Below, in pieces: positions 1 through 64,000 of a stretch of 64,000 nucleotides of DNA. The notes beneath the pieces were generated by a model. The model was not told where the DNA came from. It saw only the letters and a list, made by a program, of their open reading frames with translations, and did not search any database. Origin of the DNA: Marinobacter antarcticus (GTDB taxonomy: Bacteria; Pseudomonadota; Gammaproteobacteria; Pseudomonadales; Oleiphilaceae). Position numbers and translations under genes: made by a program. Within the stretch, counting starts at the first letter, position 1; each line of letters opens with the position of its first letter. The stretch lies in NCBI RefSeq assembly GCF_011049865.1, contig NZ_DRGY01000006.1, positions 1 through 64,000 of the forward strand, read 5' to 3'.

Positions 1-17
1 AGCGGGTGGAGGCGGTT

Positions 18-794
18 TTGAAACTGGTTGATGCTCATTGCCATTTTGATTTTCCCAAATTTGATGGGCGAAGAGCCGACGAACTTCAGACTGCTTCACA
101 CAAAGGTGTGGTCGGGCTGGTCATTCCCGGCGTGCGTCGTCACGACTGGGAACGTGTCCGGGTTACGGCTTTGGCGCACTCCGGCTTGTTCTATTGTCTT
201 GGTGTTCACCCATGGTTTGTGGGGGAACATTCAGCCGAGGACCTTGAGGCCTTGGAGCAGGTTCTGTTAGCACAGCCCGAGCGTTGTATCGCTGTTGGCG
301 AGTGTGGGCTGGATCGATTGCACGGTGATGTGAGTGAGCAGTTCCCCTGGTTTGAAGCACAGGTTGAACTGGCATCCAAGCTGGGCTTTCCTCTGGTTTT
401 GCACTCTGTAAAGACCCACGATGAAATTCACGCGACCCTGAGGCGCAGGAATTGGAGCGGCAAGGCGTTGCTTCATGGTTTTTCTGGCAGTTATCAGCAG
501 GCAACAAAGCTGATTGATCTGGGGTGTTTTGTTGGCGTGGGAGGGGTTATTACGCACCCCCGGGCTCGCAAAACCCGGGACACCCTTGCGCGCCTGCCTC
601 TTGAGGCCTTGGTGCTTGAAACAGACGCGCCAGATATGGCGCCGGCAGGCGTTGCAGCGGGCGACAACTCCCCCGTATATCTGCGAAATATCCTGGAATG
701 TCTTGCAGAAATTCGGGGTGAGCAGCCGGAATATCTGGCTTCCGTGTTGTTTGCCAATACCCGATCGCTGTTTGGGCCGTCGTTATGGCGATAA
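18..794 (+). CDS. tatD: TatD family metal-dependent hydrolase
   Basis: Predicted metal-dependent hydrolase of the TatD family (TIM-barrel, amidohydrolase superfamily), whose members act as DNases or exonucleases in the cytoplasm. The N-terminal metal motif is seen as DAHCHFD, followed by GVHPW, GECGLD, LHS and ETDAP blocks in the family order. Length of 258 aa is normal. I place the start at TTG 18 because GGAGG lies at 8-12, five bases upstream, and the protein then begins [13 protein letters not shown] at 6 would add four residues and has no room for a ribosome binding site here. The window edge prevents a check further upstream. The next gene, rplM, has its own promoter, so this gene probably ends an upstream transcript. 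Confidence 0.85.
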
Positions 795-821
795 AGGAAT
801 CATAAAACAGTCGTGGCAGGG

Positions 822-850
822 TTGGTTTTCAATAATCGTTCGAGTATACT
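822..850 (+). promoter_or_regulatory. sigma70 promoter of rplM-rpsI
   Basis: TTGGTT at 822-827 and TATACT at 845-850 are separated by exactly 17 bases, a good sigma70-type promoter. Transcription would start near 857, leaving a leader of about 145 bases before rplM. A long leader fits the known autogenous control of rplM-rpsI by L13 in Escherichia coli, but I did not identify an L13-binding structure. Confidence 0.6.
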
Positions 851-1002
851 TCGCGCCCTGGCTTTTCAAGGTGATGTCACTATCTCAGCCCCGAATAGTG
901 TCGCTGCCGATCAATTTACAGGTACAGAACCTCCACCGGGTGTATTACACTTTTCGTTGGTGGTTTTTAACGTTTCTTTTTATAGCGTTCAAGGCGGAAT
1001 TA

Positions 1003-1431
1003 ATGAAGACTCTGAGTGCGAAACCAGAATCCGTAAAACGTGACTGGTACGTTGTAGATGCAGCCGGCAAGACGCTGGGTCGTCTTTCAACCGAAATCGC
1101 CCGTCGTCTGCGGGGCAAGCATAAGCCTGAGTATACCCCTCATGTAGACACCGGCGATTACATTGTTGTGATCAATGCAGGCCAAGTGCGGGTTACCGGC
1201 AACAAGTCATCTGACAAGATGTACTACAGTCATACCGGCTTTCCGGGTGGGATTAAATCTATCAGCTTTGAGAAGCTGGTTGATAAAGCACCTGAGCAGG
1301 TTATTCAGAAGTCTGTAAAAGGCATGCTTCCGAAAGGCCCGCTTGGTCGTGCCATGTTCAAAAAGCTGAAAATCTATGCCAGCGCTGAGCATCCTCACAC
1401 AGCCCAGCAGCCCAAAGAACTCGACATTTAA
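1003..1431 (+). CDS. rplM: 50S ribosomal protein L13
   Basis: Large-subunit ribosomal protein L13, an early-assembling 23S rRNA-binding protein. The 142 aa product starts [20 protein letters not shown] and carries the family blocks [25 protein letters not shown] and [12 protein letters not shown]. The reading frame stays open far upstream (to 514), but that extension overlaps tatD and the promoter and has no L13 similarity. ATG 1003 gives the standard length, preceded by AAGGCGG at 991. rpsI follows after 12 bases, the usual L13-S9 operon. Confidence 0.97.
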
Positions 1432-1443
1432 CGGAAGGCGGAT

Positions 1444-1836
1444 ATGTCTGTAGCACAAAATTACGGTACCGGTCGCCGCAAAACGTCCACGGCTCGGGTG
1501 TTTATCAAGCCGGGAAGCGGTAATATCTCTATCAACGGTCGCACCATCGAAGAATTCTTCGGTCGTGAGACTCTTCGTATGATCGTGCGTCAACCTCTGG
1601 TTGTTGCAGAATCTTCAGATCGATTTGATATCAACATCACTGTTAAAGGTGGTGGTATCAGTGGTCAGGCAGGCGCTATTCGCCACGGCCTCACCCGCGC
1701 TCTGATGGATTACGACGAGACTCTGCGTCCGGCGATGCGCAAAGCGGGTTATGTAACCCGTGATGCTCGCGAAGTTGAGCGTAAGAAAGTGGGTCTGCGT
1801 AAGGCGCGTAAGCGTCCTCAATACTCCAAGCGTTAA
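1444..1836 (+). CDS. rpsI: 30S ribosomal protein S9
   Basis: Small-subunit ribosomal protein S9 (130 aa, standard length). It starts with [15 protein letters not shown] and ends with the conserved basic tail ending KRPQYSKR, whose last residues reach the P-site tRNA in the ribosome. It is co-transcribed with rplM (12-base gap, GGAAGG at 1433 as ribosome binding site) and is followed by a clear terminator, so rplM-rpsI is a closed two-gene operon. Confidence 0.97.
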
Positions 1837-1855
1837 GTTCGTTGGAGCAGATCTC

Positions 1856-1888
1856 AGAAAAGCCCGGCTATTTGGTCGGGTTTTTTTG
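1856..1888 (+). terminator. Rho-independent terminator of rplM-rpsI
   Basis: CCCG and CGGG pair around a ten-base loop, extended by A-T pairs on both sides, and the stem ends in a run of seven T. It sits about 20 bases after the rpsI stop. Confidence 0.75.
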
Positions 1889-1907
1889 TGTCAGAGGTGC
1901 CAATGTT

Positions 1908-1920
1908 GATCAAATTGATC
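1908..1920. promoter_or_regulatory. inverted repeat upstream of petABC (GATCAA-A-TTGATC)
   Basis: Perfect 6-bp inverted repeat with a one-base centre, about 165 bases before petA. The TTGAT half resembles half of an FNR/Anr box, but the full TTGAT-N4-ATCAA arrangement is not present. Function is unknown and chance occurrence is possible. Confidence 0.25.
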
Positions 1921-1969
1921 TGAGACAGAGAAGACCTGTCTGGCCGCGACCTTTGTGACTTGTAAGGGA

Positions 1970-1988
1970 ATGGTAATTTTATTACCAT
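1970..1988. promoter_or_regulatory. operator-like palindrome upstream of petABC
   Basis: ATGGTAAT and ATTACCAT form a perfect 8-bp inverted repeat around TTT. A possible -10 element, TATGAT, lies at 1998-2003, so the palindrome covers the place of a -35 box and would be well placed for a dimeric regulator of the bc1 operon. No regulator is encoded nearby. Seen directly; the role is inferred. Confidence 0.4.
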
Positions 1989-2083
1989 CTGAACGCTTAT
2001 GATTTTGGGTTGTGAAGTCCTTTTCGATGCACACTGTCGGCTGTCTTGCGGGCTGTGACATCGCCTGATCGGAGAAAACCATA

Positions 2084-2677
2084 ATGAATAATGGCGACGT
2101 GAGCCAAGGTCGACGGCGGTTTCTGGTAGGTGCTACGGCTGCGGTAGGTGGTGTCGGCGTCGTCGGTGCGGCGGTTCCTTTTGTGGCATCCTGGAATCCC
2201 AGTGCCAAAGCGGAGGCGGCTGGTGCACCGGTAACTGTCAATGTCAGCAAGATAGAGCCAGGCCAGCAGGTTACCGTTGCATGGCGTGGAAAGCCGGTTT
2301 GGCTTGTCCGCCGCACAGAAGAAATGATAAATGATATAAAAAAGCTTAACGACACGGTTAAAGATCCCCAATCTGAAGCTCCGCAACAGCCGCCCTACGT
2401 TGAGGGTATATTGCGGTCGTTGAAACCAGAATTAGCGGTGTTGGTCGGCATTTGTACCCACTTGGGCTGTGTGCCTACCTATCGTCCGGAAATTGCTCCT
2501 GCAGATCTTGGCGCAGACTGGTTGGGCGGTTTTTTCTGTCCGTGCCACGGATCTCGCTATGATTTGGCAGGCCGGGTTTACAAAGCGCAGCCTGCTCCGC
2601 TGAATCTCGAAGTGCCGCCTTATCGCTACGACGATGACGCGATTCTCACGATTGGTCTTGATCCGGAGGCAGCGTAA
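2084..2677 (+). CDS. petA: ubiquinol-cytochrome c reductase, Rieske iron-sulfur subunit
   Basis: Rieske 2Fe-2S subunit of the cytochrome bc1 complex, which takes the first electron from ubiquinol and passes it to cytochrome c1 on the periplasmic side. The N-terminus has a twin-arginine motif (GRRRFLVG, residues 9-16) followed by a hydrophobic segment to about residue 36, so Tat export and an uncleaved anchor are expected. Both cluster motifs are intact: CTHLGC at 124-129 and CPCHGS at 152-157. Length of 197 aa is normal. The stop overlaps the petB start by one base (TAATG), implying translational coupling in petABC. Confidence 0.96.
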   Translation: MNNGDVSQGRRRFLVGATAAVGGVGVVGAAVPFVASWNPSAKAEAAGAPVTVNVSKIEPGQQVTVAWRGKPVWLVRRTEEMINDIKKLNDTVKDPQSEAPQQPPYVEGILRSLKPELAVLVGICTHLGCVPTYRPEIAPADLGADWLGGFFCPCHGSRYDLAGRVYKAQPAPLNLEVPPYRYDDDAILTIGLDPEAA

Positions 2678-3909
2678 TGCAAAAGCTTCTTAATTGGGTA
2701 GACGAGCGTCTGCCAGTTGTCGACGCCTGGAATAAGCACCTGGCGAAATATTACGCGCCCAAAAATTTCAATATCTGGTATTTTTTCGGCTCTTTGGCAA
2801 TGCTTGTGCTGGTCAATCAACTGGTAACCGGTATATGGCTCACCATGAGTTACAACCCGACCGGTGAGGGTGCTTTCGCGTCTGTTGAATACATCATGCG
2901 TGACGTGCAATGGGGTTGGTTGTTGCGCTATTTGCACTCTACGGGCGCGTCGGCCTTCTTCATTGTGGTTTATCTCCACATGTTTCGTGGTCTTATGTAC
3001 GGTTCTTATCAGAAGCCTCGCGAGCTAATCTGGCTGTTTGGCATGCTGATTTACCTGGCGTTAATGGCAGAGGCTTTCATGGGCTATCTGTTGCCCTGGG
3101 GCCAGATGTCCTATTGGGGTGCTCAGGTTATCGTAAACCTGTTTGGCGCCATTCCGGTTATCGGTGATGACTTGTCTCTGTGGATTCGCGGTGATTACCT
3201 CATTTCCGGTATTACCCTGAATCGCTTTTTTGCATTGCACGTGGTTGCGTTGCCAATTGTCTTGCTTGGACTTGTGGTTCTCCACATTCTTGCTTTGCAT
3301 GAAGTGGGTTCCAACAATCCCGATGGCATCGATATCAAAAAGAATAAAGATGAAAACGGTATTCCTAAAGACGGTATCCCGTTCCACCCTTACTACTCGG
3401 TGCATGATCTTGTGGGCGTGGCGGTATTCTTTTTCATCTTCTTTGTGGTGGTGTTCTTCTTTCCCGAGATGGGTGGGCTATTCCTTGAACAACCAAACTT
3501 TGAGCCGGCGAACCCGCTGAAAACGCCTGCGCACATCGCACCCGTTTGGTACTTCACACCCTTTTATGCCATGTTGCGCTCGGTTACGATTGATATTTTC
3601 GGCTTGCCGGCGAAATTCTGGGGTGTCGTCGTTATGGGCGGTGCCATTGCGATTCTGTTTGTTTTGCCTTGGTTGGACAGAAGCCCGGTGCGTTCCATGC
3701 GTTATAAGGGTTGGTTAAGCAAAATAGCGCTTGCACTGTTTGCAGTGAGTTTCGTCATTCTCGGTTATCTCGGCCTGGTACCTACCACTGAGGGTCGAAC
3801 CACCGTCGCGCAGATTTTGACAGTCGTGTACTTCCTCTACTTCATTCTGATGCCGTTTTATACGCGCATGGAGAAAACCAAGCCAGTACCAGAGAGGGTG
3901 ACAGGATAA
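2677..3909 (+). CDS. petB: ubiquinol-cytochrome c reductase, cytochrome b subunit
   Basis: Cytochrome b, the membrane core of the bc1 complex that carries hemes bL and bH and the Qo and Qi quinone sites. The 410 aa protein shows the paired histidine segments of helices B and D (HSTGASAFFIVVYLH; HVVALPIVLLGLVVLH). The Qo-site tetrapeptide reads PVWY (in HIAPVWYFTPFYAML) instead of the mitochondrial-type PEWY; PVWY is a known variant in gamma- and betaproteobacteria. It overlaps petA and petC by one base on each side, so the three genes form one tightly coupled operon. Confidence 0.97.
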   Translation: MQKLLNWVDERLPVVDAWNKHLAKYYAPKNFNIWYFFGSLAMLVLVNQLVTGIWLTMSYNPTGEGAFASVEYIMRDVQWGWLLRYLHSTGASAFFIVVYLHMFRGLMYGSYQKPRELIWLFGMLIYLALMAEAFMGYLLPWGQMSYWGAQVIVNLFGAIPVIGDDLSLWIRGDYLISGITLNRFFALHVVALPIVLLGLVVLHILALHEVGSNNPDGIDIKKNKDENGIPKDGIPFHPYYSVHDLVGVAVFFFIFFVVVFFFPEMGGLFLEQPNFEPANPLKTPAHIAPVWYFTPFYAMLRSVTIDIFGLPAKFWGVVVMGGAIAILFVLPWLDRSPVRSMRYKGWLSKIALALFAVSFVILGYLGLVPTTEGRTTVAQILTVVYFLYFILMPFYTRMEKTKPVPERVTG

Positions 3910-4664
3910 TGAGAAAGCTGATTTTTGGTCTTTTCATCGCGCTCCTGCCGGTTCTCGGGCTGGCAGAGGGCGCGGGCGTTTCGCTTGATCACATCAAGAC
4001 GGATCATACAGACAAGGTATCCTTGCAGCGTGGTGTTGCTACCTTCACCAACTACTGCATGGGGTGTCATTCCATGGAGTACGCTCGCTACAAGCGGGTG
4101 GCGGATGACCTTGATATTCCGGTCGCTCTGTACAAGGAAAATCTTATATTTACGGGCGCCAACATCGGCGAGTTGATGAAAAACTCGATGAACAAGGATA
4201 TGGCTGCGGGCTGGTTTGGTGCTCCACCGCCGGATCTTACTCTGGAAACACGTCTGCGTGGTGAGTCCTGGGTTTATTCCTATTTGCGCGGTTTTTACAA
4301 AGATGACTCCCGCCCTCTGGGTGTAAATAACGTGGTGTACGGCAATGTGGGTATGCCCCACGTTTTGGTGAGCCTCCAGGGGTTGTGTGCCGTTGAGCCA
4401 AACATTGGCAAAAAAGCCAGCGTTGAGCCATTGAGCGGCAATATCAACAACGCAAGTACCTGCCCGGATTACGCCATTGAAGGCAGCATGTCCAGCGACG
4501 AGTTTGACAGCGCCATGTACGACCTGACGAATTTCATGTCTTACATGGCGGATCCGATCAAAGTTGAGCGCGAGCGCCTTGGAATTTTCGTTTTGATCTT
4601 TGTCGCTATTTTCTTTGTCTTCGCCTATCTGCTCAATCGTGAGTACTGGAAGGACGTACACTGA
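3909..4664 (+). CDS. petC: ubiquinol-cytochrome c reductase, cytochrome c1 subunit
   Basis: Cytochrome c1, which takes electrons from the Rieske centre and hands them to soluble cytochrome c. It has a Sec-type signal peptide (residues 1 to about 20, ending LGLAEGAG), a heme-attachment motif CMGCH at 50-54, and one C-terminal transmembrane helix (about 230-246) followed by a short basic tail. GMPHVL in the middle is a possible source of the axial Met. Length of 251 aa fits proteobacterial c1 proteins. It is the last gene of petABC. Confidence 0.95.
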   Translation: MRKLIFGLFIALLPVLGLAEGAGVSLDHIKTDHTDKVSLQRGVATFTNYCMGCHSMEYARYKRVADDLDIPVALYKENLIFTGANIGELMKNSMNKDMAAGWFGAPPPDLTLETRLRGESWVYSYLRGFYKDDSRPLGVNNVVYGNVGMPHVLVSLQGLCAVEPNIGKKASVEPLSGNINNASTCPDYAIEGSMSSDEFDSAMYDLTNFMSYMADPIKVERERLGIFVLIFVAIFFVFAYLLNREYWKDVH

Positions 4665-4697
4665 GAAATAAGGTATAATCTTGATCCCTGATTTCTG

Positions 4698-4727
4698 GCG
4701 GGCGTTAACTGGCCCGCTGGAATTTTT
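4698..4727 (+). terminator. weak terminator after petABC
   Basis: GCGGGC (4698-4703) pairs with GCCCGC (4712-4717) around an eight-base loop; five T follow after a four-base gap. The offset T-run makes it weaker than the other terminators here, so read-through into sspA is possible. Confidence 0.45.
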
Positions 4728-4773
4728 GCGTTTTTCAGGATCATTTCGGTTTGTTTATTCGTGAGGTAGTTCT

Positions 4774-5403
4774 ATGGGCGTTGTGACCAAGCGGTCATCG
4801 ATGACGTTTTTCTCAGATCCAGTCAGCCACTATAGCCACAGAGTGCGCATTGTGTTGGCAGAGAAGGGCGTTACCGTTGATGTCGTTGATGTTGACCCGG
4901 ACAATCCGCCAGCCGAGTTGGCTGATCTGAATCCGTATAACGCCCTGCCGACTCTGGTAGATCGCGATCTGGTTCTGTATGAGCCTAACATCATGATGGA
5001 GTATCTTGATGAGCGCTTTCCACATCCGCCGCTGCTGCCGGTCTATCCTGTTGCCCGAGCCAACAGTCGGCTGATGATCCATCGGATTCAGAAAGACTGG
5101 TGTGGTTTGGTTGATCAGATTCTGCACCAGCCAAACGCCAAGGCTTCGGAAACTGCCCGAAAAGAACTTCGTGAAAGCTTTCTTGCCACCGCGCCTTTGT
5201 TCGGTGAGATGCCATTTTTCCTCTCTGAGGAATTTACAATCGTTGATTGCTGCATTGCACCTATCCTTTGGCGGTTACCGTCGTTGGGTATAGAGCTTAA
5301 CGATAAGCAGGCCAAGCCTCTGCATAAGTATATGGAGAGTATTTTTGACCGTGAAGGTTTTAAGGCAAGCCTCTCTGATCTTGAAGAAGATATTCGTAGC
5401 TGA
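4774..5403 (+). CDS. sspA: stringent starvation protein A (glutathione S-transferase fold)
   Basis: SspA is an RNA polymerase-associated protein that alters transcription during starvation and acid stress in enteric bacteria. It has a glutathione S-transferase fold but no transferase activity. Here a thioredoxin-like N-terminal domain is visible ([45 protein letters not shown]), then a helical C-terminal domain. Length of 209 aa is normal. GAGGTAG lies at 4762, a few bases before ATG 4774. sspB follows 38 bases downstream, the classic sspAB pair, and petABC upstream is the usual gammaproteobacterial neighbour. Confidence 0.92.
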
Positions 5404-5441
5404 TTTGGCGGAGTTTCGCTATACGGAAGAGGAGGCAAGCA

Positions 5442-5876
5442 GTGGCTGATAACAAAGTGACCATGACATCCAGTCGCCCGTATCTGGTACGGGCATTCAA
5501 CGAGTGGATACTGGATAACGACTGCACTCCGTATTTAGTGGTGGATGCCGGCATTCAGGGTGTTCAGGTACCTACTGAACATGTGGCGAACGGACAGATC
5601 GTTCTGAATGTCAGTCCGGGTGCCGTGCGCGACCTTGTGGTGGGTAACGGGGCGCTGGAGTTTAGCGCTCGATTTGGCGGTGTGCCAATGCAGGTATTTA
5701 TTCCGCTTCAGGCAGTGTTGGCTATCTACGCTAAAGAAAATGGCGAAGGTATGGTGTTTGGCAGTGAACCAGGCTCTCCTGATCCGGATGGTACCAACGA
5801 TCGGGAAGGGGCTGGGAAAACTGAAGGCCAGGAAGAGCGTCCTTCAGGCCGGCCAACGCTCAAGGTCGTCAAGTAG
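5442..5876 (+). CDS. sspB: ClpXP protease specificity-enhancing factor SspB
   Basis: SspB binds ssrA-tagged proteins and tethers them to ClpX, speeding degradation of stalled-ribosome products. The N-terminal 110 residues form the substrate-binding domain (SSRPYLVRAFNEWILDND; FSARFGGVPMQVFIPLQAVLAIYAKENG). A low-complexity acidic and polar linker follows, ending in GRPTLKVVK, which matches the ClpX-binding tail of the family. The start is GTG 5442, supported by GGAGG at 5431-5435. The gene is followed by a strong bidirectional terminator. Confidence 0.92.
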   Translation: MADNKVTMTSSRPYLVRAFNEWILDNDCTPYLVVDAGIQGVQVPTEHVANGQIVLNVSPGAVRDLVVGNGALEFSARFGGVPMQVFIPLQAVLAIYAKENGEGMVFGSEPGSPDPDGTNDREGAGKTEGQEERPSGRPTLKVVK

Positions 5877-5900
5877 GCGGTCGTCAGTTATTGATTTGAT

Positions 5901-5928
5901 AAAAAAACCGGCAGATGCCGGTTTTTTT
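5901..5928. terminator. bidirectional terminator between sspB and the SIS gene
   Basis: CCGGC and GCCGG pair around AGAT, flanked by seven A on the left and seven T on the right, so it works in both directions. It lies between two convergent genes, immediately before the minus-strand stop at 5930. Confidence 0.85.
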
Positions 5929-5929
5929 A

Positions 5930-6520
5930 TCAGCCCCCAAACAGCTTTCCGTCGACCAGAGAGCACAGCGCGTTAATCACCAGCATCATCACGGGCGTGG
6001 CTTCTGTTGGTGACAGGTCGTTGAGTGCGATCTCATGGTCTTCCGCGTGCATCAGCGACGTAATGTCAGACTTCTCCCTCGCGCTCAGCACCACCACGTT
6101 CATTTCCCGGTCATGGGCCGCCTGAATGGCCTGAATGAGGTTCGCCTTGTGACCGTCATCAACGATCACGAAGAGTAGGTCGCCGGGTTTTCCGATAGCT
6201 TTGACCTGGCGTGAGAACGTGTCGTTGAAGCGATTGTCGCGGCAGATCGCAGAGTAAGTAGTGGCGTCTGCTCCCAAGTTGATTGCTGGCAGTGCTGGCC
6301 GGTCCTGTTCGAAGCGGTTCAGGAATGCCGTGCAGAAATACTGACCGATGACGTTGGCGTTGCCGTTGGCACACGTCACAATTTTTCCATCGTTAAGGAG
6401 GGCGTTTACAAATGCGTCTGCCGCCTGCTCGATAGCGGGCCCCACGGCGCTGGCTGCTTGGGCAGTGTGCTCCATGTGGCTCGCAAACAGTTGATTGATC
6501 AGGTTTTCTGTGTCGCTCAT
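5930..6520 (-). CDS. SIS-domain protein, DiaA/GmhA-like with altered ligand loops
   Basis: A 196 aa single-SIS-domain protein of the DiaA/GmhA group. DiaA binds DnaA and promotes ordered initiation of replication; GmhA isomerises sedoheptulose 7-phosphate. The overall alignment with DiaA is clear (LLNDGKIVTC; FLNRFEQDRPALPAI; AIGKPGDLLFVI; INALCSLVDGKLF). However, the phosphate-binding loop, normally GNGxSAAxAQH, reads ANGNANVIGQY (residues 51-61), and the second Ser/Thr-rich loop reads VDDGHKAN instead of a form like STRGNSRD. Sugar-phosphate binding is therefore doubtful, and a DnaA-binding role is more likely, though unproven. yraN lies six bases upstream and lpoA precedes it, matching the usual lpoA-yraN-diaA order. 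Confidence 0.8.
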   Translation of the reverse strand: MSDTENLINQLFASHMEHTAQAASAVGPAIEQAADAFVNALLNDGKIVTCANGNANVIGQYFCTAFLNRFEQDRPALPAINLGADATTYSAICRDNRFNDTFSRQVKAIGKPGDLLFVIVDDGHKANLIQAIQAAHDREMNVVVLSAREKSDITSLMHAEDHEIALNDLSPTEATPVMMLVINALCSLVDGKLFGG

Positions 6521-6526
6521 CAGAAT

Positions 6527-6895
6527 CTATACGTCCGCCAGGATTGCATTTTTTATCCATTGTACCCGGTATTTTTTAACGGTTCCCGGGCTGATGGCCA
6601 CGACGTCTATTCGGCTGAGTGCGTCCCACAGATTGTGTCGATGCAGGTAAAATGAAGCCGCCTTCAGCAGTCGTTGTCGTTTTGGGTAAGAAATAGAACC
6701 TGCGGGATCAACAAGGCTACCGCTTCCCCGATAGCGCACTTCAAAGAAGACGAGAACATCGCTATCCAGCCCTATCAGATCGATTTCACCACCGCGGTTA
6801 TAGACGTTGCGCTCGCGAATATCCACGCCTTGCGCCTTGAGGTACCTCTCTGCGACGCCTTCAAAATGTGTTCCGATAGCTTTGCGGCCTTCCAT
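6527..6895 (-). CDS. yraN: YraN family protein (UPF0102, endonuclease-like fold)
   Basis: Conserved protein of the UPF0102/YraN family with the restriction-endonuclease-like core: GGEIDLIGLD and FFEVRYR hold the acidic residues and the E-x-(K/R) element of that fold. Biological role is not established. I choose ATG 6895 (122 aa), which starts MEGRKAIGTHFEGVAERYL like other members. An upstream ATG at 6958 would add 21 residues with no family similarity and would overlap the end of lpoA by 32 bases. It is transcribed with lpoA and the SIS gene. Confidence 0.85.
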   Translation of the reverse strand: MEGRKAIGTHFEGVAERYLKAQGVDIRERNVYNRGGEIDLIGLDSDVLVFFEVRYRGSGSLVDPAGSISYPKRQRLLKAASFYLHRHNLWDALSRIDVVAISPGTVKKYRVQWIKNAILADV

Positions 6896-6926
6896 GGCGT
6901 TGTTCGTCCTTGGGCGAGGTAAGATC

Positions 6927-8792
6927 TCAGTTAAACGATGCCTGTGGGGGCTTGTCATTCTCTTCCTCAGCGGGAGCGACTGGCTGAGGCAGCAAGTCAG
7001 GCGTTCCGCTGCGAAATTGCGCCCACAGTTGATCTCGATGAACGCGGCCTTCGGAGGTCATTGTTAATTCGCCGGTCTGGCCATCGACTCTGGCAGTTCG
7101 AACCTGGCGCAGCAGGGGCAGACGTTTGCTCAGTTTCCAGGCGTCTGCCCCCATGGCAAACAGCCTGCCAAGCTGGCCCCGGGTATCTGGCAATGCCTTG
7201 GTGGCCTCTTCGCGCAAAGGGTTTTTCTCGTCGAGCACCCAGGGAATATCGGTGAATATAACCTCATTGAGGTCGCGATCTCGAGCCGGGTCCGGCGTGC
7301 CTTCGTAAACGATGGATGGAGAGTACACCGGTAGGTCGCCGCCAAAGTAAAATGCAAACAGGGGCTTGAACTGGCGCGCAATTGCAGGCTGAGCCACCAT
7401 AACAATTGCATCAACATCCTGGCGCCGCCGTGGTTCGAACTCCACATTGAGGCCAATGGTTCGTTCTACCTGAATCGCCCGGTCCCGGGATACGGTAATG
7501 CCTAACAAGTCGGCCGTAATTGCCCGCAGGTTGTCTTCACGGGAGAAACGTTCGATATCCAGCGCCACAGAGCCATTGTGCTGCATGCGCTCCAACAGTG
7601 CCGCCTCAATACGATCGCCCCATTCGCCCTGGGGAATAAGCGCCAGAGCCTGGTTGATATTCTGCTCAGAGAGTCGGTCTGCAATCTGACGTGCTTCGTC
7701 TTCAGCGGAGAGGCCAAACTGATAGAGACCGTCTGGCGCCGTTTTGTCAGCCGCCAGATAGTTGAGCCCGAGCGCAGGAACGGGCAGCGTCCTCATGCTG
7801 GTAAGGCTTGCCAGTGCATCCTTCTCAAGCGGTCCTATAATAAGGTCAATGTCTTTTGCCGCGAGTTCCTTATATAACTGATCAAAGGGTTGATCCGAGG
7901 TGTCCACAATGCGGATGTCGGTTTTGCTGCGATCCGCTGAATCGTCCTGATAGTAGGCTGCAAGAAAGCCGTCCCGGATGGCTTTGCCTGCGCTGGCCAA
8001 AGGCCCTTTAAGCGGTAGCGCCAAAACGATTTTTTCAGGCTGGTTTTCTGCCAGACCGGCTATGAGCTGCAGTTCGGACGGCAATACCTGCGCCGCGGGG
8101 TGCCCGGGCCAGTCATTTTGCCAGCGGCGGATAATCCTGCCCTGGTCATCAATGCTCAAACCGGGGGCGCGCACCTTTTTTGCGAGCGCAAGCCATCCTT
8201 GAGTCTCAAAACCAATGGTGCTTTCGTCTGCGGCGGCGAGTTTTTGATCCGGAACGGCTTTCAGAAATGCCCAGATCTGATCGTGAATCTGTTGCGGATT
8301 AATGCTGCTGTCTGTCTGTGAAAGAAGCATCAGGGTCATGGCAGCTGAAAGGCGATCGCCCGCAAGAGCGTATGTGGCGGCTTGAAGGCTCGCTGCGCGG
8401 TTAACAAGGTCTGCACTGTAGTTTCTGAAGTTGTCCGATGAGAGTGCGTTGACAACAGCGTCGGCCCATTCCCGATCATCCAGAGCGACGATGCTCGCCA
8501 TGGAAAGCAGCAGCTTTTGCGCTTGCAGTGGCGGTGCAGGTTGCGCCAACTGATCGCTCTGCAGTAATGTGCGGGCCGCTTGATGTTCTCCGCGATCTTG
8601 AAAACGGCTCGCGACTTTCAGCAGGTATCGCTGTGCCGTTTCGGTGTTGCTTTCTTTGGCGGCAAGCTCAAGCGCTTGGGCTGGAGACCTGGCCACTTGT
8701 GAGTCCAGGTCGATACCGGCGCAGCCGACCAATAGTAAGGTCAGGGTAAATATACCGGCCAGGGCGCGATGGTTAATACTGTTTTTGGTCAT
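6927..8792 (-). CDS. lpoA: LpoA-type penicillin-binding protein activator lipoprotein
   Basis: Outer-membrane lipoprotein that reaches through the wall and activates PBP1A transpeptidation. ATG 8792 gives a 621 aa product with a signal peptide and lipobox LVGC (Cys24). The N-terminal half is helical and TPR-like; the C-terminal half is a periplasmic-binding-protein-like domain beginning near KIVLALPLKGPLASAGKAIRDG. This two-domain layout is that of E. coli LpoA. An open extension to 8924 lacks a signal sequence and was rejected. Divergent from rsmI, as in many gammaproteobacteria. Functionally linked to the PBPs and wall enzymes elsewhere in the window. Confidence 0.9.
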   Translation of the reverse strand: MTKNSINHRALAGIFTLTLLLVGCAGIDLDSQVARSPAQALELAAKESNTETAQRYLLKVASRFQDRGEHQAARTLLQSDQLAQPAPPLQAQKLLLSMASIVALDDREWADAVVNALSSDNFRNYSADLVNRAASLQAATYALAGDRLSAAMTLMLLSQTDSSINPQQIHDQIWAFLKAVPDQKLAAADESTIGFETQGWLALAKKVRAPGLSIDDQGRIIRRWQNDWPGHPAAQVLPSELQLIAGLAENQPEKIVLALPLKGPLASAGKAIRDGFLAAYYQDDSADRSKTDIRIVDTSDQPFDQLYKELAAKDIDLIIGPLEKDALASLTSMRTLPVPALGLNYLAADKTAPDGLYQFGLSAEDEARQIADRLSEQNINQALALIPQGEWGDRIEAALLERMQHNGSVALDIERFSREDNLRAITADLLGITVSRDRAIQVERTIGLNVEFEPRRRQDVDAIVMVAQPAIARQFKPLFAFYFGGDLPVYSPSIVYEGTPDPARDRDLNEVIFTDIPWVLDEKNPLREEATKALPDTRGQLGRLFAMGADAWKLSKRLPLLRQVRTARVDGQTGELTMTSEGRVHRDQLWAQFRSGTPDLLPQPVAPAEEENDKPPQASFN

Positions 8793-8952
8793 GGCGAGCT
8801 CTATGGATTCCGGAGGTTTGGGCTTGTGGCGACGATCTGATGGTGGCAAGTTTAACAGCTCCCGAGCCAATTCACATGACGCAGGTGTCATGGTACCGCT
8901 GGTTCCTGCGCGCGAGGCACACATTTTGACATCTGAATTGAATCACTCAGCT

Positions 8953-9822
8953 ATGCAGACGAAAAAACCGGGCGATAACCGTGGAACGCTTTATATCGTT
9001 GCTACCCCTATTGGTAATTTGGAGGATCTTTCCCCGCGCGCAGTCAAAGTGCTCTCGGAGGTGGCGGTTATTGCGGCAGAAGACACCCGCCATAGCGGGC
9101 GCCTGCTTCAACATATAGGTGTTCAAAAACCCTTGATTGCATTACATGATCACAATGAGCGGGGTCGGGTTCAGAGCATACTGGAGAAATTGTTGGGGGG
9201 CGCAGATGTTGCGTTGATTTCAGACGCCGGTACGCCGTTGATCTCTGATCCGGGTTACGTGTTGGTTCGTGACGCAAGGGCAGAAGGCGTTCGGGTTAGC
9301 CCGATTCCCGGGCCTTGTGCACTGGTTGCTGCATTAAGTGCGGCAGGCCTGCCGACGGATCGCTTTTTGTTCATGGGTTTTTTGCCTGCAAAGCGCTCTG
9401 GCCGGCGGACCGCTCTGGATGAGCTTCGAAAGGAGATGGCAACGCTGGTTTTCTATGAATCACCTCACAGAATTCTGGATACGGTGGCGGACATAGCGGA
9501 AGTTATGGGCCCACGCCGCGACATTGTGCTGGGCCGTGAGATTACGAAAACCTTCGAAACCTTTTATTCAGGCGAGGCGGCTCAGGTGCTTGCCGCACTG
9601 ACAGAAGATCCTCATGGAAACCGTGGCGAATTCGTTGTTATGGTGCGGGGCGCCGATAAATCCGAGGCCGGCTTAATGGCGGGTGCGCTTGACGTAGACC
9701 GGTTGTTGAATCTTCTGGTGGCGGAGTTGCCTCTTAAGAAAGCTGCAAGAATTGCTTCCGAGCTGACCGGGATGGGCAAAAACGAACTGTACCAGCGTGC
9801 TCTGGAACTCAAAGACAGCTGA
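8953..9822 (+). CDS. rsmI: 16S rRNA (cytidine1402-2'-O)-methyltransferase
   Basis: RsmI 2'-O-methylates C1402 of 16S rRNA in the decoding centre using S-adenosylmethionine; RsmH, also in this window, adds the N4-methyl to the same base. The tetrapyrrole-methylase fold is clear: LYIVATPIGNLEDLS, AAEDTRHSGRLLQH, LISDAGTPLISDPGY, PGPCALVAALSAAGLP and ELPLKKAARIASE. ATG 8953 gives 289 aa, the normal length. No good ribosome binding site is visible before it, and the frame remains open upstream, so the start is less certain than the identity. Confidence 0.93.
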   Translation: MQTKKPGDNRGTLYIVATPIGNLEDLSPRAVKVLSEVAVIAAEDTRHSGRLLQHIGVQKPLIALHDHNERGRVQSILEKLLGGADVALISDAGTPLISDPGYVLVRDARAEGVRVSPIPGPCALVAALSAAGLPTDRFLFMGFLPAKRSGRRTALDELRKEMATLVFYESPHRILDTVADIAEVMGPRRDIVLGREITKTFETFYSGEAAQVLAALTEDPHGNRGEFVVMVRGADKSEAGLMAGALDVDRLLNLLVAELPLKKAARIASELTGMGKNELYQRALELKDS

Positions 9823-9844
9823 GTATCGCGTTAGGTGCTTTTCC

Positions 9845-9873
9845 TTGCATGGTGGTTGGTGCAGTAGTATTGT
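9845..9873 (+). promoter_or_regulatory. sigma70 promoter of rnpB
   Basis: TTGCAT at 9845-9850 and TATTGT at 9868-9873 are 17 bases apart. The predicted start near 9880 matches the first bases of the RNase P RNA helix P1. Confidence 0.6.
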
Positions 9874-9878
9874 CTCGG

Positions 9879-10240
<362 letters not shown>

Positions 10241-10322
10241 TTTTTTTCTTAGTTTGTAACGCGTGATCATTCTGATGGCGCGGTTCTTATAGCCAAAAAA
10301 TCTTAAACCTCGCACGTCTTCT

Positions 10323-10358
10323 TCAAACACTTTTGCAGGTGTTTGATTTTTCTTCTTT
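10323..10358 (+). terminator. second terminator downstream of rnpB
   Basis: TCAAACAC (10323-10330) pairs perfectly with GTGTTTGA (10339-10346) around an eight-base loop and is followed by a T-rich tract. It would stop any read-through from rnpB before the mra promoter. The rest of 10250-10450 shows no gene or further structure that I can name. Confidence 0.6.
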
Positions 10359-10450
10359 TCTTTTCCGTAATGTTATCTTTTCCTCACGTCAATGCTCGTA
10401 ACCTATTGTCATAAAAGGAACTTTCCCAAGAGGGCCGCTGTTAGCGGCGC

Positions 10451-10479
10451 TTGCATTGTGAATTGCGTGTTTCTATAGT
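10451..10479 (+). promoter_or_regulatory. promoter of the dcw cluster (Pmra)
   Basis: TTGCAT (10451-10456) and TATAGT (10474-10479) with a 17-base spacer. Transcription would start near 10486, at the edge of the MraZ repeats, and run into mraZ. Confidence 0.65.
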
Positions 10480-10487
10480 GTGCACAA

Positions 10488-10521
10488 GTGGGAAAAAGTG
10501 GTTTCTAGTGGTTATTTGTGG
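10488..10521 (+). promoter_or_regulatory. MraZ operator, four direct repeats with 10-base period
   Basis: GTGG occurs at 10488, 10498, 10508 and 10518, exactly one helical turn apart (GTGGGA, then three GTGGTT). MraZ is known to repress its own operon by binding short direct repeats of the TGGGN / GTGG type near the mra promoter. Position at +1 and in the leader fits repression of mraZ and the genes behind it. Confidence 0.75.
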
Positions 10522-10547
10522 TTTTCAGGTCTTCAGAGACGGTGTAA

Positions 10548-11000
10548 ATGAGTAATTTTCTCGGCAGTCATGCCATCAATATGGATGCAAAGGGTCGCCT
10601 TGCGATCCCCACCAAGGTGCGCGAAGGCCTCGCGCAGGCTTGCGGTGGCCGCATTGTATTGACAGCAAATGCCGATGAAGAGCGGTGTTTGCTGGTTTAC
10701 CCGGAGCCCGAGTGGGAGATGCTACGCCCTAAAATAGAGGCGCTCCCTAACATGAATAAAGCCGCACGACGTCTTCAGAGGCTGCTGCTTGGTAATGCCG
10801 CACCCATGGAGATGGATTCGGCAGGTCGCATTCTGGTGCCACCCACGTTGCGCAGCTATGCCCATCTCGAGAAAAAACTGATGCTCATCGGGCAAGGCAA
10901 AAAGCTGGAGTTGTGGAGCGAAGAGCGCTGGTTCACGTGGCTTGATGAGTCGTCCGGTGATGAGGATATGCCGCCCGAGATGGAGGCGCTTTCCTTATGA
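10548..11000 (+). CDS. mraZ: transcriptional regulator MraZ
   Basis: MraZ is a ring-forming DNA-binding protein related to AbrB/SpoVT that represses the mra (dcw) promoter. Two swapped-hairpin domains are visible: [17 protein letters not shown] near residue 13 and [17 protein letters not shown] near residue 90. Length of 150 aa is standard. The gene opens the cluster, sits directly behind its own four-repeat operator, and its stop overlaps the rsmH start (ATGA). Confidence 0.96.
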
Positions 11001-11980
11001 CCTCTGATCGCAGGGAAGAAAGCGGAGCAGGGTTCTCGCATCGCTCGGTTCTACTGGATTCGGCGGTTGACTACCTGATCAGCAACCCCGATGGCCTTTA
11101 TGTGGACGCCACGTTTGGTCGGGGCGGTCACAGCCAGCTCATTCTCGGGCAATTGAGTGTGTCCGGGCAGTTGCTGGGTATCGATAAAGATCCTGAGGCT
11201 ATCCGTGTAGCGGAAGAGCTCGCGGCGGATGATCCACGCTTTGGGTATTTTCATGGCTCATTTGCCGAGCTCGGCCGTGCGATATCGGAAGCAGGCCGGG
11301 AAAAGGTCAATGGAGTGCTGATGGATCTCGGCGTGTCTTCGCCGCAGTTAGATGACGCATCAAGAGGCTTCAGCTTTATGCGTGATGGGCCGCTCGACAT
11401 GCGGATGAATCCATTGCAGGCGCCGAGCGCGGCCGAATGGCTTGCCAGTGCCGAAGAGCGTGAAATCGCTGACGTCATTTTTCGCTACGGTGAAGAGCGT
11501 TTTTCCCGTCGTATTGCCCGATTGGTTGTTGAACGCCGCAAAGAAGTGCCGATTGAAACCACGCTTCAACTGGCAAGCCTGGTGAGCGAAGCGGTACCGA
11601 AAAAAGAGAAGCACAAGCATCCCGCAACCCGCACGTTTCAGGCGGTTCGCATTTTTATTAATCGTGAACTCGAAGATCTCGAGGCTGGGTTGCGGGTTGC
11701 CGTTGATCGTCTGGCGCCGGGCGGGCGACTTGTCGTTATCAGTTTTCATTCGCTGGAAGATCGATTGGTAAAACGCTTCATGCGAGATCTCGCCCGTGGC
11801 CCCAGGCTGCCGAAAGGAATACCGGTGACGGCCGAGCAAGAAGAATCGGATTTCCGGTTGATCGGCAAAGCGAACAAGGCTGGTGCCGGTGAAGTTAATG
11901 AGAATGTACGTGCCCGTAGCGCTGTTATGAGGGTTTTGGAGCGCATAGACAATAAACAGAAATCGCAGGGGAGCACGTAA
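10997..11980 (+). CDS. rsmH: 16S rRNA (cytosine1402-N4)-methyltransferase
   Basis: RsmH (formerly MraW) methylates N4 of C1402 in 16S rRNA. It has the start block [13 protein letters not shown], the SAM-binding element [26 protein letters not shown], and the C-terminal [17 protein letters not shown]. The 327 aa length is slightly above the E. coli protein. Its start overlaps mraZ by four bases. Together with rsmI upstream, both enzymes that modify the same nucleotide lie within 3 kb. Confidence 0.96.
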
Positions 11981-11982
11981 CT

Positions 11983-12387
11983 ATGGGCGCAGTCGCCATA
12001 GAGACGGCAGTAAAGCCGGTCAAGCTGAATAAAGAAAAGGTTCGCGAGGGCGTTGTTGCTGCCGTGCGAATTTCGCGGCGCGTATTTGGCGCCCTGCGTC
12101 AAAAAACAGTTTTGGTGTCGCTGGGTCTTGCGGTGCTGCTGGTAGCGTCATCGATTGGCGTGGTTGTAAGCGCCCATGAGAATCGCGAGCTTTTTAACTC
12201 GCTGTCTCAGCTGCAAACCGAGCGCGATCGTTTTCAGGCGGAGTGGAGCCAGTTGCTTCTCGAACAGAGTGCTCTGGGAGGGTACGGTCGCGTGGAAAAA
12301 CTCGCGGCGGAGCGATTTGGCATGGTGGTTCCAGGGCGTGAGGACATTGTTCTGGTGCCGCTGATGTCGCCGTTAGCATCCCGGTAA
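11983..12387 (+). CDS. ftsL: cell division protein FtsL
   Basis: Bitopic division protein that joins FtsB and FtsQ to recruit and activate FtsWI. The 134 aa product has a long basic cytoplasmic tail (residues 1 to about 42), one transmembrane helix (about 43-62, VLVSLGLAVLLVASSIGVVV) and a periplasmic coiled coil (about 65-105) ending in RVEKLAAERFGMVVP. Sequence is weakly conserved in this family; position between rsmH and ftsI and the layout make the call. It starts two bases after rsmH stops. Confidence 0.92.
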   Translation: MGAVAIETAVKPVKLNKEKVREGVVAAVRISRRVFGALRQKTVLVSLGLAVLLVASSIGVVVSAHENRELFNSLSQLQTERDRFQAEWSQLLLEQSALGGYGRVEKLAAERFGMVVPGREDIVLVPLMSPLASR

Positions 12388-12419
12388 TTCACGATAACAA
12401 CAATCCCAAGGTGATCTGA

Positions 12420-14159
12420 TTGTCCAATCAGGAGTCAGCAGGAACATTGAGCCAGAAGATAGCTGCAGGGTTGAAGGCCTGGCGCTTCGGTACGGTGCTG
12501 GGCGTGTTTCTGCTGGTTGTGTTTGCGCTCGGTTGGCGCCTGGTTGATCTGCAAGTTGTGGATAACGATTTCCTGCGCAAGCAAGGTGACGTCCGCACGA
12601 TTCGCGTAGAAACGATTGATGCACACCGTGGCGTGATCACGGATCGCTATGGCGAGCCCCTCGCAGTGAGCACTCCGGTGCAAACGCTTTGGGCTAACCC
12701 GTCTGAGAGCGATCCCGACGAACCTCGCCTGGCCAATCTGGCCCGGGTTCTGGACATCAGCGAGGCAAGGCTGCGTGAGCGCCTGGCAACCTACTCGGGC
12801 CGCGAATTCATTTACCTTCGTCGAAAGATACAACCCGGGCTGGCTGCAAAAGCCATGGATCTGGACATTCCGGGAATATACACGCGCCAGGAATATCGTC
12901 GGTATTACCCGGCCGCAGAGGTTACCGCCCACGTTGTCGGTTTCACCAATATTGATGAGCAGGGCCAAGAGGGCCTTGAACTGGCGTACAACGATTGGCT
13001 ATCAGGCGAGTCTGGTCGCAAGCGAGTGCTTAAGGATAATCGTGGGCGCATCATCAAGGATCTTACGCTCATCCGGGACGCCAGCCCCGGTCATAACCTT
13101 GAGCTGAGTATTGATCTGCGCCTTCAGTATCTAGCCTATCGTGAATTGCAATCGATGGTCAGTGCCCAAAGCGCGCGAGGTGGAACTCTCGTCATGTTGG
13201 ACGTTAACACCGGTGAAGTGCTTGCTATGGTTAATCAGGGGTCTTACAACCCGAACGACCGCAGCCAACTTGAGCCCGAGAATGTGCGCAACAAGGCTAT
13301 CACCGATCTGTTCGAGCCTGGTTCCACCATGAAACCGCTCACCATGGCCGCGGCGCTTGAGTCCGGCAGGTACCCCACCAACACAATGATCGATACATCG
13401 CCTGGCCATCGGCGATTTGGCCGTTTTACGATTCGTGATCACCGGAATTACGGAGTCATAAGTCTTACCGATATCATCGTCAAATCCAGCAACGTGGGTA
13501 TCAGCAAAATTGCCAACGATTTGGGTGGTGACACTATTCGCAACCTTTATGCGCGACTCGGCCTTGGACAGCCAACCGGTGTGGGATTTCCCGGTGAGGC
13601 TGTGGGTGTCTTGCCGGCACCGCCGAAATGGCGCCCTGTCGAAGAGGCCACGCTCTCATACGGCTACGGGATGAGTGTGAATGCGCTGCAGTTGGCTCAA
13701 GCCTACATGGTGCTTGCTAACGGTGGAGTGAAATACCCCCTTAGTTTAATGAAGCTGAATGAAAAGCCTGTTGGCCAGCGAGTGCTGTCCGAGCGCGTAG
13801 CCAATGATGTGCGAGTCATGCTGGGCGAGGCGGTTGCGCGTGGCACGGGCAGGCGAGCTCAGCCCGGCCTTTACAAAGCCGGAGGGAAAACCGGAACGGT
13901 TCACCTGGTGGGCGCAAACGGATACGAGGATAGCCAGTACAAAGGGATTTTTGCCGGAATGGCGCCCATTGATAATCCGAGAATCGTGACGGTTGTAACG
14001 GTGGATGCGCCGCAGTCCGGCGAATACTACGGTGGTGAGATTGCTGCGCCGGTGTTTTCGAGGGTTATGGGTGATGCGCTGCGCCTCCTGAACGTAAAGC
14101 CGGAGTTGGAGGTTGGCAACGCCGGCCTGCAAGCAGGAAAAACAGGGGAAAGGGGGTAA
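12420..14159 (+). CDS. ftsI: septal peptidoglycan transpeptidase PBP3 (FtsI)
   Basis: Class B penicillin-binding protein that cross-links septal peptidoglycan with FtsW. A single N-terminal transmembrane helix (about 23-42) is followed by the pedestal domain (starting near RGVITDRYGEPLA) and the transpeptidase domain with all three motifs: STMK (Ser302 nucleophile), SSN (356-358) and KTG (490-492). Length of 579 aa is typical. The start is TTG 12420, the only sensible one: AAGGTGATC just upstream is an excellent anti-16S match. A weak start codon with a strong binding site may tune its level. Confidence 0.96.
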   Translation: MSNQESAGTLSQKIAAGLKAWRFGTVLGVFLLVVFALGWRLVDLQVVDNDFLRKQGDVRTIRVETIDAHRGVITDRYGEPLAVSTPVQTLWANPSESDPDEPRLANLARVLDISEARLRERLATYSGREFIYLRRKIQPGLAAKAMDLDIPGIYTRQEYRRYYPAAEVTAHVVGFTNIDEQGQEGLELAYNDWLSGESGRKRVLKDNRGRIIKDLTLIRDASPGHNLELSIDLRLQYLAYRELQSMVSAQSARGGTLVMLDVNTGEVLAMVNQGSYNPNDRSQLEPENVRNKAITDLFEPGSTMKPLTMAAALESGRYPTNTMIDTSPGHRRFGRFTIRDHRNYGVISLTDIIVKSSNVGISKIANDLGGDTIRNLYARLGLGQPTGVGFPGEAVGVLPAPPKWRPVEEATLSYGYGMSVNALQLAQAYMVLANGGVKYPLSLMKLNEKPVGQRVLSERVANDVRVMLGEAVARGTGRRAQPGLYKAGGKTGTVHLVGANGYEDSQYKGIFAGMAPIDNPRIVTVVTVDAPQSGEYYGGEIAAPVFSRVMGDALRLLNVKPELEVGNAGLQAGKTGERG

Positions 14160-14163
14160 GCCT

Positions 14164-15648
14164 ATGTGCATAACATCTCTAAGTACCCTATTGCAGGGCA
14201 TTGTTTCTGTGCCGTCGGTCTTCGACGTCACGATTCACGGACTGCAAACCGACAGTCGTGAGGTCAGTTCTGGCGATGCCTTTATCGCGTTGGCAGGCAC
14301 AGCTACGTCGTCTGATCATTACGTGGATAGCGCCATAGCAGCGGGTGCGACGGTTGTTCTTCTGGAGTCTGACGAAGAGCAGCAGTGCTCCGAACGCCAT
14401 GGCGCGCTGATCGTGCCAATTGCACGACTTCGGCAGTTGACGGGCAGAATTGCAGCTCGTTTCTACGAACATCCTTCCCGAAGGCTCCGGTTGATTGGCG
14501 TGACCGGCACCAACGGTAAAACATCGGTCAGTCATTACGTGGCTCAGTTACTTGGCCAGACAGGCACACCTTGCGGCGTTCTGGGAACCTTGGGTTACGG
14601 TATGCCGGGAGACTTGCGACAAGCTACTCATACCACGCCAGACGTTGTCCAGATTAACCGGGCGTTGTCGGGCATTCTCGCCAAGGGCGGGCGCGCGGCG
14701 GCGATGGAGGTGTCATCCCACGGCCTCGACCAGGGCCGTGTTGATGGTTTGACCATAACCGCCGCTGTCTTTACCAATCTGACCCGGGATCATCTGGATT
14801 ATCACGGTTCAATGGAAGCCTATGGCGCTGCTAAAGCCCGGCTGTTTGAGCGTGAGGATGTGCATTTCTCGGTAATCAACTTTGACGACCCGTTCGGTCG
14901 CCAGCTCTACGAAAAACTTGCGGACAAATGCGATCGCGTGCGCTACAGCCTTCATGAATCCGAAACAGAACTGTGGTTGAAAGAGTTTCGTCCTACGGAT
15001 TACGGCTTTGATGCGTTGGTCGACGGCGAGTGGGGCCGTTTCGAACTCACAGTACCCCTGATGGGTAGCTTTAACGCCAGCAATGTTCTCGCGGCGATTG
15101 CAACTGTGATGACGTTGGGTGCGCCGGTAGAAGAGATTCAACAGGCCGTGAAAAATTTAGTGCCGCCTCCGGGCCGACTTGAACGTTTCTGCAGTGCGGA
15201 AGGTATTCGTGCTGTTGTGGACTACGCCCACACGCCTGACGCGTTGACGAATGCATTGGCAGCGTTGCGGCCGCACGTGGCGGGCAGGCTGATTTGTGTG
15301 TTCGGTTGCGGGGGTGATCGTGATCGCGGTAAGCGCCCTGAAATGGCGGGAGAGGCGGAAAAAAGCGCAAACGTCGTTGTTGTAACGGATGACAATCCGC
15401 GGACAGAAAGCCCGGACATTATTGTGCAGGATATTCTGTCTGGTTTTTCCAGTTCAGACGTTGCGACGGTTATTCATGACAGGGCAAAGGCTATTCGTTT
15501 CGCTCTTGACATGGCCACGCCTGAAGACCTGGTTCTTATTGCCGGAAAAGGCCATGAGTCCTGGCAGGAAATTGAGGGTCAGAAGCTCCCGTTCAGCGAT
15601 GCCGATCAGGTTCGCCAATGGCTGAAGCTTGAAGGAGGTGCTGCATGA
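14164..15648 (+). CDS. murE: UDP-MurNAc-L-Ala-D-Glu:meso-DAP ligase
   Basis: Adds meso-diaminopimelate to UDP-MurNAc-L-Ala-D-Glu in the cytoplasm. The P-loop TGTNGKTSVSHYVA, the carbamylated-Lys region and the DAP-selecting motif DNPR (in VVTDDNPRTESP) are present, the last indicating DAP rather than Lys. ATG 14164 gives 494 aa, four bases after ftsI stops and with GGGGG upstream; an open extension into ftsI was rejected. murF starts within its stop codon. Confidence 0.95.
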   Translation: MCITSLSTLLQGIVSVPSVFDVTIHGLQTDSREVSSGDAFIALAGTATSSDHYVDSAIAAGATVVLLESDEEQQCSERHGALIVPIARLRQLTGRIAARFYEHPSRRLRLIGVTGTNGKTSVSHYVAQLLGQTGTPCGVLGTLGYGMPGDLRQATHTTPDVVQINRALSGILAKGGRAAAMEVSSHGLDQGRVDGLTITAAVFTNLTRDHLDYHGSMEAYGAAKARLFEREDVHFSVINFDDPFGRQLYEKLADKCDRVRYSLHESETELWLKEFRPTDYGFDALVDGEWGRFELTVPLMGSFNASNVLAAIATVMTLGAPVEEIQQAVKNLVPPPGRLERFCSAEGIRAVVDYAHTPDALTNALAALRPHVAGRLICVFGCGGDRDRGKRPEMAGEAEKSANVVVVTDDNPRTESPDIIVQDILSGFSSSDVATVIHDRAKAIRFALDMATPEDLVLIAGKGHESWQEIEGQKLPFSDADQVRQWLKLEGGAA

Positions 15649-17048
15649 TGCGCGCATTTTCATTGTTGGAGGCTGTGCAATTAACGGGCGCTGCCTGCGA
15701 ATCCACCGGGCTCGAAGGTCTTCAGGTTAACGGTGTTTCTACAGATACCCGTGCGCTGGTTAAAGGCGATCTGTTTGTTGCGCTTCGTGGCGAAAACTTT
15801 GATGGCCATAAATTTTTGCAGACAGCCCAGTCGCTAGGCGCCTGTGCTGTGGTGGTAGATACGTTAAACACGTCGCTCGGTGCCGATTTTCACCTGCCTC
15901 AGCTAGTCGTGACCGACACGGTTGAGGCACTGGCTGGCCTGGCCGCCGGTAACCGAGATGAAAGTGCTGCGAAACTGATCGCGATTACGGGCAGTAGCGG
16001 TAAAACCACCGTTAAAGAGCTGGCCTCCGCCATCATGGTGCGCATGGGAAGTACGCTTGCCACGCGCGGCAACCTGAATAACCACATTGGTGTTCCGCTA
16101 ACCCTGTTCGGCCTGGAACCGGCACACCAGTATGGCGTTATCGAGTTGGGAGCCAGTGGACTAGGGGAAATTGCCCACACCGTCGCGATTACTCGTCCAC
16201 AGGTTGTGATCCTTACGAACGCAGGCCAGGCGCATCTCGAAGGCTTTGGCAGTTACGAAAATATCGTGCAGGCCAAGGGTGAAATTATCGAAGGCGTGGC
16301 CACAGGCGGGTTGGTGGTACTTAATCATGACGATCCTGCGTTTGACCAGTGGCGCACCCGTGCTCATAACCGACGGGTTGTCAGTGTTACCCGCCATGGC
16401 CAGCCCGGCGCAGACTACAGCGCATTTATTAAGCAGCCGCAAGCTCAAAAGCCAGAGGTCTCGGTAACCGGACCGGATGGTTGGTCTTGCACGTTTACGC
16501 TGCCGCTGGAAGGAGAGCACAACGTAACCAATGCGCTGCTAGCGATCGCGGCCACCCGTGAAATAGGGGCAACGGACGACGCCATTGTGGCGGGGCTGGG
16601 CGCAATGCAACCTGTTCGCGGACGCCTGCAGGCCATTAATCTGTCGGCAAACCTGTCGGTTATTGATGACAGCTACAACGCTAACCCAGCTTCCATGAAA
16701 GCCGCCCTGACGGTTCTCGCAAATCGTGAGGGTGAGCGGATTGCGATTTTTGGTGCCATGGGCGAACTCGGGTCCACCGCCCGGGCATTGCACAGCGAAG
16801 TCGGAGCCTTTGCCTTGGAGCTGGGAATTGACCGATTGGTGACGGTGGGTGATGGCTGCAATGGCTATGCCGACGGGTTTGGAGAAGCGACAGAGATGGT
16901 TCAAACACACGAGCAGGCTGTTGAAGCCATCGTTCGAAATAATGGGTCGCCGATGACCGTGTTGGTGAAAGGGTCCAGAAGTTCCACTATGGATCTCGTG
17001 GTAGAGGGGATTAAAAACAAGGTGAGTAACGCATGCTGCTCTGGCTGA
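15645..17048 (+). CDS. murF: UDP-MurNAc-tripeptide:D-Ala-D-Ala ligase
   Basis: Attaches the D-Ala-D-Ala dipeptide to complete the UDP-MurNAc pentapeptide. The Mur ligase ATP motif [13 protein letters not shown], the LGASGLGEI block, the [15 protein letters not shown] motif and the C-terminal [15 protein letters not shown] are all clear. Length of 467 aa is normal. GGAGG lies ten bases before ATG 15645, and the ATGATG overlaps the murE stop. Its end overlaps mraY by 16 bases. Confidence 0.95.
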
Positions 17049-18118
17049 CAGGGGTCCTATCACAATACTTTTCGGCGCTGACGGTGTTTCAGTACCTGAC
17101 CCTGCGCGCGATATTGGGAACACTGACGGCGCTGCTGATTTCCTTGCTTATCGGGCCGTTGATGATACGCAAGCTGAGCCAGTATCAGATTGGCCAGGCG
17201 ATTCGCGACGACGGCCCCCAGACGCATCTCAGCAAAGCAGGTACGCCGACCATGGGCGGCGCGTTGATTCTGGTCGCGATCGGAATTAGCACGCTGTTGT
17301 GGGCGGATCTGGCCAACCGGTATGTTTGGGTGACTTTGTTGGTGACCCTGTTGTTTGGTGCGATCGGGTGGGTAGATGATTACCGCAAAGTGGTTGAGCG
17401 CAATCCTCGAGGGTTGCCTGGCCGATGGAAATACTTCTGGCAGTCTTTGATCGGCGCTGCTGCGGCTATCGTGTTGTACTTCAGTTCAACCTTGCCTCAG
17501 GAAACGTTGCTGTACCTTCCGTTTGTAAAAAGTGTGTCGCTGACTCTGGGGCCGGTGCTTTTCATACTCCTGACGTATTTTGTCATTGTTGGCAGTAGCA
17601 ATGCTGTGAATCTGACGGATGGTCTGGATGGCCTCGCCATCATGCCTACGGTTATGGTTGCCGGCGCCCTGGGCATCTTCGCGTACGTATCGGGGAACGC
17701 TCAGTTCGCAAATTATCTGTTGATTCCCCATTTGCCAGGAACGGGCGAACTCATTGTTTTCTGCGGTGCTCTCGTTGGGGCCGGTCTTGGCTTTCTCTGG
17801 TTTAACACGTATCCCGCCCAGGTTTTCATGGGGGATGTCGGCGCGCTGGCTTTGGGCGCTGCTTTGGGCGTGGTTGCCGTGATCGTGCGCCAGGAAATCG
17901 TTCTTTTCATCATGGGCGGGGTGTTTGTGATGGAAACTGTGTCTGTGATCCTTCAAGTGGCTTCGTTTCGATTGACGGGTCGCCGGATATTCCGCATGGC
18001 ACCGTTGCACCACCATTTTGAACTCAAAGGCTGGCCTGAGCCGCGCGTCATCGTGCGTTTCTGGGTTATTACCGTGGTTCTTGTTCTGATTGGCCTCGCC
18101 AGTCTGAAGATTCGATAG
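17033..18118 (+). CDS. mraY: phospho-MurNAc-pentapeptide translocase MraY
   Basis: Integral membrane enzyme that transfers phospho-MurNAc-pentapeptide to undecaprenyl phosphate, making lipid I. About ten transmembrane segments are visible in 361 aa. Signature segments include [18 protein letters not shown], the Asp pair in [18 protein letters not shown] and the histidine motif [14 protein letters not shown]. It starts inside the end of murF, with AAGGTGA as ribosome binding site. Confidence 0.96.
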
Positions 18119-18133
18119 GGAACTGGATTGATC

Positions 18134-19489
18134 ATGAGTGTCATCACGTCAGATCGTCGCACATTGGTCGTGGGGCTCGGTAAAACCGGGCTCTCCTGCG
18201 TGCGCTATCTGTCTGCCCAGGGCCGGGACGTCGCGGTGGCTGATAGCCGTGAAGCGCCTCCCGGTCTTGATGACCTGCGTGCCGGCTGGCCCGACATCCC
18301 TGTTCACCTGGGCCCGTTTGACAAGGCGCTGTTCGCGAGCTTCAACGAACTGATTGTGAGCCCCGGCATCAGCATAGCCGAGCCGGCTATTGCCGATGCC
18401 GCGAGGCAGGGCGCGCGAATCCGGGGCGATATCGATTTGTTTGCGGAGGCTGCCGATGCGCCTGTTGTCGCCATAACAGGCTCCAATGGCAAGACCACTG
18501 TCACGACACTGCTGGGCGAGATGGCTCGCGCCGCCGGCCGCAAGGTTGAAATTGGTGGAAACATCGGAACTCCGGCGCTGGATCTTCTGGGCCGCGGTGC
18601 CGAGTTGTATGCGCTTGAACTTTCCAGCTTCCAGCTGGAAACCACCGCGGAACTGAACGCATTGGCGGCGACCGTACTAAACGTCAGTGATGATCATCTG
18701 GATCGATATCCGAACAAAATGGCGTATTTTCAGGCCAAGCAAAGAATTTTCCGTGGCTGCCAAAACGCCATAGTGAATCTGGACGATGCGCTGAGCACGC
18801 CCATGGAGCGGGACAACCTGCGATTTTTCTGTTTCGGATTTCATCGAGTCAATCCGAACACGTTCAGCACCAGGGAAGACGATCAGGGCACCTGGCTGAC
18901 GTTCGGCTTCGACAGCATTCTGAATGCCGGCGAGCTAAAGCTGTTGGGGCAGCACAACCTCAGTAACGTGATGGCGGCTCTGGCGTTAGGCCATGCGGCC
19001 GGGCTGCCAATGGACGCGATGCTGAGCGCTGCACGAAAATTCAACGGCCTGCCGCACCGATGCGAGTTCATTCGCCGGCTCAAAGGCGTTGATTACATCA
19101 ACGACTCCAAGGGCACGAACGTTGGCGCCTCCGTGGCCGCTATCGAAAGCCTGGTCCCCGAAAATGAGGGGAAACTTGTGTTGATTGCGGGGGGCGAAAG
19201 CAAAGGTGCAGAATTTTCGGCCCTGGCGGTGCCGGTCAGAACCTGTTGCCGGGCCGTGATACTGATCGGGGCGGATGCACACCAGATTGCCAGCGCCCTG
19301 GGCTCTGACGTTCAGGTTCATTTCGCGACCACTCTGGCTGAGGCCGTAAAGACGTCTGGAAAACTTGCTTTGGAAGGCGACCGCGTTCTTTTCTCCCCGG
19401 CCTGCGCAAGCTTCGATATGTTCCGTGATTATATCGATCGAGGTGATCAGTTCAGGGACCTGGTTCGGTCCTTGGGAGAGGTGTCGTGA
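18134..19489 (+). CDS. murD: UDP-MurNAc-L-alanine:D-glutamate ligase
   Basis: Adds D-glutamate to UDP-MurNAc-L-Ala. Family blocks: VVGLGKTGLSCVRYL (N-terminal nucleotide domain), VSPGIS, AITGSNGKTTVTTLLGEM (P-loop), ELSSFQLETT, HRCEFIRRLKGVDYINDSKGTN and FSPACASFDMF near the end. Length is 451 aa. ATG 18134 is preferred over an in-frame TTG at 18128, as it matches the family start. ftsW begins in its stop codon. Confidence 0.95.
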   Translation: MSVITSDRRTLVVGLGKTGLSCVRYLSAQGRDVAVADSREAPPGLDDLRAGWPDIPVHLGPFDKALFASFNELIVSPGISIAEPAIADAARQGARIRGDIDLFAEAADAPVVAITGSNGKTTVTTLLGEMARAAGRKVEIGGNIGTPALDLLGRGAELYALELSSFQLETTAELNALAATVLNVSDDHLDRYPNKMAYFQAKQRIFRGCQNAIVNLDDALSTPMERDNLRFFCFGFHRVNPNTFSTREDDQGTWLTFGFDSILNAGELKLLGQHNLSNVMAALALGHAAGLPMDAMLSAARKFNGLPHRCEFIRRLKGVDYINDSKGTNVGASVAAIESLVPENEGKLVLIAGGESKGAEFSALAVPVRTCCRAVILIGADAHQIASALGSDVQVHFATTLAEAVKTSGKLALEGDRVLFSPACASFDMFRDYIDRGDQFRDLVRSLGEVS

Positions 19490-20688
19490 TGCAGTCAACG
19501 CTGACCCTGCCCGCGCAGACTCGATGGTTCGGCAATATTCAGCCGTTGGCCGTTCTGGTCATTACGTCCATTGCGCTGCTGATCATCGGTATTGTGATGA
19601 TTTCTTCTGCCTCGATGGACATGGCCGTCGCGGTCACGGGCAACGGTTATCACTATGTGATTCGCCAACTTATATTCGCGGTTATGGGCTGCATGCTCGC
19701 TCTGATCGCGGTCAACGTGCCTATGGCCTGGTGGGAACGCAGCGGCTGGTTGTTGCTGGGGATAGGGTTGTTGGTGCTGATGCTGGTTCTCACGCCCTTG
19801 GGTCGCACGGTAAACGGCTCAACGCGGTGGATCCCGTTTGGTCTGTTCAACGTGCAGGTGTCAGAAGTCGCAAAGCTATGCCTGATTGCGTACCTGGCCG
19901 GATACGTTGTGCGTCGGCGTGATGAACTGCTGAACACCTGGGCTGGTTTCCTCAAGCCCTTGGTGGTGTTGGGCATGGCATCGGCACTTCTGGTTATTCA
20001 GCCCGACTTCGGGGCAACCGTTGTTCTGGTTACGGCAGCAGCGGGCATGATCTTCCTGAGCGGTGTGCGTCTCAGCCGCTTCGTGCCGCTGATCGCCACT
20101 CTGGTGGTAATTGGCGCCGTATTGATCCTGACCCAGCCCTACCGACTCAAGCGAGTGGTGAGCTATCTCGACCCCTGGAAAGATCAGTTTGATACCGGCT
20201 ATCAGTTAACACAGTCACTGATTGCGTTCGGGCGTGGGGAGTGGGCAGGCGTGGGTCTGGGCAACTCAATACAGAAGCTGTTTTTTCTGCCAGAAGCCCA
20301 TACGGATTTTATTTTTGCCATTATCGCCGAAGAGTTCGGGTTGTTGGGCTCATTGCTCGTGCTCGGGTTGTTTACGGCCCTGGTTGTAACCGGTTTTGTG
20401 ATTGCCCGCCGCGCCGAGAAGGCTGGCATGCCGTTTGGTGCCTGCTTTGCGTACGGCATTACGCTGCTGATTGGCTTGCAGGCAGGCATCAACATGGGCG
20501 TCAGCACCGGATTGCTGCCCACCAAAGGGCTAACGTTGCCGTTGGTGAGCTACGGCGGCTCCAGCCTGATGATCAACTGTGTCTGTATCGGGATTCTCGC
20601 CAGGATTGAGATGGAGAGGCTTGATAAGGCAAAGCAGGCCACCGGAAAGATCAGCCCTCGAAAGCAGGGAGGCGCGCGTTATGACTGA
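19489..20688 (+). CDS. ftsW: septal lipid II polymerase FtsW
   Basis: SEDS-family glycosyltransferase that polymerises lipid II at the septum in complex with FtsI. About ten transmembrane helices in 399 aa. SEDS motifs include NGSTRWIPFG, QPDFGATVV, LPEAHTDFIFAIIAEEFG and the terminal LPLVSYGGSSLM. The ATG at 19489 shares its A with the murD stop (TGATG); a GTG three bases earlier is an alternative. RodA at 59.4 kb is its elongation counterpart. Confidence 0.95.
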   Translation: MQSTLTLPAQTRWFGNIQPLAVLVITSIALLIIGIVMISSASMDMAVAVTGNGYHYVIRQLIFAVMGCMLALIAVNVPMAWWERSGWLLLGIGLLVLMLVLTPLGRTVNGSTRWIPFGLFNVQVSEVAKLCLIAYLAGYVVRRRDELLNTWAGFLKPLVVLGMASALLVIQPDFGATVVLVTAAAGMIFLSGVRLSRFVPLIATLVVIGAVLILTQPYRLKRVVSYLDPWKDQFDTGYQLTQSLIAFGRGEWAGVGLGNSIQKLFFLPEAHTDFIFAIIAEEFGLLGSLLVLGLFTALVVTGFVIARRAEKAGMPFGACFAYGITLLIGLQAGINMGVSTGLLPTKGLTLPLVSYGGSSLMINCVCIGILARIEMERLDKAKQATGKISPRKQGGARYD

Positions 20689-21787
20689 ATCGCGCCGATT
20701 TTTGATAATGGCCGGGGGTACCGGTGGGCATGTATTTCCGGCACTTGCCACTGCTCGGGCCCTTCAGGAGAAAGGGCACGACGTGCATTGGTTGGGTGCC
20801 GTGGGAGGCATGGAGGAGCGGTTAGTAGGTGATACGGGTATTCCGCTGTCACTTATCCATATCTCCGGGCTCAGGGGTAAAGGCAAGTTGGCGCAGATGA
20901 TGGCGCCATTTCGTCTGATGCGAGCACTGGGCGAAGCCTTCACTCTCATGCGCCGTATCCGGCCGGACTGCGTGGTGGGTATGGGTGGGTTTGTAACCGG
21001 TCCCGGCGGTTTGGCGTCATGGCTTACACGAACACCTTTGGTGATCCATGAACAGAATGCCATCGCCGGAATGACCAACCGTATTCTGGTGCGGTTTGCG
21101 AAAACGGTATTGGAAGGTTTTCCGGGAAGCTTTGGTTCGGACGTGATTACCCGGTGCACCGGTAACCCGGTCAGGGAAGACTTGGCAACCCTGCCGGCGC
21201 CTGAACAAAGACTGGCCGAGCGTTTGATTGAACCGGGTGAACCAGAAAACCGCCTGCGTATTCTGGTGGTCGGTGGCAGCCTCGGCGCTCAGGTGTTTAA
21301 CCAGCAGCTACCTGAAGCCATGGCAATGCTACCCGAAGGCGAGCGGCCGCAGATTCGCCATCAGTGCGGTGAAAAGCATATCGACGCCGCACGTGCCTCT
21401 TATGAGCAGCACGGCGTTGAAGCAGAACTGGAGCCGTTTATTGACGATATGGCGAACGCCTATTGTTGGGCCGATGTGGTGCTATGCCGGGCGGGCGCAC
21501 TGACGATTTCCGAACTTTGTGCGGCTGGCATTGGCGCAGTATTAGTGCCTTTCCCTTACGCGGTAGATGACCATCAAACGAAAAATGGCCAGCAAATGGT
21601 AAACGCCAAGGCTGCCGTACTGATACCACAGTCACAACTGACACCGGCCGTGCTCGCGGAAACCTTGGGCGATCTTGCAAAAGATCGGGCGCGGGTCATG
21701 AACATGGCGAACGCCGCGCGCACTTTGGCTCGCACCGACGCAACGGAGAGAGTCGTGAATTATTGTCTGGAGGCCGCTAATGGCTGA
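20681..21787 (+). CDS. murG: UDP-GlcNAc:lipid I N-acetylglucosaminyltransferase MurG
   Basis: Peripheral membrane GT-B transferase that adds GlcNAc to lipid I to give lipid II. The start [16 protein letters not shown] with the glycine-rich acceptor loop, the motif [27 protein letters not shown] and the donor-site block [31 protein letters not shown] are intact. Length 368 aa from ATG 20681, overlapping ftsW by eight bases. GGAGG is present upstream. An open extension into ftsW was rejected. Confidence 0.96.
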
Positions 21788-23225
21788 TGCAACCAATCCG
21801 CCGCTTGTTTTTCAGGTACCGGAAATGCGCAGGATTCGCCACATCCATTTCGTGGGTATCGGCGGCGCCGGCATGAGTGGTATCGCGGAGGTGCTGAAAA
21901 ATCAGGGCTATGACATCTCCGGCTCGGATCTGAAAGAAGGTGCCGTAACCGATCGCCTCAAAGCCATGGGGATCGAGATTCAGATCGGTCATCGTGAAGA
22001 AAACAGCGCGAATGCTGATGTGGTTGTGGTGTCGTCGGCAGTAGGTTCGGAAAATCCCGAGGTAGCTTCGGCTCGCCGTCGGCGGATCCCCGTGGTGCCA
22101 AGAGCCGAAATGTTGGCAGAAATCATGCGTTATCGCCACGGTATTGCCGTCGCCGGAACCCATGGGAAGACCACCACCACCAGTTTGATTGCCTCGGTTT
22201 TTGGCGAAGCCGGTCTGGATCCTACTTTTGTGATTGGCGGCAAGCTGAACAGCGCTGGCACCAACGCCAAGCTGGGTGGTTCCCGCTATCTGGTGGCAGA
22301 AGCGGACGAGAGCGATGCTTCGTTCCTACACCTTACGCCGGTGATTTCGGTGGTCACTAACATCGAAGCCGATCATATGGACACCTATGACGGCGACATT
22401 GAGAAGCTCAAGCAGACGTTTGTGGATTTTCTGCACAATCTGCCGTTTTACGGCGTCGCGGTCATGTGTGTGGATGACGACTATGTGCAAGAGATCATTC
22501 CGCGGATTGCCCGCGCCATTATTACCTATGGCATCAGCAATCCGGACGCAGATTATCGCGCAGAGAATATCGTAACAGACGGTCTCAGAACCCATTTCGC
22601 GGTGAAGCGGCCGGGTGGTCGCAGTGATCTGACAGTGGAACTGAAAATGCCCGGGCGTCACAACGTGCTGAACGCACTTGCAGTGATCGCCGTCGCCACC
22701 GATGAGGGTGTTGCAGACGAAGCCATTTGCAAGGGACTGGCGGTTTTCGCAGGCGTCGGCCGGCGTTTTCAGGTCAATGGCGATTATAAAATTCCGAAAG
22801 GTACCGTCACGCTGGTGGACGACTATGGCCATCATCCAACCGAAGTCGAGGCGGTGATCCGCGCGGCTCATGATGCCTGGCCAGGCCGGCGATTGGTGAT
22901 GTTGTATCAGCCTCACAGGTTCACGCGCACCCGGGATCTCTATGAAGATTTTGTGCGGGTTTTGTCAGAAGTCGACGGGTTGTTATTGATGGATGTTTAC
23001 TCCGCCGGTGAGGCCGCTATTCCGGGCGCAGACGGTCGTGCGTTGTGCCGCAGCATACGGCAACGGGGCAAAGTGGAGCCGGTGTTTGTAGACGATAATC
23101 GCAAAATCGAGAGCCTGCTGGAAAGCGTGCTTCAAGACGGTGACCTTTTGATTACCCAAGGCGCCGGCGACATTGGTGGCGTGGCAAATCGTTTGATGGC
23201 GGCAGGAGGGTTTGCGGGTGAGTGA
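21780..23225 (+). CDS. murC: UDP-N-acetylmuramate:L-alanine ligase
   Basis: First amino-acid-adding ligase of the UDP-MurNAc-pentapeptide pathway. Blocks seen: [17 protein letters not shown], the ATP loop [27 protein letters not shown], and [15 protein letters not shown]. Length of 481 aa is typical. Its start overlaps murG by eight bases, with GGAGG upstream. Genes murC and ddlB sit together ahead of ftsQ, as in E. coli. Confidence 0.96.
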
Positions 23226-24192
23226 CGTGCAGCATTCCGGGATTCCGGCGTATCAGGCTGAGCCAGAGTTGGTTCGGGCGCTGGGGCGTGTGGCTGTGTT
23301 TATGGGAGGAGATTCTGCTGAGCGCGAAGTTTCTCTCAAAAGCGGCAAGGCAGTTCTCGCAGCCCTGATATCGGCCGGTGTCGATGCGTTTGCCATGGAT
23401 GTTCAAGGGTGCTTGTTGAAGACGGTAGAAAACCCCGAATTTGATCGGGTGTTTATAGCGTTACACGGACGCGGTGGAGAAGACGGCACGCTGCAGGCAA
23501 TCCTGTCCCAGGCGGGCATTCCCTATACCGGCAGCGAAGTTATGGCGTCTGCACTGGCAATGGACAAGCTGCGCACAAAATACGTGTTTGCGGGCTGCGG
23601 TCTGCCGACACCGAAATTCAGGACTATGTCGGCGGTTGAAGAGGCCGAACAAATCGTTCAGGAGTTGCGCCCGCCATTGAGCGTCAAGCCGTCTCGAGAG
23701 GGGTCCAGCATCGGCATTCGCAAGGTGAATACCGCTGCGGAGCTGGCTGAAGCCTACGATGGCGCCGCCGCGTTAGATAGCCTGGTTCTGGTAGAGGAGT
23801 GGATAGAGGGGCCGGAATTTACGGTCAGCCTTCTGCAGGATAGCGCACTTCCCGCTATCGGGCTGAGCACGGATCACGTGTTTTATGACTATGACGCCAA
23901 ATACCTTGCGGATGACACCCGCTACAGAATCCCGTGCGGCCTTGCGCCCCAGGATGAAGTCACGTTGCAGAATCTCGCGCTGGAGGCATTTCGGGTAGTA
24001 GGCTGCCGCACCTGGGGCCGGGTAGATATCATGCAGGATAGAGACGGCGGGTTTTGGCTGCTGGAGGTCAACACGGTGCCGGGAATGACCGACCATAGCC
24101 TGGTACCCATGTCTGCAAGGGCGGCGGGTATCAGTTTTGAAGAGCTGGTTGTGCGGATTCTTCGCGACACGCTGGAGGGCGCAGATGCTTGA
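23218..24192 (+). CDS. ddlB: D-alanine:D-alanine ligase
   Basis: ATP-grasp ligase that makes the D-Ala-D-Ala dipeptide used by MurF. Motifs include [33 protein letters not shown], the grasp element [29 protein letters not shown] and the metal-binding end [17 protein letters not shown]. The start is taken as GTG 23218, because GGAGGG at 23205-23210 is seven bases away; the in-frame TTG at 23212 is too close to that site. Length 324 aa. It overlaps murC by eight bases. Confidence 0.94.
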
Positions 24193-25024
24193 CACACTGC
24201 TGATCCGGAGCGGAGCAGTACCATCCGACCCTCCCCGACGCCGGGGCGCAACGTCCCTCGGGCCGGAGACGGAACGGTTTGGTGTGTTGAGGGCTGTACT
24301 GGGCGCAGTGCCCTGGCTGCAGGTTGGCACGGGCGTGGCGATCCTGCTGGCGGCGGGCCTTTTGCCCTGGGGAGCCGGAAAGGTGCTGGGCGCCATGGAC
24401 CAGCAAATTCTGGCCATTGATGTGAACGGCGATTTTATCGGCGATAGCCGAGTTGCCATTGAGCGCCAAGCGGGAAACTGGATCGGTAAGAGTTATTTCT
24501 CGACCGACCTTTCAGACATAAAAGTTGACCTCGAGAAACGCCCCTGGGTCGAGACAGTCGCCGTGCGCCGGGTGTGGCCAGATCGGCTGGAAATTAACAT
24601 TCGGGAAAAGAAGCCGTTGGCTTACTGGAACGATGGTCGTCTGGTCAGCCGCACCGGCGAGCTGTTCATGCCCGCCAATCCGGAAGTGGCCGGGCGGTTA
24701 CCGCAGCTTTCGGGGCCGGATGAACGCGTGCGTGACGTGATCAAAATGGCCCGGACCATGAGCGACAAACTGGTGGGGCACGGCCTGGGCTTTTCAGGCT
24801 TGTCACTGGAGCGGCGGGGGGCCTGGACCCTTCGTCTCTCGAACGGAATCGAAGTGGTACTTGGCCGGGATCAGGTAACGAAGCGTTTTGAGCGTTTTAT
24901 TACGGTGTATGAAAACCGGCTTGTATCACGGTCGGACGAAGTTAGCCGGGTAGATGCCCGCTACACGAACGGTGTGGCGGTTCAATGGAAGTCAGCCCAG
25001 GTTGCTTCCGGCCCGAAAACATAG
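24185..25024 (+). CDS. ftsQ: cell division protein FtsQ
   Basis: Bitopic division protein that forms a complex with FtsL and FtsB. Layout in 279 aa: a basic, Pro/Arg-rich cytoplasmic tail, one transmembrane helix (about 45-65), a POTRA domain beginning around AIDVNGDFIG and ending near INIREKKPLAYW, then the FtsQ beta domain. ATG 24185 overlaps ddlB by eight bases. The start and position between ddlB and ftsA are conserved across gammaproteobacteria. Confidence 0.93.
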   Translation: MLDTLLIRSGAVPSDPPRRRGATSLGPETERFGVLRAVLGAVPWLQVGTGVAILLAAGLLPWGAGKVLGAMDQQILAIDVNGDFIGDSRVAIERQAGNWIGKSYFSTDLSDIKVDLEKRPWVETVAVRRVWPDRLEINIREKKPLAYWNDGRLVSRTGELFMPANPEVAGRLPQLSGPDERVRDVIKMARTMSDKLVGHGLGFSGLSLERRGAWTLRLSNGIEVVLGRDQVTKRFERFITVYENRLVSRSDEVSRVDARYTNGVAVQWKSAQVASGPKT

Positions 25025-25060
25025 AAACAGTAAATTCAGACCTACGGTTTGGTGGAACAC

Positions 25061-26296
25061 ATGTCATCGGTTGAAACGGAAAACATGATTGTCGGTCTCG
25101 ATATCGGTACCTCAAAGGTGGTTGCGATCGTCGGCAAACGCAAGATGGACGGAACCATTGAGGTGGTGGGTATTGGTTCCCATCCGTCCCGAGGGCTGAA
25201 GCGGGGCGTGGTGGTCAATATCGAAACCACGGTGCAGGCGATCCAGCGCGCGGTGGAGGAAGCCGAGCTGATGGCAGGGTGCCGCATCCATTCGGTGTAT
25301 GCGGGGATAGCGGGCAGCCATATTAAAAGCCTTAACTCCCACGGCATCGTCGCCATCCGCGATCGCGAAGTAACCCAGGCAGACATTGATCGGGTTATTG
25401 ATGCGGCGCAGGCCGTTGCCATACCGGCGGATCAGAAAATTTTGCACATTCTGCCCCAGGAATTTGTGATTGATAACCAGGAGGGGATTAAAGAGCCCAT
25501 GGGCATGTCCGGCGTGCGCTTGGAAGCGAAGGTGCACCTGGTGACCTGCGCCGTCAACGCTGCGCAGAACATTGAAAAGTGTATCCGCCGCTGTGGTCTC
25601 GAGGCCGACGACATCATTCTGGAACAGTTGGCTTCCAGTCACGCGATTCTCACCGAAGACGAGAAAGAGTTGGGTGTTTGCGTTGTGGATATGGGCGGCG
25701 GTACCACGGATATTGCCGTGTTTACCGGCGGGGCGATTCGCCACACGGCGGTTATCCCCATTGCCGGCGATCAGGTTACCAACGACATCGCTATGGCTTT
25801 GCGCACACCGACGCAGAACGCCGAAGAGATCAAAATCAAATACGCATGCGCTTTGACGCAATTGGCGGGCGCTGATGAAACCATCAAGGTGCCCAGCGTT
25901 GGCGATCGCCCGCCGCGGAACCTTTCACGGCAGGCGCTAGCGGAGGTTGTTGAGCCGCGCTACGAAGAGCTGTTTACGCTCGTTCAGTCAGAGCTGCGCC
26001 GCTCAGGTTTTGAAGATCTGGTTCCTGCGGGCATCGTCATTACGGGCGGCTGCTCCACCATGGAAGGTGTGGTGGAGCTGGCCGAAGAAATCTTCCATAT
26101 GCCGGTGCGGCTTGCGTGTCCGCATGCCGTCTCCGGCATGACAGAAGTTGTTAATAACCCCATCTACGCCACGGGCGTCGGGTTATTGATTCATGGTTTC
26201 CGGCAAATGGATCTTGGTCGGACCCCAGTGCTCAAGGGTGAAGATGCACCCTCGCTGTTTGAGCGCATGAAAGCCTGGTTTACCGGTCATTTCTGA
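25061..26296 (+). CDS. ftsA: cell division protein FtsA
   Basis: Actin-like ATPase that anchors FtsZ filaments to the membrane. Actin-fold motifs: IVGLDIGTSKVVAIVG (phosphate 1), VVDMGGGTTDIAVFTGGAI (phosphate 2) and VITGGCSTMEGV (adenosine). The C-terminal stretch SLFERMKAWFTGHF is the amphipathic membrane-targeting helix. ATG 25061 (411 aa) is chosen over a TTG at 25049, as GGTGGA lies just before it. ftsZ follows after 95 bases. Confidence 0.96.
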   Translation: MSSVETENMIVGLDIGTSKVVAIVGKRKMDGTIEVVGIGSHPSRGLKRGVVVNIETTVQAIQRAVEEAELMAGCRIHSVYAGIAGSHIKSLNSHGIVAIRDREVTQADIDRVIDAAQAVAIPADQKILHILPQEFVIDNQEGIKEPMGMSGVRLEAKVHLVTCAVNAAQNIEKCIRRCGLEADDIILEQLASSHAILTEDEKELGVCVVDMGGGTTDIAVFTGGAIRHTAVIPIAGDQVTNDIAMALRTPTQNAEEIKIKYACALTQLAGADETIKVPSVGDRPPRNLSRQALAEVVEPRYEELFTLVQSELRRSGFEDLVPAGIVITGGCSTMEGVVELAEEIFHMPVRLACPHAVSGMTEVVNNPIYATGVGLLIHGFRQMDLGRTPVLKGEDAPSLFERMKAWFTGHF

Positions 26297-26391
26297 CGGT
26301 GTCGGGCAAGCAGTAAACGAAGGTATCTCGAAAATACAAACTCGAATAAACAGCCTGGAACAAGGCTGAAACAGCACGAAGGAGAAGGGGA

Positions 26392-27549
26392 ATGTTTGAA
26401 CTTGTCGATAATGTCCAACAAAACGCGGTCATAAAAGTAATTGGTGTGGGCGGCGGCGGCGGTAACGCTGTGCGTCATATGCTTAACAGCGACATTGAAG
26501 GTGTAGATTTCATCTGCGCCAACACAGATGCCCAGGCCCTGGCGGATCTGGATGCCCGTCAGATCATTCAGTTGGGTGGTAACATCACCAAAGGACTGGG
26601 TGCGGGCGCAAACCCTGAGATCGGTCGTCAGGCTGCTCTGGAAGATCGCGATCGTATCGCCGAAGCGATCAAAGGTGCTGACATGGTGTTCATTACCGCT
26701 GGCATGGGCGGCGGCACCGGCACCGGCGCTGCACCGGTGGTCGCCGAAGTTGCCCGGGAAATGGGCATATTGACCGTTGCGGTGGTTACCAAGCCGTTCA
26801 ACTTTGAAGGCGGCAAGCGGATGAGTCTCGCCGAGTCGGGATTGCGGGAGCTGGAAGAAAGCGTTGATTCGCTGATTACCATTCCCAACGAAAAGCTGCT
26901 TGCCGTGCTGGGTAAAAAGACCAGTTTGCTGGACGCTTTTGCAGCCGCTAATGATGTACTGTTGGGCGCCGTTCAAGGCATCGCAGATCTGATTACCCGC
27001 AACGGCATGATTAACGTCGACTTTGCCGACGTTAAAACGGTTATGTCCGAGATGGGCATGGCGATGATGGGCACGGCACGCGCAACCGGTGAGAATCGCG
27101 CGCGGGAAGCTGCAGAAGCTGCTATCCGCAGCCCGTTGCTGGAAGATGTGAATCTACAGGGCGCCAAAGGCATTCTGGTCAACATCACCGCCGGTATGGA
27201 CCTGAACCTGGGCGAATTCTCCGAGGTTGGCGATATTGTGCGTGAGTTTGCTTCGGACGCCGCAACCGTTGTCGTGGGTACCGTTATTGATCCGGACATG
27301 GTCGACGAGATCAAGGTAACCGTTGTTGCCACAGGCCTTGGTGGCGATCGTGAAAAGCCAACCAAAGTCGTGGATAACACGCGCACTCTCGATGGCAAAA
27401 CGGATTACAATCAGTTGGATCGCCCGGCTATCTTGCGTCGTCGTGCCGTGTCAAACGGTAACGTGGCAATTGATCAGAGCAAAGAGAGCGAAGAGCAGGG
27501 CGTGGACTATCTCGATATTCCCGCATTCCTTCGTAGGCAGGCAGACTGA
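26392..27549 (+). CDS. ftsZ: cell division GTPase FtsZ
   Basis: Tubulin-like GTPase that forms the Z ring. The GTP-binding G-box [19 protein letters not shown], the catalytic T7 loop [15 protein letters not shown] and the conserved C-terminal peptide [14 protein letters not shown] (the FtsA/ZipA contact) are all intact. Length of 385 aa is typical. A strong GGAGAAGGGG ribosome binding site precedes ATG 26392, consistent with high expression. Confidence 0.97.
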
Positions 27550-27756
27550 TAAAATGTTGTTATAAATGTCCGGTGTATGTTGGTGTTTTTTAATTAAGCC
27601 ACAGAGCCGGATAATGAAGCACTGACGGCCAATGGCCAATATTGCATGAATTTCAGGCAATGTTGGGCTGGGCAAATGGTACTCAGTCTCATTCTTTGAT
27701 ATTCTGCGCCCAGAATTTGTTTAGAATATCGCCATTTTTTACGGAATAACGAACCG

Positions 27757-28674
27757 ATGATCAGACAACGGACACTAAAAAACACGATCCGTGCTACAGG
27801 CATCGGGCTGCATTCAGGGGAAAAGGTTTACCTCACCCTGAAGCCCGCTCCAGTGGATTCGGGAATCATTTTCCGGCGCACCGATCTTGCCCCGGCGGTT
27901 GAGATCTTGGCATGCGCTGAAAATGTGGGTGAGACCATGCTGTCCACGACGCTGGTGAAAAACGGTGTCCGTGTAGCTACGATTGAGCATTTGCTGTCAG
28001 CCATGGCGGGTCTCGGTATCGACAACTGTTTCGTTGAGCTAAGCGCTGCGGAAGTGCCGATCATGGACGGTTCTGCCGGCCCGTTCGTCTTTCTGCTCCA
28101 ATCTGCAGGCATTGCGGAACAAGACGCTGCGAAGCGGTTCATTCGCATCAAGCGGGAAGTCTCCATTGAAGAGGGCGACAAGAAGGCAACCTTCTTGCCG
28201 TTTGAGGGCTTCAAAGTCAGTTTTGGTATCGACTTTGATCATCCTGTGTTCAAAGGCCGGGCCCAGACCGCGACCGTTGATTTCTCAAGTACGTCTTTCG
28301 TGAAGGAAGTCAGTCGCGCCCGAACGTTCGGGTTCATGCGTGACATTGAGAAGTTGCGAGCAATGAATCTGGCTCTGGGTGGCAGTGTGGACAATGCCAT
28401 TGTGGTAGACGACTACAAGATTCTGAACGAAGACGGTCTTCGTTATGAAGACGAGTTCGTCAAGCACAAAGTGTTGGACGCAATCGGGGATCTATATCTG
28501 TTGGGCAACAGCCTGATCGGTGAATTCCGCGGCATTAAATCTGGTCACGACCTGAATAACAAGCTGTTGCGTAAGCTCAGGGCGGAAGAGGATGCATGGG
28601 AGGTGGTTACGTTTGATAACGAAGAAACCGCGCCTATTTCCTACATGAAGCCCGTGCTGGCTGTTCCGGTTTAA
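27757..28674 (+). CDS. lpxC: UDP-3-O-acyl-N-acetylglucosamine deacetylase
   Basis: Zinc deacetylase for the committed step of lipid A synthesis. Zinc-ligand and catalytic segments are seen: [15 protein letters not shown], the [14 protein letters not shown] block and [14 protein letters not shown]. Length of 305 aa is normal. It lies 207 bases after ftsZ; the gap has A+T-rich patches (TAGAAT at 27722, TTGATA at 27696) but their 20-base spacing is too long for a confident promoter. FtsH control of LpxC is known in enterics; the C-terminal tail here ends in a hydrophobic LAVPV stretch. Confidence 0.96.
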
Positions 28675-28685
28675 GGCTGGATGCT

Positions 28686-29132
28686 TTAATCCCGGACGTG
28701 GCTTGCGAGTTTTTCGAGAACCTCGCGTAGTTTTTTGTCCTTCGTGTGCCCGGCTTCCTCTTTGAGGAGCTGGGCATTTTCTTTGCTCAAAGGCATTTTT
28801 TTCGCTGGCGGTTTTTCATGAAACCGTGGAGGCGCTACTTTTACCTTGAGCTTCCATACGAACCTGAACAGTTCATTTTCCCGCAATTTTTCCATTATTT
28901 CGTGCTGACGGAAACGAATTTGGCTGGCCGTTCCCGCGTTGCTTGCGGAGAGTGTCAGCGCGCCTTCCACACAACAGACAAATCGCGTCCCTGGCACCAG
29001 CGCTGGCGGTAGCGAAGTCAGCACATGATCTTCGGCATCGCGGTGAGTATGGGCTTTTGCGAACAGTTCTCGCAAAACCGGTGTTTTGCCCAGATTTTCG
29101 AAGGTTATTTTTTGCTCATTTTTCCGCTTCAT
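28686..29132 (-). CDS. dciA: DUF721 protein, DciA-like helicase-loader candidate
   Basis: DUF721/DciA family protein. DciA is the ancestral loader of the replicative helicase DnaB in bacteria without DnaC or DnaI. The N-terminal KH-like domain is visible from LGKTPVLRELFAKA to about residue 100 (LPPALVPGTRFVCCVEGALTL; IRFRQHEIMEKLRE), followed by a charged tail with predicted helix-forming Lys/Glu stretches. I use ATG 29132 (148 aa); a GTG at 29156 would add eight residues. The location between lpxC and secA, on the opposite strand, is common in pseudomonad-like genomes. It converges on lpxC with an 11-base gap. Confidence 0.7.
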   Translation of the reverse strand: MKRKNEQKITFENLGKTPVLRELFAKAHTHRDAEDHVLTSLPPALVPGTRFVCCVEGALTLSASNAGTASQIRFRQHEIMEKLRENELFRFVWKLKVKVAPPRFHEKPPAKKMPLSKENAQLLKEEAGHTKDKKLREVLEKLASHVRD

Positions 29133-29306
29133 AAGGCGTATTTTCTCGACGTCCACGATAACGATTGGTTACACTTCTGCACGTTTTTTGCGTAGTGCCA
29201 AGTCTGCTCTTGTTTTACCTTGTTGTAATTGAGTATGTCTACCGGGCGCTGCGATTTATCAGTACGTAGTTGTTGCCAAGGATGGCAGACCCACTCGGAA
29301 CTTTTC

Positions 29307-29339
29307 GGGCTGCAACACTACAGGACACGGTTGCAGCTC
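29307..29339 (+). promoter_or_regulatory. leader hairpin before the M23 peptidase gene
   Basis: GCTGCAAC (29309-29316) pairs perfectly with GTTGCAGC (29330-29337) around a 13-base loop; one G-T and one G-C pair extend the stem. No T-run follows, so it is not a terminator. It ends four bases before a possible ATG at 29344 and would block initiation there. It may control translation or stabilise the mRNA; the role is inferred. Confidence 0.45.
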
Positions 29340-29361
29340 CCCGATGAAACCTGAAGACACT

Positions 29362-30297
29362 ATGAACATCATTCTAGTTGGCAAGCGCCACAACGAGTCG
29401 CGGGTATTTGCCCTGAACGGAGGCGTTGCCTTTGCGTTGGCGTTTTTGGCTGTTGCCTTGCTTATGGTAACAGGGTGGGGCGGATACCGCTTTGCGACAA
29501 GCCAGGCAGAGGCCAGGAAACCTTCTGATTCCGAGCTCGTAGGCGTGTGGCAACAAGAACTCAGCGAACAGCAAGCCGAACTGACAGGGTTGCAACTGAA
29601 CGTTCAGGACCAGGTAGACGCACTGACACTTCGCCTTGGAGAACTTCAGGGCAGATTATTGCGCCTGGATGCGTTGGGTCAGCGTTTCGTGGAATCCGGT
29701 CTGGTCGCCAGCGATGAATTTGATTTTAACCAGCCGGCAGCTGTTGGTGGTCCTGAGGGTTCGCTTCCGACCGATTCCTTTTCTGCACCCGAATTAACGC
29801 GGATGATTGACGAGCTGGAGCGCAGGATGGAGGATCGTGAACAACAGCTGCGGCTGTTGGATCAGGTGTCCTCTCGCCAAAAACTGGAAGATGAACTGTA
29901 TCTCGAAGGTCGCCCCATTACGTGGGGTTGGTTGTCGTCACGATACGGTTACCGCTCTGATCCGTTCACTGGAAAGCGTACCTGGCATGCCGGTGTTGAT
30001 CTGGCAGGTAAGACAGGGAACGATATTATCTCTGTTGCGGGTGGCGTTGTGTCTTACGCAAGCGAGCGTCATGGTTATGGCAACCTGGTGGAGGTTGACC
30101 ACGGTGACGGCCTGGTTACGCGCTACGCACACTGCAAAACGATCAAAGTTAAAGTGGGTGATGTGGTGCAGAAAGGGCAGGTGCTGGCATTGATGGGGAG
30201 CACGGGCCGATCTACCGGACCTCACGTGCACTTTGAAGTCATACGTAATGGAAAGACCGAGAACCCGGAAACCTATATCAAAAGAGCCAGTCGCTAG
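29362..30297 (+). CDS. M23-family peptidase with coiled-coil, membrane anchored
   Basis: LytM-type zinc metallopeptidase or EnvC-like regulator acting on periplasmic peptidoglycan. The 311 aa product has an N-terminal transmembrane segment (about 20-42), a coiled-coil region (about 60-175, rich in Gln, Glu and Leu) and a C-terminal M23 domain. Metal ligands look intact: HAGVDLAG (H and D of the HxxxD motif) and PHVHFEVIRNG (HxH). It is therefore likely catalytic, unlike EnvC or NlpD. ATG 29362 is chosen because relatives start MNIILV; ATG 29344 would add six residues and abuts a hairpin. It sits directly upstream of secA, where enterics carry secM. Confidence 0.85.
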   Translation: MNIILVGKRHNESRVFALNGGVAFALAFLAVALLMVTGWGGYRFATSQAEARKPSDSELVGVWQQELSEQQAELTGLQLNVQDQVDALTLRLGELQGRLLRLDALGQRFVESGLVASDEFDFNQPAAVGGPEGSLPTDSFSAPELTRMIDELERRMEDREQQLRLLDQVSSRQKLEDELYLEGRPITWGWLSSRYGYRSDPFTGKRTWHAGVDLAGKTGNDIISVAGGVVSYASERHGYGNLVEVDHGDGLVTRYAHCKTIKVKVGDVVQKGQVLALMGSTGRSTGPHVHFEVIRNGKTENPETYIKRASR

Positions 30298-30446
30298 AGT
30301 TGCAGATTTTAGCTGACGTCAGGCCGCTCTCAACCCGCGTCTCAATCCGTCGATCGCCCTATCCTTCCAGCCCTCTCTTCACGCTTGTTAGCGCCCAGTA
30401 TTTGTCACAGGATCGTCATGGAACCCGGCTATGTGATCTCAGCGTT

Positions 30447-30474
30447 TTGTACTGTCGCAAAATAAGGTTAGAAT
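30447..30474 (+). promoter_or_regulatory. sigma70 promoter of secA
   Basis: TTGTAC (30447-30452) and TAGAAT (30469-30474) with a 16-base spacer, about 38 bases before the secA start codon. No other strong promoter is seen in the 215-base gap after the M23 gene. Confidence 0.5.
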
Positions 30475-30512
30475 GCCGGCTTCCTCCGTTTAATCTAGAG
30501 AAGTAGTAGTCT

Positions 30513-33263
30513 ATGTTCTCAAAGTTTGCAACCAAGATGTTCGGCAGTAAAAATGCCCGAGAAATCAAGAGAATGCGTAAGCTTGCATTGCGCGTTAATG
30601 AGCTTGAAGAGCAGTTTGGCAATCTGGCGGACTCCGAGTTGCAGGGCAAAACGGCGGAATTTCGCCGCCGATTGGATGAGGGAGAAAGCCTGGACGCGCT
30701 GCAGCCCGAAGCGTTTGCGACCGTTCGCGAGGCGGGGCGGCGTGTTATGGGTATGCGCCACTACGATGTGCAATTGGTTGGTGGTATTACCCTGCATGAG
30801 GGTCGGATTGCGGAGATGAAGACCGGTGAGGGTAAAACGCTGGTCGCGACGGCTGCTGTCTATCTCAACGCCTTGCCCAGTAAAGGCGTGCACGTTGTAA
30901 CCGTTAACGATTATCTGGCCAGTCGTGATGCCGAGTGGATGGGCAAGCTGTACCGCTTTCTCGGTTTACAGGTTGGCGTAGTGGTTGCCGGGCAGGCGCC
31001 GGAGGAAAAGCGCGCTGCTTATCAGGCCGATATTACCTACGGTACCAACAACGAATTTGGTTTCGATTATTTGCGTGACAATATGGCATTCAGCACCGAT
31101 GACAAGGTGCAACGTGGTCTCCATTACGCGATTGTAGACGAGGTCGACTCCATTCTGATCGACGAGGCGCGCACACCGCTGATTATTTCGGGTGCTGCGG
31201 AAGACAGCTCCAAAGCCTATCTGGCGATCAACGAATTGATTCCCAATCTCGAAAAAGGTGAAGTGAATGAGGAGGGCGAGCCCTCTGGCGACTTCACTAT
31301 CGATGAAAAAACACGCCAGGTTGAATTGACCGAAGCAGGCCATGAACGGGTGGAAGAGCTTTTGCTGAATCGCGAGCTCCTGAAAGAAGGCGAGAGCCTG
31401 TACTCTGCGGCAAACCTCAGCCTCCTGCACCACGTGCACTCTGCGTTGCGTGCCCATCATCTGTTCCAGAAAGACGTTGATTACATTGTTCAGGGCGGCC
31501 AGGTCGTCATTGTGGACGAGCATACCGGGCGCACCATGCCGGGCAGGCGCTGGAGTGAAGGTCTGCATCAGGCGATGGAAGCCAAAGAAGGCATGAACAT
31601 TCAGGCGGAGAGCCAGACTCTCGCCTCAACGACCTTCCAGAACTATTTTCGGCTTTACGACAAGCTTGCTGGCATGACCGGCACGGCAGATACCGAAGCC
31701 TTCGAGTTTCGGCAGATTTACGGCCTGGACGTGGTGGTTATCCCGCCCAATAGACCGATCCAGCGAACCGATTATAACGACCTTGTTTACTTGACTCAGG
31801 ATGAGAAGTTTCACGCCATCATCGATGAAATCAAGGATGTGACAGGCGAGGGTCGGCCCATTCTTGTGGGCACGGCGTCAATCGAGGCGTCTGAACTGCT
31901 CTCCATGTTGCTCAAGAAAGCGCGTATCGAGCACAAGATTCTTAACGCCAAGCAGCACGAGTCAGAAGCACAGATCATCGCCCAGGCAGGCAGCCCGGGT
32001 GCTGTTACCATCGCCACCAACATGGCTGGCCGAGGCACAGACATTGTGCTTGGGGGTAACTGGGAGCACGAGGCAGCAATTCTGGATAACGCCTCCGAGG
32101 AAGAAGTTGCTCGCCTTAAGGCAGAGTGGACAGAGCGTCACAACCAGGTGCTGGAAGCCGGTGGTTTGCACATTGTTGGCACCGAACGTCACGAATCCCG
32201 CCGTATAGATAACCAGCTGCGCGGCCGGGCCGGTCGCCAAGGCGACCCGGGTTCTTCCCGCTTTTTCTTGTCCTTGGAAGATAACCTGATGCGTATCTTT
32301 GCCCCGGACCGGGTTAAGAGCCTCATGCAGGCAATGGGCATGAAGAAAGGCGAGGCCATAGAGCATCGCATGGTGACCAACGCCATCGAAAAGTCCCAGC
32401 GTAAAGTTGAGGGCCGCAACTTTGACATGCGTAAAACGCTGCTTGAGTACGATGACGTTGCCAATGACCAACGTACGGTTATCTATGACCAGCGCAATGA
32501 GGTTATGTCATCCGAAGATGTCTCCGAGATGGTTGATACCATCCGTGAAGACGTTGTTGACGTGCTTATCAGCGAGCACATTCCACCCCAGAGTATGCCC
32601 GAGCAGTGGGATGTGGTCGGCCTTGAAGCGCAGTTGCAGTCGGAAATGTCGATCGACTTGCCCGTCCAGAGCTGGCTGGAAGAAGACAAACAGCTATTCG
32701 AAGACAATCTTCGCCAGAAAATTCTGGACGAAATTGTAGCGGCTTACCGGGCCAAGGAAGAAGTGGTCGGCGCTGGCTCCATGCGCAAATTCGAAAAGCA
32801 GGTGTTCCTGCAGGTTCTGGATACACTCTGGAAAGAGCATCTTTCCAATATGGATCACCTGCGCCGCGGCATCCACTTACGTGGCTACGCTCAAAAAAAT
32901 CCCAAGCAGGAATATAAGCGCGAAGCGTTCAACATGTTTGAGGCTATGCTTGAGACCATGAAGCGTGATGTAACTCGTGTGCTTTGCCACGTGCGGGTTC
33001 AGAGCCGCGAAGAAATGGACGAGGTTGAACGTCACCGTAAGGAGGAGCTTGAACAAGAGCTTTCCAAAGCACGCCTGCGTCACGATGAGACCAGTGCGAC
33101 AGCGCAGAGCGAGGCCGAACAAGGCGATGATCGCGACACCGGCGGCTCGCAGCAGACGACCCCTGAAACGTTCGTGCGACAGGAACGCAAGGTAGGTCGT
33201 AATGAGCCCTGCCCATGTGGCTCTGGCAAAAAGTACAAGCAGTGTTGTGGCAAAGTGGACTGA
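30513..33263 (+). CDS. secA: preprotein translocase ATPase SecA
   Basis: Motor ATPase that drives proteins through SecYEG. Walker A ([11 protein letters not shown], residues 102-112), the [15 protein letters not shown] block (Walker B), the [13 protein letters not shown] and [10 protein letters not shown] helicase motifs and the C-terminal zinc-binding [13 protein letters not shown] (SecB and lipid contact) are all present. Length of 916 aa matches the E. coli type. A Glu/Gln-rich linker precedes the zinc tail. It has its own promoter and is closed by a terminator at 33295. Confidence 0.98.
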
Positions 33264-33294
33264 CCACACCGAACAGACAGAAAATAAAGTACGG

Positions 33295-33335
33295 AGCCCG
33301 CAATCGCCCAGCTTACTGGCAAACTGCGGGTTTTT
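33295..33335 (+). terminator. Rho-independent terminator of secA
   Basis: CCCGCA (33297-33302) pairs with TGCGGG (33325-33330), followed by five T. The 22-base loop can form an inner GCC/GGC stem. It lies 34 bases after the secA stop. Confidence 0.65.
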
Positions 33336-33372
33336 CGTTTTCAGGCGTATCTGAATCAAAAGGAGTGACACG

Positions 33373-34590
33373 ATGGCGGTTGGACCAGGAACCCTGCCCG
33401 AATTTTTCCCGGTAAAAGGCGTCAGGCTCGGTATTGCCAGCGCCGGTATCAAGAAGCCTGGTCGCAAAGATGTGGTGGTGTTTGAGCTGGCGCCGGGAAG
33501 CCGTGTTGCAGGGCTGTTTACCACCAACCAGTTCTGTGCGGCCCCAGTGACTCTTAGCCGTAAACATCTGACCGAAAAAGCGCCGCGCTATTTGCTGATC
33601 AATACGGGAAACGCCAATGCGGGTACGGGTGAGCGCGGTATGAAAGATGCGCTGGCGTGCTGCGAGGCGCTGGCTCAACACGCTGGCGTGAGCGCCGCCG
33701 AGGTGCTGCCGTTTTCCACGGGTGTGATCGGAGAGCCGTTGCAGGTTCAAAAGATTGTGAGCGCACTGCCAGAGGCCTTGGTCAGCGCTGGCGATAACCG
33801 CTGGGCTGAAGCTGCCAGCGGCATAATGACCACCGATACACGCCCTAAAGGTGAGTCCGTACGGATTGATCTGGGCGGGCACACAGTGACCATTTCGGGC
33901 ATCAGCAAAGGCGCCGGCATGATTCGCCCGAATATGGCCACCATGCTGGGCTTTATCGCTACAGACGCCTGTATTGCGCCAGAGGCGCTGCAAGCACTGG
34001 CATCTGAGCTTGGCGAGGCGTCTTTCAACCGTATTACCATTGACGGCGACACGTCCACCAACGACGCCTGCATGCTGATCGCCAGCGGCCAGTATGGCGG
34101 CCCGGAAATTACGCTCGATAGCCCGCACCTGCCGGCGCTGCGGGACGCGCTGAAGGACGTCTATCTGCATCTTGCTCACGCCATCGTGCGCGACGGCGAA
34201 GGTGCCACCAAGTTTGTCACTATTCAGGTCAGTGGAGCGGCGGCCCGCCAGGAGGCCCTGGACGTGGCGTATACGGTTGCGCATTCGCCTTTGGTGAAGA
34301 CGGCGCTGTTTGCGTCTGATCCCAACTGGGGGCGAATTCTTGCGGCAGTCGGGCGGGCGGGCGTTGCCGATCTGGATGTTAGTTTACTGGAAATCCATCT
34401 TGGTGACGTTTGTCTCGTTCGGGACGGTGGTCGTGCTGAGGATTATTCCGAGGCGCGAGGCCAGGCGGTCATGGATCAGGAAGAGATCACCATCGCCATT
34501 GACCTGAAACGGGGTGATGTCTGCGAAACGGTCTGGACCTGCGACTTCTCCCACGATTATGTCACCATCAACGCGGACTACCGCAGTTAA
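33373..34590 (+). CDS. argJ: glutamate N-acetyltransferase / amino-acid acetyltransferase ArgJ
   Basis: ArgJ recycles acetyl groups in arginine synthesis by moving acetyl from N-acetylornithine to glutamate; bifunctional forms also use acetyl-CoA. It is made as one chain that self-cleaves before the Thr of the ATM motif. Here the block GAGMIRPNMATMLGFIATDAC places cleavage between Ala189 and Thr190, with ITIDGDTSTNDACML following. Length of 405 aa is typical. GGAGTGA precedes ATG 33373. The Nudix-ThiE gene follows two bases after its stop. Confidence 0.95.
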   Translation: MAVGPGTLPEFFPVKGVRLGIASAGIKKPGRKDVVVFELAPGSRVAGLFTTNQFCAAPVTLSRKHLTEKAPRYLLINTGNANAGTGERGMKDALACCEALAQHAGVSAAEVLPFSTGVIGEPLQVQKIVSALPEALVSAGDNRWAEAASGIMTTDTRPKGESVRIDLGGHTVTISGISKGAGMIRPNMATMLGFIATDACIAPEALQALASELGEASFNRITIDGDTSTNDACMLIASGQYGGPEITLDSPHLPALRDALKDVYLHLAHAIVRDGEGATKFVTIQVSGAAARQEALDVAYTVAHSPLVKTALFASDPNWGRILAAVGRAGVADLDVSLLEIHLGDVCLVRDGGRAEDYSEARGQAVMDQEEITIAIDLKRGDVCETVWTCDFSHDYVTINADYRS

Positions 34591-34592
34591 GT

Positions 34593-35588
34593 ATGGCCAA
34601 CACACAAATTGACGTGCGGGAGGTTCATGTCGCGGTCGGAGTGATCGTCCGGGAGGGGCGAGTGCTTATCGCCCGGCGGCCGGACCACGTTCATCAGGGC
34701 GGTTTGCTGGAGTTCCCTGGCGGTAAGGTTGAGCCCGAAGAAACCGTTCAGGCTGCCTTGGTTCGTGAGATTGCCGAGGAGACAAGCCTGCAGATACCGT
34801 TGAAATCTCTGCAGCCTGTGATCTGTATCCGGCATGATTACGGTGACAAACGGGTGCGTCTGGATGTGTGGAGAACAGATAAGGCACGGGGCGAAGCACA
34901 TGGCCGTGAAGGGCAGTCTATCCATTGGGTGAGTCCGAACGATCTTCGGGATGAGGACTTTCCGGTGGCTAACCGCGGAATTATCCGGGCACTGCAGCTG
35001 CCTTTCTTGCTCGCGATAACCGGACACATTCACGCCGGTGGCGAGGGGGGCCAGCAACTGCACCGGGCGCTTGCCGCGCTTCCGGCTGGGTTGTCAGAAC
35101 GCGATCATGCCAGATTGGTGCTGTTGCGCGCACCGAGTATGTCTGCAGAGGATTACCGCGCCTTGACCGAGTCTGCTTTGGGCGTGTGTGAGCCGGCGGG
35201 TGCCGGCCTGATACTTCACGGGCCTCCAGCAGTGTTTGATGACAACCCCGGTGCGGCGGGACTGCATTTGCCCTGGCGCGAAGCCCGGAGCCTTCAAGCA
35301 AGACCTGTTCGTGACGGAGTCTGGCTAGGCGTTTCGTGCCACGACGCCCGTCAAATGGATCACGCGGTTGCCATCGGTGCCGACTATGTCGTGTTGGGTC
35401 CTGTCAAGCCGACGGCGACTCATCCCGGATCGACCGTTCTGGGCTGGGCTCATTTCCGGGAATTGGTGTCCCGCGCGCCGATACCGGTCTTCGCGCTGGG
35501 TGGCCTCACGCTGACCGATCTCGATGAGGTGCAGCAGGCGGGTGGTCAGGGCGTGGCCGGAATTCGTTACTGGTGGCCACAAAGCTGA
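34593..35588 (+). CDS. Nudix (MutT) hydrolase fused to a ThiE-like domain
   Basis: Two-domain protein (331 aa). The N-terminal half (residues 1 to about 130) is a MutT-like Nudix hydrolase, expected to remove oxidised nucleotides such as 8-oxo-dGTP. The Nudix box spans 44-66 (GKVEPEE ... REIAEETSL) with all acidic and Arg positions kept but Ser in place of the usual final Gly. The C-terminal half (about 150-331) resembles thiamine-phosphate synthase (GVSCHDARQMDHAVAIGADYV, GPVKPTATHPG, FALGGL). This fusion is known in Pseudomonas and relatives; the role of its ThiE half is unproven. Coupled to argJ (two-base gap). Confidence 0.9.
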   Translation: MANTQIDVREVHVAVGVIVREGRVLIARRPDHVHQGGLLEFPGGKVEPEETVQAALVREIAEETSLQIPLKSLQPVICIRHDYGDKRVRLDVWRTDKARGEAHGREGQSIHWVSPNDLRDEDFPVANRGIIRALQLPFLLAITGHIHAGGEGGQQLHRALAALPAGLSERDHARLVLLRAPSMSAEDYRALTESALGVCEPAGAGLILHGPPAVFDDNPGAAGLHLPWREARSLQARPVRDGVWLGVSCHDARQMDHAVAIGADYVVLGPVKPTATHPGSTVLGWAHFRELVSRAPIPVFALGGLTLTDLDEVQQAGGQGVAGIRYWWPQS

Positions 35589-35599
35589 GGTGGTTATCT

Positions 35600-35664
35600 A
35601 TTTCAATGATTCAAATTGTCTTATTTCAATGATTCAAATTATTCAAATCAAAACCTATTCAAAT
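35600..35664. repeat. degenerate tandem repeats of ATTCAAAT
   Basis: An 18-base unit, ATTTCAATGATTCAAATT, occurs at 35600-35617 and again at 35623-35640. Its core ATTCAAAT recurs at 35641 and 35657, giving four copies in 56 bases. The stretch is much richer in A+T than the flanking genes and fills the gap before moaC. It could be an operator array, a curved-DNA element or slippage product. Confidence 0.6.
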
Positions 35665-35683
35665 GGAAACCCCGGGAGGCGTC

Positions 35684-36166
35684 GTGAGTAAACTGACCCA
35701 TCTTGATGACAAGGGCGAAGCCCGCATGGTGGATGTGACGGATAAGTCCGTGACGGAGCGGGAAGCCCGCGCTGAAGCAACGATCCACATGGCAGCAGAA
35801 ACCCTCAAAATGATTACGGAAGGGGAGCACCCCAAAGGTGATGTGCTGGCAGTTGCCCGTATCGCTGGAATCATGGCGGCGAAAAGAACGCACGATCTGA
35901 TTCCTTTGTGCCACGCCCTGAATCTGACCTCGGTGAAGGTGGAGCTTGTTCCGGGGCACGATGGCACATCGGTTCACATACTGACCCGCTGCAAACTTTC
36001 CGGCCAGACCGGGGTTGAGATGGAAGCGCTGACCGCGGCCAGCATCGCGGCACTGACGGTATACGATATGTGCAAGGCGGTGGACAAGGCCATGGAAATC
36101 AGTGGGGTGCGGTTGTTAGAGAAAAAAGGCGGGCGCAGTGGACACTGGGTTGCCGGGACTCAGTGA
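35684..36166 (+). CDS. moaC: cyclic pyranopterin monophosphate synthase MoaC
   Basis: MoaC converts the MoaA product into cyclic pyranopterin monophosphate in molybdenum cofactor synthesis. Family blocks: [48 protein letters not shown] and [24 protein letters not shown] with its active-site region. The start is GTG 35684: GGGAGG at 35674-35679 is five bases away, and the product then begins [17 protein letters not shown] like E. coli MoaC (160 aa). An ATG at 35663 would add seven residues and lies in the repeat tract. No other moa gene is nearby. A small CCGGA-CGT-TCCGG hairpin follows at 36178. Confidence 0.94.
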
Positions 36167-36287
36167 TGCATTATCTGCCGGACGTTCCGGTTCGTAAATC
36201 TCGCCAACATTGCGGCTGATTGGCAGCCCGTGGTGGCCGGCTCATGGTAGAATGTACCCCCTGTTTATTGAACCACGAGGAAAGACT

Positions 36288-36902
36288 GTGGCTGTTCGTT
36301 ACATCCAGACTTGCCAATTGCCGACCCCATTCGGGGTATTCGACATGCATGGCTTTGAAGAGCCGGACACCGGGAAGGAGCACATTGCCCTGACTCTGGG
36401 GTCGCTGGACAGTGATGAACCCATGTTGGCCCGCACGCATTCCGAGTGTTTGACCGGCGATGCGTTATACAGCATGCGCTGCGATTGCGGCTATCAACTT
36501 GAAGAGGCGCTGGGCAGTATCGCCCGTGAAGGGCGTGGCATTCTGATGTATTTGCGCCAAGAGGGCCGGGGCATTGGTTTGCTTAATAAAATTCGGGCTT
36601 ACCGCCTACAGGACGAAGGTGCAGACACCGTGGAGGCTAATGAGCGCCTCGGGTTTGCGGCAGACCTTCGTGATTACAGCATGTGTAAAGACATGCTGGA
36701 GCACCTTGGTATCAAAAAGCTGCGCCTGATGACCAATAACCCGCGCAAAGTGAGTGCACTGACGTCTTACGGTATTGAAATCACAGAGCGCGTTCCCCTG
36801 CACGTTGGCCGTAATCCCCACAACGAGCATTACCTCAATACCAAGCAGAGTAAGCTCGGACATTTGCTGGAGACCCATCAGGACGAAGATCCCCAGTTTT
36901 AA
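36288..36902 (+). CDS. ribA: GTP cyclohydrolase II
   Basis: RibA opens GTP in the first step of riboflavin synthesis. The zinc site [15 protein letters not shown], the arginine finger segment [16 protein letters not shown], and the end [10 protein letters not shown] ... RNPHNEHYL match E. coli RibA closely. GTG 36288 is chosen (204 aa) since GAGG at 36277-36280 is seven bases upstream and the product begins [16 protein letters not shown]. An upstream open frame from 36210 has no similarity. A TAGAAT box at 36248 may be a -10 element but has no matching -35. It is a stand-alone RibA, not a RibBA fusion. Confidence 0.94.
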
Positions 36903-36935
36903 TCCTTTAATCAAACCCCGCTGTGTTGTTAGCCT

Positions 36936-38867
36936 TTATTTAACCGCCTCAAGCCTTTGGTGTTGAAGGCGCTTCATGCGCGTGTCGATGGCAGAGAATA
37001 TGCCATGGGCGTCCAGCCCGCAGTCTTTAAGCAACTCCTCACGTTTGCCGTGATCAATGAAGGTGTCTGGTAATCCAAGTTGCAGCACGGGCATGAGAAT
37101 CTCTTGCCTGTTCAGACATTCCGTTACAGCGCTTCCGGCACCGCCGGCAATGGCGTTCTCTTCTAACGTAACCAGCAGTTCATGCTGCTGTGCAAGCTCG
37201 AAAATCAGTGCTTCGTCCAGCGGCTTCACGAAACGCATGTCAGCCACCGTTGCCCCCAGCTTTTCTGCGGCCTCAAGTGCCGGAGTGAGGAGCGTGCCAA
37301 AATTGAGAATGGCTATTCGGCTGCCCTCACGAACCTTGCGGCCCTTGCCAACAGGGCAGACAGTGAGCTCTTCACAGATTCGTGCGCCGGGGCCGGTTCC
37401 TCTGGGATAGCGCACGGCTGCCGGGCCCTCATACAGTAGGCCGGTATGCAGCAACTGACGCGTTTCGTTTTCATCGGACGGCGTCATCAGAATCATGTTC
37501 GGAATACAGCGCAGATAACTGATATCAAACGCACCTGCGTGGGTAGGGCCATCTTCGCCCACCAGCCCCGCCCGATCGATAGCGAACAACACATCCAGAT
37601 TTTGAATGGCAATGTCGTGTATCAGCTGATCGTATGCCCGTTGCAAGAACGTGGAGTAAATCGCAACCACGGGCTTTGCGCCGTCGCACGCCATGCCGGC
37701 TGCAAGCGTTACGGCATGTTGCTCGGCAATCGCAACATCGAAATAACGATCCGGAAAGCGTTCGGAGAACGCGAGCAGGTCCGAGCCTTCGCACATGGCG
37801 GGGGTTATGCCGTTTACGCGCTCATCCAACTCAGCGGCGTCACACAGCCACTGTCCGAATACATTGGCGTATTTCTGCCTGGCCGGCGCAGATTTTATTG
37901 GCTCTGGCTTGTCGGCAGGCACGGGTTCAATTTTGTTGATGGCGTGGTAGCCGATGGGATCTGCTTCGGCCGGCGCGAACCCTTTGCCTTTGGTGGTCAC
38001 TATATGAAGAAACTGCGGACCTTCCAGCTCGCGGATATTTTCCAGGGTCTCAATCAGCAAGGGTAGATCGTGCCCATCAATGGGCCCGATATAATTGAAG
38101 CCCAATTCTTCAAACAAAGTGCCGGGCGCAATCATGCCTTTGAAGTGTTCTTCGGTTTTCTTCGCCAGAGCCATCAGTTGGGGTGCGCCTTGAAGCACTT
38201 TCTTGCTGCTGTCACGAACCTGATTGTAGGTGCGGCTTGAAAGCAACTTGGCGAAATAGTTGGACAGACCTCCGACATTGCGAGAGATCGACATATCGTT
38301 ATCGTTCAGGATCACCAGCATATCGGCGTGCAGGTGGCCTGCGTGGTTCAGTGCCTCAAATGCCATGCCTGCCGTCATTGCGCCATCGCCTATGACCGCA
38401 ATACTTTTGCGGCCGGTGTTTTGCTGGCGGGCGGCAACGGCCATGCCCAGCGCTGCACTGATGGAGGTGCTGGAATGACCAACGCCGAAGGTGTCGTATG
38501 GGCTTTCGGCGCGCTTCGGAAAAGCGGCCAGGCCGTCCTTGCGACGAATGCTGCCCATTTGTTCACGACGACCGGTAAGAATCTTGTGAGGGTAGGCCTG
38601 GTGCCCCACATCCCATATCAGGCGGTCTTCGGGTGTATTGAAGACATAATGCAGCGCTACCGTGAGTTCGAGCACGCCCAGACCGGCACCAAAATGGCCA
38701 CCGGTCTGCCCGACAGACCACAGTAAGAACGCTCTTAACTCTCTGGCAAACTGAACAAGCTGGTCAGACGGCAGTTCCCGTAACTGAGCGGGTATGTCAA
38801 TCCGATCCAGCAACGGCGTATTTGGTCGCTGTGAAGGGATTTCCTTGAAAATATAAGTGTCCTGCAT
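36936..38867 (-). CDS. dxs: 1-deoxy-D-xylulose-5-phosphate synthase
   Basis: Thiamine-diphosphate enzyme that condenses pyruvate and glyceraldehyde 3-phosphate, the entry step of the MEP isoprenoid pathway. The ThDP/Mg motif [18 protein letters not shown]...NDNDMSIS is complete, and the transketolase central region ([33 protein letters not shown]) is clear. Length of 643 aa is normal. It is the last gene of xseB-ispA-dxs, 92 bases after ispA, so the two isoprenoid enzymes are made together. Confidence 0.97.
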
Positions 38868-38959
38868 CTGCTAGGGTCTTTTCCGCAATGTTATGAATTC
38901 GTATTACCTTAGTGTGCGCTTCTGCCGCACCCGGATTCAATGACGTACTTAGTGAAGGC

Positions 38960-39856
38960 TCAATAGGTTCTTGCGACCACGTAATCTGCCATGGCTCTCA
39001 GAGGATCGGCCTCTGGCCCAAAATCCTGCAGGCTCTCAAGCGCGTCGCTTAGCAGAGATGAGAGATGCCCTCGCGCTCCGTCAAGTCCCAGCAGAGCGGG
39101 ATAGGTTGGTTTTGCCCGGGCAACATCGGAACCCTGGGGTTTGCCGATAATATCTGTATTTCCCTCAATATCGAGGAGGTCATCCTGAACCTGAAAAGCC
39201 AGGCCCAGAGCTTTTGCGTAACGTGTGAGAGCGTTCAGCGAGCGCTCGCTAATGTTGGGAGCGGTCAGCGCCCCGATGCGCACGCTGGCTTCGATCAGGG
39301 CGCCGGTTTTGTGCCGGTGCATGGTTTCAAGCTGCGCCAGGGTCAGGCTCTTGCCCACGGATTCCAGATCAATCGCCTGGCCGCCCACCATGCCCCTGTG
39401 TCCGCTTGCACGCGCCAGCTCCCGTATCATCGTGAGCCGTGCGGATGTCTCAACGCCGGGCGCGACGGCGAGCCATTCAAACGCCAGTGCCTGCAAGGCA
39501 TCGCCCGCCAGAATGGCCGTCGCTTCATCAAAAGCAATGTGTGCGGTTGGTCGGCCGCGCCGCAGTTCGTCGTTATCCATCGCGGGAAGGTCGTCGTGAA
39601 CAAGCGAGTAGGCGTGGATTAACTCTATAGCGCAGGCGGGAACCAGTGCAGCGTCAGAATCCTGCCCCAGGGCACTCGCCGCTGCAAGGCTCAACGCCGG
39701 GCGGATACGTTTGCCGCCGCCCAGCACACTGTAACGCATCGCCTCCTGGAGCCGCTGTGAGGCAGAGCTGGATTCAATGCGTCGGTCCAGTTCCGCGTCT
39801 ACGCGGTTACGGCACGTTTCCAGAAAATCCACAACAGAGGGGTTCCCGTTACGCAT
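38960..39856 (-). CDS. ispA: farnesyl diphosphate synthase (IspA type)
   Basis: Trans-prenyltransferase making farnesyl diphosphate, precursor of undecaprenyl carriers, quinone tails and heme O. The first Asp-rich motif DDLPAMDND and the second DDLLDIEGNTD are intact, and GGKRIRPAL is present near residue 47. Length of 298 aa matches E. coli IspA. Its ATG shares a base with the xseB stop. The combination with dxs and xseB is a standard gammaproteobacterial operon. Confidence 0.95.
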   Translation of the reverse strand: MRNGNPSVVDFLETCRNRVDAELDRRIESSSASQRLQEAMRYSVLGGGKRIRPALSLAAASALGQDSDAALVPACAIELIHAYSLVHDDLPAMDNDELRRGRPTAHIAFDEATAILAGDALQALAFEWLAVAPGVETSARLTMIRELARASGHRGMVGGQAIDLESVGKSLTLAQLETMHRHKTGALIEASVRIGALTAPNISERSLNALTRYAKALGLAFQVQDDLLDIEGNTDIIGKPQGSDVARAKPTYPALLGLDGARGHLSSLLSDALESLQDFGPEADPLRAMADYVVARTY

Positions 39857-40110
39857 CAGCCGGCGTCATCCGACAAAAAAGGACGGGTTTTGAGGGTGCC
39901 ATCGTCGTTTTGCACCAGTTGTTCAACCCGCTGTTCGGCGCTCTTGAGAGCCTGCTGGCAGGCACGGGTCAGCTTTACGCCGCGCTCGAAGGCGGTCAGC
40001 GATTGCTCGAGAGACAGCTCTCCCTGCTCCAGGTTGCGTACCAGTGTTTCCAGCTCATCAAGAGATTTCTCAAAGTCGGCAATGGATGTCGCGTCTTGTT
40101 GACCGGCCAT
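39856..40110 (-). CDS. xseB: exodeoxyribonuclease VII small subunit
   Basis: Small helical subunit of exonuclease VII, which degrades single-stranded DNA together with the large subunit XseA (not in this window). The 84 aa product has the family core [26 protein letters not shown] and [24 protein letters not shown]. First gene of xseB-ispA-dxs, preceded by a GGAGGGCCGCCG stretch before its ATG and by an extended -10 promoter. Confidence 0.94.
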
Positions 40111-40145
40111 CGGCGGCCCTCCGATCGGGTGGAAGAATTTCGCGG

Positions 40146-40154
40146 ATTATATCA
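40146..40154 (-). promoter_or_regulatory. extended -10 promoter of xseB-ispA-dxs
   Basis: Read on the minus strand, TGATATAAT is a perfect TATAAT with the TG extension, about 36 bases before the xseB start codon and just after the stop of the upstream NRDE gene. No convincing -35 is seen, which is tolerated with an extended -10. Confidence 0.5.
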
Positions 40155-40165
40155 GAGGATGAGCG

Positions 40166-40939
40166 CTATCGCTGCCAGTTGAACGTTCGCAATCCTTCCG
40201 GGCGGCCTTCAGGCGCCCAACTCTGTTCGGTTACGTGAATCTCCCCGTCGTGGGACAGACTCACCACGGTGGTAGCGCGGGTACCGTATTCGGCGCCGGT
40301 TATGAACGGTGATGAAAGAAAGCGTTCAGTATCACGATTTGCGCCCGTGTCCGGTAGCAGATGATCCGGCGCAGGCGTTCTATCCTGCAGTAGCTCGAGG
40401 AGATCTCGGTGCAGATCCTCGACGCTGCCGCTCGTCGATTTCACGGTTCGGTCTACGGCTTCCCGGAGACGTAACAGTTTTGGCCAGGGGGTCTGAAGCA
40501 GATGATTGCTCAGGCCGTATATTCCACGATGAAGAGCACGACCCGGGTGTGCATCGCGGTTGCTGAAGTACCAGCCTGCAGTATCTTCGAGGCTGACAAG
40601 GTTGAACCCCGCGTATCGGGCAGACGTGTTTTTCAGGCTTTCCTGAAATTGTGACCTGGGCTCAATGAGTGCCCGCAAGGGGAGCTCGCCACGGCTTGCC
40701 GGGCCAGCTTCTTGTGTACCCTCGCGAACGTTGGTTACGGCGGCTACCCGGCCCTCGGAAGAAATTGCCAGCCATGTACCCCCGGATTGCAGATCCCTGC
40801 CAGACAGTACCCTGTTGCCGGATTCTGTGGTCCACCAATCAAGCGGCGCTGTGGGCCTGCGGAAAAACTCATCCCGGTTGGCGGCGACAACCAGTGGAAA
40901 ACGGGCGCTTTGGCCGAGGGAAAATGCGATCAGGCACAT
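40166..40939 (-). CDS. NRDE (TANGO2-like) family protein
   Basis: Member of the NRDE/TANGO2 family, named for its AANRDEFFRRPT segment. Bacterial members are poorly characterised; animal TANGO2 is linked to heme or lipid handling. ATG 40939 gives 257 aa starting MCLIAFSLG. The Cys at position 2 would become N-terminal after Met removal, a pattern seen in Ntn-type hydrolases; that is an inference. Other conserved pieces: GGTWLAISSEGRVAAVTNVR, FNLVSLED, YGLSNHLL and GTRATTVVSL. Upstream extension to 40990 was rejected. It precedes xseB but has a promoter between them. Confidence 0.8.
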   Translation of the reverse strand: MCLIAFSLGQSARFPLVVAANRDEFFRRPTAPLDWWTTESGNRVLSGRDLQSGGTWLAISSEGRVAAVTNVREGTQEAGPASRGELPLRALIEPRSQFQESLKNTSARYAGFNLVSLEDTAGWYFSNRDAHPGRALHRGIYGLSNHLLQTPWPKLLRLREAVDRTVKSTSGSVEDLHRDLLELLQDRTPAPDHLLPDTGANRDTERFLSSPFITGAEYGTRATTVVSLSHDGEIHVTEQSWAPEGRPEGLRTFNWQR

Positions 40940-41061
40940 ATTACGTTGTTCTCCTGTGGCGGCCAGTGTTGCCCGCATTCCTGGCTGCACGTTTGAATGG
41001 TGAAGTTGCTGCGGCCGATGTGTATCATACCAGCCTTGTTTTGCCGTAGGCGTGAACGACT

Positions 41062-41859
41062 ATGACCCTGTTGACTGTATTTTTCATTTACCTGGCGCTC
41101 GGGGCCTTTGCCGGAATCCTGGCAGGCCTGTTCGGTATCGGCGGCGGCCTGGTCATCGTTCCGGTGTTGATATTCAGTTTCGGCCTTCAGGGTTTTGATC
41201 CGGAGGTCGCCGCTCACATGGCCGTAGGCACCTCGCTGGCGACCATCCTTTTTACCTCCATTAGCTCTATCCGCTCTCATCACGGTCACGGCGCTGTGCG
41301 CTGGGATATTTTTCGGCCGATGGCCTTCGGCATTGTAGCGGGTGCTCTTATAGGTGCCTGGACGGCTGCTTTGTTGAGTGGGGCAACGCTGGAACTGATT
41401 ATCGGGATATTTGTCATTCTTGTGGGCATCAAGATGCTGTTTGACGTCAATCCGACGCCGGGCAGCAACGTTCCAGGTAATTTCAGACTGGGTGCTGTCG
41501 GTGCAGGCATTGGCTGGGCTTCCGCTATTTTCGGGATTGGCGGCGGCTCACTCACGGTGCCGTATCTGAGCTGGTGCAACGTTCGGATGCAGCAGGCCGT
41601 TGGGACCTCGGCCGCGACCGGGTTGCCCATTGCCATCGCAGGTGCACTTGGCAACGCCTGGACCGGATGGCAAGAGCCTGGTTTGCCGGAGTACAGCCTC
41701 GGTTTTATCTATTTACCGGCCCTGATCGGTATCATTCTTACCAGCGTGTTGTTTGCTCGCGTGGGGGCAAATCTGGCGCACCGGCTTAATGCCAGAGTGC
41801 TGAAACGCGTGTTTGCCATCATGCTTCTGCTGGTTGGCCTTCGTTTTCTTCTGAGCTGA
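41062..41859 (+). CDS. sulfite exporter TauE/SafE family membrane protein
   Basis: Probable anion or sulfur-compound permease of the TauE/SafE (DUF81) family in the inner membrane. The 265 aa protein has about eight transmembrane helices in two repeats, each with the family glycine motif: [13 protein letters not shown] near residue 28 and [15 protein letters not shown] near residue 157. The substrate cannot be read from the sequence. lgt starts ten bases after its stop, so they are probably co-transcribed, although there is no known functional link. Confidence 0.88.
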
Positions 41860-41869
41860 GAGGTTTTTG

Positions 41870-42658
41870 ATGCTTCCGTATCCAAAGATAGACCCGGTGG
41901 CCCTCGCCATTGGACCACTCAAGATTCACTGGTATGGACTGACGTACCTTGTTGGCTTTGCCGCCGGTTGGTGGTTGGGTCGCCTGCGCACACGTAAACC
42001 CTGGTCGCCGGTTACAGAAGAGCAGATGGGCGACCTCCTGTTCTATCTGGCGCTCGGCGTTATTCTGGGTGGGCGTTTTGGTTACGTTATCTTTTACAAC
42101 TTTGATGCGTTTCTGGCGGATCCCTTGTGGCTTCTGCGGGTTTGGGAAGGCGGCATGTCTTTCCATGGCGGGTTATTGGGCGTCATGTTCGCCATGTGGT
42201 GGTATGGCCGCAAAATCGGAACCGGATTCTGGCGTCTTGCGGATTTTGTCGCACCTTTGGTGCCCGTAGGCCTCGGAGCCGGGCGGATTGGTAATTTTAT
42301 CAACGGTGAACTTTGGGGCAAGCCTACTGATCTGCCCTGGGCTATGGTTTTCCCGCAAGCGCCGGATGCGCTGGCGCGCCACCCATCCCAGCTCTATCAG
42401 TTTGCCCTTGAGGGCGTGTTGTTTTTTATTATTCTTTGGTGGTTCTCTGCCAAGTCGCGCCCACGAATGGCGGTGTCCGGCCTGTTCCTCATTTGCTACG
42501 GTGTGTTTCGCTTTTTGGTGGAGTTTGTACGCGAACCCGATGCACAACTGGGCTACCTGGCTTTTGACTGGCTCACCATGGGGCAGGTGCTTTCCTTCCC
42601 GATGATTCTTGCGGGGGCGATCCTGATGTTTATTGCTTACCGGAGAAACGTGGCATGA
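41870..42658 (+). CDS. lgt: prolipoprotein diacylglyceryl transferase
   Basis: Inner-membrane enzyme that adds diacylglycerol to the lipobox Cys of prolipoproteins, such as LpoA and RlpA in this window. The Lgt signature [13 protein letters not shown] is complete, with [25 protein letters not shown] and HPSQLYQF. About seven transmembrane helices in 262 aa. ATG 41870 is used; a TTG three bases earlier is possible. The stop overlaps the thyA start (ATGA), the conserved lgt-thyA pairing. Confidence 0.96.
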
Positions 42659-43494
42659 AAGCCTATCTCGAATTGATGCGGGACGTGGTGGATAACGGGT
42701 TTGATAAGGGTGATCGAACCGGCGTAGGTACTCGTTCCGTGTTCGGGCGTCAGATCCGCTTTAATCTCCAGCATGGCTTTCCTGTGGTCACCACCAAGAA
42801 AGTTCACCTGCGCAGCATCATTTATGAACTGCTATGGTTTCTGAAAGGCTCTACTGATAACAATTGGCTGAAAGAGCGCAAAGTTTCCATCTGGAATGCG
42901 TGGGCGCTGGAAAACGGCGATCTCGGGCCGATATACGGCAAGCAATGGCGAAGCTGGCAGTGCCCGGATGGCCGCGTGGTGGACCAGATCAGTGAAGTGA
43001 TCGACCAGATTCGCAACAAGCCAAACTCCCGCCGCCTGATCGTCTCTGCCTGGAACCCGGCAGAACTCCCGGATGAGTCCGTTGGTCCCCAGGAAAATGC
43101 CCGCGAAGGGCGCATGGCGCTGGCTCCCTGCCACTGCCTGTTCCAGTTCTATGTGCTCGACGGCAAACTCTCCTGTCAGCTGTATCAGCGCAGCGCAGAC
43201 CTGATGCTGGGCGTGCCGTTCAACATCGCATCCTATGCGCTGCTAACCCACATGATCGCCCAGCAGTGTGATCTGGACGTTGGTGAGTTTGTACATACTT
43301 TTGGCGATTGCCACCTGTACCAGAATCACCTGACAGACGACATTGTTTTTGAACAGCTCAAGCGTGAGCCAAAAGCGCTGCCGAAATTGTTAGTTAAGCA
43401 CAAGCCCGACTCAATTTTCGATTACGAGCTAGAAGACTTCGAATTCGAGGGCTACGATCCTTATCCCGCCATCAAAGCACCCATTGCTATCTAG
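42655..43494 (+). CDS. thyA: thymidylate synthase
   Basis: Methylates dUMP to dTMP using methylene-tetrahydrofolate, which becomes dihydrofolate and is recycled by FolA next door. The active-site segment [12 protein letters not shown] (Cys nucleophile), [24 protein letters not shown] and the end [18 protein letters not shown] are conserved. The 279 aa length reflects a short extra segment ([13 protein letters not shown]) just before the active site compared with the 264 aa E. coli enzyme. lgt-thyA-folA form one transcription unit. Confidence 0.96.
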
Positions 43495-43540
43495 CGTAAG
43501 CAGCCCCTTAGCCCGAAGCCCCAGAGTCAGAGGAAAACGC

Positions 43541-44056
43541 ATGCGTAAAGCTTTAATCGTTGCCATGTCCCGCAACCGGGTAATCGGCAAGAACAATAGC
43601 CTGCCCTGGTACCTGCCGGGTGATTTGAAGTATTTCAAGCAAGCCACCATGGGCAAACCCATCATCATGGGCCGGAAAACCTGGGACTCCATTGGCAGAC
43701 CACTGCCGGGCAGGATGAACGTCGTCATTTCCCGCAACGCAGATAGAGAAGCCCCCGCAGGAACTACCACCGCAAAATCGCTGGAAGACGCCCTGATAAA
43801 AGCTGAAGCACAAGCCGAACTGGATGGTGGTGACGAAGTAATGATTATCGGGGGAGGGCAAATCTATACGGAAGCGCTACCCATGGTAGATCGCATTTAC
43901 ATCACTCAGGTGCACGCCGAAGTGGATGGCGATGCCTATTTTCCGGAAGTGAACTGGGATGAGTGGGAAGAAATCGGACGGGAGGATTTCTCCGCGTCCG
44001 ATAACAATCCTTACGACTACAGCTTCGTCGTCTATCAGCGCTTGGCGTCTGACTGA
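43541..44056 (+). CDS. folA: dihydrofolate reductase
   Basis: Reduces dihydrofolate with NADPH, restoring the folate used by ThyA. Conserved features: SRNRVIGKNNSLPWYLPGDLKYFK, the MGRKTWDSIGRPLPGR block and VMIIGGGQIY. ATG 43541 (171 aa) has GAGGAAAA upstream. The last 22 bases, including the stop, overlap the 3' end of the convergent DEAD-box helicase gene. Confidence 0.95.
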   Translation: MRKALIVAMSRNRVIGKNNSLPWYLPGDLKYFKQATMGKPIIMGRKTWDSIGRPLPGRMNVVISRNADREAPAGTTTAKSLEDALIKAEAQAELDGGDEVMIIGGGQIYTEALPMVDRIYITQVHAEVDGDAYFPEVNWDEWEEIGREDFSASDNNPYDYSFVVYQRLASD

Positions 44057-45564
44057 CGAGGAGGGCGTTTGCCCGCAGGCTTGCCACCTTTGCCCGGTGG
44101 TTTGCCACGTGCACCGGCGCCGCCAGGTCCGCTGCGACCCTTGTTGAAGCCACCTTTCGGTGGCCCCTTGCGAAACTCACCCGGGCGCCCGCCTTTACGG
44201 TCACGGCGCGGAGGCGGAGTTGAAGACACCACCGGCAGAGCTTCCGGTTGCTCCAGAGGCAGTGAGCCCGGCTGCATGGCCTCCATCCAGCAAGCGAGAG
44301 CACCGGCCACCATGGCAATGTCCATTTCGTTGCGTTCTGCGATGTCGTCCAATAACGCCATGGCTTTTGCGAGCTTTTTATCTTCGGCAAAGCCCAGAAG
44401 CTGAGTTTCAAACTGCTCTTCGCGCATTTTCTTCAGTTCAACCGGCGACGGCAGTTCGTAAGCTTCCATTGGCGAGTTGGTTGCTCGCTCAAGCGTGCGC
44501 AGCCAGCTTCGCTCGCGAGGGGTTACCAGCAAGATAGCTTTGCCGGTGCGCCCCGCGCGTCCGGTGCGCCCCACCCGATGGATGTAGGCTTCGGTGTCGT
44601 AGGGCACATCGTAATTGATAACGTGAGTCACTCTCGGCACATCCAGGCCGCGGGCGGCTACGTCGGTCGCAACGATAATGTCTTTCTTGCCCCGTTTGAG
44701 GTCTTCAACGGTCTGTTCGCGCTGGCGCTGATTCAAATCCCCGTTCAGGGGTGCGACAGCGTGTCCGCGAGCGCCCAGTTTCTCGGCAAGCAACGTGGTT
44801 TCGGCTTTGGTGCGCACAAAAATGATCGCAGCTTCGATCGGCTCGACTTCCAGAATGCGGGTTAGCGCGTCCAGCTTGCGCTCGGCATAAACCGGCAGAA
44901 CAAACTGGGAGATACGCTCAACCGTGCGGGTTTCGCTTTCGATTTTAACTTCGATCGCGTCGCTCAGATAGGTTTGAGCTACCTTCTTGATCTGCGGCGG
45001 CATGGTGGCAGAGAACAACGCACGCTGACAGTTTTCCGGTGTCTTGGATAGAATCGCTTCCACGTCGTCAATAAAGCCCATGCGAAGCATTTCGTCGGCT
45101 TCGTCCAGTACCAGGGCCTTAAGGCTGCCTAGTCTCAGCGTGCCTTTGCGAAGATGATCGAGCATACGGCCGGGGGTGCCAACAATTACCTGGGCACCGC
45201 GCTTGAGGCCTTTGATCTGAGGATAAAAATCCTGACCGCCGTAAATGGGCAACACGTGGAAATTGCGAAATTTCGCGGCATAAGACGTGAAGGCCTCAGC
45301 GACCTGAATAGCCAGCTCCCGCGTGGGTGCCAGAACCAGAATCTGAGGTTCCATAACGGTTGCGTCAATGCGGCTTAGTAGCGGCAATGCGAAGGCGGCG
45401 GTTTTACCCGTGCCGGTCTGGGCAACGCCCAGTAGATGTTTGCCAGCGAGCAGCGCAGGTATGCACTGGGCCTGGATGGGCGTTGGGGTTTCATAGCCAA
45501 TAGCGGATACAGCTTCAAGTACGGCTGGATCAAGCCCCAGTTCGGCAAAGGACAATTCAGACAT
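44035..45564 (-). CDS. DEAD-box RNA helicase (DeaD/CsdA-like)
   Basis: ATP-dependent RNA helicase for ribosome assembly or mRNA turnover, most like the DeaD/CsdA group in its core. Motifs in order: Q-motif region PTPIQAQC, AQTGTGKT (48-55), PTRELA, TPGR, DEAD (154-157), SAT (185-187), ARGLD and HRVGRTGR (329-336). The tail (about 440-509) is a low-complexity Arg/Gly/Pro/Lys region with no DeaD-type RNA-binding domain, so at 509 aa it is shorter than DeaD. Such tails usually bind RNA non-specifically. The 3' end overlaps folA by 22 bases tail to tail. A small inverted repeat lies in its leader. Confidence 0.92.
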   Translation of the reverse strand: MSELSFAELGLDPAVLEAVSAIGYETPTPIQAQCIPALLAGKHLLGVAQTGTGKTAAFALPLLSRIDATVMEPQILVLAPTRELAIQVAEAFTSYAAKFRNFHVLPIYGGQDFYPQIKGLKRGAQVIVGTPGRMLDHLRKGTLRLGSLKALVLDEADEMLRMGFIDDVEAILSKTPENCQRALFSATMPPQIKKVAQTYLSDAIEVKIESETRTVERISQFVLPVYAERKLDALTRILEVEPIEAAIIFVRTKAETTLLAEKLGARGHAVAPLNGDLNQRQREQTVEDLKRGKKDIIVATDVAARGLDVPRVTHVINYDVPYDTEAYIHRVGRTGRAGRTGKAILLVTPRERSWLRTLERATNSPMEAYELPSPVELKKMREEQFETQLLGFAEDKKLAKAMALLDDIAERNEMDIAMVAGALACWMEAMQPGSLPLEQPEALPVVSSTPPPRRDRKGGRPGEFRKGPPKGGFNKGRSGPGGAGARGKPPGKGGKPAGKRPPRQSDAKR

Positions 45565-45591
45565 TGATTTACTCGGAATTCGGGAGGTAGA

Positions 45592-45608
45592 GCATTGCTG
45601 GACAATGC
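45592..45608 (-). promoter_or_regulatory. inverted repeat in the DEAD-box helicase leader
   Basis: GCATTG and CAATGC pair around a five-base loop about 28 bases before the helicase start codon. It could form a small mRNA hairpin. No function can be assigned. Confidence 0.25.
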
Positions 45609-45761
45609 ATTATGTGATCGCATTATAAACGCTTTTTACAGGCTTTAATACGAAAAATCTTTGGCGGTCTGTAGGTAGTTGCCGTGAAGTCGTGATTGCG
45701 CCGCGCCCGTTATTTGGGCAATCTCCTGTGTTCACCGATAGGTTGCTAACAGGAAAGCATT

Positions 45762-46550
45762 ATGACCTTTGACGAACTTATTGCCGCTGGCCGCGCCAGT
45801 AACGAATTGGTAGTGCCTGTCACCTGGTCTCAGGGGCGAGCAACATTTGGTGGTTTGGTTACCAGCCTGCTGTTTGATCGCATGGAGCGATCAATTGCTG
45901 AAAGCCGGCCGGTGCGCTCGGTGCATGTGTCTTTTGTGGGACCGGTAGAGGCCGGTGTGCCGGCCGTTTTTGATGCGCAAATATTACGTGAGGGCCGATC
46001 GGTAACTCAGGTTGAGGGCAGGATTATACAGAATGGGGAGCCCCGGGTTGTGTGCCTGGCGGCTTTTGCGGGCGACCGGGAATCTTCTGTGCGGATTGAC
46101 GGGGTGCCAGCTCCAGAGGCAAAACCGGTAGGCCAATGCCAGGAGCTGCCCTATATCGAAGGGATGATGCCCGGATTTATCAATTATATTGAGATGCGCT
46201 GGGCCTACGGCAGCATGCCGTTTACCGGAGGAAGTGGGCGCGAAATGGGTGGCTGGATGCGATTTCGGAACGTGCCAGAGGTTCTGACGGATGCCCACAT
46301 TGTCGCGTTGATTGATGCATGGCCCGCTCCGATCCTTCAGCATTTCAAATCCCGTGTGCCAGCCAGTTCGCTGTCCTGGGCGTTCGATATCATTCATCCA
46401 AGGCCTGCTTTGGAGGCTGATGACTGGCTTTTGTACAAGGCCACGATTGATCAGGCGGGTGATGGCTACTGTCATTTCAGTGCCCGAGTCTGGACACCGA
46501 GAGGGGAGTTGTTGGCAATCAGCCGCCAGACCGCGACCGTTTTCGGTTAA
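45762..46550 (+). CDS. acyl-CoA thioesterase-like protein (double hotdog, TesB-like)
   Basis: Likely hydrolyses acyl-CoA to free fatty acid and CoA. Two hotdog halves are seen in 262 aa: the first with TFGGLVTSLLFDRMERSI and VRSVHVSFVGPVEAG, the second with LTDAHIVALIDAWPAP and SLSWAFDIIHPRP. The end, FSARVWTPRGELLAISRQTATVFG, is typical of the family. AGGAAAG is the ribosome binding site. It is a lone gene, divergent from the helicase and convergent with the dehalogenase homologue. Natural substrate unknown. Confidence 0.8.
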   Translation: MTFDELIAAGRASNELVVPVTWSQGRATFGGLVTSLLFDRMERSIAESRPVRSVHVSFVGPVEAGVPAVFDAQILREGRSVTQVEGRIIQNGEPRVVCLAAFAGDRESSVRIDGVPAPEAKPVGQCQELPYIEGMMPGFINYIEMRWAYGSMPFTGGSGREMGGWMRFRNVPEVLTDAHIVALIDAWPAPILQHFKSRVPASSLSWAFDIIHPRPALEADDWLLYKATIDQAGDGYCHFSARVWTPRGELLAISRQTATVFG

Positions 46551-46551
46551 C

Positions 46552-46583
46552 GCCTGGGTGCCTGGGTGCCTGGATGCCTGGCG
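46552..46583. repeat. octamer tandem repeat GCCTGGGT x4
   Basis: Four head-to-tail copies of an eight-base unit (GCCTGGGT, GCCTGGGT, GCCTGGAT, GCCTGGCG) fill the gap between two convergent stop codons. The unit is not a multiple of three, but it lies outside both genes. Confidence 0.75.
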
Positions 46584-46595
46584 GCTCAGGCCGCC
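46580..46595. terminator. possible bidirectional hairpin between convergent genes
   Basis: GGCGGC and GCCGCC pair around TCAG; the minus-strand stop codon is in the loop. No T-run follows on either strand, so terminator function is uncertain. Confidence 0.3.
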
Positions 46596-47485
46596 ATTTC
46601 GGATTTCAGCGCGTCAATGATGATCCGTGCAAAGTCTTCGGGGGAGTCTTCCTGCAGGAAGTGCCCGCCGCGCAGGGTGATGTGGGGTTGTCCGAGTGCG
46701 CCCGGAATGCGCCTCTGCATGTGGCGATCGCCGCCGCGAGTGATAGGGTCACCGCTGCTGAAGCAGGTGATAAAAGGCTTGCGCCAGCTTTCCAGCACTT
46801 TCCACGCCGCCTTGTTGGCGTTGCTTGCCGGATCGTCTGGCGACACGGGTACCAGTTTTGGGAAGGCTCGCGCACCCGCTTTGTATTCTGTGGTCGGGAA
46901 GGGCGCCTCATAGGCTGCCAGTTCCTGTTTGCTCAGTGTCCGCTCGGTGCCGAGTTGCACTATCCTGCTGATCGGAAACCATGGGCTGTGAGCCGCAAAC
47001 GCTTTCCATGCGACGAACGCCGCAGGCGCGCGAGTTTCGCCGGTTGGCAGCATGCCATTGCCAACAATGATCCGTTGGAACCTGTCGGGTAGTTCTGCCG
47101 CAAGTCGCAAGCCCAGGAGCGAACCCCAGTTCTGACAAACCAGCGTTATGTTCCTGAGATCCAATTCTTCAAGCCATCGGGTAAGCCATGCAATGTGGCG
47201 GTCGTAGCTGTAATCGGCTATCGAGGCCGGCTTGTCAGACTTGCCGAAACCGACAAGATCTGGTGCCAGCACTCGATGGCCGGCATCCGCTACTATTGGA
47301 ATCATGTGGCGGTAAAGGTACGACCAGGAAGGTTCACCGTGAAGCATGAGAACGGGCGATGCACCGGCTGGGCCTTCATCGACATAATGCATCCTGAGGC
47401 CGGGTTCAACGTTCAGGTAATGGGGGAGAAAAGGGTAATCCGGAAGAGTTACAAAACGCTTTTCATCGGTTCTCAGAATACGCAT
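46586..47485 (-). CDS. haloalkane dehalogenase-like alpha/beta hydrolase with Asn at the nucleophile
   Basis: Closest in layout to subfamily I haloalkane dehalogenases, which cleave carbon-halogen bonds with an Asp nucleophile. In 299 aa: HGEPSWSYLYR (oxyanion region, 50-60), PDLVGFGKSDKP, the nucleophile elbow VCQNWGSLLG (116-125), SGDPITRGGD with the probable catalytic acid Asp246, and GGHFLQED with the catalytic His275. The expected elbow is QDWG; here the codon at 47129-47131 reads AAC, giving Asn119 followed by the halide-binding Trp120. All other catalytic positions look intact. The protein may be inactive, may regain activity by deamidation, or may have changed function. A base-call error is also possible. 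Confidence 0.8.
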   Translation of the reverse strand: MRILRTDEKRFVTLPDYPFLPHYLNVEPGLRMHYVDEGPAGASPVLMLHGEPSWSYLYRHMIPIVADAGHRVLAPDLVGFGKSDKPASIADYSYDRHIAWLTRWLEELDLRNITLVCQNWGSLLGLRLAAELPDRFQRIIVGNGMLPTGETRAPAAFVAWKAFAAHSPWFPISRIVQLGTERTLSKQELAAYEAPFPTTEYKAGARAFPKLVPVSPDDPASNANKAAWKVLESWRKPFITCFSSGDPITRGGDRHMQRRIPGALGQPHITLRGGHFLQEDSPEDFARIIIDALKSEMAA

Positions 47486-47630
47486 GCCATCGACTGTCCT
47501 GACTGATTGGTTGCGTGATTGTTACGGGCAGCCCGTTGCCGGAGCCGCCATAGCAATCTTTGCCGGTAAGGATAAGTCAGTTAGCGATTTCATGTGTTTG
47601 AGTTGCGTAACAGTGCGTTGCGGCTTTGAA

Positions 47631-47978
47631 TCAGGCGCTGTCCGGATCCGCTTTCGGACGCCGGTTTGAGCGTTTGTCTTCCCAGTTCAGCTGTTTCGGG
47701 TTGTACCAGCCGATCGCGCTGAGTACTTTCGCGCGCGTTGCGACTGACAGCGTTGGCCAGAGCTCCTGGAAATCGTCCAGCCCCTGGTCGCGAAAACGCT
47801 GTTGCTTGCTTTGCAGACGGTTAATAATTCGCGGCAGATGGAGGGCTTCGCCCAGTTGCCCCGGCACCAGAACTTCCTGGCCCAGAACCTTCCGGCGATG
47901 GGTTCGGGCAGCCAGCACCCGGCGCAGTTCCGCCGCAGCATCCAGCGCAGTTTCCGTGGTAAAAGTTTCCAGTTCCAA
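47631..47978 (-). CDS. hypothetical protein, small and basic
   Basis: I do not recognise this 115 aa product. It looks like a real soluble protein rather than a shadow: a helix-rich, charged first part (TALDAAAELRRVLAARTHRRKVL), HLPRIINRLQSKQQRFRDQGL, WPTLSVATRAKVLSAIGWYNPK, and a basic tail with no membrane segment. The only start in frame is TTG 47978, with a weak AGGT eleven bases before it; a stop lies shortly upstream. No cysteine pairs or catalytic motifs are seen. It sits 145 bases upstream of the dehalogenase homologue on the same strand and is divergent from the permease gene. Confidence 0.55.
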   Translation of the reverse strand: MELETFTTETALDAAAELRRVLAARTHRRKVLGQEVLVPGQLGEALHLPRIINRLQSKQQRFRDQGLDDFQELWPTLSVATRAKVLSAIGWYNPKQLNWEDKRSNRRPKADPDSA

Positions 47979-48098
47979 CGCTATGACCTGTTTAATAGCG
48001 GATCAACAACGTCTCACTATAACCTGAAGCGTGCGCCAGTGACCATGCGGTCATGTTAGGCTAATGCGTGCCTGAACCTGACTGGGATAAACGGAATT

Positions 48099-49178
48099 AT
48101 GTACGCAAAACTAGAGACACGAACTTTTCTTGCCTTGCTGGTCGGAGTATCTCTTGCCTTCGTATTTCTCATGAAGCCTTTTTTTGGGCCTATATTTTGG
48201 GCGGTCGCCATCGCATTGATTTTTCATCCCTTCCAGAATTTCCTTACGCGCCGGCTGGGTGAGCGGCCAAACGTGAATGCGCTGATTACGTTAACCGTGT
48301 GTATGTTAATCGTGGTTATTCCAGTTCTCGTTCTGGTGACGTCTCTGGTGGCAGAGGGGCTGGGGCTTTATCAACAGATTCAGGACGGTCAGATAAGGCC
48401 GGGCGAGTACATTGATCAGGTGAACGAGTCCTTCCCGGCTTTCCAGTCACTTCTGGCCCAGTTTGATGTCAGTTTCAGTGAAATCCGTGATCGGGTTGTC
48501 AGCCTGTTTCTGGGCGGCAGTCAGTTTCTTGCCAAGCAGGCTCTGAGCGTTGGTCAGAATACGTTTCAGTTCCTGCTTGGGCTGGCGCTGATGGTGTATT
48601 TGGCGTTCTTTTTGCTGCGTGACGGCAACAAACTTGTGGACTTGCTGATCCGTGCGCTTCCTTTGGGTGATGAGCGTGAGCGTCTGCTATTTGCCAAATT
48701 TGCCGAGGTAACGCGGGCAACGGTCAAAGGCAACCTGTTGATCGCCATTATTCAGGGCGCGCTTGGCAGCATTATTTTCTGGATTCTGGGTATCAGCGGC
48801 GCTTTGTTGTGGGGCGTCGTTATGGCTATCTTTTCACTCATGCCTGCGGTCGGAGCGGCATTGGTTTGGGTGCCCGCCGCGATTTATCTGGCCGCAGTGG
48901 GTGATACTGTTTCTGCGGTGGTGCTCACGGTATTCGGCGTGGTAGTGATAGGGCTTGCTGACAACGTTTTACGCCCCATTTTTGTTGGGAGGGACACCAA
49001 GCTCCCTGACTACATTGTGTTACTTTCCACGCTGGGCGGCCTGGCAATGTTCGGCATTAACGGTTTTGTGATGGGCCCGCTGGTTGCTGCGTTATTCATG
49101 GCGTTCTGGGGAATCTTCATTCGAGAGTTCAGTGAAGAGTCCCAAAGAGCGGAAGATCATGACGCCACGCGACCCTAA
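48099..49178 (+). CDS. AI-2E family (PerM-like) membrane permease
   Basis: Inner-membrane protein of the AI-2E exporter/PerM family (UPF0118), whose members export autoinducer-2 or exchange ions. The 359 aa chain has two N-terminal helix pairs, a central extracytoplasmic region (about 90-150, rich in Gln/Phe/Asp), and five or more C-terminal helices. The family stretch ending LADNVLRPIFVGRDTKLPDYIVLLSTLGGLAMFGINGFVMGPLVAALF is clear in parts. Substrate cannot be told from sequence. It stands alone, 95 bases before the cNMP/HDOD gene. Confidence 0.85.
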   Translation: MYAKLETRTFLALLVGVSLAFVFLMKPFFGPIFWAVAIALIFHPFQNFLTRRLGERPNVNALITLTVCMLIVVIPVLVLVTSLVAEGLGLYQQIQDGQIRPGEYIDQVNESFPAFQSLLAQFDVSFSEIRDRVVSLFLGGSQFLAKQALSVGQNTFQFLLGLALMVYLAFFLLRDGNKLVDLLIRALPLGDERERLLFAKFAEVTRATVKGNLLIAIIQGALGSIIFWILGISGALLWGVVMAIFSLMPAVGAALVWVPAAIYLAAVGDTVSAVVLTVFGVVVIGLADNVLRPIFVGRDTKLPDYIVLLSTLGGLAMFGINGFVMGPLVAALFMAFWGIFIREFSEESQRAEDHDATRP

Positions 49179-49272
49179 AGAAGCGCGTGGCTGTTTTGCG
49201 GCGCCATGGTTACAATGATTTACAGATATAACCTATTAACTCCCTGCGTTGATCTCACTAAGGAGGTTGCCT

Positions 49273-50529
49273 ATGGCTAGCCAGGAAAACCTGCCGCTAC
49301 GCCGCCTTAAAGCGTTTCAGCCGCTGAACCGGCTGACTGATGATCAATTGGTATTGCTAGCCCATCGTGCGGAACGCAGATCTCACAGCCCGGGCCAACG
49401 GGTACTGGAGCGTGGTGTGCGCGATGGTCTGGATTATTTTCTGGTAACCGGAAAAGTCGAGCTGGAATCGGTTGATGGCCGTAAATCGGTTATTGAAGCC
49501 GAAACCGAGAAAGCCCTGAATCCCATTGCCAGACTTCAGCCCCGAATGTACGAAGTGACTGCGGTAAAACCATGCGAGTTTCTTGTGGTAGAGCAGGATG
49601 TGCTCAACCAACTTCTTCGGTCGGCCCCGGTTGCTCAGGTCGAGATGGACTCGGGTGAAGGCCATGATGGCGGAGAGAGCGAGGAGCATCACCTGCTGAT
49701 GGAGTTTTACGCCGAGCTCCGCTCCAATCAGCTCAAATTGCCCAGTGTTCCTGATGTGGCCTGGAAAGTGCGACGCATGGTCGACCGGGACGATACAACC
49801 GCCGATCAGGTGGCAAGCGCTGTGTCTGCGGATCCGGCGATGGCGGCCAAGCTGGTGCGGGCATGCAACAGCCCGCTTTACCGGGGGTTCAGCGATGTGC
49901 GCAATGTGCGGGAGTCGGTTATTCGGCTGGGCATGAGAACCACGCGCCAGCTTGTCACGGTGTTCTCCATGCGTGAGGTGTTTAAAAGCCGTCAGCCATC
50001 GTTACAAAAAGAGATGGAAAAGCTGTGGCGACATTCCCGCGAAGTAGCCGCACTGTGCTGGGTGCTGGCGGACCATGCTACCCGACTGAACCCGGAAGAA
50101 GCCTTGTTGGCGGGGTTGCTTCACGACATAGGCGTTGTTCCGGTTCTGGTGCAAGCGGAACACCATGTAAAGCTGTTTGCCGACGACGCCAATCTGCAAA
50201 ATGCCATAAGTGAGCTGCGGGCAGACGTTGGCACCGCCGTTCTGGAAAGCTGGTCGTTCCCGCCGGCTTTCGTTGATGCCGTGCGGCACGCAGAAGACTG
50301 GAGTTATGAGAGCCGACAAGCGGATCCACAGCTGGTGGATGTTGTCATTGTGGCGCAGCTTCACGCGATGATTGGTTCCGCCCAGAATGAAGGTTTGCCT
50401 TCATTCGATCAGGTGCCAGCGTACCGCAGGCTCGGCGATCTTCAACTGAACGCCTCCCGCAGCCTGGAGCTCCTCACAGAAGCGCGGGCTCGGGTAGACG
50501 AGGTTCAACAGTTGCTGTCCATCCGATGA
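49273..50529 (+). CDS. cyclic nucleotide-binding-like domain / HDOD signalling protein
   Basis: Cytoplasmic signalling protein. Residues about 10-125 form a cNMP-binding-like beta barrel (RRLKAFQPLNRLTDDQLVLLA, SPGQRVLERG, YFLVTGKVELES), and about 145-345 form an HDOD domain (LPSVPDVAWKVRRMV, SADPAMAAKLVRACNSPLYRG, VIRLGMRTTRQLV, LAGLLHDIG). HDOD proteins lack phosphodiesterase activity but relay signals in motility, biofilm and stress. ATG 49273 (418 aa) has a perfect AAGGAGG seven bases upstream. The stop overlaps the next start (ATGA), coupling it to the Lon-N protein. Confidence 0.86.
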   Translation: MASQENLPLRRLKAFQPLNRLTDDQLVLLAHRAERRSHSPGQRVLERGVRDGLDYFLVTGKVELESVDGRKSVIEAETEKALNPIARLQPRMYEVTAVKPCEFLVVEQDVLNQLLRSAPVAQVEMDSGEGHDGGESEEHHLLMEFYAELRSNQLKLPSVPDVAWKVRRMVDRDDTTADQVASAVSADPAMAAKLVRACNSPLYRGFSDVRNVRESVIRLGMRTTRQLVTVFSMREVFKSRQPSLQKEMEKLWRHSREVAALCWVLADHATRLNPEEALLAGLLHDIGVVPVLVQAEHHVKLFADDANLQNAISELRADVGTAVLESWSFPPAFVDAVRHAEDWSYESRQADPQLVDVVIVAQLHAMIGSAQNEGLPSFDQVPAYRRLGDLQLNASRSLELLTEARARVDEVQQLLSIR

Positions 50530-51104
50530 AAGTGCCTGTTTTTCCTCTCAACTCAGTGGTTTTGCCGGGTGGCAGAATTCCGTTACAGCTGTTTGAGCCT
50601 CGTTATATTGACATGCTGACTCGTTGTCTCAAGACCGATCAGGGTTTTGTGATAACGCTGTTGCGCGACGGCGAGGAGGCCGGGCGCGCAGCGTCTTTTT
50701 ATGAGACAGGGACTCACGTTCGAATTATAGATTTTCAGCAACTGGAGAACGGATTGCTGGGTATTACCGTGGAGGGTGAGGCCAAGGTGTCCATTACCCG
50801 CACATGGCAGCAGGAGGATGGCTTAAATCTGTGCGAGATGGCGCTTCTGCAGGAAGAGGCTTCGGGAAACATTCCCTCCGCTTTTTATGAGCTGCCGTCG
50901 GTGCTGCGCGCGCTCTTCCGGCACCCGGTCATCCAGGAACTGGGTATGAGCGTGAACTATGAGGATGCCCGGGATGTCGGTTGGCGGCTGACTGAGCTGC
51001 TGCCTCTGGATAAACAGGAAAAGCAGTATCTCATGGAGATGCAAGACCCGTTGGCGCGCCTGAGCCGTCTCCAGGGCCTACTTGAGGCCCTTGAAGAAAG
51101 CTGA
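50526..51104 (+). CDS. Lon N-terminal (LAN) substrate-binding domain protein
   Basis: Stand-alone LonN/PUA-like domain protein of 192 aa, without AAA+ or protease domains. The start VPVFPLNSVVLPGGRIPLQLFEPRYIDML is the typical Lon N-domain opening, and a helical tail follows (SVNYEDARDVGWRLTELLPLDKQEKQYLMEMQDPLARL). Its job is unknown; adaptors or peptide binders are suggested for the family. It is translationally coupled to the cNMP/HDOD gene and ends five bases before the convergent DedA-PAP2 gene. Confidence 0.85.
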   Translation: MKVPVFPLNSVVLPGGRIPLQLFEPRYIDMLTRCLKTDQGFVITLLRDGEEAGRAASFYETGTHVRIIDFQQLENGLLGITVEGEAKVSITRTWQQEDGLNLCEMALLQEEASGNIPSAFYELPSVLRALFRHPVIQELGMSVNYEDARDVGWRLTELLPLDKQEKQYLMEMQDPLARLSRLQGLLEALEES

Positions 51105-51109
51105 GCAGA

Positions 51110-52561
51110 TCATGAAGCTGGCGTGTAATTCTGTACGGCATCTGACCACATGAGCCAGAGATAGCCCCCGCAAAACGCCAGCCACGCTAACGTTGCCAGG
51201 ATGAACGATATATCGGCAGCAATAGGAACCCGATCATAACGGCTGAAGCTGGCCCTTGTGGTGCCGGTAATCGCCAGCCCCAGTAAGAGCCCCCCTACAA
51301 TATCGCTGAACCAGTGTACGCCCAGATAAAGCCGGCTGAGGGCAACGGGAACCAGTGGCAACGAGAGCATTATGTATGTCTGCCAGCGCTTGCGTTTGTG
51401 GACTTCCGCTGCCACAAAACTGGCCAACATCGTAAAAAATACGGTTATACCTGTGGCATGGCCACTGGGAAAAGAACCGGATGAGGGCGGATTTGCAACC
51501 TGATCCGGACGCACGATGCCAAAAGTGGATTTCAGACCCCAAACCAGCACAGCGGTTACGATGCCAGCCAGCAGGATGTGAGCAGCTGCGGCGTAGTGAC
51601 CGCGAAATGCCAGCGCGAGGCAGGCCAGTATCGCTGCGGCCGTGAGTACGGGCGGGTCACCCATAAGCGTAGCGGCAATGGCAGGCGCATCAAGCAACGG
51701 CTGGCGCAAATCGTGGAACCACTGCATCACCAGTTGATCGAACGGCTTGATCACATCCGTCATGGTTGCCAGTTGGCTCCAGAGTATAAAAAGCGCAAGG
51801 GTGCCAAGGGCCAGCATTATTGAGGCCAGCGGGAACTCGCCCTCGCGCGCAGGTCGCTCATTGGTGTAAAGGCGCCAGAAGCGATGGGTGTTTTCGTACT
51901 GCGCCATGTGTCTCCGAAGCCAGAGATAAAGGCGGCTGTCTTCGCCAAGCCCGAGTTGGAAACGAAAAATAACCGCGTAAATGATCGCAAGAGTTCCGAG
52001 GCTAATGCTGGTAACCAGATAGACATGCGCCGGGAGCTGAACATTGCTGGTCAGCGCGCTGCCTACCAGAAATCCCGGCAGGATATAAACCGGAGCCCAG
52101 CCAATGGCAGAGCCCACATTAAAGGCCAGAAAGCGGCGCCAAGGCATCAGAAGAGCGCCGGCAACCAACGGAATTACCGGTCTTACTGGGCCAACGAAGC
52201 GGCCGATAATCACACTTTTACCACCGTGATTGCGGAAGAAGTGTTCGCCTTTTTGAATCAGTTCAGGATAGCGGCTCAATGGCCACACGCTGGTCAATCG
52301 GCCTTGAAGGCGCCTGCCAATTGCAAAGCTTACGACGTCTCCGGCGATTGCCCCTAATCCGGCCCAGACAAACGCGGTCAGCAGGGGCATGCCTATCTGC
52401 GCCGCTATTGCCGCGACGGCGAACAGAATTGCCACACCCGGCACAACAATACCTGCAATCGCCAGCGACTCAATAAAAGCAGTGCTGAACAGCGCCAGGG
52501 ACAACCATTCAGGGTTGGCGCTCAGCCACGCAATCAAGTCCGTAAGCCAGACGCTGCTCAT
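51110..52561 (-). CDS. DedA - PAP2 phosphatase fusion membrane protein
   Basis: Bifunctional inner-membrane protein. Residues about 1-205 are DedA-like (VVPGVAIL, GDVVSFAIGRRLQG, RFVGPVRPVIPLVAG), a family that flips or recycles lipid carriers and supports envelope homeostasis. Residues about 245-440 are a PAP2 phosphatase with all three motifs: K344...RP351-352, PSGH 365-368 and SR409-410...H416...D420. It may dephosphorylate undecaprenyl pyrophosphate or phosphatidate. This fusion is known in several Proteobacteria. Here it is the last gene of a three-gene operon, overlapping the GGDEF gene upstream by four bases (ATGA). Confidence 0.9.
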   Translation of the reverse strand: MSSVWLTDLIAWLSANPEWLSLALFSTAFIESLAIAGIVVPGVAILFAVAAIAAQIGMPLLTAFVWAGLGAIAGDVVSFAIGRRLQGRLTSVWPLSRYPELIQKGEHFFRNHGGKSVIIGRFVGPVRPVIPLVAGALLMPWRRFLAFNVGSAIGWAPVYILPGFLVGSALTSNVQLPAHVYLVTSISLGTLAIIYAVIFRFQLGLGEDSRLYLWLRRHMAQYENTHRFWRLYTNERPAREGEFPLASIMLALGTLALFILWSQLATMTDVIKPFDQLVMQWFHDLRQPLLDAPAIAATLMGDPPVLTAAAILACLALAFRGHYAAAAHILLAGIVTAVLVWGLKSTFGIVRPDQVANPPSSGSFPSGHATGITVFFTMLASFVAAEVHKRKRWQTYIMLSLPLVPVALSRLYLGVHWFSDIVGGLLLGLAITGTTRASFSRYDRVPIAADISFILATLAWLAFCGGYLWLMWSDAVQNYTPAS

Positions 52562-53556
52562 GTGCGCAGTGTCTCTCCCGGGGTGAACCAGGCGGAGTCT
52601 GCGCCGCGTCGGCGGGCTTCAAGCATGGCTTGGTGGGCGCGCTTGCGCAGCGTGTCAGTGCGAGTGTCGTTGTTACCCCGGGTCGTGCAGCCAAGACTTA
52701 CCGTAGCCTTTCCGATCATCGGCCATTGGCTTTCGGCGATCGTACGTCTTATACGTTCAGAAATCACCCGCACGCCTTCTTCCGGAGTGAAAGGCAAAAT
52801 GAGAAAGAACTCCGAGTCGTTCAACGTATACAGAGTGTCACCAGCGCGAATCACTCCGAACAGATGTTGGGTCATGTTGCAAAACAGCCCCTGCATGCCG
52901 GGTTTGCCGTGCAGGTCTGCGGCTTCGTCGGCGTAATCTATGGTCAGGTTGATCACTGAGAGGCTATGACCGGTGGAAATTGCCCGGCTGATTTCTTTCT
53001 GAAGTGTTTCGTCAAGAAATCGAGCATTGTGGGCGCCTGTCACGGGATCGGTAATCGCAAGATCTTCCGCAGACTGTGCCATGTGATCGTAATGCCATAT
53101 ATAAAGTGCTGTGACCGTAAGCACAATGAGCAGGCCACTGACCGCGGTGAGGGCGTCGGCGAGCGGTTGTTGTGTAAAGAGCAGAATCGCCATGGGGATG
53201 ATCAGAAGCAGCGACAACGTAAGCGCTTGACGCAAGGGCAGAATCAGCAGATTGAGCACCAGTAGGGGCATGGCCCAATGGGTAATGCCGGTGCTGTTCA
53301 TGGTTAACATAGCCGCTAAAAGGCCGCTGTTCAGGCCAGAGAGAATGGCAAGATGACCGGGCGCGGAGAGCTGGTGCCTTCTACACAGGAACGTATAGGC
53401 AACGCCCGCAAGCGTCAGGGCGGCCATACCGGCAGCAAGGTAGAAAAGCTCGTAAAAGCCATAGCGCAGGTTCTGCAGGGCCAGAGTAAAAATAAACAAG
53501 GTAGCAAGGCTGTAGCCAACGCTGTGTGTCCAGGTTCTGAGCCGGGTTTCAGTCAT
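52558..53556 (-). CDS. membrane protein with degenerate GGDEF domain (A)
   Basis: 332 aa. Residues about 13-155 hold roughly five to six transmembrane helices, then a GGDEF-type domain starts at ITDPVTGAHNARFLDETL (168-185). The signature that should read GGDEF is NDSEF (246-250), so diguanylate cyclase activity is unlikely. The inhibitory-site motif RxxD is kept as RAGD (237-240), exactly five residues before the signature, so c-di-GMP could still bind. It overlaps its upstream paralogue and the downstream DedA-PAP2 gene by four bases each. Confidence 0.88.
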   Translation of the reverse strand: MTETRLRTWTHSVGYSLATLFIFTLALQNLRYGFYELFYLAAGMAALTLAGVAYTFLCRRHQLSAPGHLAILSGLNSGLLAAMLTMNSTGITHWAMPLLVLNLLILPLRQALTLSLLLIIPMAILLFTQQPLADALTAVSGLLIVLTVTALYIWHYDHMAQSAEDLAITDPVTGAHNARFLDETLQKEISRAISTGHSLSVINLTIDYADEAADLHGKPGMQGLFCNMTQHLFGVIRAGDTLYTLNDSEFFLILPFTPEEGVRVISERIRRTIAESQWPMIGKATVSLGCTTRGNNDTRTDTLRKRAHQAMLEARRRGADSAWFTPGETLRT

Positions 53557-54566
53557 GGCGCAGTTCCTTCCGCCCGTTTTTGGGCCGGGGTGGTGGGTGT
53601 CCAGGCGCTGTAGGCCTGAGTTCGGTTGCCGCCCTGTTGCTGTGCGCGGCGCAGTGCGTTGGCTGCGCTCTGTTGCAGGCTGTCTGCATCATCGCCTATG
53701 TTCAGCCCGGCGATACCGGTACTGGTGGTAAGATTCAAGCCATGGGTTTCGAGAAGGGTGCCAAGGCCCTTGCGGATAGCTTCAGCCCGAAGAATGGCCT
53801 CGTGGGTCGCTATGCCCGGTAAAATCACGAGAAACTGAAGGTCTGCCGCCCGGTAGTAGGTGTCAAAATCCCTTATCTGCGAGTGAAGGAACCGGCCGAT
53901 TCTGGGAAGAATTGAGCGTATGTCTTGCTCCGGATCGCTATCGCTGGCGTGGGCGTCCAGGCCGATCACAATGATGGACATGTCTGTTCCTTCGCGCTCG
54001 CTACGCTGTATTTCCTTATGCAAATCTGCAGAAAGGTATTCTCGGCTGGCAGCCTGAGTGAGTTCGTCGGTGCGCCTCAGAGGTGCCAACTGGCGGGCTT
54101 TATAGTTACGCAGAAAGACGACCACCGCAGAAAGCAGAATGGTCAGCAAGAACGCGCTGATCATTTGGTGACGATCAGCGATGCCCTCGGCCCAGTGGGC
54201 GGCGGCCATTGCAAGAGCGGCCATCACTATGGTTATCAGCGTTGCGATTCCACGGGGGACCAGTGCAAACGCAACCAGTACCAGCCCGTACAGCCAGTGA
54301 CTGAGCGCCCAAGGACCGGTCCAGAAACTGGTTATCAGCAGTAATATCAAAGCTGCGAAAAACAGCTGTTGAATGGCCGGCCATGGGCTGATCTCGCGTC
54401 CCGGATGAAAGCCGGGCCCGCTGATGATGATGCCTGCAACCGCTGCGGCGCTGGCTGCGGTGAGCGGTTCGCCAAGAAATGCACACAAAACTGAAACGGC
54501 CACAAACACCACGAGACTGGCGCGTGATAGTCGGTTCAGCAAAAATTTGTCGGCCGTTTGGGCCAT
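53553..54566 (-). CDS. membrane protein with degenerate GGDEF domain (B)
   Basis: 337 aa paralogue of the next gene in the operon. Transmembrane helices lie at about 15-50, 66-82 and 90-152, and the GGDEF-type domain begins at RRTDELTQAASREYLSADL (164-182). The signature reads ADLQF (241-245) in YYRAADLQFLVILP, losing the catalytic Gly-Gly and acidic residues. The RxxD motif is present as RDFD (232-235) with canonical spacing. First gene of the three-gene operon; its stop overlaps the next start (ATGA). Divergent from proA. Confidence 0.88.
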   Translation of the reverse strand: MAQTADKFLLNRLSRASLVVFVAVSVLCAFLGEPLTAASAAAVAGIIISGPGFHPGREISPWPAIQQLFFAALILLLITSFWTGPWALSHWLYGLVLVAFALVPRGIATLITIVMAALAMAAAHWAEGIADRHQMISAFLLTILLSAVVVFLRNYKARQLAPLRRTDELTQAASREYLSADLHKEIQRSEREGTDMSIIVIGLDAHASDSDPEQDIRSILPRIGRFLHSQIRDFDTYYRAADLQFLVILPGIATHEAILRAEAIRKGLGTLLETHGLNLTTSTGIAGLNIGDDADSLQQSAANALRRAQQQGGNRTQAYSAWTPTTPAQKRAEGTAP

Positions 54567-54606
54567 GTAATCGTCCTTTTTCGGGATTCCCGTTGTAGCG
54601 CAACGG

Positions 54607-54612
54607 TATAAT
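54607..54612 (+). promoter_or_regulatory. possible -10 box of the proA operon
   Basis: A perfect TATAAT lies 86 bases before proA in the divergent gap. The region 16-18 bases upstream has no good -35 match, so confidence is limited. Confidence 0.35.
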
Positions 54613-54698
54613 ATCTGTTTGAGGTGCGTACTTGAAACGGGAAAGGTAAAGTTAGGGCCTTAATCGTGAATTCTGGCAAAAATACTTAAGGTAAAGGG

Positions 54699-55955
54699 AT
54701 GGATATTGCAGTTTATATGGCCGACGTCGGGCAAAAGGCACGTGCAGCGGCAACACACATTGCGCGTTCTACGACCGAGGTGCGAAACCGTGCGCTTTTG
54801 GCCACTGCTGAAGCGCTGGATGCCGCCCGCGACGAACTGGCCAGCGCAAATGCCCGCGATCTTGCGGGCGGGAAGGAAAGCGGTCTGGATGCTGCCATGC
54901 TGGATCGACTGGAGCTGACTCCCGCGCGAGTCGACGCCATGATTGAGGGGCTTCGCCAGGTTGCCGCTTTACCTGATCCTATTGGTGCAATTACCGACAT
55001 GACCTATCGCCCCTCCGGCATACAGGTGGGCAAAATGCGCGTGCCCTTGGGCGTTATCGGCATTATTTACGAATCCCGCCCTAATGTGACAGTTGAAGCT
55101 GCGAGCCTGTGCCTGAAATCTGGCAACGCCACCATTTTACGCGGTGGTTCTGAATCCATTCATTCCAATCAGGCGATCGCGCTGTGCCTCGCACGCGGAC
55201 TTGCGGCGGCAGGCCTGCCGGAATCGGCCGTGCAAGTGATTAAAACCATCGACCGGGCTGCGGTCGGTGAACTCATTACCATGCCTGACTACGTGGATGT
55301 GATCGTGCCCAGAGGCGGCAAGGGGCTGATCGAGCGGATCAGCCGCGACGCCCGCGTGCCCGTTATCAAGCATCTGGATGGCGTGTGTCATGTTTATATC
55401 GACAGCCACGCCGATCCGGAAAAAGCCTTGAACGTTGCCATAAATTCCAAAACCCACCGCTATGGCACCTGCAACACCATGGAGACCTTGTTAGTCGACA
55501 AGGAAATTGCCGCCGATATGCTTTCGCTGTTGGGCCCGGCTTTTATCGAGAAAGGTGTTGAGCTGCGCGGGTGCGAGCAGACTCGGGAAATTCTTGCGGA
55601 CATAAAAGCTGCCACGGAGGCAGATTGGGAGGAAGAATACCTGGCGCCCGTGCTGGCCGTCCGCGTAGTGGACGGGCTGGACGGCGCCATTGCACACATC
55701 AACCGTTACAGCTCCCAGCACACCGACAGCATCATTACAGAGAACTATACTCGTGCCCGGCGCTTCATCACCGAAGTTGATTCAAGCTCTGTGATGGTTA
55801 ACGCATCCACCCGCTTTGCGGATGGATTTGAGTATGGGCTTGGCGCTGAGATCGGTATCTCAACGGATAAAATACACGCCCGTGGTCCGGTTGGACTTGA
55901 GGGGCTGACCTCGCAGAAATATGTGGTTTTTGGCGACGGCCACATTCGGGCATGA
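54699..55955 (+). CDS. proA: gamma-glutamyl phosphate reductase
   Basis: NADPH-dependent reductase of proline synthesis that makes glutamate semialdehyde from gamma-glutamyl phosphate. Family blocks: [63 protein letters not shown] (containing the active-site Cys) and [24 protein letters not shown]. Length of 418 aa is normal. nadD starts in its stop region (four-base overlap), the usual proA-nadD arrangement. Confidence 0.96.
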
Positions 55956-56608
55956 TGCCGATGCATATCCTATATGGCGGTACGTTCGACCCAGTGCACC
56001 ACGGCCACCTGCGCCTTGCGCTTGAGGTGAGCGAGCGGTTTGGAAATGTACCTGTTCATCTCGTGCCCTGTTATATCCCGCCTCATCGGGGTGAGACCGG
56101 AGCGACGGCGGCGCAGCGTCTTCGTTTGCTGGAGCTGGCGATAGACGGTGAACCTCGCCTGCGTATTGATGACCGCGAACTGCGCAGGGAAGGTGCTTCC
56201 TATACGGCGGATACGCTGCGCCAACTGCGCAACGAGTTGGGACCTGATGTGCCACTGGTGATGGTTCTGGGCACCGATGCGTTTGCCGGCTTTGATCTCT
56301 GGAAGGAGTGGCAACAGATCCCCGATCTGGCCCATATTGTTGTGGTACGTCGCCCGGGCACGCTTCTGGATCCAGAGGGCGAACCCGCCCGGTTACTGAC
56401 AGAACGTGGCGGCGAAGCAGTTGACGCGAGTGCCAGGGCCTCGGGGCGAGTTATCGAGCTGGATCCGCCCTGGTTGGATATTTCCGCCACCGGCGTTCGC
56501 GAGCGTATCGGCCGTGGCCGGTCACCCCGTTATCTGGTTCCTGATAACGTTTGGGAGGAAATTCGGCGTTTGGGGCTCTATGGAGCATGCCCTGTGAAGA
56601 ACTTTTAG
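55952..56608 (+). CDS. nadD: nicotinate-nucleotide adenylyltransferase
   Basis: Adenylates nicotinate mononucleotide in NAD synthesis. The nucleotidyltransferase motif [15 protein letters not shown] and the C-terminal [21 protein letters not shown] are complete. Length is 218 aa. ATG codons at 55952, 55955 and 55961 are all possible starts; the first overlaps proA by four bases and is used here. rsfS follows 70 bases later. Confidence 0.94.
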
Positions 56609-56678
56609 TGTTACAATCGCGCTCGATTATGACTTTTCGGGTGGCCATTCCGGCCGGCACCCGGACAACAGGGTGATT

Positions 56679-57035
56679 ATGCAGGCAGAGCAACTCAAAG
56701 ATCTGATAGTGAATGCACTTGAAGATGTAAAGGCAAAAGACATCAGCGTTGTTGATGTACGGGATCGAACCAGCGTTACCGATTTCATGGTTCTGGCATC
56801 CGGAACGTCCAGTCGCCACATTAAATCCCTTGCGGATTCCGTTGTTGTGGACGCGAAAGAGCAGGGCGTAAGTATCGGCAGCGTGGAAGGTGGCGGCGGC
56901 AGCGACTGGATATTGGTAGACATGGGCGATGTTGTCGTCCATGTAATGCTGCCAGCGGCTCGCGAGTTTTACGATTTGGAACGCTTTTGGCGCGATGCGC
57001 CGGATGCAGATGCCGGTGTGGCGGGCAGCGAGTAA
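56679..57035 (+). CDS. rsfS: ribosome silencing factor RsfS
   Basis: Binds L14 on the large subunit and blocks subunit joining in slow growth. The 118 aa product shows the family core: [35 protein letters not shown] and [20 protein letters not shown] 56679 is chosen over a GTG six bases earlier. nadD-rsfS-rlmH is a widely conserved run, and rlmH begins two bases after its stop. Confidence 0.93.
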
Positions 57036-57037
57036 CC

Positions 57038-57508
57038 GTGCGATTGCGCTTGATCTGCGTGGGCCAGAAAATGCCCGATTGGGTCAGTAAGGGCTATGAC
57101 GATTACGCGCGCCGCATGCCCCCGGAAATGCCCCTTGAACTGGTAGAAATTGCCATGGTTCATCGTGGCAAAAACCCTGATATTCCGCGGCTTATGCAGC
57201 GCGAAAGCGAAGCAGTACTGGCCGCAACCGGTCCCAGAGACAGAGTTGTTGCCCTGGAGGTAACAGGTAGCTCCTGGTCTACTGAAAAACTGGCAAGTCA
57301 GCTTGAAAGCTGGCAGCAGGATGGGCGGGACGTCAACTTTCTCGTAGGCGGCCCGGACGGTCTGGCTGAACCTTGTCGCCAGCGCGCAGATCAGCAGTGG
57401 TCGCTCTCTCCGCTAACCTTGCCCCATCCTCTGGTGCGCATTCTGCTTGCCGAGCAGCTTTACCGAGCCTGGTCGATTACCCGTAACCACCCGTACCACC
57501 GGGCCTAG
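57038..57508 (+). CDS. rlmH: 23S rRNA (pseudouridine1915-N3)-methyltransferase RlmH
   Basis: SPOUT-class methyltransferase for pseudouridine 1915 in helix 69 of 23S rRNA. The SAM-binding knot LVGGPDGL, the core [22 protein letters not shown] and the end HPYHRA are conserved. The start is GTG 57038, giving 156 aa beginning [16 protein letters not shown]; this matches E. coli RlmH (MKLQLVAVGTKMPDWV). The earlier open frame from 56987 overlaps rsfS and is not similar. Confidence 0.95.
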
Positions 57509-57517
57509 GAAGCATCC

Positions 57518-59416
57518 ATGCCGTGGGGTGAATTCAAGGATACTGCCGCCGAGCGCAGACTGTTCCAGCGTCGCGTCGTCGTTATGCTGATGTTTGTATT
57601 TCTGCTTATGGCGGGGCTGGTTGCGCGGATGTATCAGCTCCAGGTAGTCGAGCACGATATTTACACCACGCTATCCGATAAAAACCGCGTGCAGGTTCAA
57701 TCTGTACCGCCACCCCGCGGTCTTGTTTACGATCGAAATCACGAGTTGCTTGCGGAAAATCGTCCGGTATTCAGCGTTACTGTTGTGCCGGAGCGCGTTG
57801 GCGGGATGGACGCAACGCTGGAGCAGTTGTCCGGAATCCTTGATGTTTCCGATGAGGATCTGGAGCGGTTTCAGCGTCGTTTGCGAGAACCCCGGCGCCC
57901 CTTTCAAGAGATTCCACTGAGGTATGACCTGACCGAAGACGAAATTGCCCGCCTGGCCGTGCATCGGCACGAATTACCCGGCGTGGAAGTGGAAGCGGAA
58001 CTGGTTCGGTATTACCCCCACGGCGAACTGACCGCGCACGCACTGGGCTTTGTCGGTCGTATTAATCGCAAAGAGCTACAGCGAATTGATCCGGTTAACT
58101 ACGCAGGCACCAACTACATCGGAAAGTCTGGCGTCGAACGATTTTATGAAGACGTTCTGCATGGGAAAGTAGGCTACCAAAACGTCGAAACCAACGCTCG
58201 GGGCCGTACGCTGCGGGTTCTGGCGCGTGAAAATCCAGTGCCCGGTGAGGATGTGCAGCTGCACCTCGATCTGCGACTGCAAGAACGGGCATACAAGTTA
58301 CTCGACGGCCGTCGAGGCGCAATCGTTGCGATTGAGCCCTCAACGGGCGGGATACTCGCCCTGGCCAGTGTTCCGGGTTTTGATGCTAACAAATTTGTCA
58401 CCGGTATCAGCGTGCCCGACTACCGCGAATTAAGTGAAAGCAAAGATAAACCTCTGTTCAACCGCGCGTTACGGGGTCAATACCCTCCAGGCTCCACGCT
58501 CAAACCCATGCTCGCTATTGCGGCGCTTGATAGCGGTGCGGTAACGCGGGACCACAGCATCTGGGACCCAGGTTACTTTGAGTTAAAAACAGGAGGGCGT
58601 CCCTGGCGAGATTGGAAACGAGGAGGACACGGTTGGGTTGATCTGAACCTCGCCATGGCACAATCCTGCGATGTCTATTTTTATAAAGCGGCCGAGGAAA
58701 TGGGCGTCGATACCATACACAGCTACCTGTCCCGCTTCGGTTTTGGCGAAGACGCGACCTTAGATGTGTCCGGGGCTTTGAGTGGTCTTTTGCCGTCTCC
58801 TGACTGGAAAAGGGCAACGCGTAACAAGCCCTGGTATCCGGGCGATACCATCAACCTCGGCATCGGCCAGGGCTTCATGCTTTCGACGCCCTTGCAGTTA
58901 GCCACCGCGACAGCGCTGATCGCCAATCGAGGGCAGTGGGTTGAGCCGCGGCTACTGAAAGATATTGAGGGAGACCATCCGGTTGAAGAATTCTTGCCCA
59001 CTGAAACTCACGAACCTTTGAAGCTCAAAGATCCCAGTGACTGGGAGTTTGTAGCAGAGGCCATGGAGGAAGTGATGCAAGGAGCCAGGGGCACTGCACG
59101 GGCTGCTGGCCGGGGGGCGTCCTATCGCATGGCCGGGAAATCCGGCACGGCCCAGGTGTTCAGCCTCGCAGAAGATGAAGAATATGACGCCGATGAGGTT
59201 AGAGAACGGTTGCGGGATCACGCGCTGTTCATTGGCTTTGCGCCTGTGAAAAATCCGCAGATTGCCGTTGCCGTTATTGTTGAAAACGGTGGGGGTGGTA
59301 GCAGCACCGCAGCACCGGTGGCCCGCGCCATGTTCGATGCCTGGTTGCTGGAATTTTCAGAAACAGCTGAGGGCGCGTTGGTCAGCAAGACCGACTCTGA
59401 AAAAGAGGTGCATTGA
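57518..59416 (+). CDS. mrdA: elongation transpeptidase PBP2 (MrdA)
   Basis: Class B penicillin-binding protein that cross-links side-wall peptidoglycan with RodA. One N-terminal transmembrane helix (about 19-38), a pedestal domain, then transpeptidase motifs STLK (Ser326), SCD (383-385) and KSG (541-543). Length of 632 aa is normal. Its stop overlaps the rodA start by one base (TGATG), so the enzyme pair is coupled. Confidence 0.96.
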   Translation: MPWGEFKDTAAERRLFQRRVVVMLMFVFLLMAGLVARMYQLQVVEHDIYTTLSDKNRVQVQSVPPPRGLVYDRNHELLAENRPVFSVTVVPERVGGMDATLEQLSGILDVSDEDLERFQRRLREPRRPFQEIPLRYDLTEDEIARLAVHRHELPGVEVEAELVRYYPHGELTAHALGFVGRINRKELQRIDPVNYAGTNYIGKSGVERFYEDVLHGKVGYQNVETNARGRTLRVLARENPVPGEDVQLHLDLRLQERAYKLLDGRRGAIVAIEPSTGGILALASVPGFDANKFVTGISVPDYRELSESKDKPLFNRALRGQYPPGSTLKPMLAIAALDSGAVTRDHSIWDPGYFELKTGGRPWRDWKRGGHGWVDLNLAMAQSCDVYFYKAAEEMGVDTIHSYLSRFGFGEDATLDVSGALSGLLPSPDWKRATRNKPWYPGDTINLGIGQGFMLSTPLQLATATALIANRGQWVEPRLLKDIEGDHPVEEFLPTETHEPLKLKDPSDWEFVAEAMEEVMQGARGTARAAGRGASYRMAGKSGTAQVFSLAEDEEYDADEVRERLRDHALFIGFAPVKNPQIAVAVIVENGGGGSSTAAPVARAMFDAWLLEFSETAEGALVSKTDSEKEVH

Positions 59417-60558
59417 TGGCAGGTCGGGAAGTGTTCAGTTCAACTGCGAGTAACCCTCTTGGGCGCCCAAGGGGAATTTGGTCTGCCTTGCATATAGATC
59501 CGATTCTGCTTTTTTTGCTGGTGGCCCTGATCTTTTGCGGGCTGTTTGTACTTTACAGCGGTGCAGATCGCAATATTGATGTCGTTAAGGCGCAGGGTCT
59601 ACGTTTTGGCATTGCCTTTGTTGTCATGCTGGTTTTTGCCCAGCTTGATCCCTCGGTTTTCCGGCGCTGGGCGCCCTGGCTTTACGGTTTGGGCATCGTT
59701 GGCCTGGTCGCTGTCATGTTTGTCGGTATCGGCGCCAAAGGGGCGCAGCGTTGGCTGGCGTTGCCAGGGTTGCCCAGATTTCAGCCATCTGAACTGATGA
59801 AGCTGGTTGTGCCCATGATGGCCGCCTGGTATTTGTCACGGTATTTTTTGCCGCCCAAACTATCGCGTGTCGGTGTGGGCCTGGTGATTGTATTGCTTCC
59901 CATGTTGTTGATCGTCAAACAGCCTGATCTGGGAACGGCGCTTCTGGTAGGAATGGCCGGGCTGTTTGTGGTGTTTTTCGCCGGTATGAGCTGGAAGCTG
60001 ATCAGCGCGTTTGTCGTGATGGTTTCCGTCGCGGCCCCGGTCATGTGGTTTTTTGGAATGCGCGAATATCAGAAGCAGCGTGTACTGACCCTGCTGGACC
60101 CACAGAGTGATCCGCTGGGGGCCGGCTGGAATATTATTCAATCCAAAACGGCGATCGGCTCCGGTGGTTTCGATGGCAAAGGGTGGCTTCAAGGTACCCA
60201 GTCACACCTCGAATTTCTTCCGGAAAGCCACACGGACTTCATTATGGCGGTGCTGGCCGAGGAGTTCGGATTTGTCGGGATCGTGATACTGCTCAGTGTT
60301 TACTTTCTGATTATTCTGCGATGCCTCTACATTTCGGTGACCGCACAGGACTCGTTCAGTCGGCTGGTTGCTGCGGCGTTGACCATGACTTTTTTCATCT
60401 ATGTCTTTGTGAATATGGGCATGGTGAGTGGCCTGCTCCCTGTGGTCGGGGTGCCTTTGCCGCTGATTTCGTACGGTGGCACGTCAATCGTCACGCTAAT
60501 GGCGGCGTTCGGCATTTTGATGTCAATACACACCCATCGCCGGATGATCACGGCCTGA
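59416..60558 (+). CDS. rodA: rod-shape lipid II polymerase RodA
   Basis: SEDS-family glycosyltransferase of the elongasome, partner of MrdA. About ten transmembrane helices in 380 aa; conserved KQPDLGTALLVGMAG, LPESHTDFIMAVLAEEFG and LPLISYGGTSIVTLM. ATG 59416 is preferred over a TTG three bases earlier. In many gammaproteobacteria mltB follows; here rlpA comes next directly. Confidence 0.95.
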   Translation: MAGREVFSSTASNPLGRPRGIWSALHIDPILLFLLVALIFCGLFVLYSGADRNIDVVKAQGLRFGIAFVVMLVFAQLDPSVFRRWAPWLYGLGIVGLVAVMFVGIGAKGAQRWLALPGLPRFQPSELMKLVVPMMAAWYLSRYFLPPKLSRVGVGLVIVLLPMLLIVKQPDLGTALLVGMAGLFVVFFAGMSWKLISAFVVMVSVAAPVMWFFGMREYQKQRVLTLLDPQSDPLGAGWNIIQSKTAIGSGGFDGKGWLQGTQSHLEFLPESHTDFIMAVLAEEFGFVGIVILLSVYFLIILRCLYISVTAQDSFSRLVAAALTMTFFIYVFVNMGMVSGLLPVVGVPLPLISYGGTSIVTLMAAFGILMSIHTHRRMITA

Positions 60559-60660
60559 TGTCAGGCCGGTAATGGTGAAGCGGGCGGGGAACCCGTTACA
60601 ATGGTGTGTGCTGCGGCGTTTTTCTATCTGGCGACACGTATTTCAGGGGACCCTCGGACA

Positions 60661-61614
60661 GTGACATCATATCGTTTACGTTTATGGCTGGCAGCGCTGG
60701 CAACTCTGGTGTTGGCCGGTTGCGCCTCATCACCCACACCGGCACCGGCCGGCACCGATCATTCATCACGCTATACGATTACCCAGGACAGAGCGCCTGA
60801 TGGAAACTTCGACGTGTCCGGGTTGTCTGACGCTGTGCCCGTATACCAAGCGCCGGTACGAGCTGGAAATAAATCGCCCTATACGGTGTGGGGCAAGCAT
60901 TACAGGGTGCTTGACAGCAATGATGGATACGTTGCCCAAGGCACAGCGAGTTGGTATGGCGAAAAGTTTCACGGTCACAAAACGTCTAACGGCGAGCGCT
61001 TTGACATGTACGAGATGTCCGCAGCCCACAAATCCCTGAGGATTCCCGGGTACGCAAAAGTGACCAACCTGGCGAATGGTCGTTCAGTCATCGTAAGGGT
61101 GAATGATCGTGGGCCGTTTCACGGGGACCGACTGATTGATTTGTCCTACGCGGCTGCCAAAAAACTGGGCTATCAGTCGAATGGAACCGCGCGGGTAGAG
61201 GTGGCATCAATTACGGTCAAGCCGGATGGCAGCATGTTCATAGCCGATCAGCCGTTTACCATGGGCAGACAGCAAACCGTGCAGCAACCTTTGCAGTCAG
61301 CACCTTCAGCACCCTCAGCCTCGGCGCCCCCCGTAAACAGCGCGGTTGCTGAAACCGGCGGACAGGATGCCATCCGTGGCCTGTTTGTGCAGCTTGGTTC
61401 TTTCAGCAGTCGTGATCCGGCAGAGAAACTGCAGGTTCGCGCAAAAAGTGTTCTCAACGATCCTGTGCGGGTGCGTTCTGTGGACACTGCTTCCGGGCGT
61501 TTTCACCGGGTGCAAGTAGGCCCTTTCCAGGATGAAGGCAGTGCACGAAAGATCCAGAGTTTATTGGACAAAAAAGGGTTCTCGCAGTCAATTGTGATGA
61601 CCGATTCGCACTAG
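60661..61614 (+). CDS. rlpA: RlpA lipoprotein, septal lytic transglycosylase with SPOR domain
   Basis: Periplasmic lipoprotein that cleaves glycan strands lacking stem peptides and helps daughter-cell separation, as shown for Pseudomonas RlpA. GTG 60661 gives 317 aa with signal peptide and lipobox LAGC (Cys21). Double-psi beta-barrel core: GTASWYGEKFHGHKTSNGERFDM ... VRVNDRGPFHGDRLIDLSYAAAKKLG, including the catalytic Asp region. A Pro/Ser-rich linker (about 215-240) leads to a C-terminal SPOR domain that binds denuded glycans. The upstream ATG at 60601 would give a poor signal peptide. Confidence 0.93.
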   Translation: MTSYRLRLWLAALATLVLAGCASSPTPAPAGTDHSSRYTITQDRAPDGNFDVSGLSDAVPVYQAPVRAGNKSPYTVWGKHYRVLDSNDGYVAQGTASWYGEKFHGHKTSNGERFDMYEMSAAHKSLRIPGYAKVTNLANGRSVIVRVNDRGPFHGDRLIDLSYAAAKKLGYQSNGTARVEVASITVKPDGSMFIADQPFTMGRQQTVQQPLQSAPSAPSASAPPVNSAVAETGGQDAIRGLFVQLGSFSSRDPAEKLQVRAKSVLNDPVRVRSVDTASGRFHRVQVGPFQDEGSARKIQSLLDKKGFSQSIVMTDSH

Positions 61615-61665
61615 GTAAGCGCTAAATCACCCATAAAACACACTCAACGACGAATGACTTGACCC

Positions 61666-62844
61666 ATGGCATTAAAATCAGCTTTTCGCTCACTCACCTT
61701 TATTTTTGCATCTCTCACGTTTGTGTTGGCGCTATCGCTATCAACCCAGGCTATGTCCCAGACCGTGTTGATTCCGTCTCCGCCGCAGATTGCCGGCAGT
61801 TCCTACGTGCTTATGGACCCGAAAAGCGGTCGCGTCATTATGGAGGAGAACAGCAACGAGCGTCTGCCGCCCGCCAGTCTGACCAAAATGATGACGGCTT
61901 ATATTGTTGAGCGCGAGCTGGACGAGGGCCGGATCAAAGCGTCTGATATGGTCCCGATCAGTGTAAACGCCTGGAAAACGGGGGGGTCTCGTATGTTTAT
62001 TAAAGAAGGCTCCAGCGTATCCGTAGAGAACCTCATCAAAGGCGTCGTTATCCAGTCAGGAAACGATGCGTCTGTTGCGTTGGCAGAGTTTGTTGCCGGC
62101 AGTGAAGGCGCGTTCGTTGACATCATGAACCAGCAAGCTCAGATCCTGGGCATGAAAGACACCCACTTCGAGAATGCCACGGGCCTGCCTGCACCGGATC
62201 ACTTCTCCACGGCGTATGACCTGGCCGTTTTGGCCCGTGCAATTATCAACGACTACCCCGAAAATTATTCGATTTACGCAGAGAAGCACTTCACCTACAA
62301 CAACATCCGACAGCCCAATCGCAACAGTTTGTTGTGGCGTGACGACAGTGTTGACGGCCTGAAAACCGGTCACACCGAAGAAGCAGGATATTGTCTGGTG
62401 GCCTCTGCGAAGCGGGACAATACCCGGTTCATCGCTACGGTAATGGGCACAAGCAGTTCGCAGGCGCGGTCCCAGGAAATTCAGAAAATGCTGAACTACG
62501 GGTTCCGCTACTTTGAAAGCGAGCGCTTGTTCAGTGCCGGCCAGGAATTGATTGAAGCGAAGGTATGGGGCGGTAAATCGGATCAGCTTTCTGTGGGCAT
62601 GCTGGAAGATGCTTACGTGACGATTCCCCGCGGATCCCGTGACAGTCTTGAATCGAGTGTGGATCTTGACTCGGTGATCAAAGCGCCGATTCAGGCCGGC
62701 GATGAACTCGGACGAGTGAAGGTGTCGTTTAACGGTGACGTGCTGATTGATCAACCGGTACTCGCGCTGACAGACGTGCCCGAGGGTGGCCTGTTCAAGC
62801 GCGTCTGGGACGCTATCAAGCTGTTTTTTGTTCAATTGTTCTAG
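61666..62844 (+). CDS. dacA: D-alanyl-D-alanine carboxypeptidase (PBP5/6 type)
   Basis: Removes the terminal D-Ala from pentapeptides in the periplasm. It has a signal peptide (about 1-31), then SLTK (Ser71, Lys74), SGN (131-133) and KTG (233-235). A C-terminal domain and an amphipathic anchor helix (LFKRVWDAIKLFFVQLF) hold it to the inner membrane. Length of 392 aa is typical. The order rlpA-dacA-ybeD-lipB matches E. coli and Pseudomonas. No strong ribosome binding site is visible before ATG 61666. Confidence 0.95.
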   Translation: MALKSAFRSLTFIFASLTFVLALSLSTQAMSQTVLIPSPPQIAGSSYVLMDPKSGRVIMEENSNERLPPASLTKMMTAYIVERELDEGRIKASDMVPISVNAWKTGGSRMFIKEGSSVSVENLIKGVVIQSGNDASVALAEFVAGSEGAFVDIMNQQAQILGMKDTHFENATGLPAPDHFSTAYDLAVLARAIINDYPENYSIYAEKHFTYNNIRQPNRNSLLWRDDSVDGLKTGHTEEAGYCLVASAKRDNTRFIATVMGTSSSQARSQEIQKMLNYGFRYFESERLFSAGQELIEAKVWGGKSDQLSVGMLEDAYVTIPRGSRDSLESSVDLDSVIKAPIQAGDELGRVKVSFNGDVLIDQPVLALTDVPEGGLFKRVWDAIKLFFVQLF

Positions 62845-62875
62845 TAAGAACAACCCAACCCCGGGGGTAAACGGC

Positions 62876-63145
62876 ATGAGTGAGCCGAAAGCACCAAAAA
62901 TTGAGTTCCCGTGCGATTATGCCATTAAGGTGATCGGCGACTCCGCTCCGGATTTTACGGAATTTGTGGTGAGCGTTGTTGAACAGCATGCGCCGGGAAT
63001 CTGTGAGGCCGATGTCTCCGTACAAGACAGCAGTAAGGGGCGATTCTGCTCAATTCGGCTGACCATCGTTGCAACGGGTGAGCCGCAGTTAAAAGCCTTG
63101 TTCGAAGACCTTAAGGCCAGCGGCCGTGTGCACATGGTGTTGTAA
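62876..63145 (+). CDS. ybeD: YbeD family protein (DUF493)
   Basis: Small conserved protein of 89 aa with the YbeD/DUF493 (UPF0250) ferredoxin-like fold: IEFPCDYAIKVIGDSAPDF and VSVQDSSKGRFCSIRLTIVATGEPQLKALFEDLKAS. It resembles ACT-like regulatory domains, but its role is not known. It lies between dacA and lipB, a conserved position, and lipB starts six bases later. Confidence 0.93.
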   Translation: MSEPKAPKIEFPCDYAIKVIGDSAPDFTEFVVSVVEQHAPGICEADVSVQDSSKGRFCSIRLTIVATGEPQLKALFEDLKASGRVHMVL

Positions 63146-63150
63146 GCGCT

Positions 63151-63789
63151 ATGCCTGAACTGATTGTCAGATCACTGGGCCAGCAGCCCTATCTGGAAAC
63201 CTGGGAAGCCATGAAAAGCTTCACAGCGAACAGGGATGATGGCACAAAAGACGAACTTTGGTGCCTTGAGCATCCCAGGATTTACACCCAGGGACAGGCT
63301 GGAAAAGCCGAGCATATTCTGGCGCCCGGTGATATTCCGGTTATTCTGGTAGACAGGGGAGGGCAGGTGACTTACCACGGCCCAGGCCAGTTAGTGGTGT
63401 ATCTGATGATCAACCTGACTCGCCGCAAGATGGGGGTGAGAGCGCTGGTGGATGTTATTGAGCAGGCTATTGTGCGTACACTGGGTGAACTTGGTATTAG
63501 CGCCAGACCGCGCCCGGACGCGCCCGGAGTTTACGTTGATGACGCGAAAATTGCCTCTCTCGGTCTTCGAGTCCGCCGGGGCTGTTCGTTTCACGGTTTG
63601 GCACTGAATGTTGATATGGATATGGAGCCGTTCCGGAGAATTAACCCGTGTGGCTACGTCGGATTAGCCATGTGCCAGGTGAGCGATTTTGCGGCCTCCG
63701 TGTCCATTGGAGATGCTGAGCAGCATCTGGTGGCTCAGCTGATTTTAGGCCTGGGCGGTTCCAGGGTGGATTATCGTCAGGGTTGGTAA
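63151..63789 (+). CDS. lipB: octanoyl-ACP:protein N-octanoyltransferase LipB
   Basis: Transfers octanoate from acyl carrier protein to lipoyl domains, the first step of lipoate assembly. RGGQVTYHGPGQLVVY, the catalytic Lys133 in DDAKIASLGLRV and the catalytic Cys167 in NPCGYVG are present. Length of 212 aa is normal. lipA, often the next gene, does not follow here; an ABC1-type kinase gene does. Confidence 0.95.
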   Translation: MPELIVRSLGQQPYLETWEAMKSFTANRDDGTKDELWCLEHPRIYTQGQAGKAEHILAPGDIPVILVDRGGQVTYHGPGQLVVYLMINLTRRKMGVRALVDVIEQAIVRTLGELGISARPRPDAPGVYVDDAKIASLGLRVRRGCSFHGLALNVDMDMEPFRRINPCGYVGLAMCQVSDFAASVSIGDAEQHLVAQLILGLGGSRVDYRQGW

Positions 63790-63816
63790 ATACGGGTCGA
63801 ATTGGAAAGGTTACAC

Positions 63817-64000
63817 ATGGCATCCAAGCGTTCAGGTAATTCAGTCTCACGCATCAAGACAGGCAGCTTCGAACGTCGGCTGAGCCTGACGCGCGCAGGG
63901 CTATTTGCCGGAACACGCATGGCGTCGCACTTGGCCACCAACTGGCTTGGCACCAAGGAAAAACGAGACGAGCGCCACCGGGCCATGCTCTCAAGCCAGG
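63817..64000 (+). CDS. ABC1/AarF (UbiB-like) atypical kinase, N-terminal fragment
   Basis: Open frame cut by the window end; only 61 codons are visible. It begins MASKRSGNSVSRIKTGSFE and continues RRLSLTRAGLFAGTRMASHLATNW, which resembles the N-terminus of ABC1-family atypical kinases (SLxRxGLxAGxR...). The catalytic part is outside the window, so the call rests on this short match and is tentative. AAGG at 63806 may be the ribosome binding site. It is clearly not LipA, whose start is different. Confidence 0.5.
   Translation, partial: MASKRSGNSVSRIKTGSFERRLSLTRAGLFAGTRMASHLATNWLGTKEKRDERHRAMLSSQ

Follow-up and report, generated by a model that had tools for sequence, protein, structure and literature searches.

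What do two adjacent membrane proteins with altered GGDEF signatures do beside a DedA–PAP2 fusion protein? The locus lies in the window analysed here, a 64,000-nucleotide stretch of Marinobacter antarcticus. The initial annotation described three minus-strand genes (A, B and C) joined by two ATGA overlaps, and the coordinates, the strand and both overlaps match the sequence (Table 1). Its description of A and B as membrane proteins with pseudo-GGDEF domains also held, the signatures ADLQF and NDSEF being confirmed in register, each five residues past an RxxD (RDFD in A, RAGD in B). Pfam recognized GGDEF in A at 1e-14 and in B at 7.5e-20, and the fold matches of the A and B structure models were GGDEF domains. 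C was correctly called a DedA–PAP2 fusion, with Pfam matches to VTT/DedA (8.5e-16) and PAP2 (7.5e-16) and intact catalytic motifs. The claimed paralogy of A and B is borne out by profile comparison (hhalign probability 99.9 over 322 columns, membrane part included), whereas single-sequence search barely separates B from other GGDEF proteins: with A as query in the genome, B scored 4.6e-14 and the next GGDEF protein, hardly further away, 2.8e-13. A scan of 50900-54800 revealed no promoter-like site, and terminators there were at chance level. B lies close to the DedA–PAP2 and proA genes.

Table 1. Features of the three-gene locus, in window coordinates; f1 is the own family, and f38, f7 and f36 are comparison families.
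Feature	Position	Strand	Remark
Gene A, 337 aa: membrane helices, long linker helix, pseudo-GGDEF domain	53553..54566	(-)	signature ADLQF
Gene B, 332 aa: membrane helices (residues 3-129), linker helix (132-166), pseudo-GGDEF domain	52558..53556	(-)	
Gene C, 483 aa: DedA (VTT; residues 40-163) and PAP2 (residues 329-435)	51110..52561	(-)	
A stop / B start, ATGA overlap	53553..53556	(-)	
B stop / C start, ATGA overlap	52558..52561	(-)	
A degenerate GGDEF signature ADLQF	53832..53846	(-)	
B degenerate GGDEF signature NDSEF	52807..52821	(-)	
A R188, equivalent of WspR R198, the in-trans donor arginine	54003..54005	(-)	
A RxxD (R232-D235)	53862..53873	(-)	kept in f1, f38, f7
B R191, position of WspR R198	52984..52986	(-)	
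B RxxD (R237-D240), core of predicted c-di-GMP site	52837..52848	(-)	
B R268, PelD R402-like third arginine of the I-site	52753..52755	(-)	

We compared A and B of the own family with their counterparts in f38, f7 and f36. In B, residues R191, R237, D240 and R268 were invariant in 89/89 readable own-family sequences (90 rows, with L033, where the letters are absent, left out of the count), 9/9 sequences of f38 and 50/50 of f36; both f7 sequences kept R191, R237 and D240 and carried R268K. B of all four families therefore has the conserved in-register RxxD of degenerate-GGDEF receptors such as PelD and BcsE, and the GGDEF fold of that kind is found in both A and B. PelD, the GAF-containing c-di-GMP receptor of Pel polysaccharide secretion, is described as needing an RxxD and a third arginine for binding (R367, D370 and R402 in P. 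aeruginosa; PMC7112168), the same I-site make-up as R237, D240 and R268 of B. In PelD the GAF domain stands between the membrane part and the GGDEF domain, and the gene lies in pel operons; A and B have no Pfam match to GAF up to E = 1, and B, unlike PelD, has a paralogous partner and DedA–PAP2 and proA neighbours. The I-site of WspR (R242xxD245) is reportedly completed by R198 from a symmetry-related neighbouring domain (PMC2270323). Fold matches suggest that WspR and PleD share the GGDEF fold with A and B, but they are catalytic response regulators whereas A and B are membrane proteins without the signature. BcsE, whose GIL domain serves cellulose secretion, is a degenerate GGDEF protein with RxxD in which a composite site of two degenerate domains is reported to improve affinity from ~2.5 μM to ~140 nM (PMC11470070); in BcsE the other half of the site comes from a REC* domain within one chain, and here another GGDEF-type membrane protein would supply it. 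The I-site residues of B have been selectively retained while the catalytic signature was lost. The c-di-GMP sensing proposed by the initial annotation is favoured by this conservation among orthologues, most strongly for B, and, judging from sequence, B likely binds c-di-GMP.

The pattern in A differed from that in B. R188 was kept in 89/89 own-family sequences, 8/9 of f38, 2/2 of f7 and 50/50 of f36, although RxxD was lost in 46/50 of the f36 proteins and complete in 4/50. Helix packing could also account for R188, as E185 (50/50) and R191 (49/50) of f36 A are conserved to a like degree. The third arginine is not conserved in A; we dropped the statement that it is always missing after a recount, in which 5/89 own-family and 3/50 f36 sequences proved to carry arginine at position 263. 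A strict one-way model, in which A donates an arginine to B, was weakened because B R191 is itself invariant in f36, where most A proteins have no I-site, a constancy that such a model does not explain. A and B probably form a complex.

We lean towards reading A and B as an asymmetric membrane c-di-GMP receptor in which B binds the ligand, and A is its partner, with C as a candidate target, on the strength of the conserved B I-site, the lost catalytic signature and A R188 at the WspR donor position. The two proteins would be tandem membrane pseudo-diguanylate cyclases that have lost c-di-GMP synthesis and serve as receptors. B would hold c-di-GMP in an I-site made of R237, D240, R268 and the arginine at the WspR R198 position, and R188 of its membrane partner would probably complete that site or lock the complex. 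Binding may alter the packing of the two cytoplasmic domains, a change that could be relayed to the membrane helices. In this organism the most likely target would be the co-translated C, thought to dephosphorylate and return polyprenyl lipid carrier, and c-di-GMP could in this way tune lipid-carrier supply as the demand for envelope or matrix polysaccharide changes. The most specific form of this model, a two-chain clamp that holds c-di-GMP between the full B I-site and A R188 in trans and, in the majority of these organisms, gates the DedA–PAP2 protein, is rather unlikely.

C itself is well preserved. It contains KxxxxxxRP, PSGH and SRxxxxxHxxxD, which we take to be the motifs of PAP2 lipid phosphatases, and their residues (K344/R351/P352, P365/S366/H368 and R410/H416/D420) are invariant in 27 aligned own-family sequences, as are E31, D75, R121 and R127 of the DedA part. 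DedA proteins of the COG0586 type are described as having acidic and basic residues at the tips of re-entrant helices (PMC10127716); in our reading the four DedA residues occupy matching positions, so that C would combine a VTT/DedA domain of this type with the PAP2 motifs. The same DedA–PAP2 order is found in P. aeruginosa PA4011 (PapP), which belongs to a PhoP-controlled operon with PA4010; mutants are reported to survive polymyxin B less well, at unchanged MIC, and to have leaky outer membranes (PMC7916210). Deletion of PA4011 has been reported to lower the emergence of colistin resistance and to leave susceptibility to fosmidomycin, a proxy for C55-P recycling, unchanged, and that source terms the function elusive (PMC12893004). 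A Pseudomonas-like locus, L142, which by gene order appears to be the PA4011 locus, has no A–B pair, and a methylpurine-DNA glycosylase gene overlaps C there. A polyprenyl lipid carrier has an even chance of being the substrate of C.

The A–B tandem was present in 59/60 own-family, 9/9 f38, 2/2 f7 and 50/50 f36 loci read. C followed B in 55/60 own-family and 42/50 f36 loci (97/110 together, often overlapping), the f36 loci being the 30 best B matches plus 20 picked for divergence among 130 genomes with a match rather than a random sample; the three genes are thus not rarely adjacent elsewhere, as the operon proposal had required. B matches in f36 extend to E = 3.9e-12, the weak ones having been read in part. 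We guess that f36 is probably Halomonadaceae and, likewise, that f20 is probably Pseudomonadaceae. Output through C is plausible, and an action of A–B on C is possible at somewhat less than even odds. Just as possible is that A and B bind c-di-GMP but serve a different target, for instance polysaccharide or envelope machinery elsewhere, with C as an old co-transcribed neighbour. Five genera (g4, g14, g133, g134 and one g73 genome) have A–B without C alongside, and B keeps all four I-site residues in 13/13 such loci; in g134 an EamA-type transporter takes the place of C after B (Pfam, 2/4 loci); and 15/17 C regions read in other families have no A–B beside them. Against a separate target stand the frequent succession of C after B in f1 and f36, and a DedA-only protein near by in 6/9 of the f38 loci with A–B.

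A membrane receptor for c-di-GMP also has to be weighed against a purely structural role. The RxxD of A and B, with the exact spacing noted in the initial annotation, is present and is weak evidence by itself because it is typical of the family, being found in 24/30 of the GGDEF domains examined in the genome (the best 30 of 40 matches); we therefore stopped treating the RxxD of one lone sequence as evidence, and the I-site argument is strong only through conservation across orthologues. A few of these control domains are near-canonical (SGDEF, AGDEF, GGDEL), and two control alignments differ slightly at the RxxD positions (R 27 and D 26 versus R 28 and D 25). If A and B were scaffolds that bind no nucleotide, folding or A–B contacts would be why RxxD and the helix arginines remain, in keeping with the frequency of RxxD, with the equal fixation of E185/E188 and other non-I-site residues, and with the persistence of B R191 where A has no I-site. 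However, only 7/162 well-aligned columns of the f36 B domains (mean pairwise identity 0.41) reach 98%, and four of the seven are exactly R191, R237, D240 and R268. All four residues occur together in just 4/30 control domains (equivalents of R191 and of R268 in 12/30 each), and A, which has the same fold, has largely lost RxxD in f36, so the fold evidently exists without it. We consider a scaffold improbable.

Residual catalysis fits the data less well still. The motif GG(D/E)EF is absent from 89 A and 90 B own-family rows and from the 76-row cross-family sets, and GG(D/E)(E/Q)F is likewise kept by no aligned A or B sequence; by this measure neither protein would count as an active GGDEF diguanylate cyclase. 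Own-family rows contain 27 different signature pentapeptides in A and 52 in B. Our description of the A signature as drifting freely was softened, as 58/89 rows still carry ADLQF and the drift shows beyond the nearest relatives. Activity is on record for some degenerate signatures, for example in an AGDEF enzyme (PMC3974145), and A or B could in principle be a weak cyclase whose RxxD gives ordinary product inhibition, but the lost motif and the variety of pentapeptides make this highly improbable. Decay of a broken cyclase pair in a syntenic region, for which the loss of the motif and the absence of a Pfam match in A of the single members of f36 and f7 that were tested might speak, is contradicted to the point of being negligible by B matches at E <= 1e-30 in every good own-family genome (142/142) and by frames that stay open and residues that stay fixed in four families. 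In genome G577 the B match is in two pieces, which share one frame, and B was therefore counted as intact.

If the c-di-GMP receptor reading is correct, A and B would represent an unrecognised receptor in a large bacterial group, its A half escaping Pfam in those members of f36 and f7 that were checked, and would illustrate how two inactive paralogues can have a single ligand site in common. It would link a biofilm signal to the supply of a lipid carrier common to peptidoglycan, LPS and exopolysaccharide, and provide a way to approach C; the counterpart in P. aeruginosa shows phenotypes without an agreed function. Were the clamp and its gating true as well, this would be a first case of lipid-carrier recycling under direct control by c-di-GMP. 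Literature searches returned only off-topic papers, judged by title and the start of the abstract, for DedA with c-di-GMP and GGDEF, and nothing for undecaprenyl with degenerate GGDEF or for proA with degenerate GGDEF and Marinobacter.

The wider occurrence of B was also surveyed. A tblastn search of plasmids gave no match, and the 80 loci listed from genome contigs were all from Marinobacter but one from Halomonas. In f36, B was missing from 5/8 genomes with <=5 GGDEF matches and from 16/143 others (Fisher p = 0.0014, a value that ignores the relatedness of the genomes), a difference in favour of the receptor reading; GGDEF counts are at least ~22 in many genomes, and only low counts were used. 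The 16 f36 genomes with >5 GGDEF matches and no B were counted against the receptor reading.

Genes A and B, tandem membrane proteins that each carry a pseudo-GGDEF domain, and gene C, a DedA–PAP2 protein, form a three-gene minus-strand arrangement in which the A/B and B/C junctions are ATGA overlaps of four bases each, as the initial annotation had proposed; its coordinates and both overlaps were borne out. Beyond the divergent proA-type gene come nadD- and rsfS-type genes; on the other side, the LON-substrate-binding-domain gene lies downstream of C and the HDOD/cNMP-binding gene next (proA, nadD, rsfS and mrdA are names assigned by reading translations). Among the matches listed, the nearest named relatives of B are from Marinobacter, with identity of at most 91%.

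Features of the operon and its surroundings
Feature	Coordinates	Strand or orientation	Remark
Gene A	53553-54566	minus	
Gene B	52558-53556	minus	
Gene C	51110-52561	minus	
proA-type gene	54699-55955	divergent	upstream of A; named by reading the translation
HDOD gene with cNMP-binding domain and LON-substrate-binding-domain gene	49249-51104	convergent	adjoin the operon in many own-family loci read

Profile comparison relates A to B across 322 columns, including the membrane part; in single-sequence searches within the genome, the match of A to B barely beats its match to the next GGDEF protein. AlphaFold2 models B as helices (residues 3–129), a linker helix (132–166) and then a GGDEF-type fold (mean pLDDT 86.7, pTM 0.56), and A similarly with less confidence (79.3 and 0.53). 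The top Foldseek matches for both models are GGDEF proteins, including WspR, SiaD, PleD and ImcA, some of the matched structures having c-di-GMP bound. No sequence of A or B among all those aligned contains GG(D/E)EF: the signature site takes 52 different pentapeptides in 90 own-family B rows and 27 in 89 A rows, 58 of which read ADLQF.

In excerpts of the source papers, WspR is described as holding c-di-GMP through R242xxD245 and R198 from a symmetry-related domain (PMC2270323), and PelD as requiring RxxD and a third arginine for binding (PMC7112168). By alignment, the B counterparts are R237/D240, R191 and R268, and this quartet is invariant in 89 readable own-family sequences and in two other families, f38 (9/9) and f36 (50/50); both sequences from a third, f7, have K at position 268. 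The 90th own-family row, from a genome of the same genus (L033:737-1495), is shortened (252 aa as called) and lacks the I-site region. Of the 162 well-aligned f36 B columns, seven reach 98% conservation or more: E188, R191, G217, R237, D240, R268 and R306. Among control GGDEF domains (the best 30 of 40 in this genome), 24 have RxxD, 12 have an arginine matching R191, 12 have one matching R268, and four carry all four residues. RxxD by itself would be weak evidence for c-di-GMP binding; an invariant quartet inside a dead GGDEF domain is strong evidence for a predicted c-di-GMP site. PelD and BcsE are known precedents for a dead GGDEF domain with a live I-site; a two-gene, two-membrane-protein form adjoining DedA–PAP2 was not found in searches of an open-licence PMC library.

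Conservation in A follows another pattern. R188, at the position of WspR R198, is retained in 89/89 own-family, 8/9 f38 and 2/2 f7 sequences, and RxxD in all of them, with no conservation of a third arginine (5/89 own family). In f36, R188 and E185 are present in 50/50 and R191 in 49/50, and the full RxxD in 4/50 (R in 12, D in 4, E in 46). Because RxxD is mostly gone from f36 while R188 is fixed, A fits the role of a partner of B's predicted site. Against this, B's own R191 is also retained in f36, and the conserved helix of A may be a packing surface rather than a donor to that site.

B was found (E <= 1e-30) in 159 of 163 own-family genomes from 16 genera, including all 142 good ones, and C (E <= 1e-60) in 152/163 and 136/142. 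A and B share a strand in 59 of 60 loci read (54 called overlapping), the exception being L070, where a contig edge cuts A; C follows B in 55 (37 called overlapping), some overlaps being over-called since ORFs were taken to begin at whichever start codon came first after a stop. Five loci, from genera g4 and g14, have A-B without C. The A-B-C block holds in three loci with proA relocated (L068, L074 and L075), so its linkage is not explained by proA synteny alone.

A wider search of 293 genomes sampled from the order gave clear B orthologues in f38 (nine genomes, E <= 4.2e-55) and f7 (G210 and G168), above ordinary GGDEF domains, which score near 1e-31. proA adjoins A-B in 9/9 f38 and 2/2 f7 loci, and C is present in both f7 loci. 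In six of nine f38 loci, a gene close to A-B encodes a protein of roughly 195 aa that has the DedA part but no PAP2 half (L110:5175-5762, L108, L111, L112, L113 and L114; Pfam on one). C was found in 17 of 18 further regions, 15 of them with no A-B beside it; in the other two (L129 and L131, both f36) a strongly diverged A-B pair precedes C. A directed f36 search matched B (E <= 1e-10) in 130/151 genomes and 18/24 genera. In the 50 loci read, A always precedes B and C follows in 42; no C was seen in eight. Four of these eight, all genus g134, have an EamA-type gene after B instead (L207:2416-3267 and L212:4196-5047 by Pfam; L211:2426-3283 and L215:2411-3271 by by-eye similarity). Gene A had no Pfam match at E <= 0.01 in f36 L129:4199-5068 or f7 L116:6946-7881, the one member tested from each family, and was detectable there only via position and profile search.

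B was absent from 5/8 f36 genomes with at most five GGDEF matches and from 16/143 with more (p = 0.0014 by Fisher's test, with no correction for relatedness). Those 16, ten from g51 and three from g136, show that c-di-GMP machinery can persist without A-B. The first half of the initial proposal, c-di-GMP sensing by A-B, is well supported at the sequence level, chiefly for B.

The second half, output through C on lipid carriers, stands as a fair hypothesis, which the data leave neither proven nor excluded: all 13 loci without C beside A-B keep the B quartet intact. C bears DedA and PAP2 motifs; COG0586 DedA proteins are described as putative Und-P flippases, with PAP2 fusions noted earlier (PMC10127716, in part). 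PA4011 of Pseudomonas aeruginosa has the same DedA–PAP2 architecture. According to excerpts of two reports, PA4011 shares a PhoP-controlled operon with the gene for a 3-methyladenine DNA glycosylase, and it upholds outer-membrane integrity under polymyxin B with unchanged MIC (PMC7916210); its deletion makes colistin resistance emerge less and leaves fosmidomycin susceptibility as it was, and PA4011 is unable to stand in for the flippase PA4029 (PMC12893004). At L142:5084-7113, a DedA–PAP2 gene overlaps a methylpurine-DNA glycosylase gene, in the order of the PA4010–PA4011 operon. Together, the motifs, the PA4011 data and L142 place C in envelope lipid handling, with a polyprenyl lipid carrier as a candidate substrate, and C sits in different operons in different lineages.
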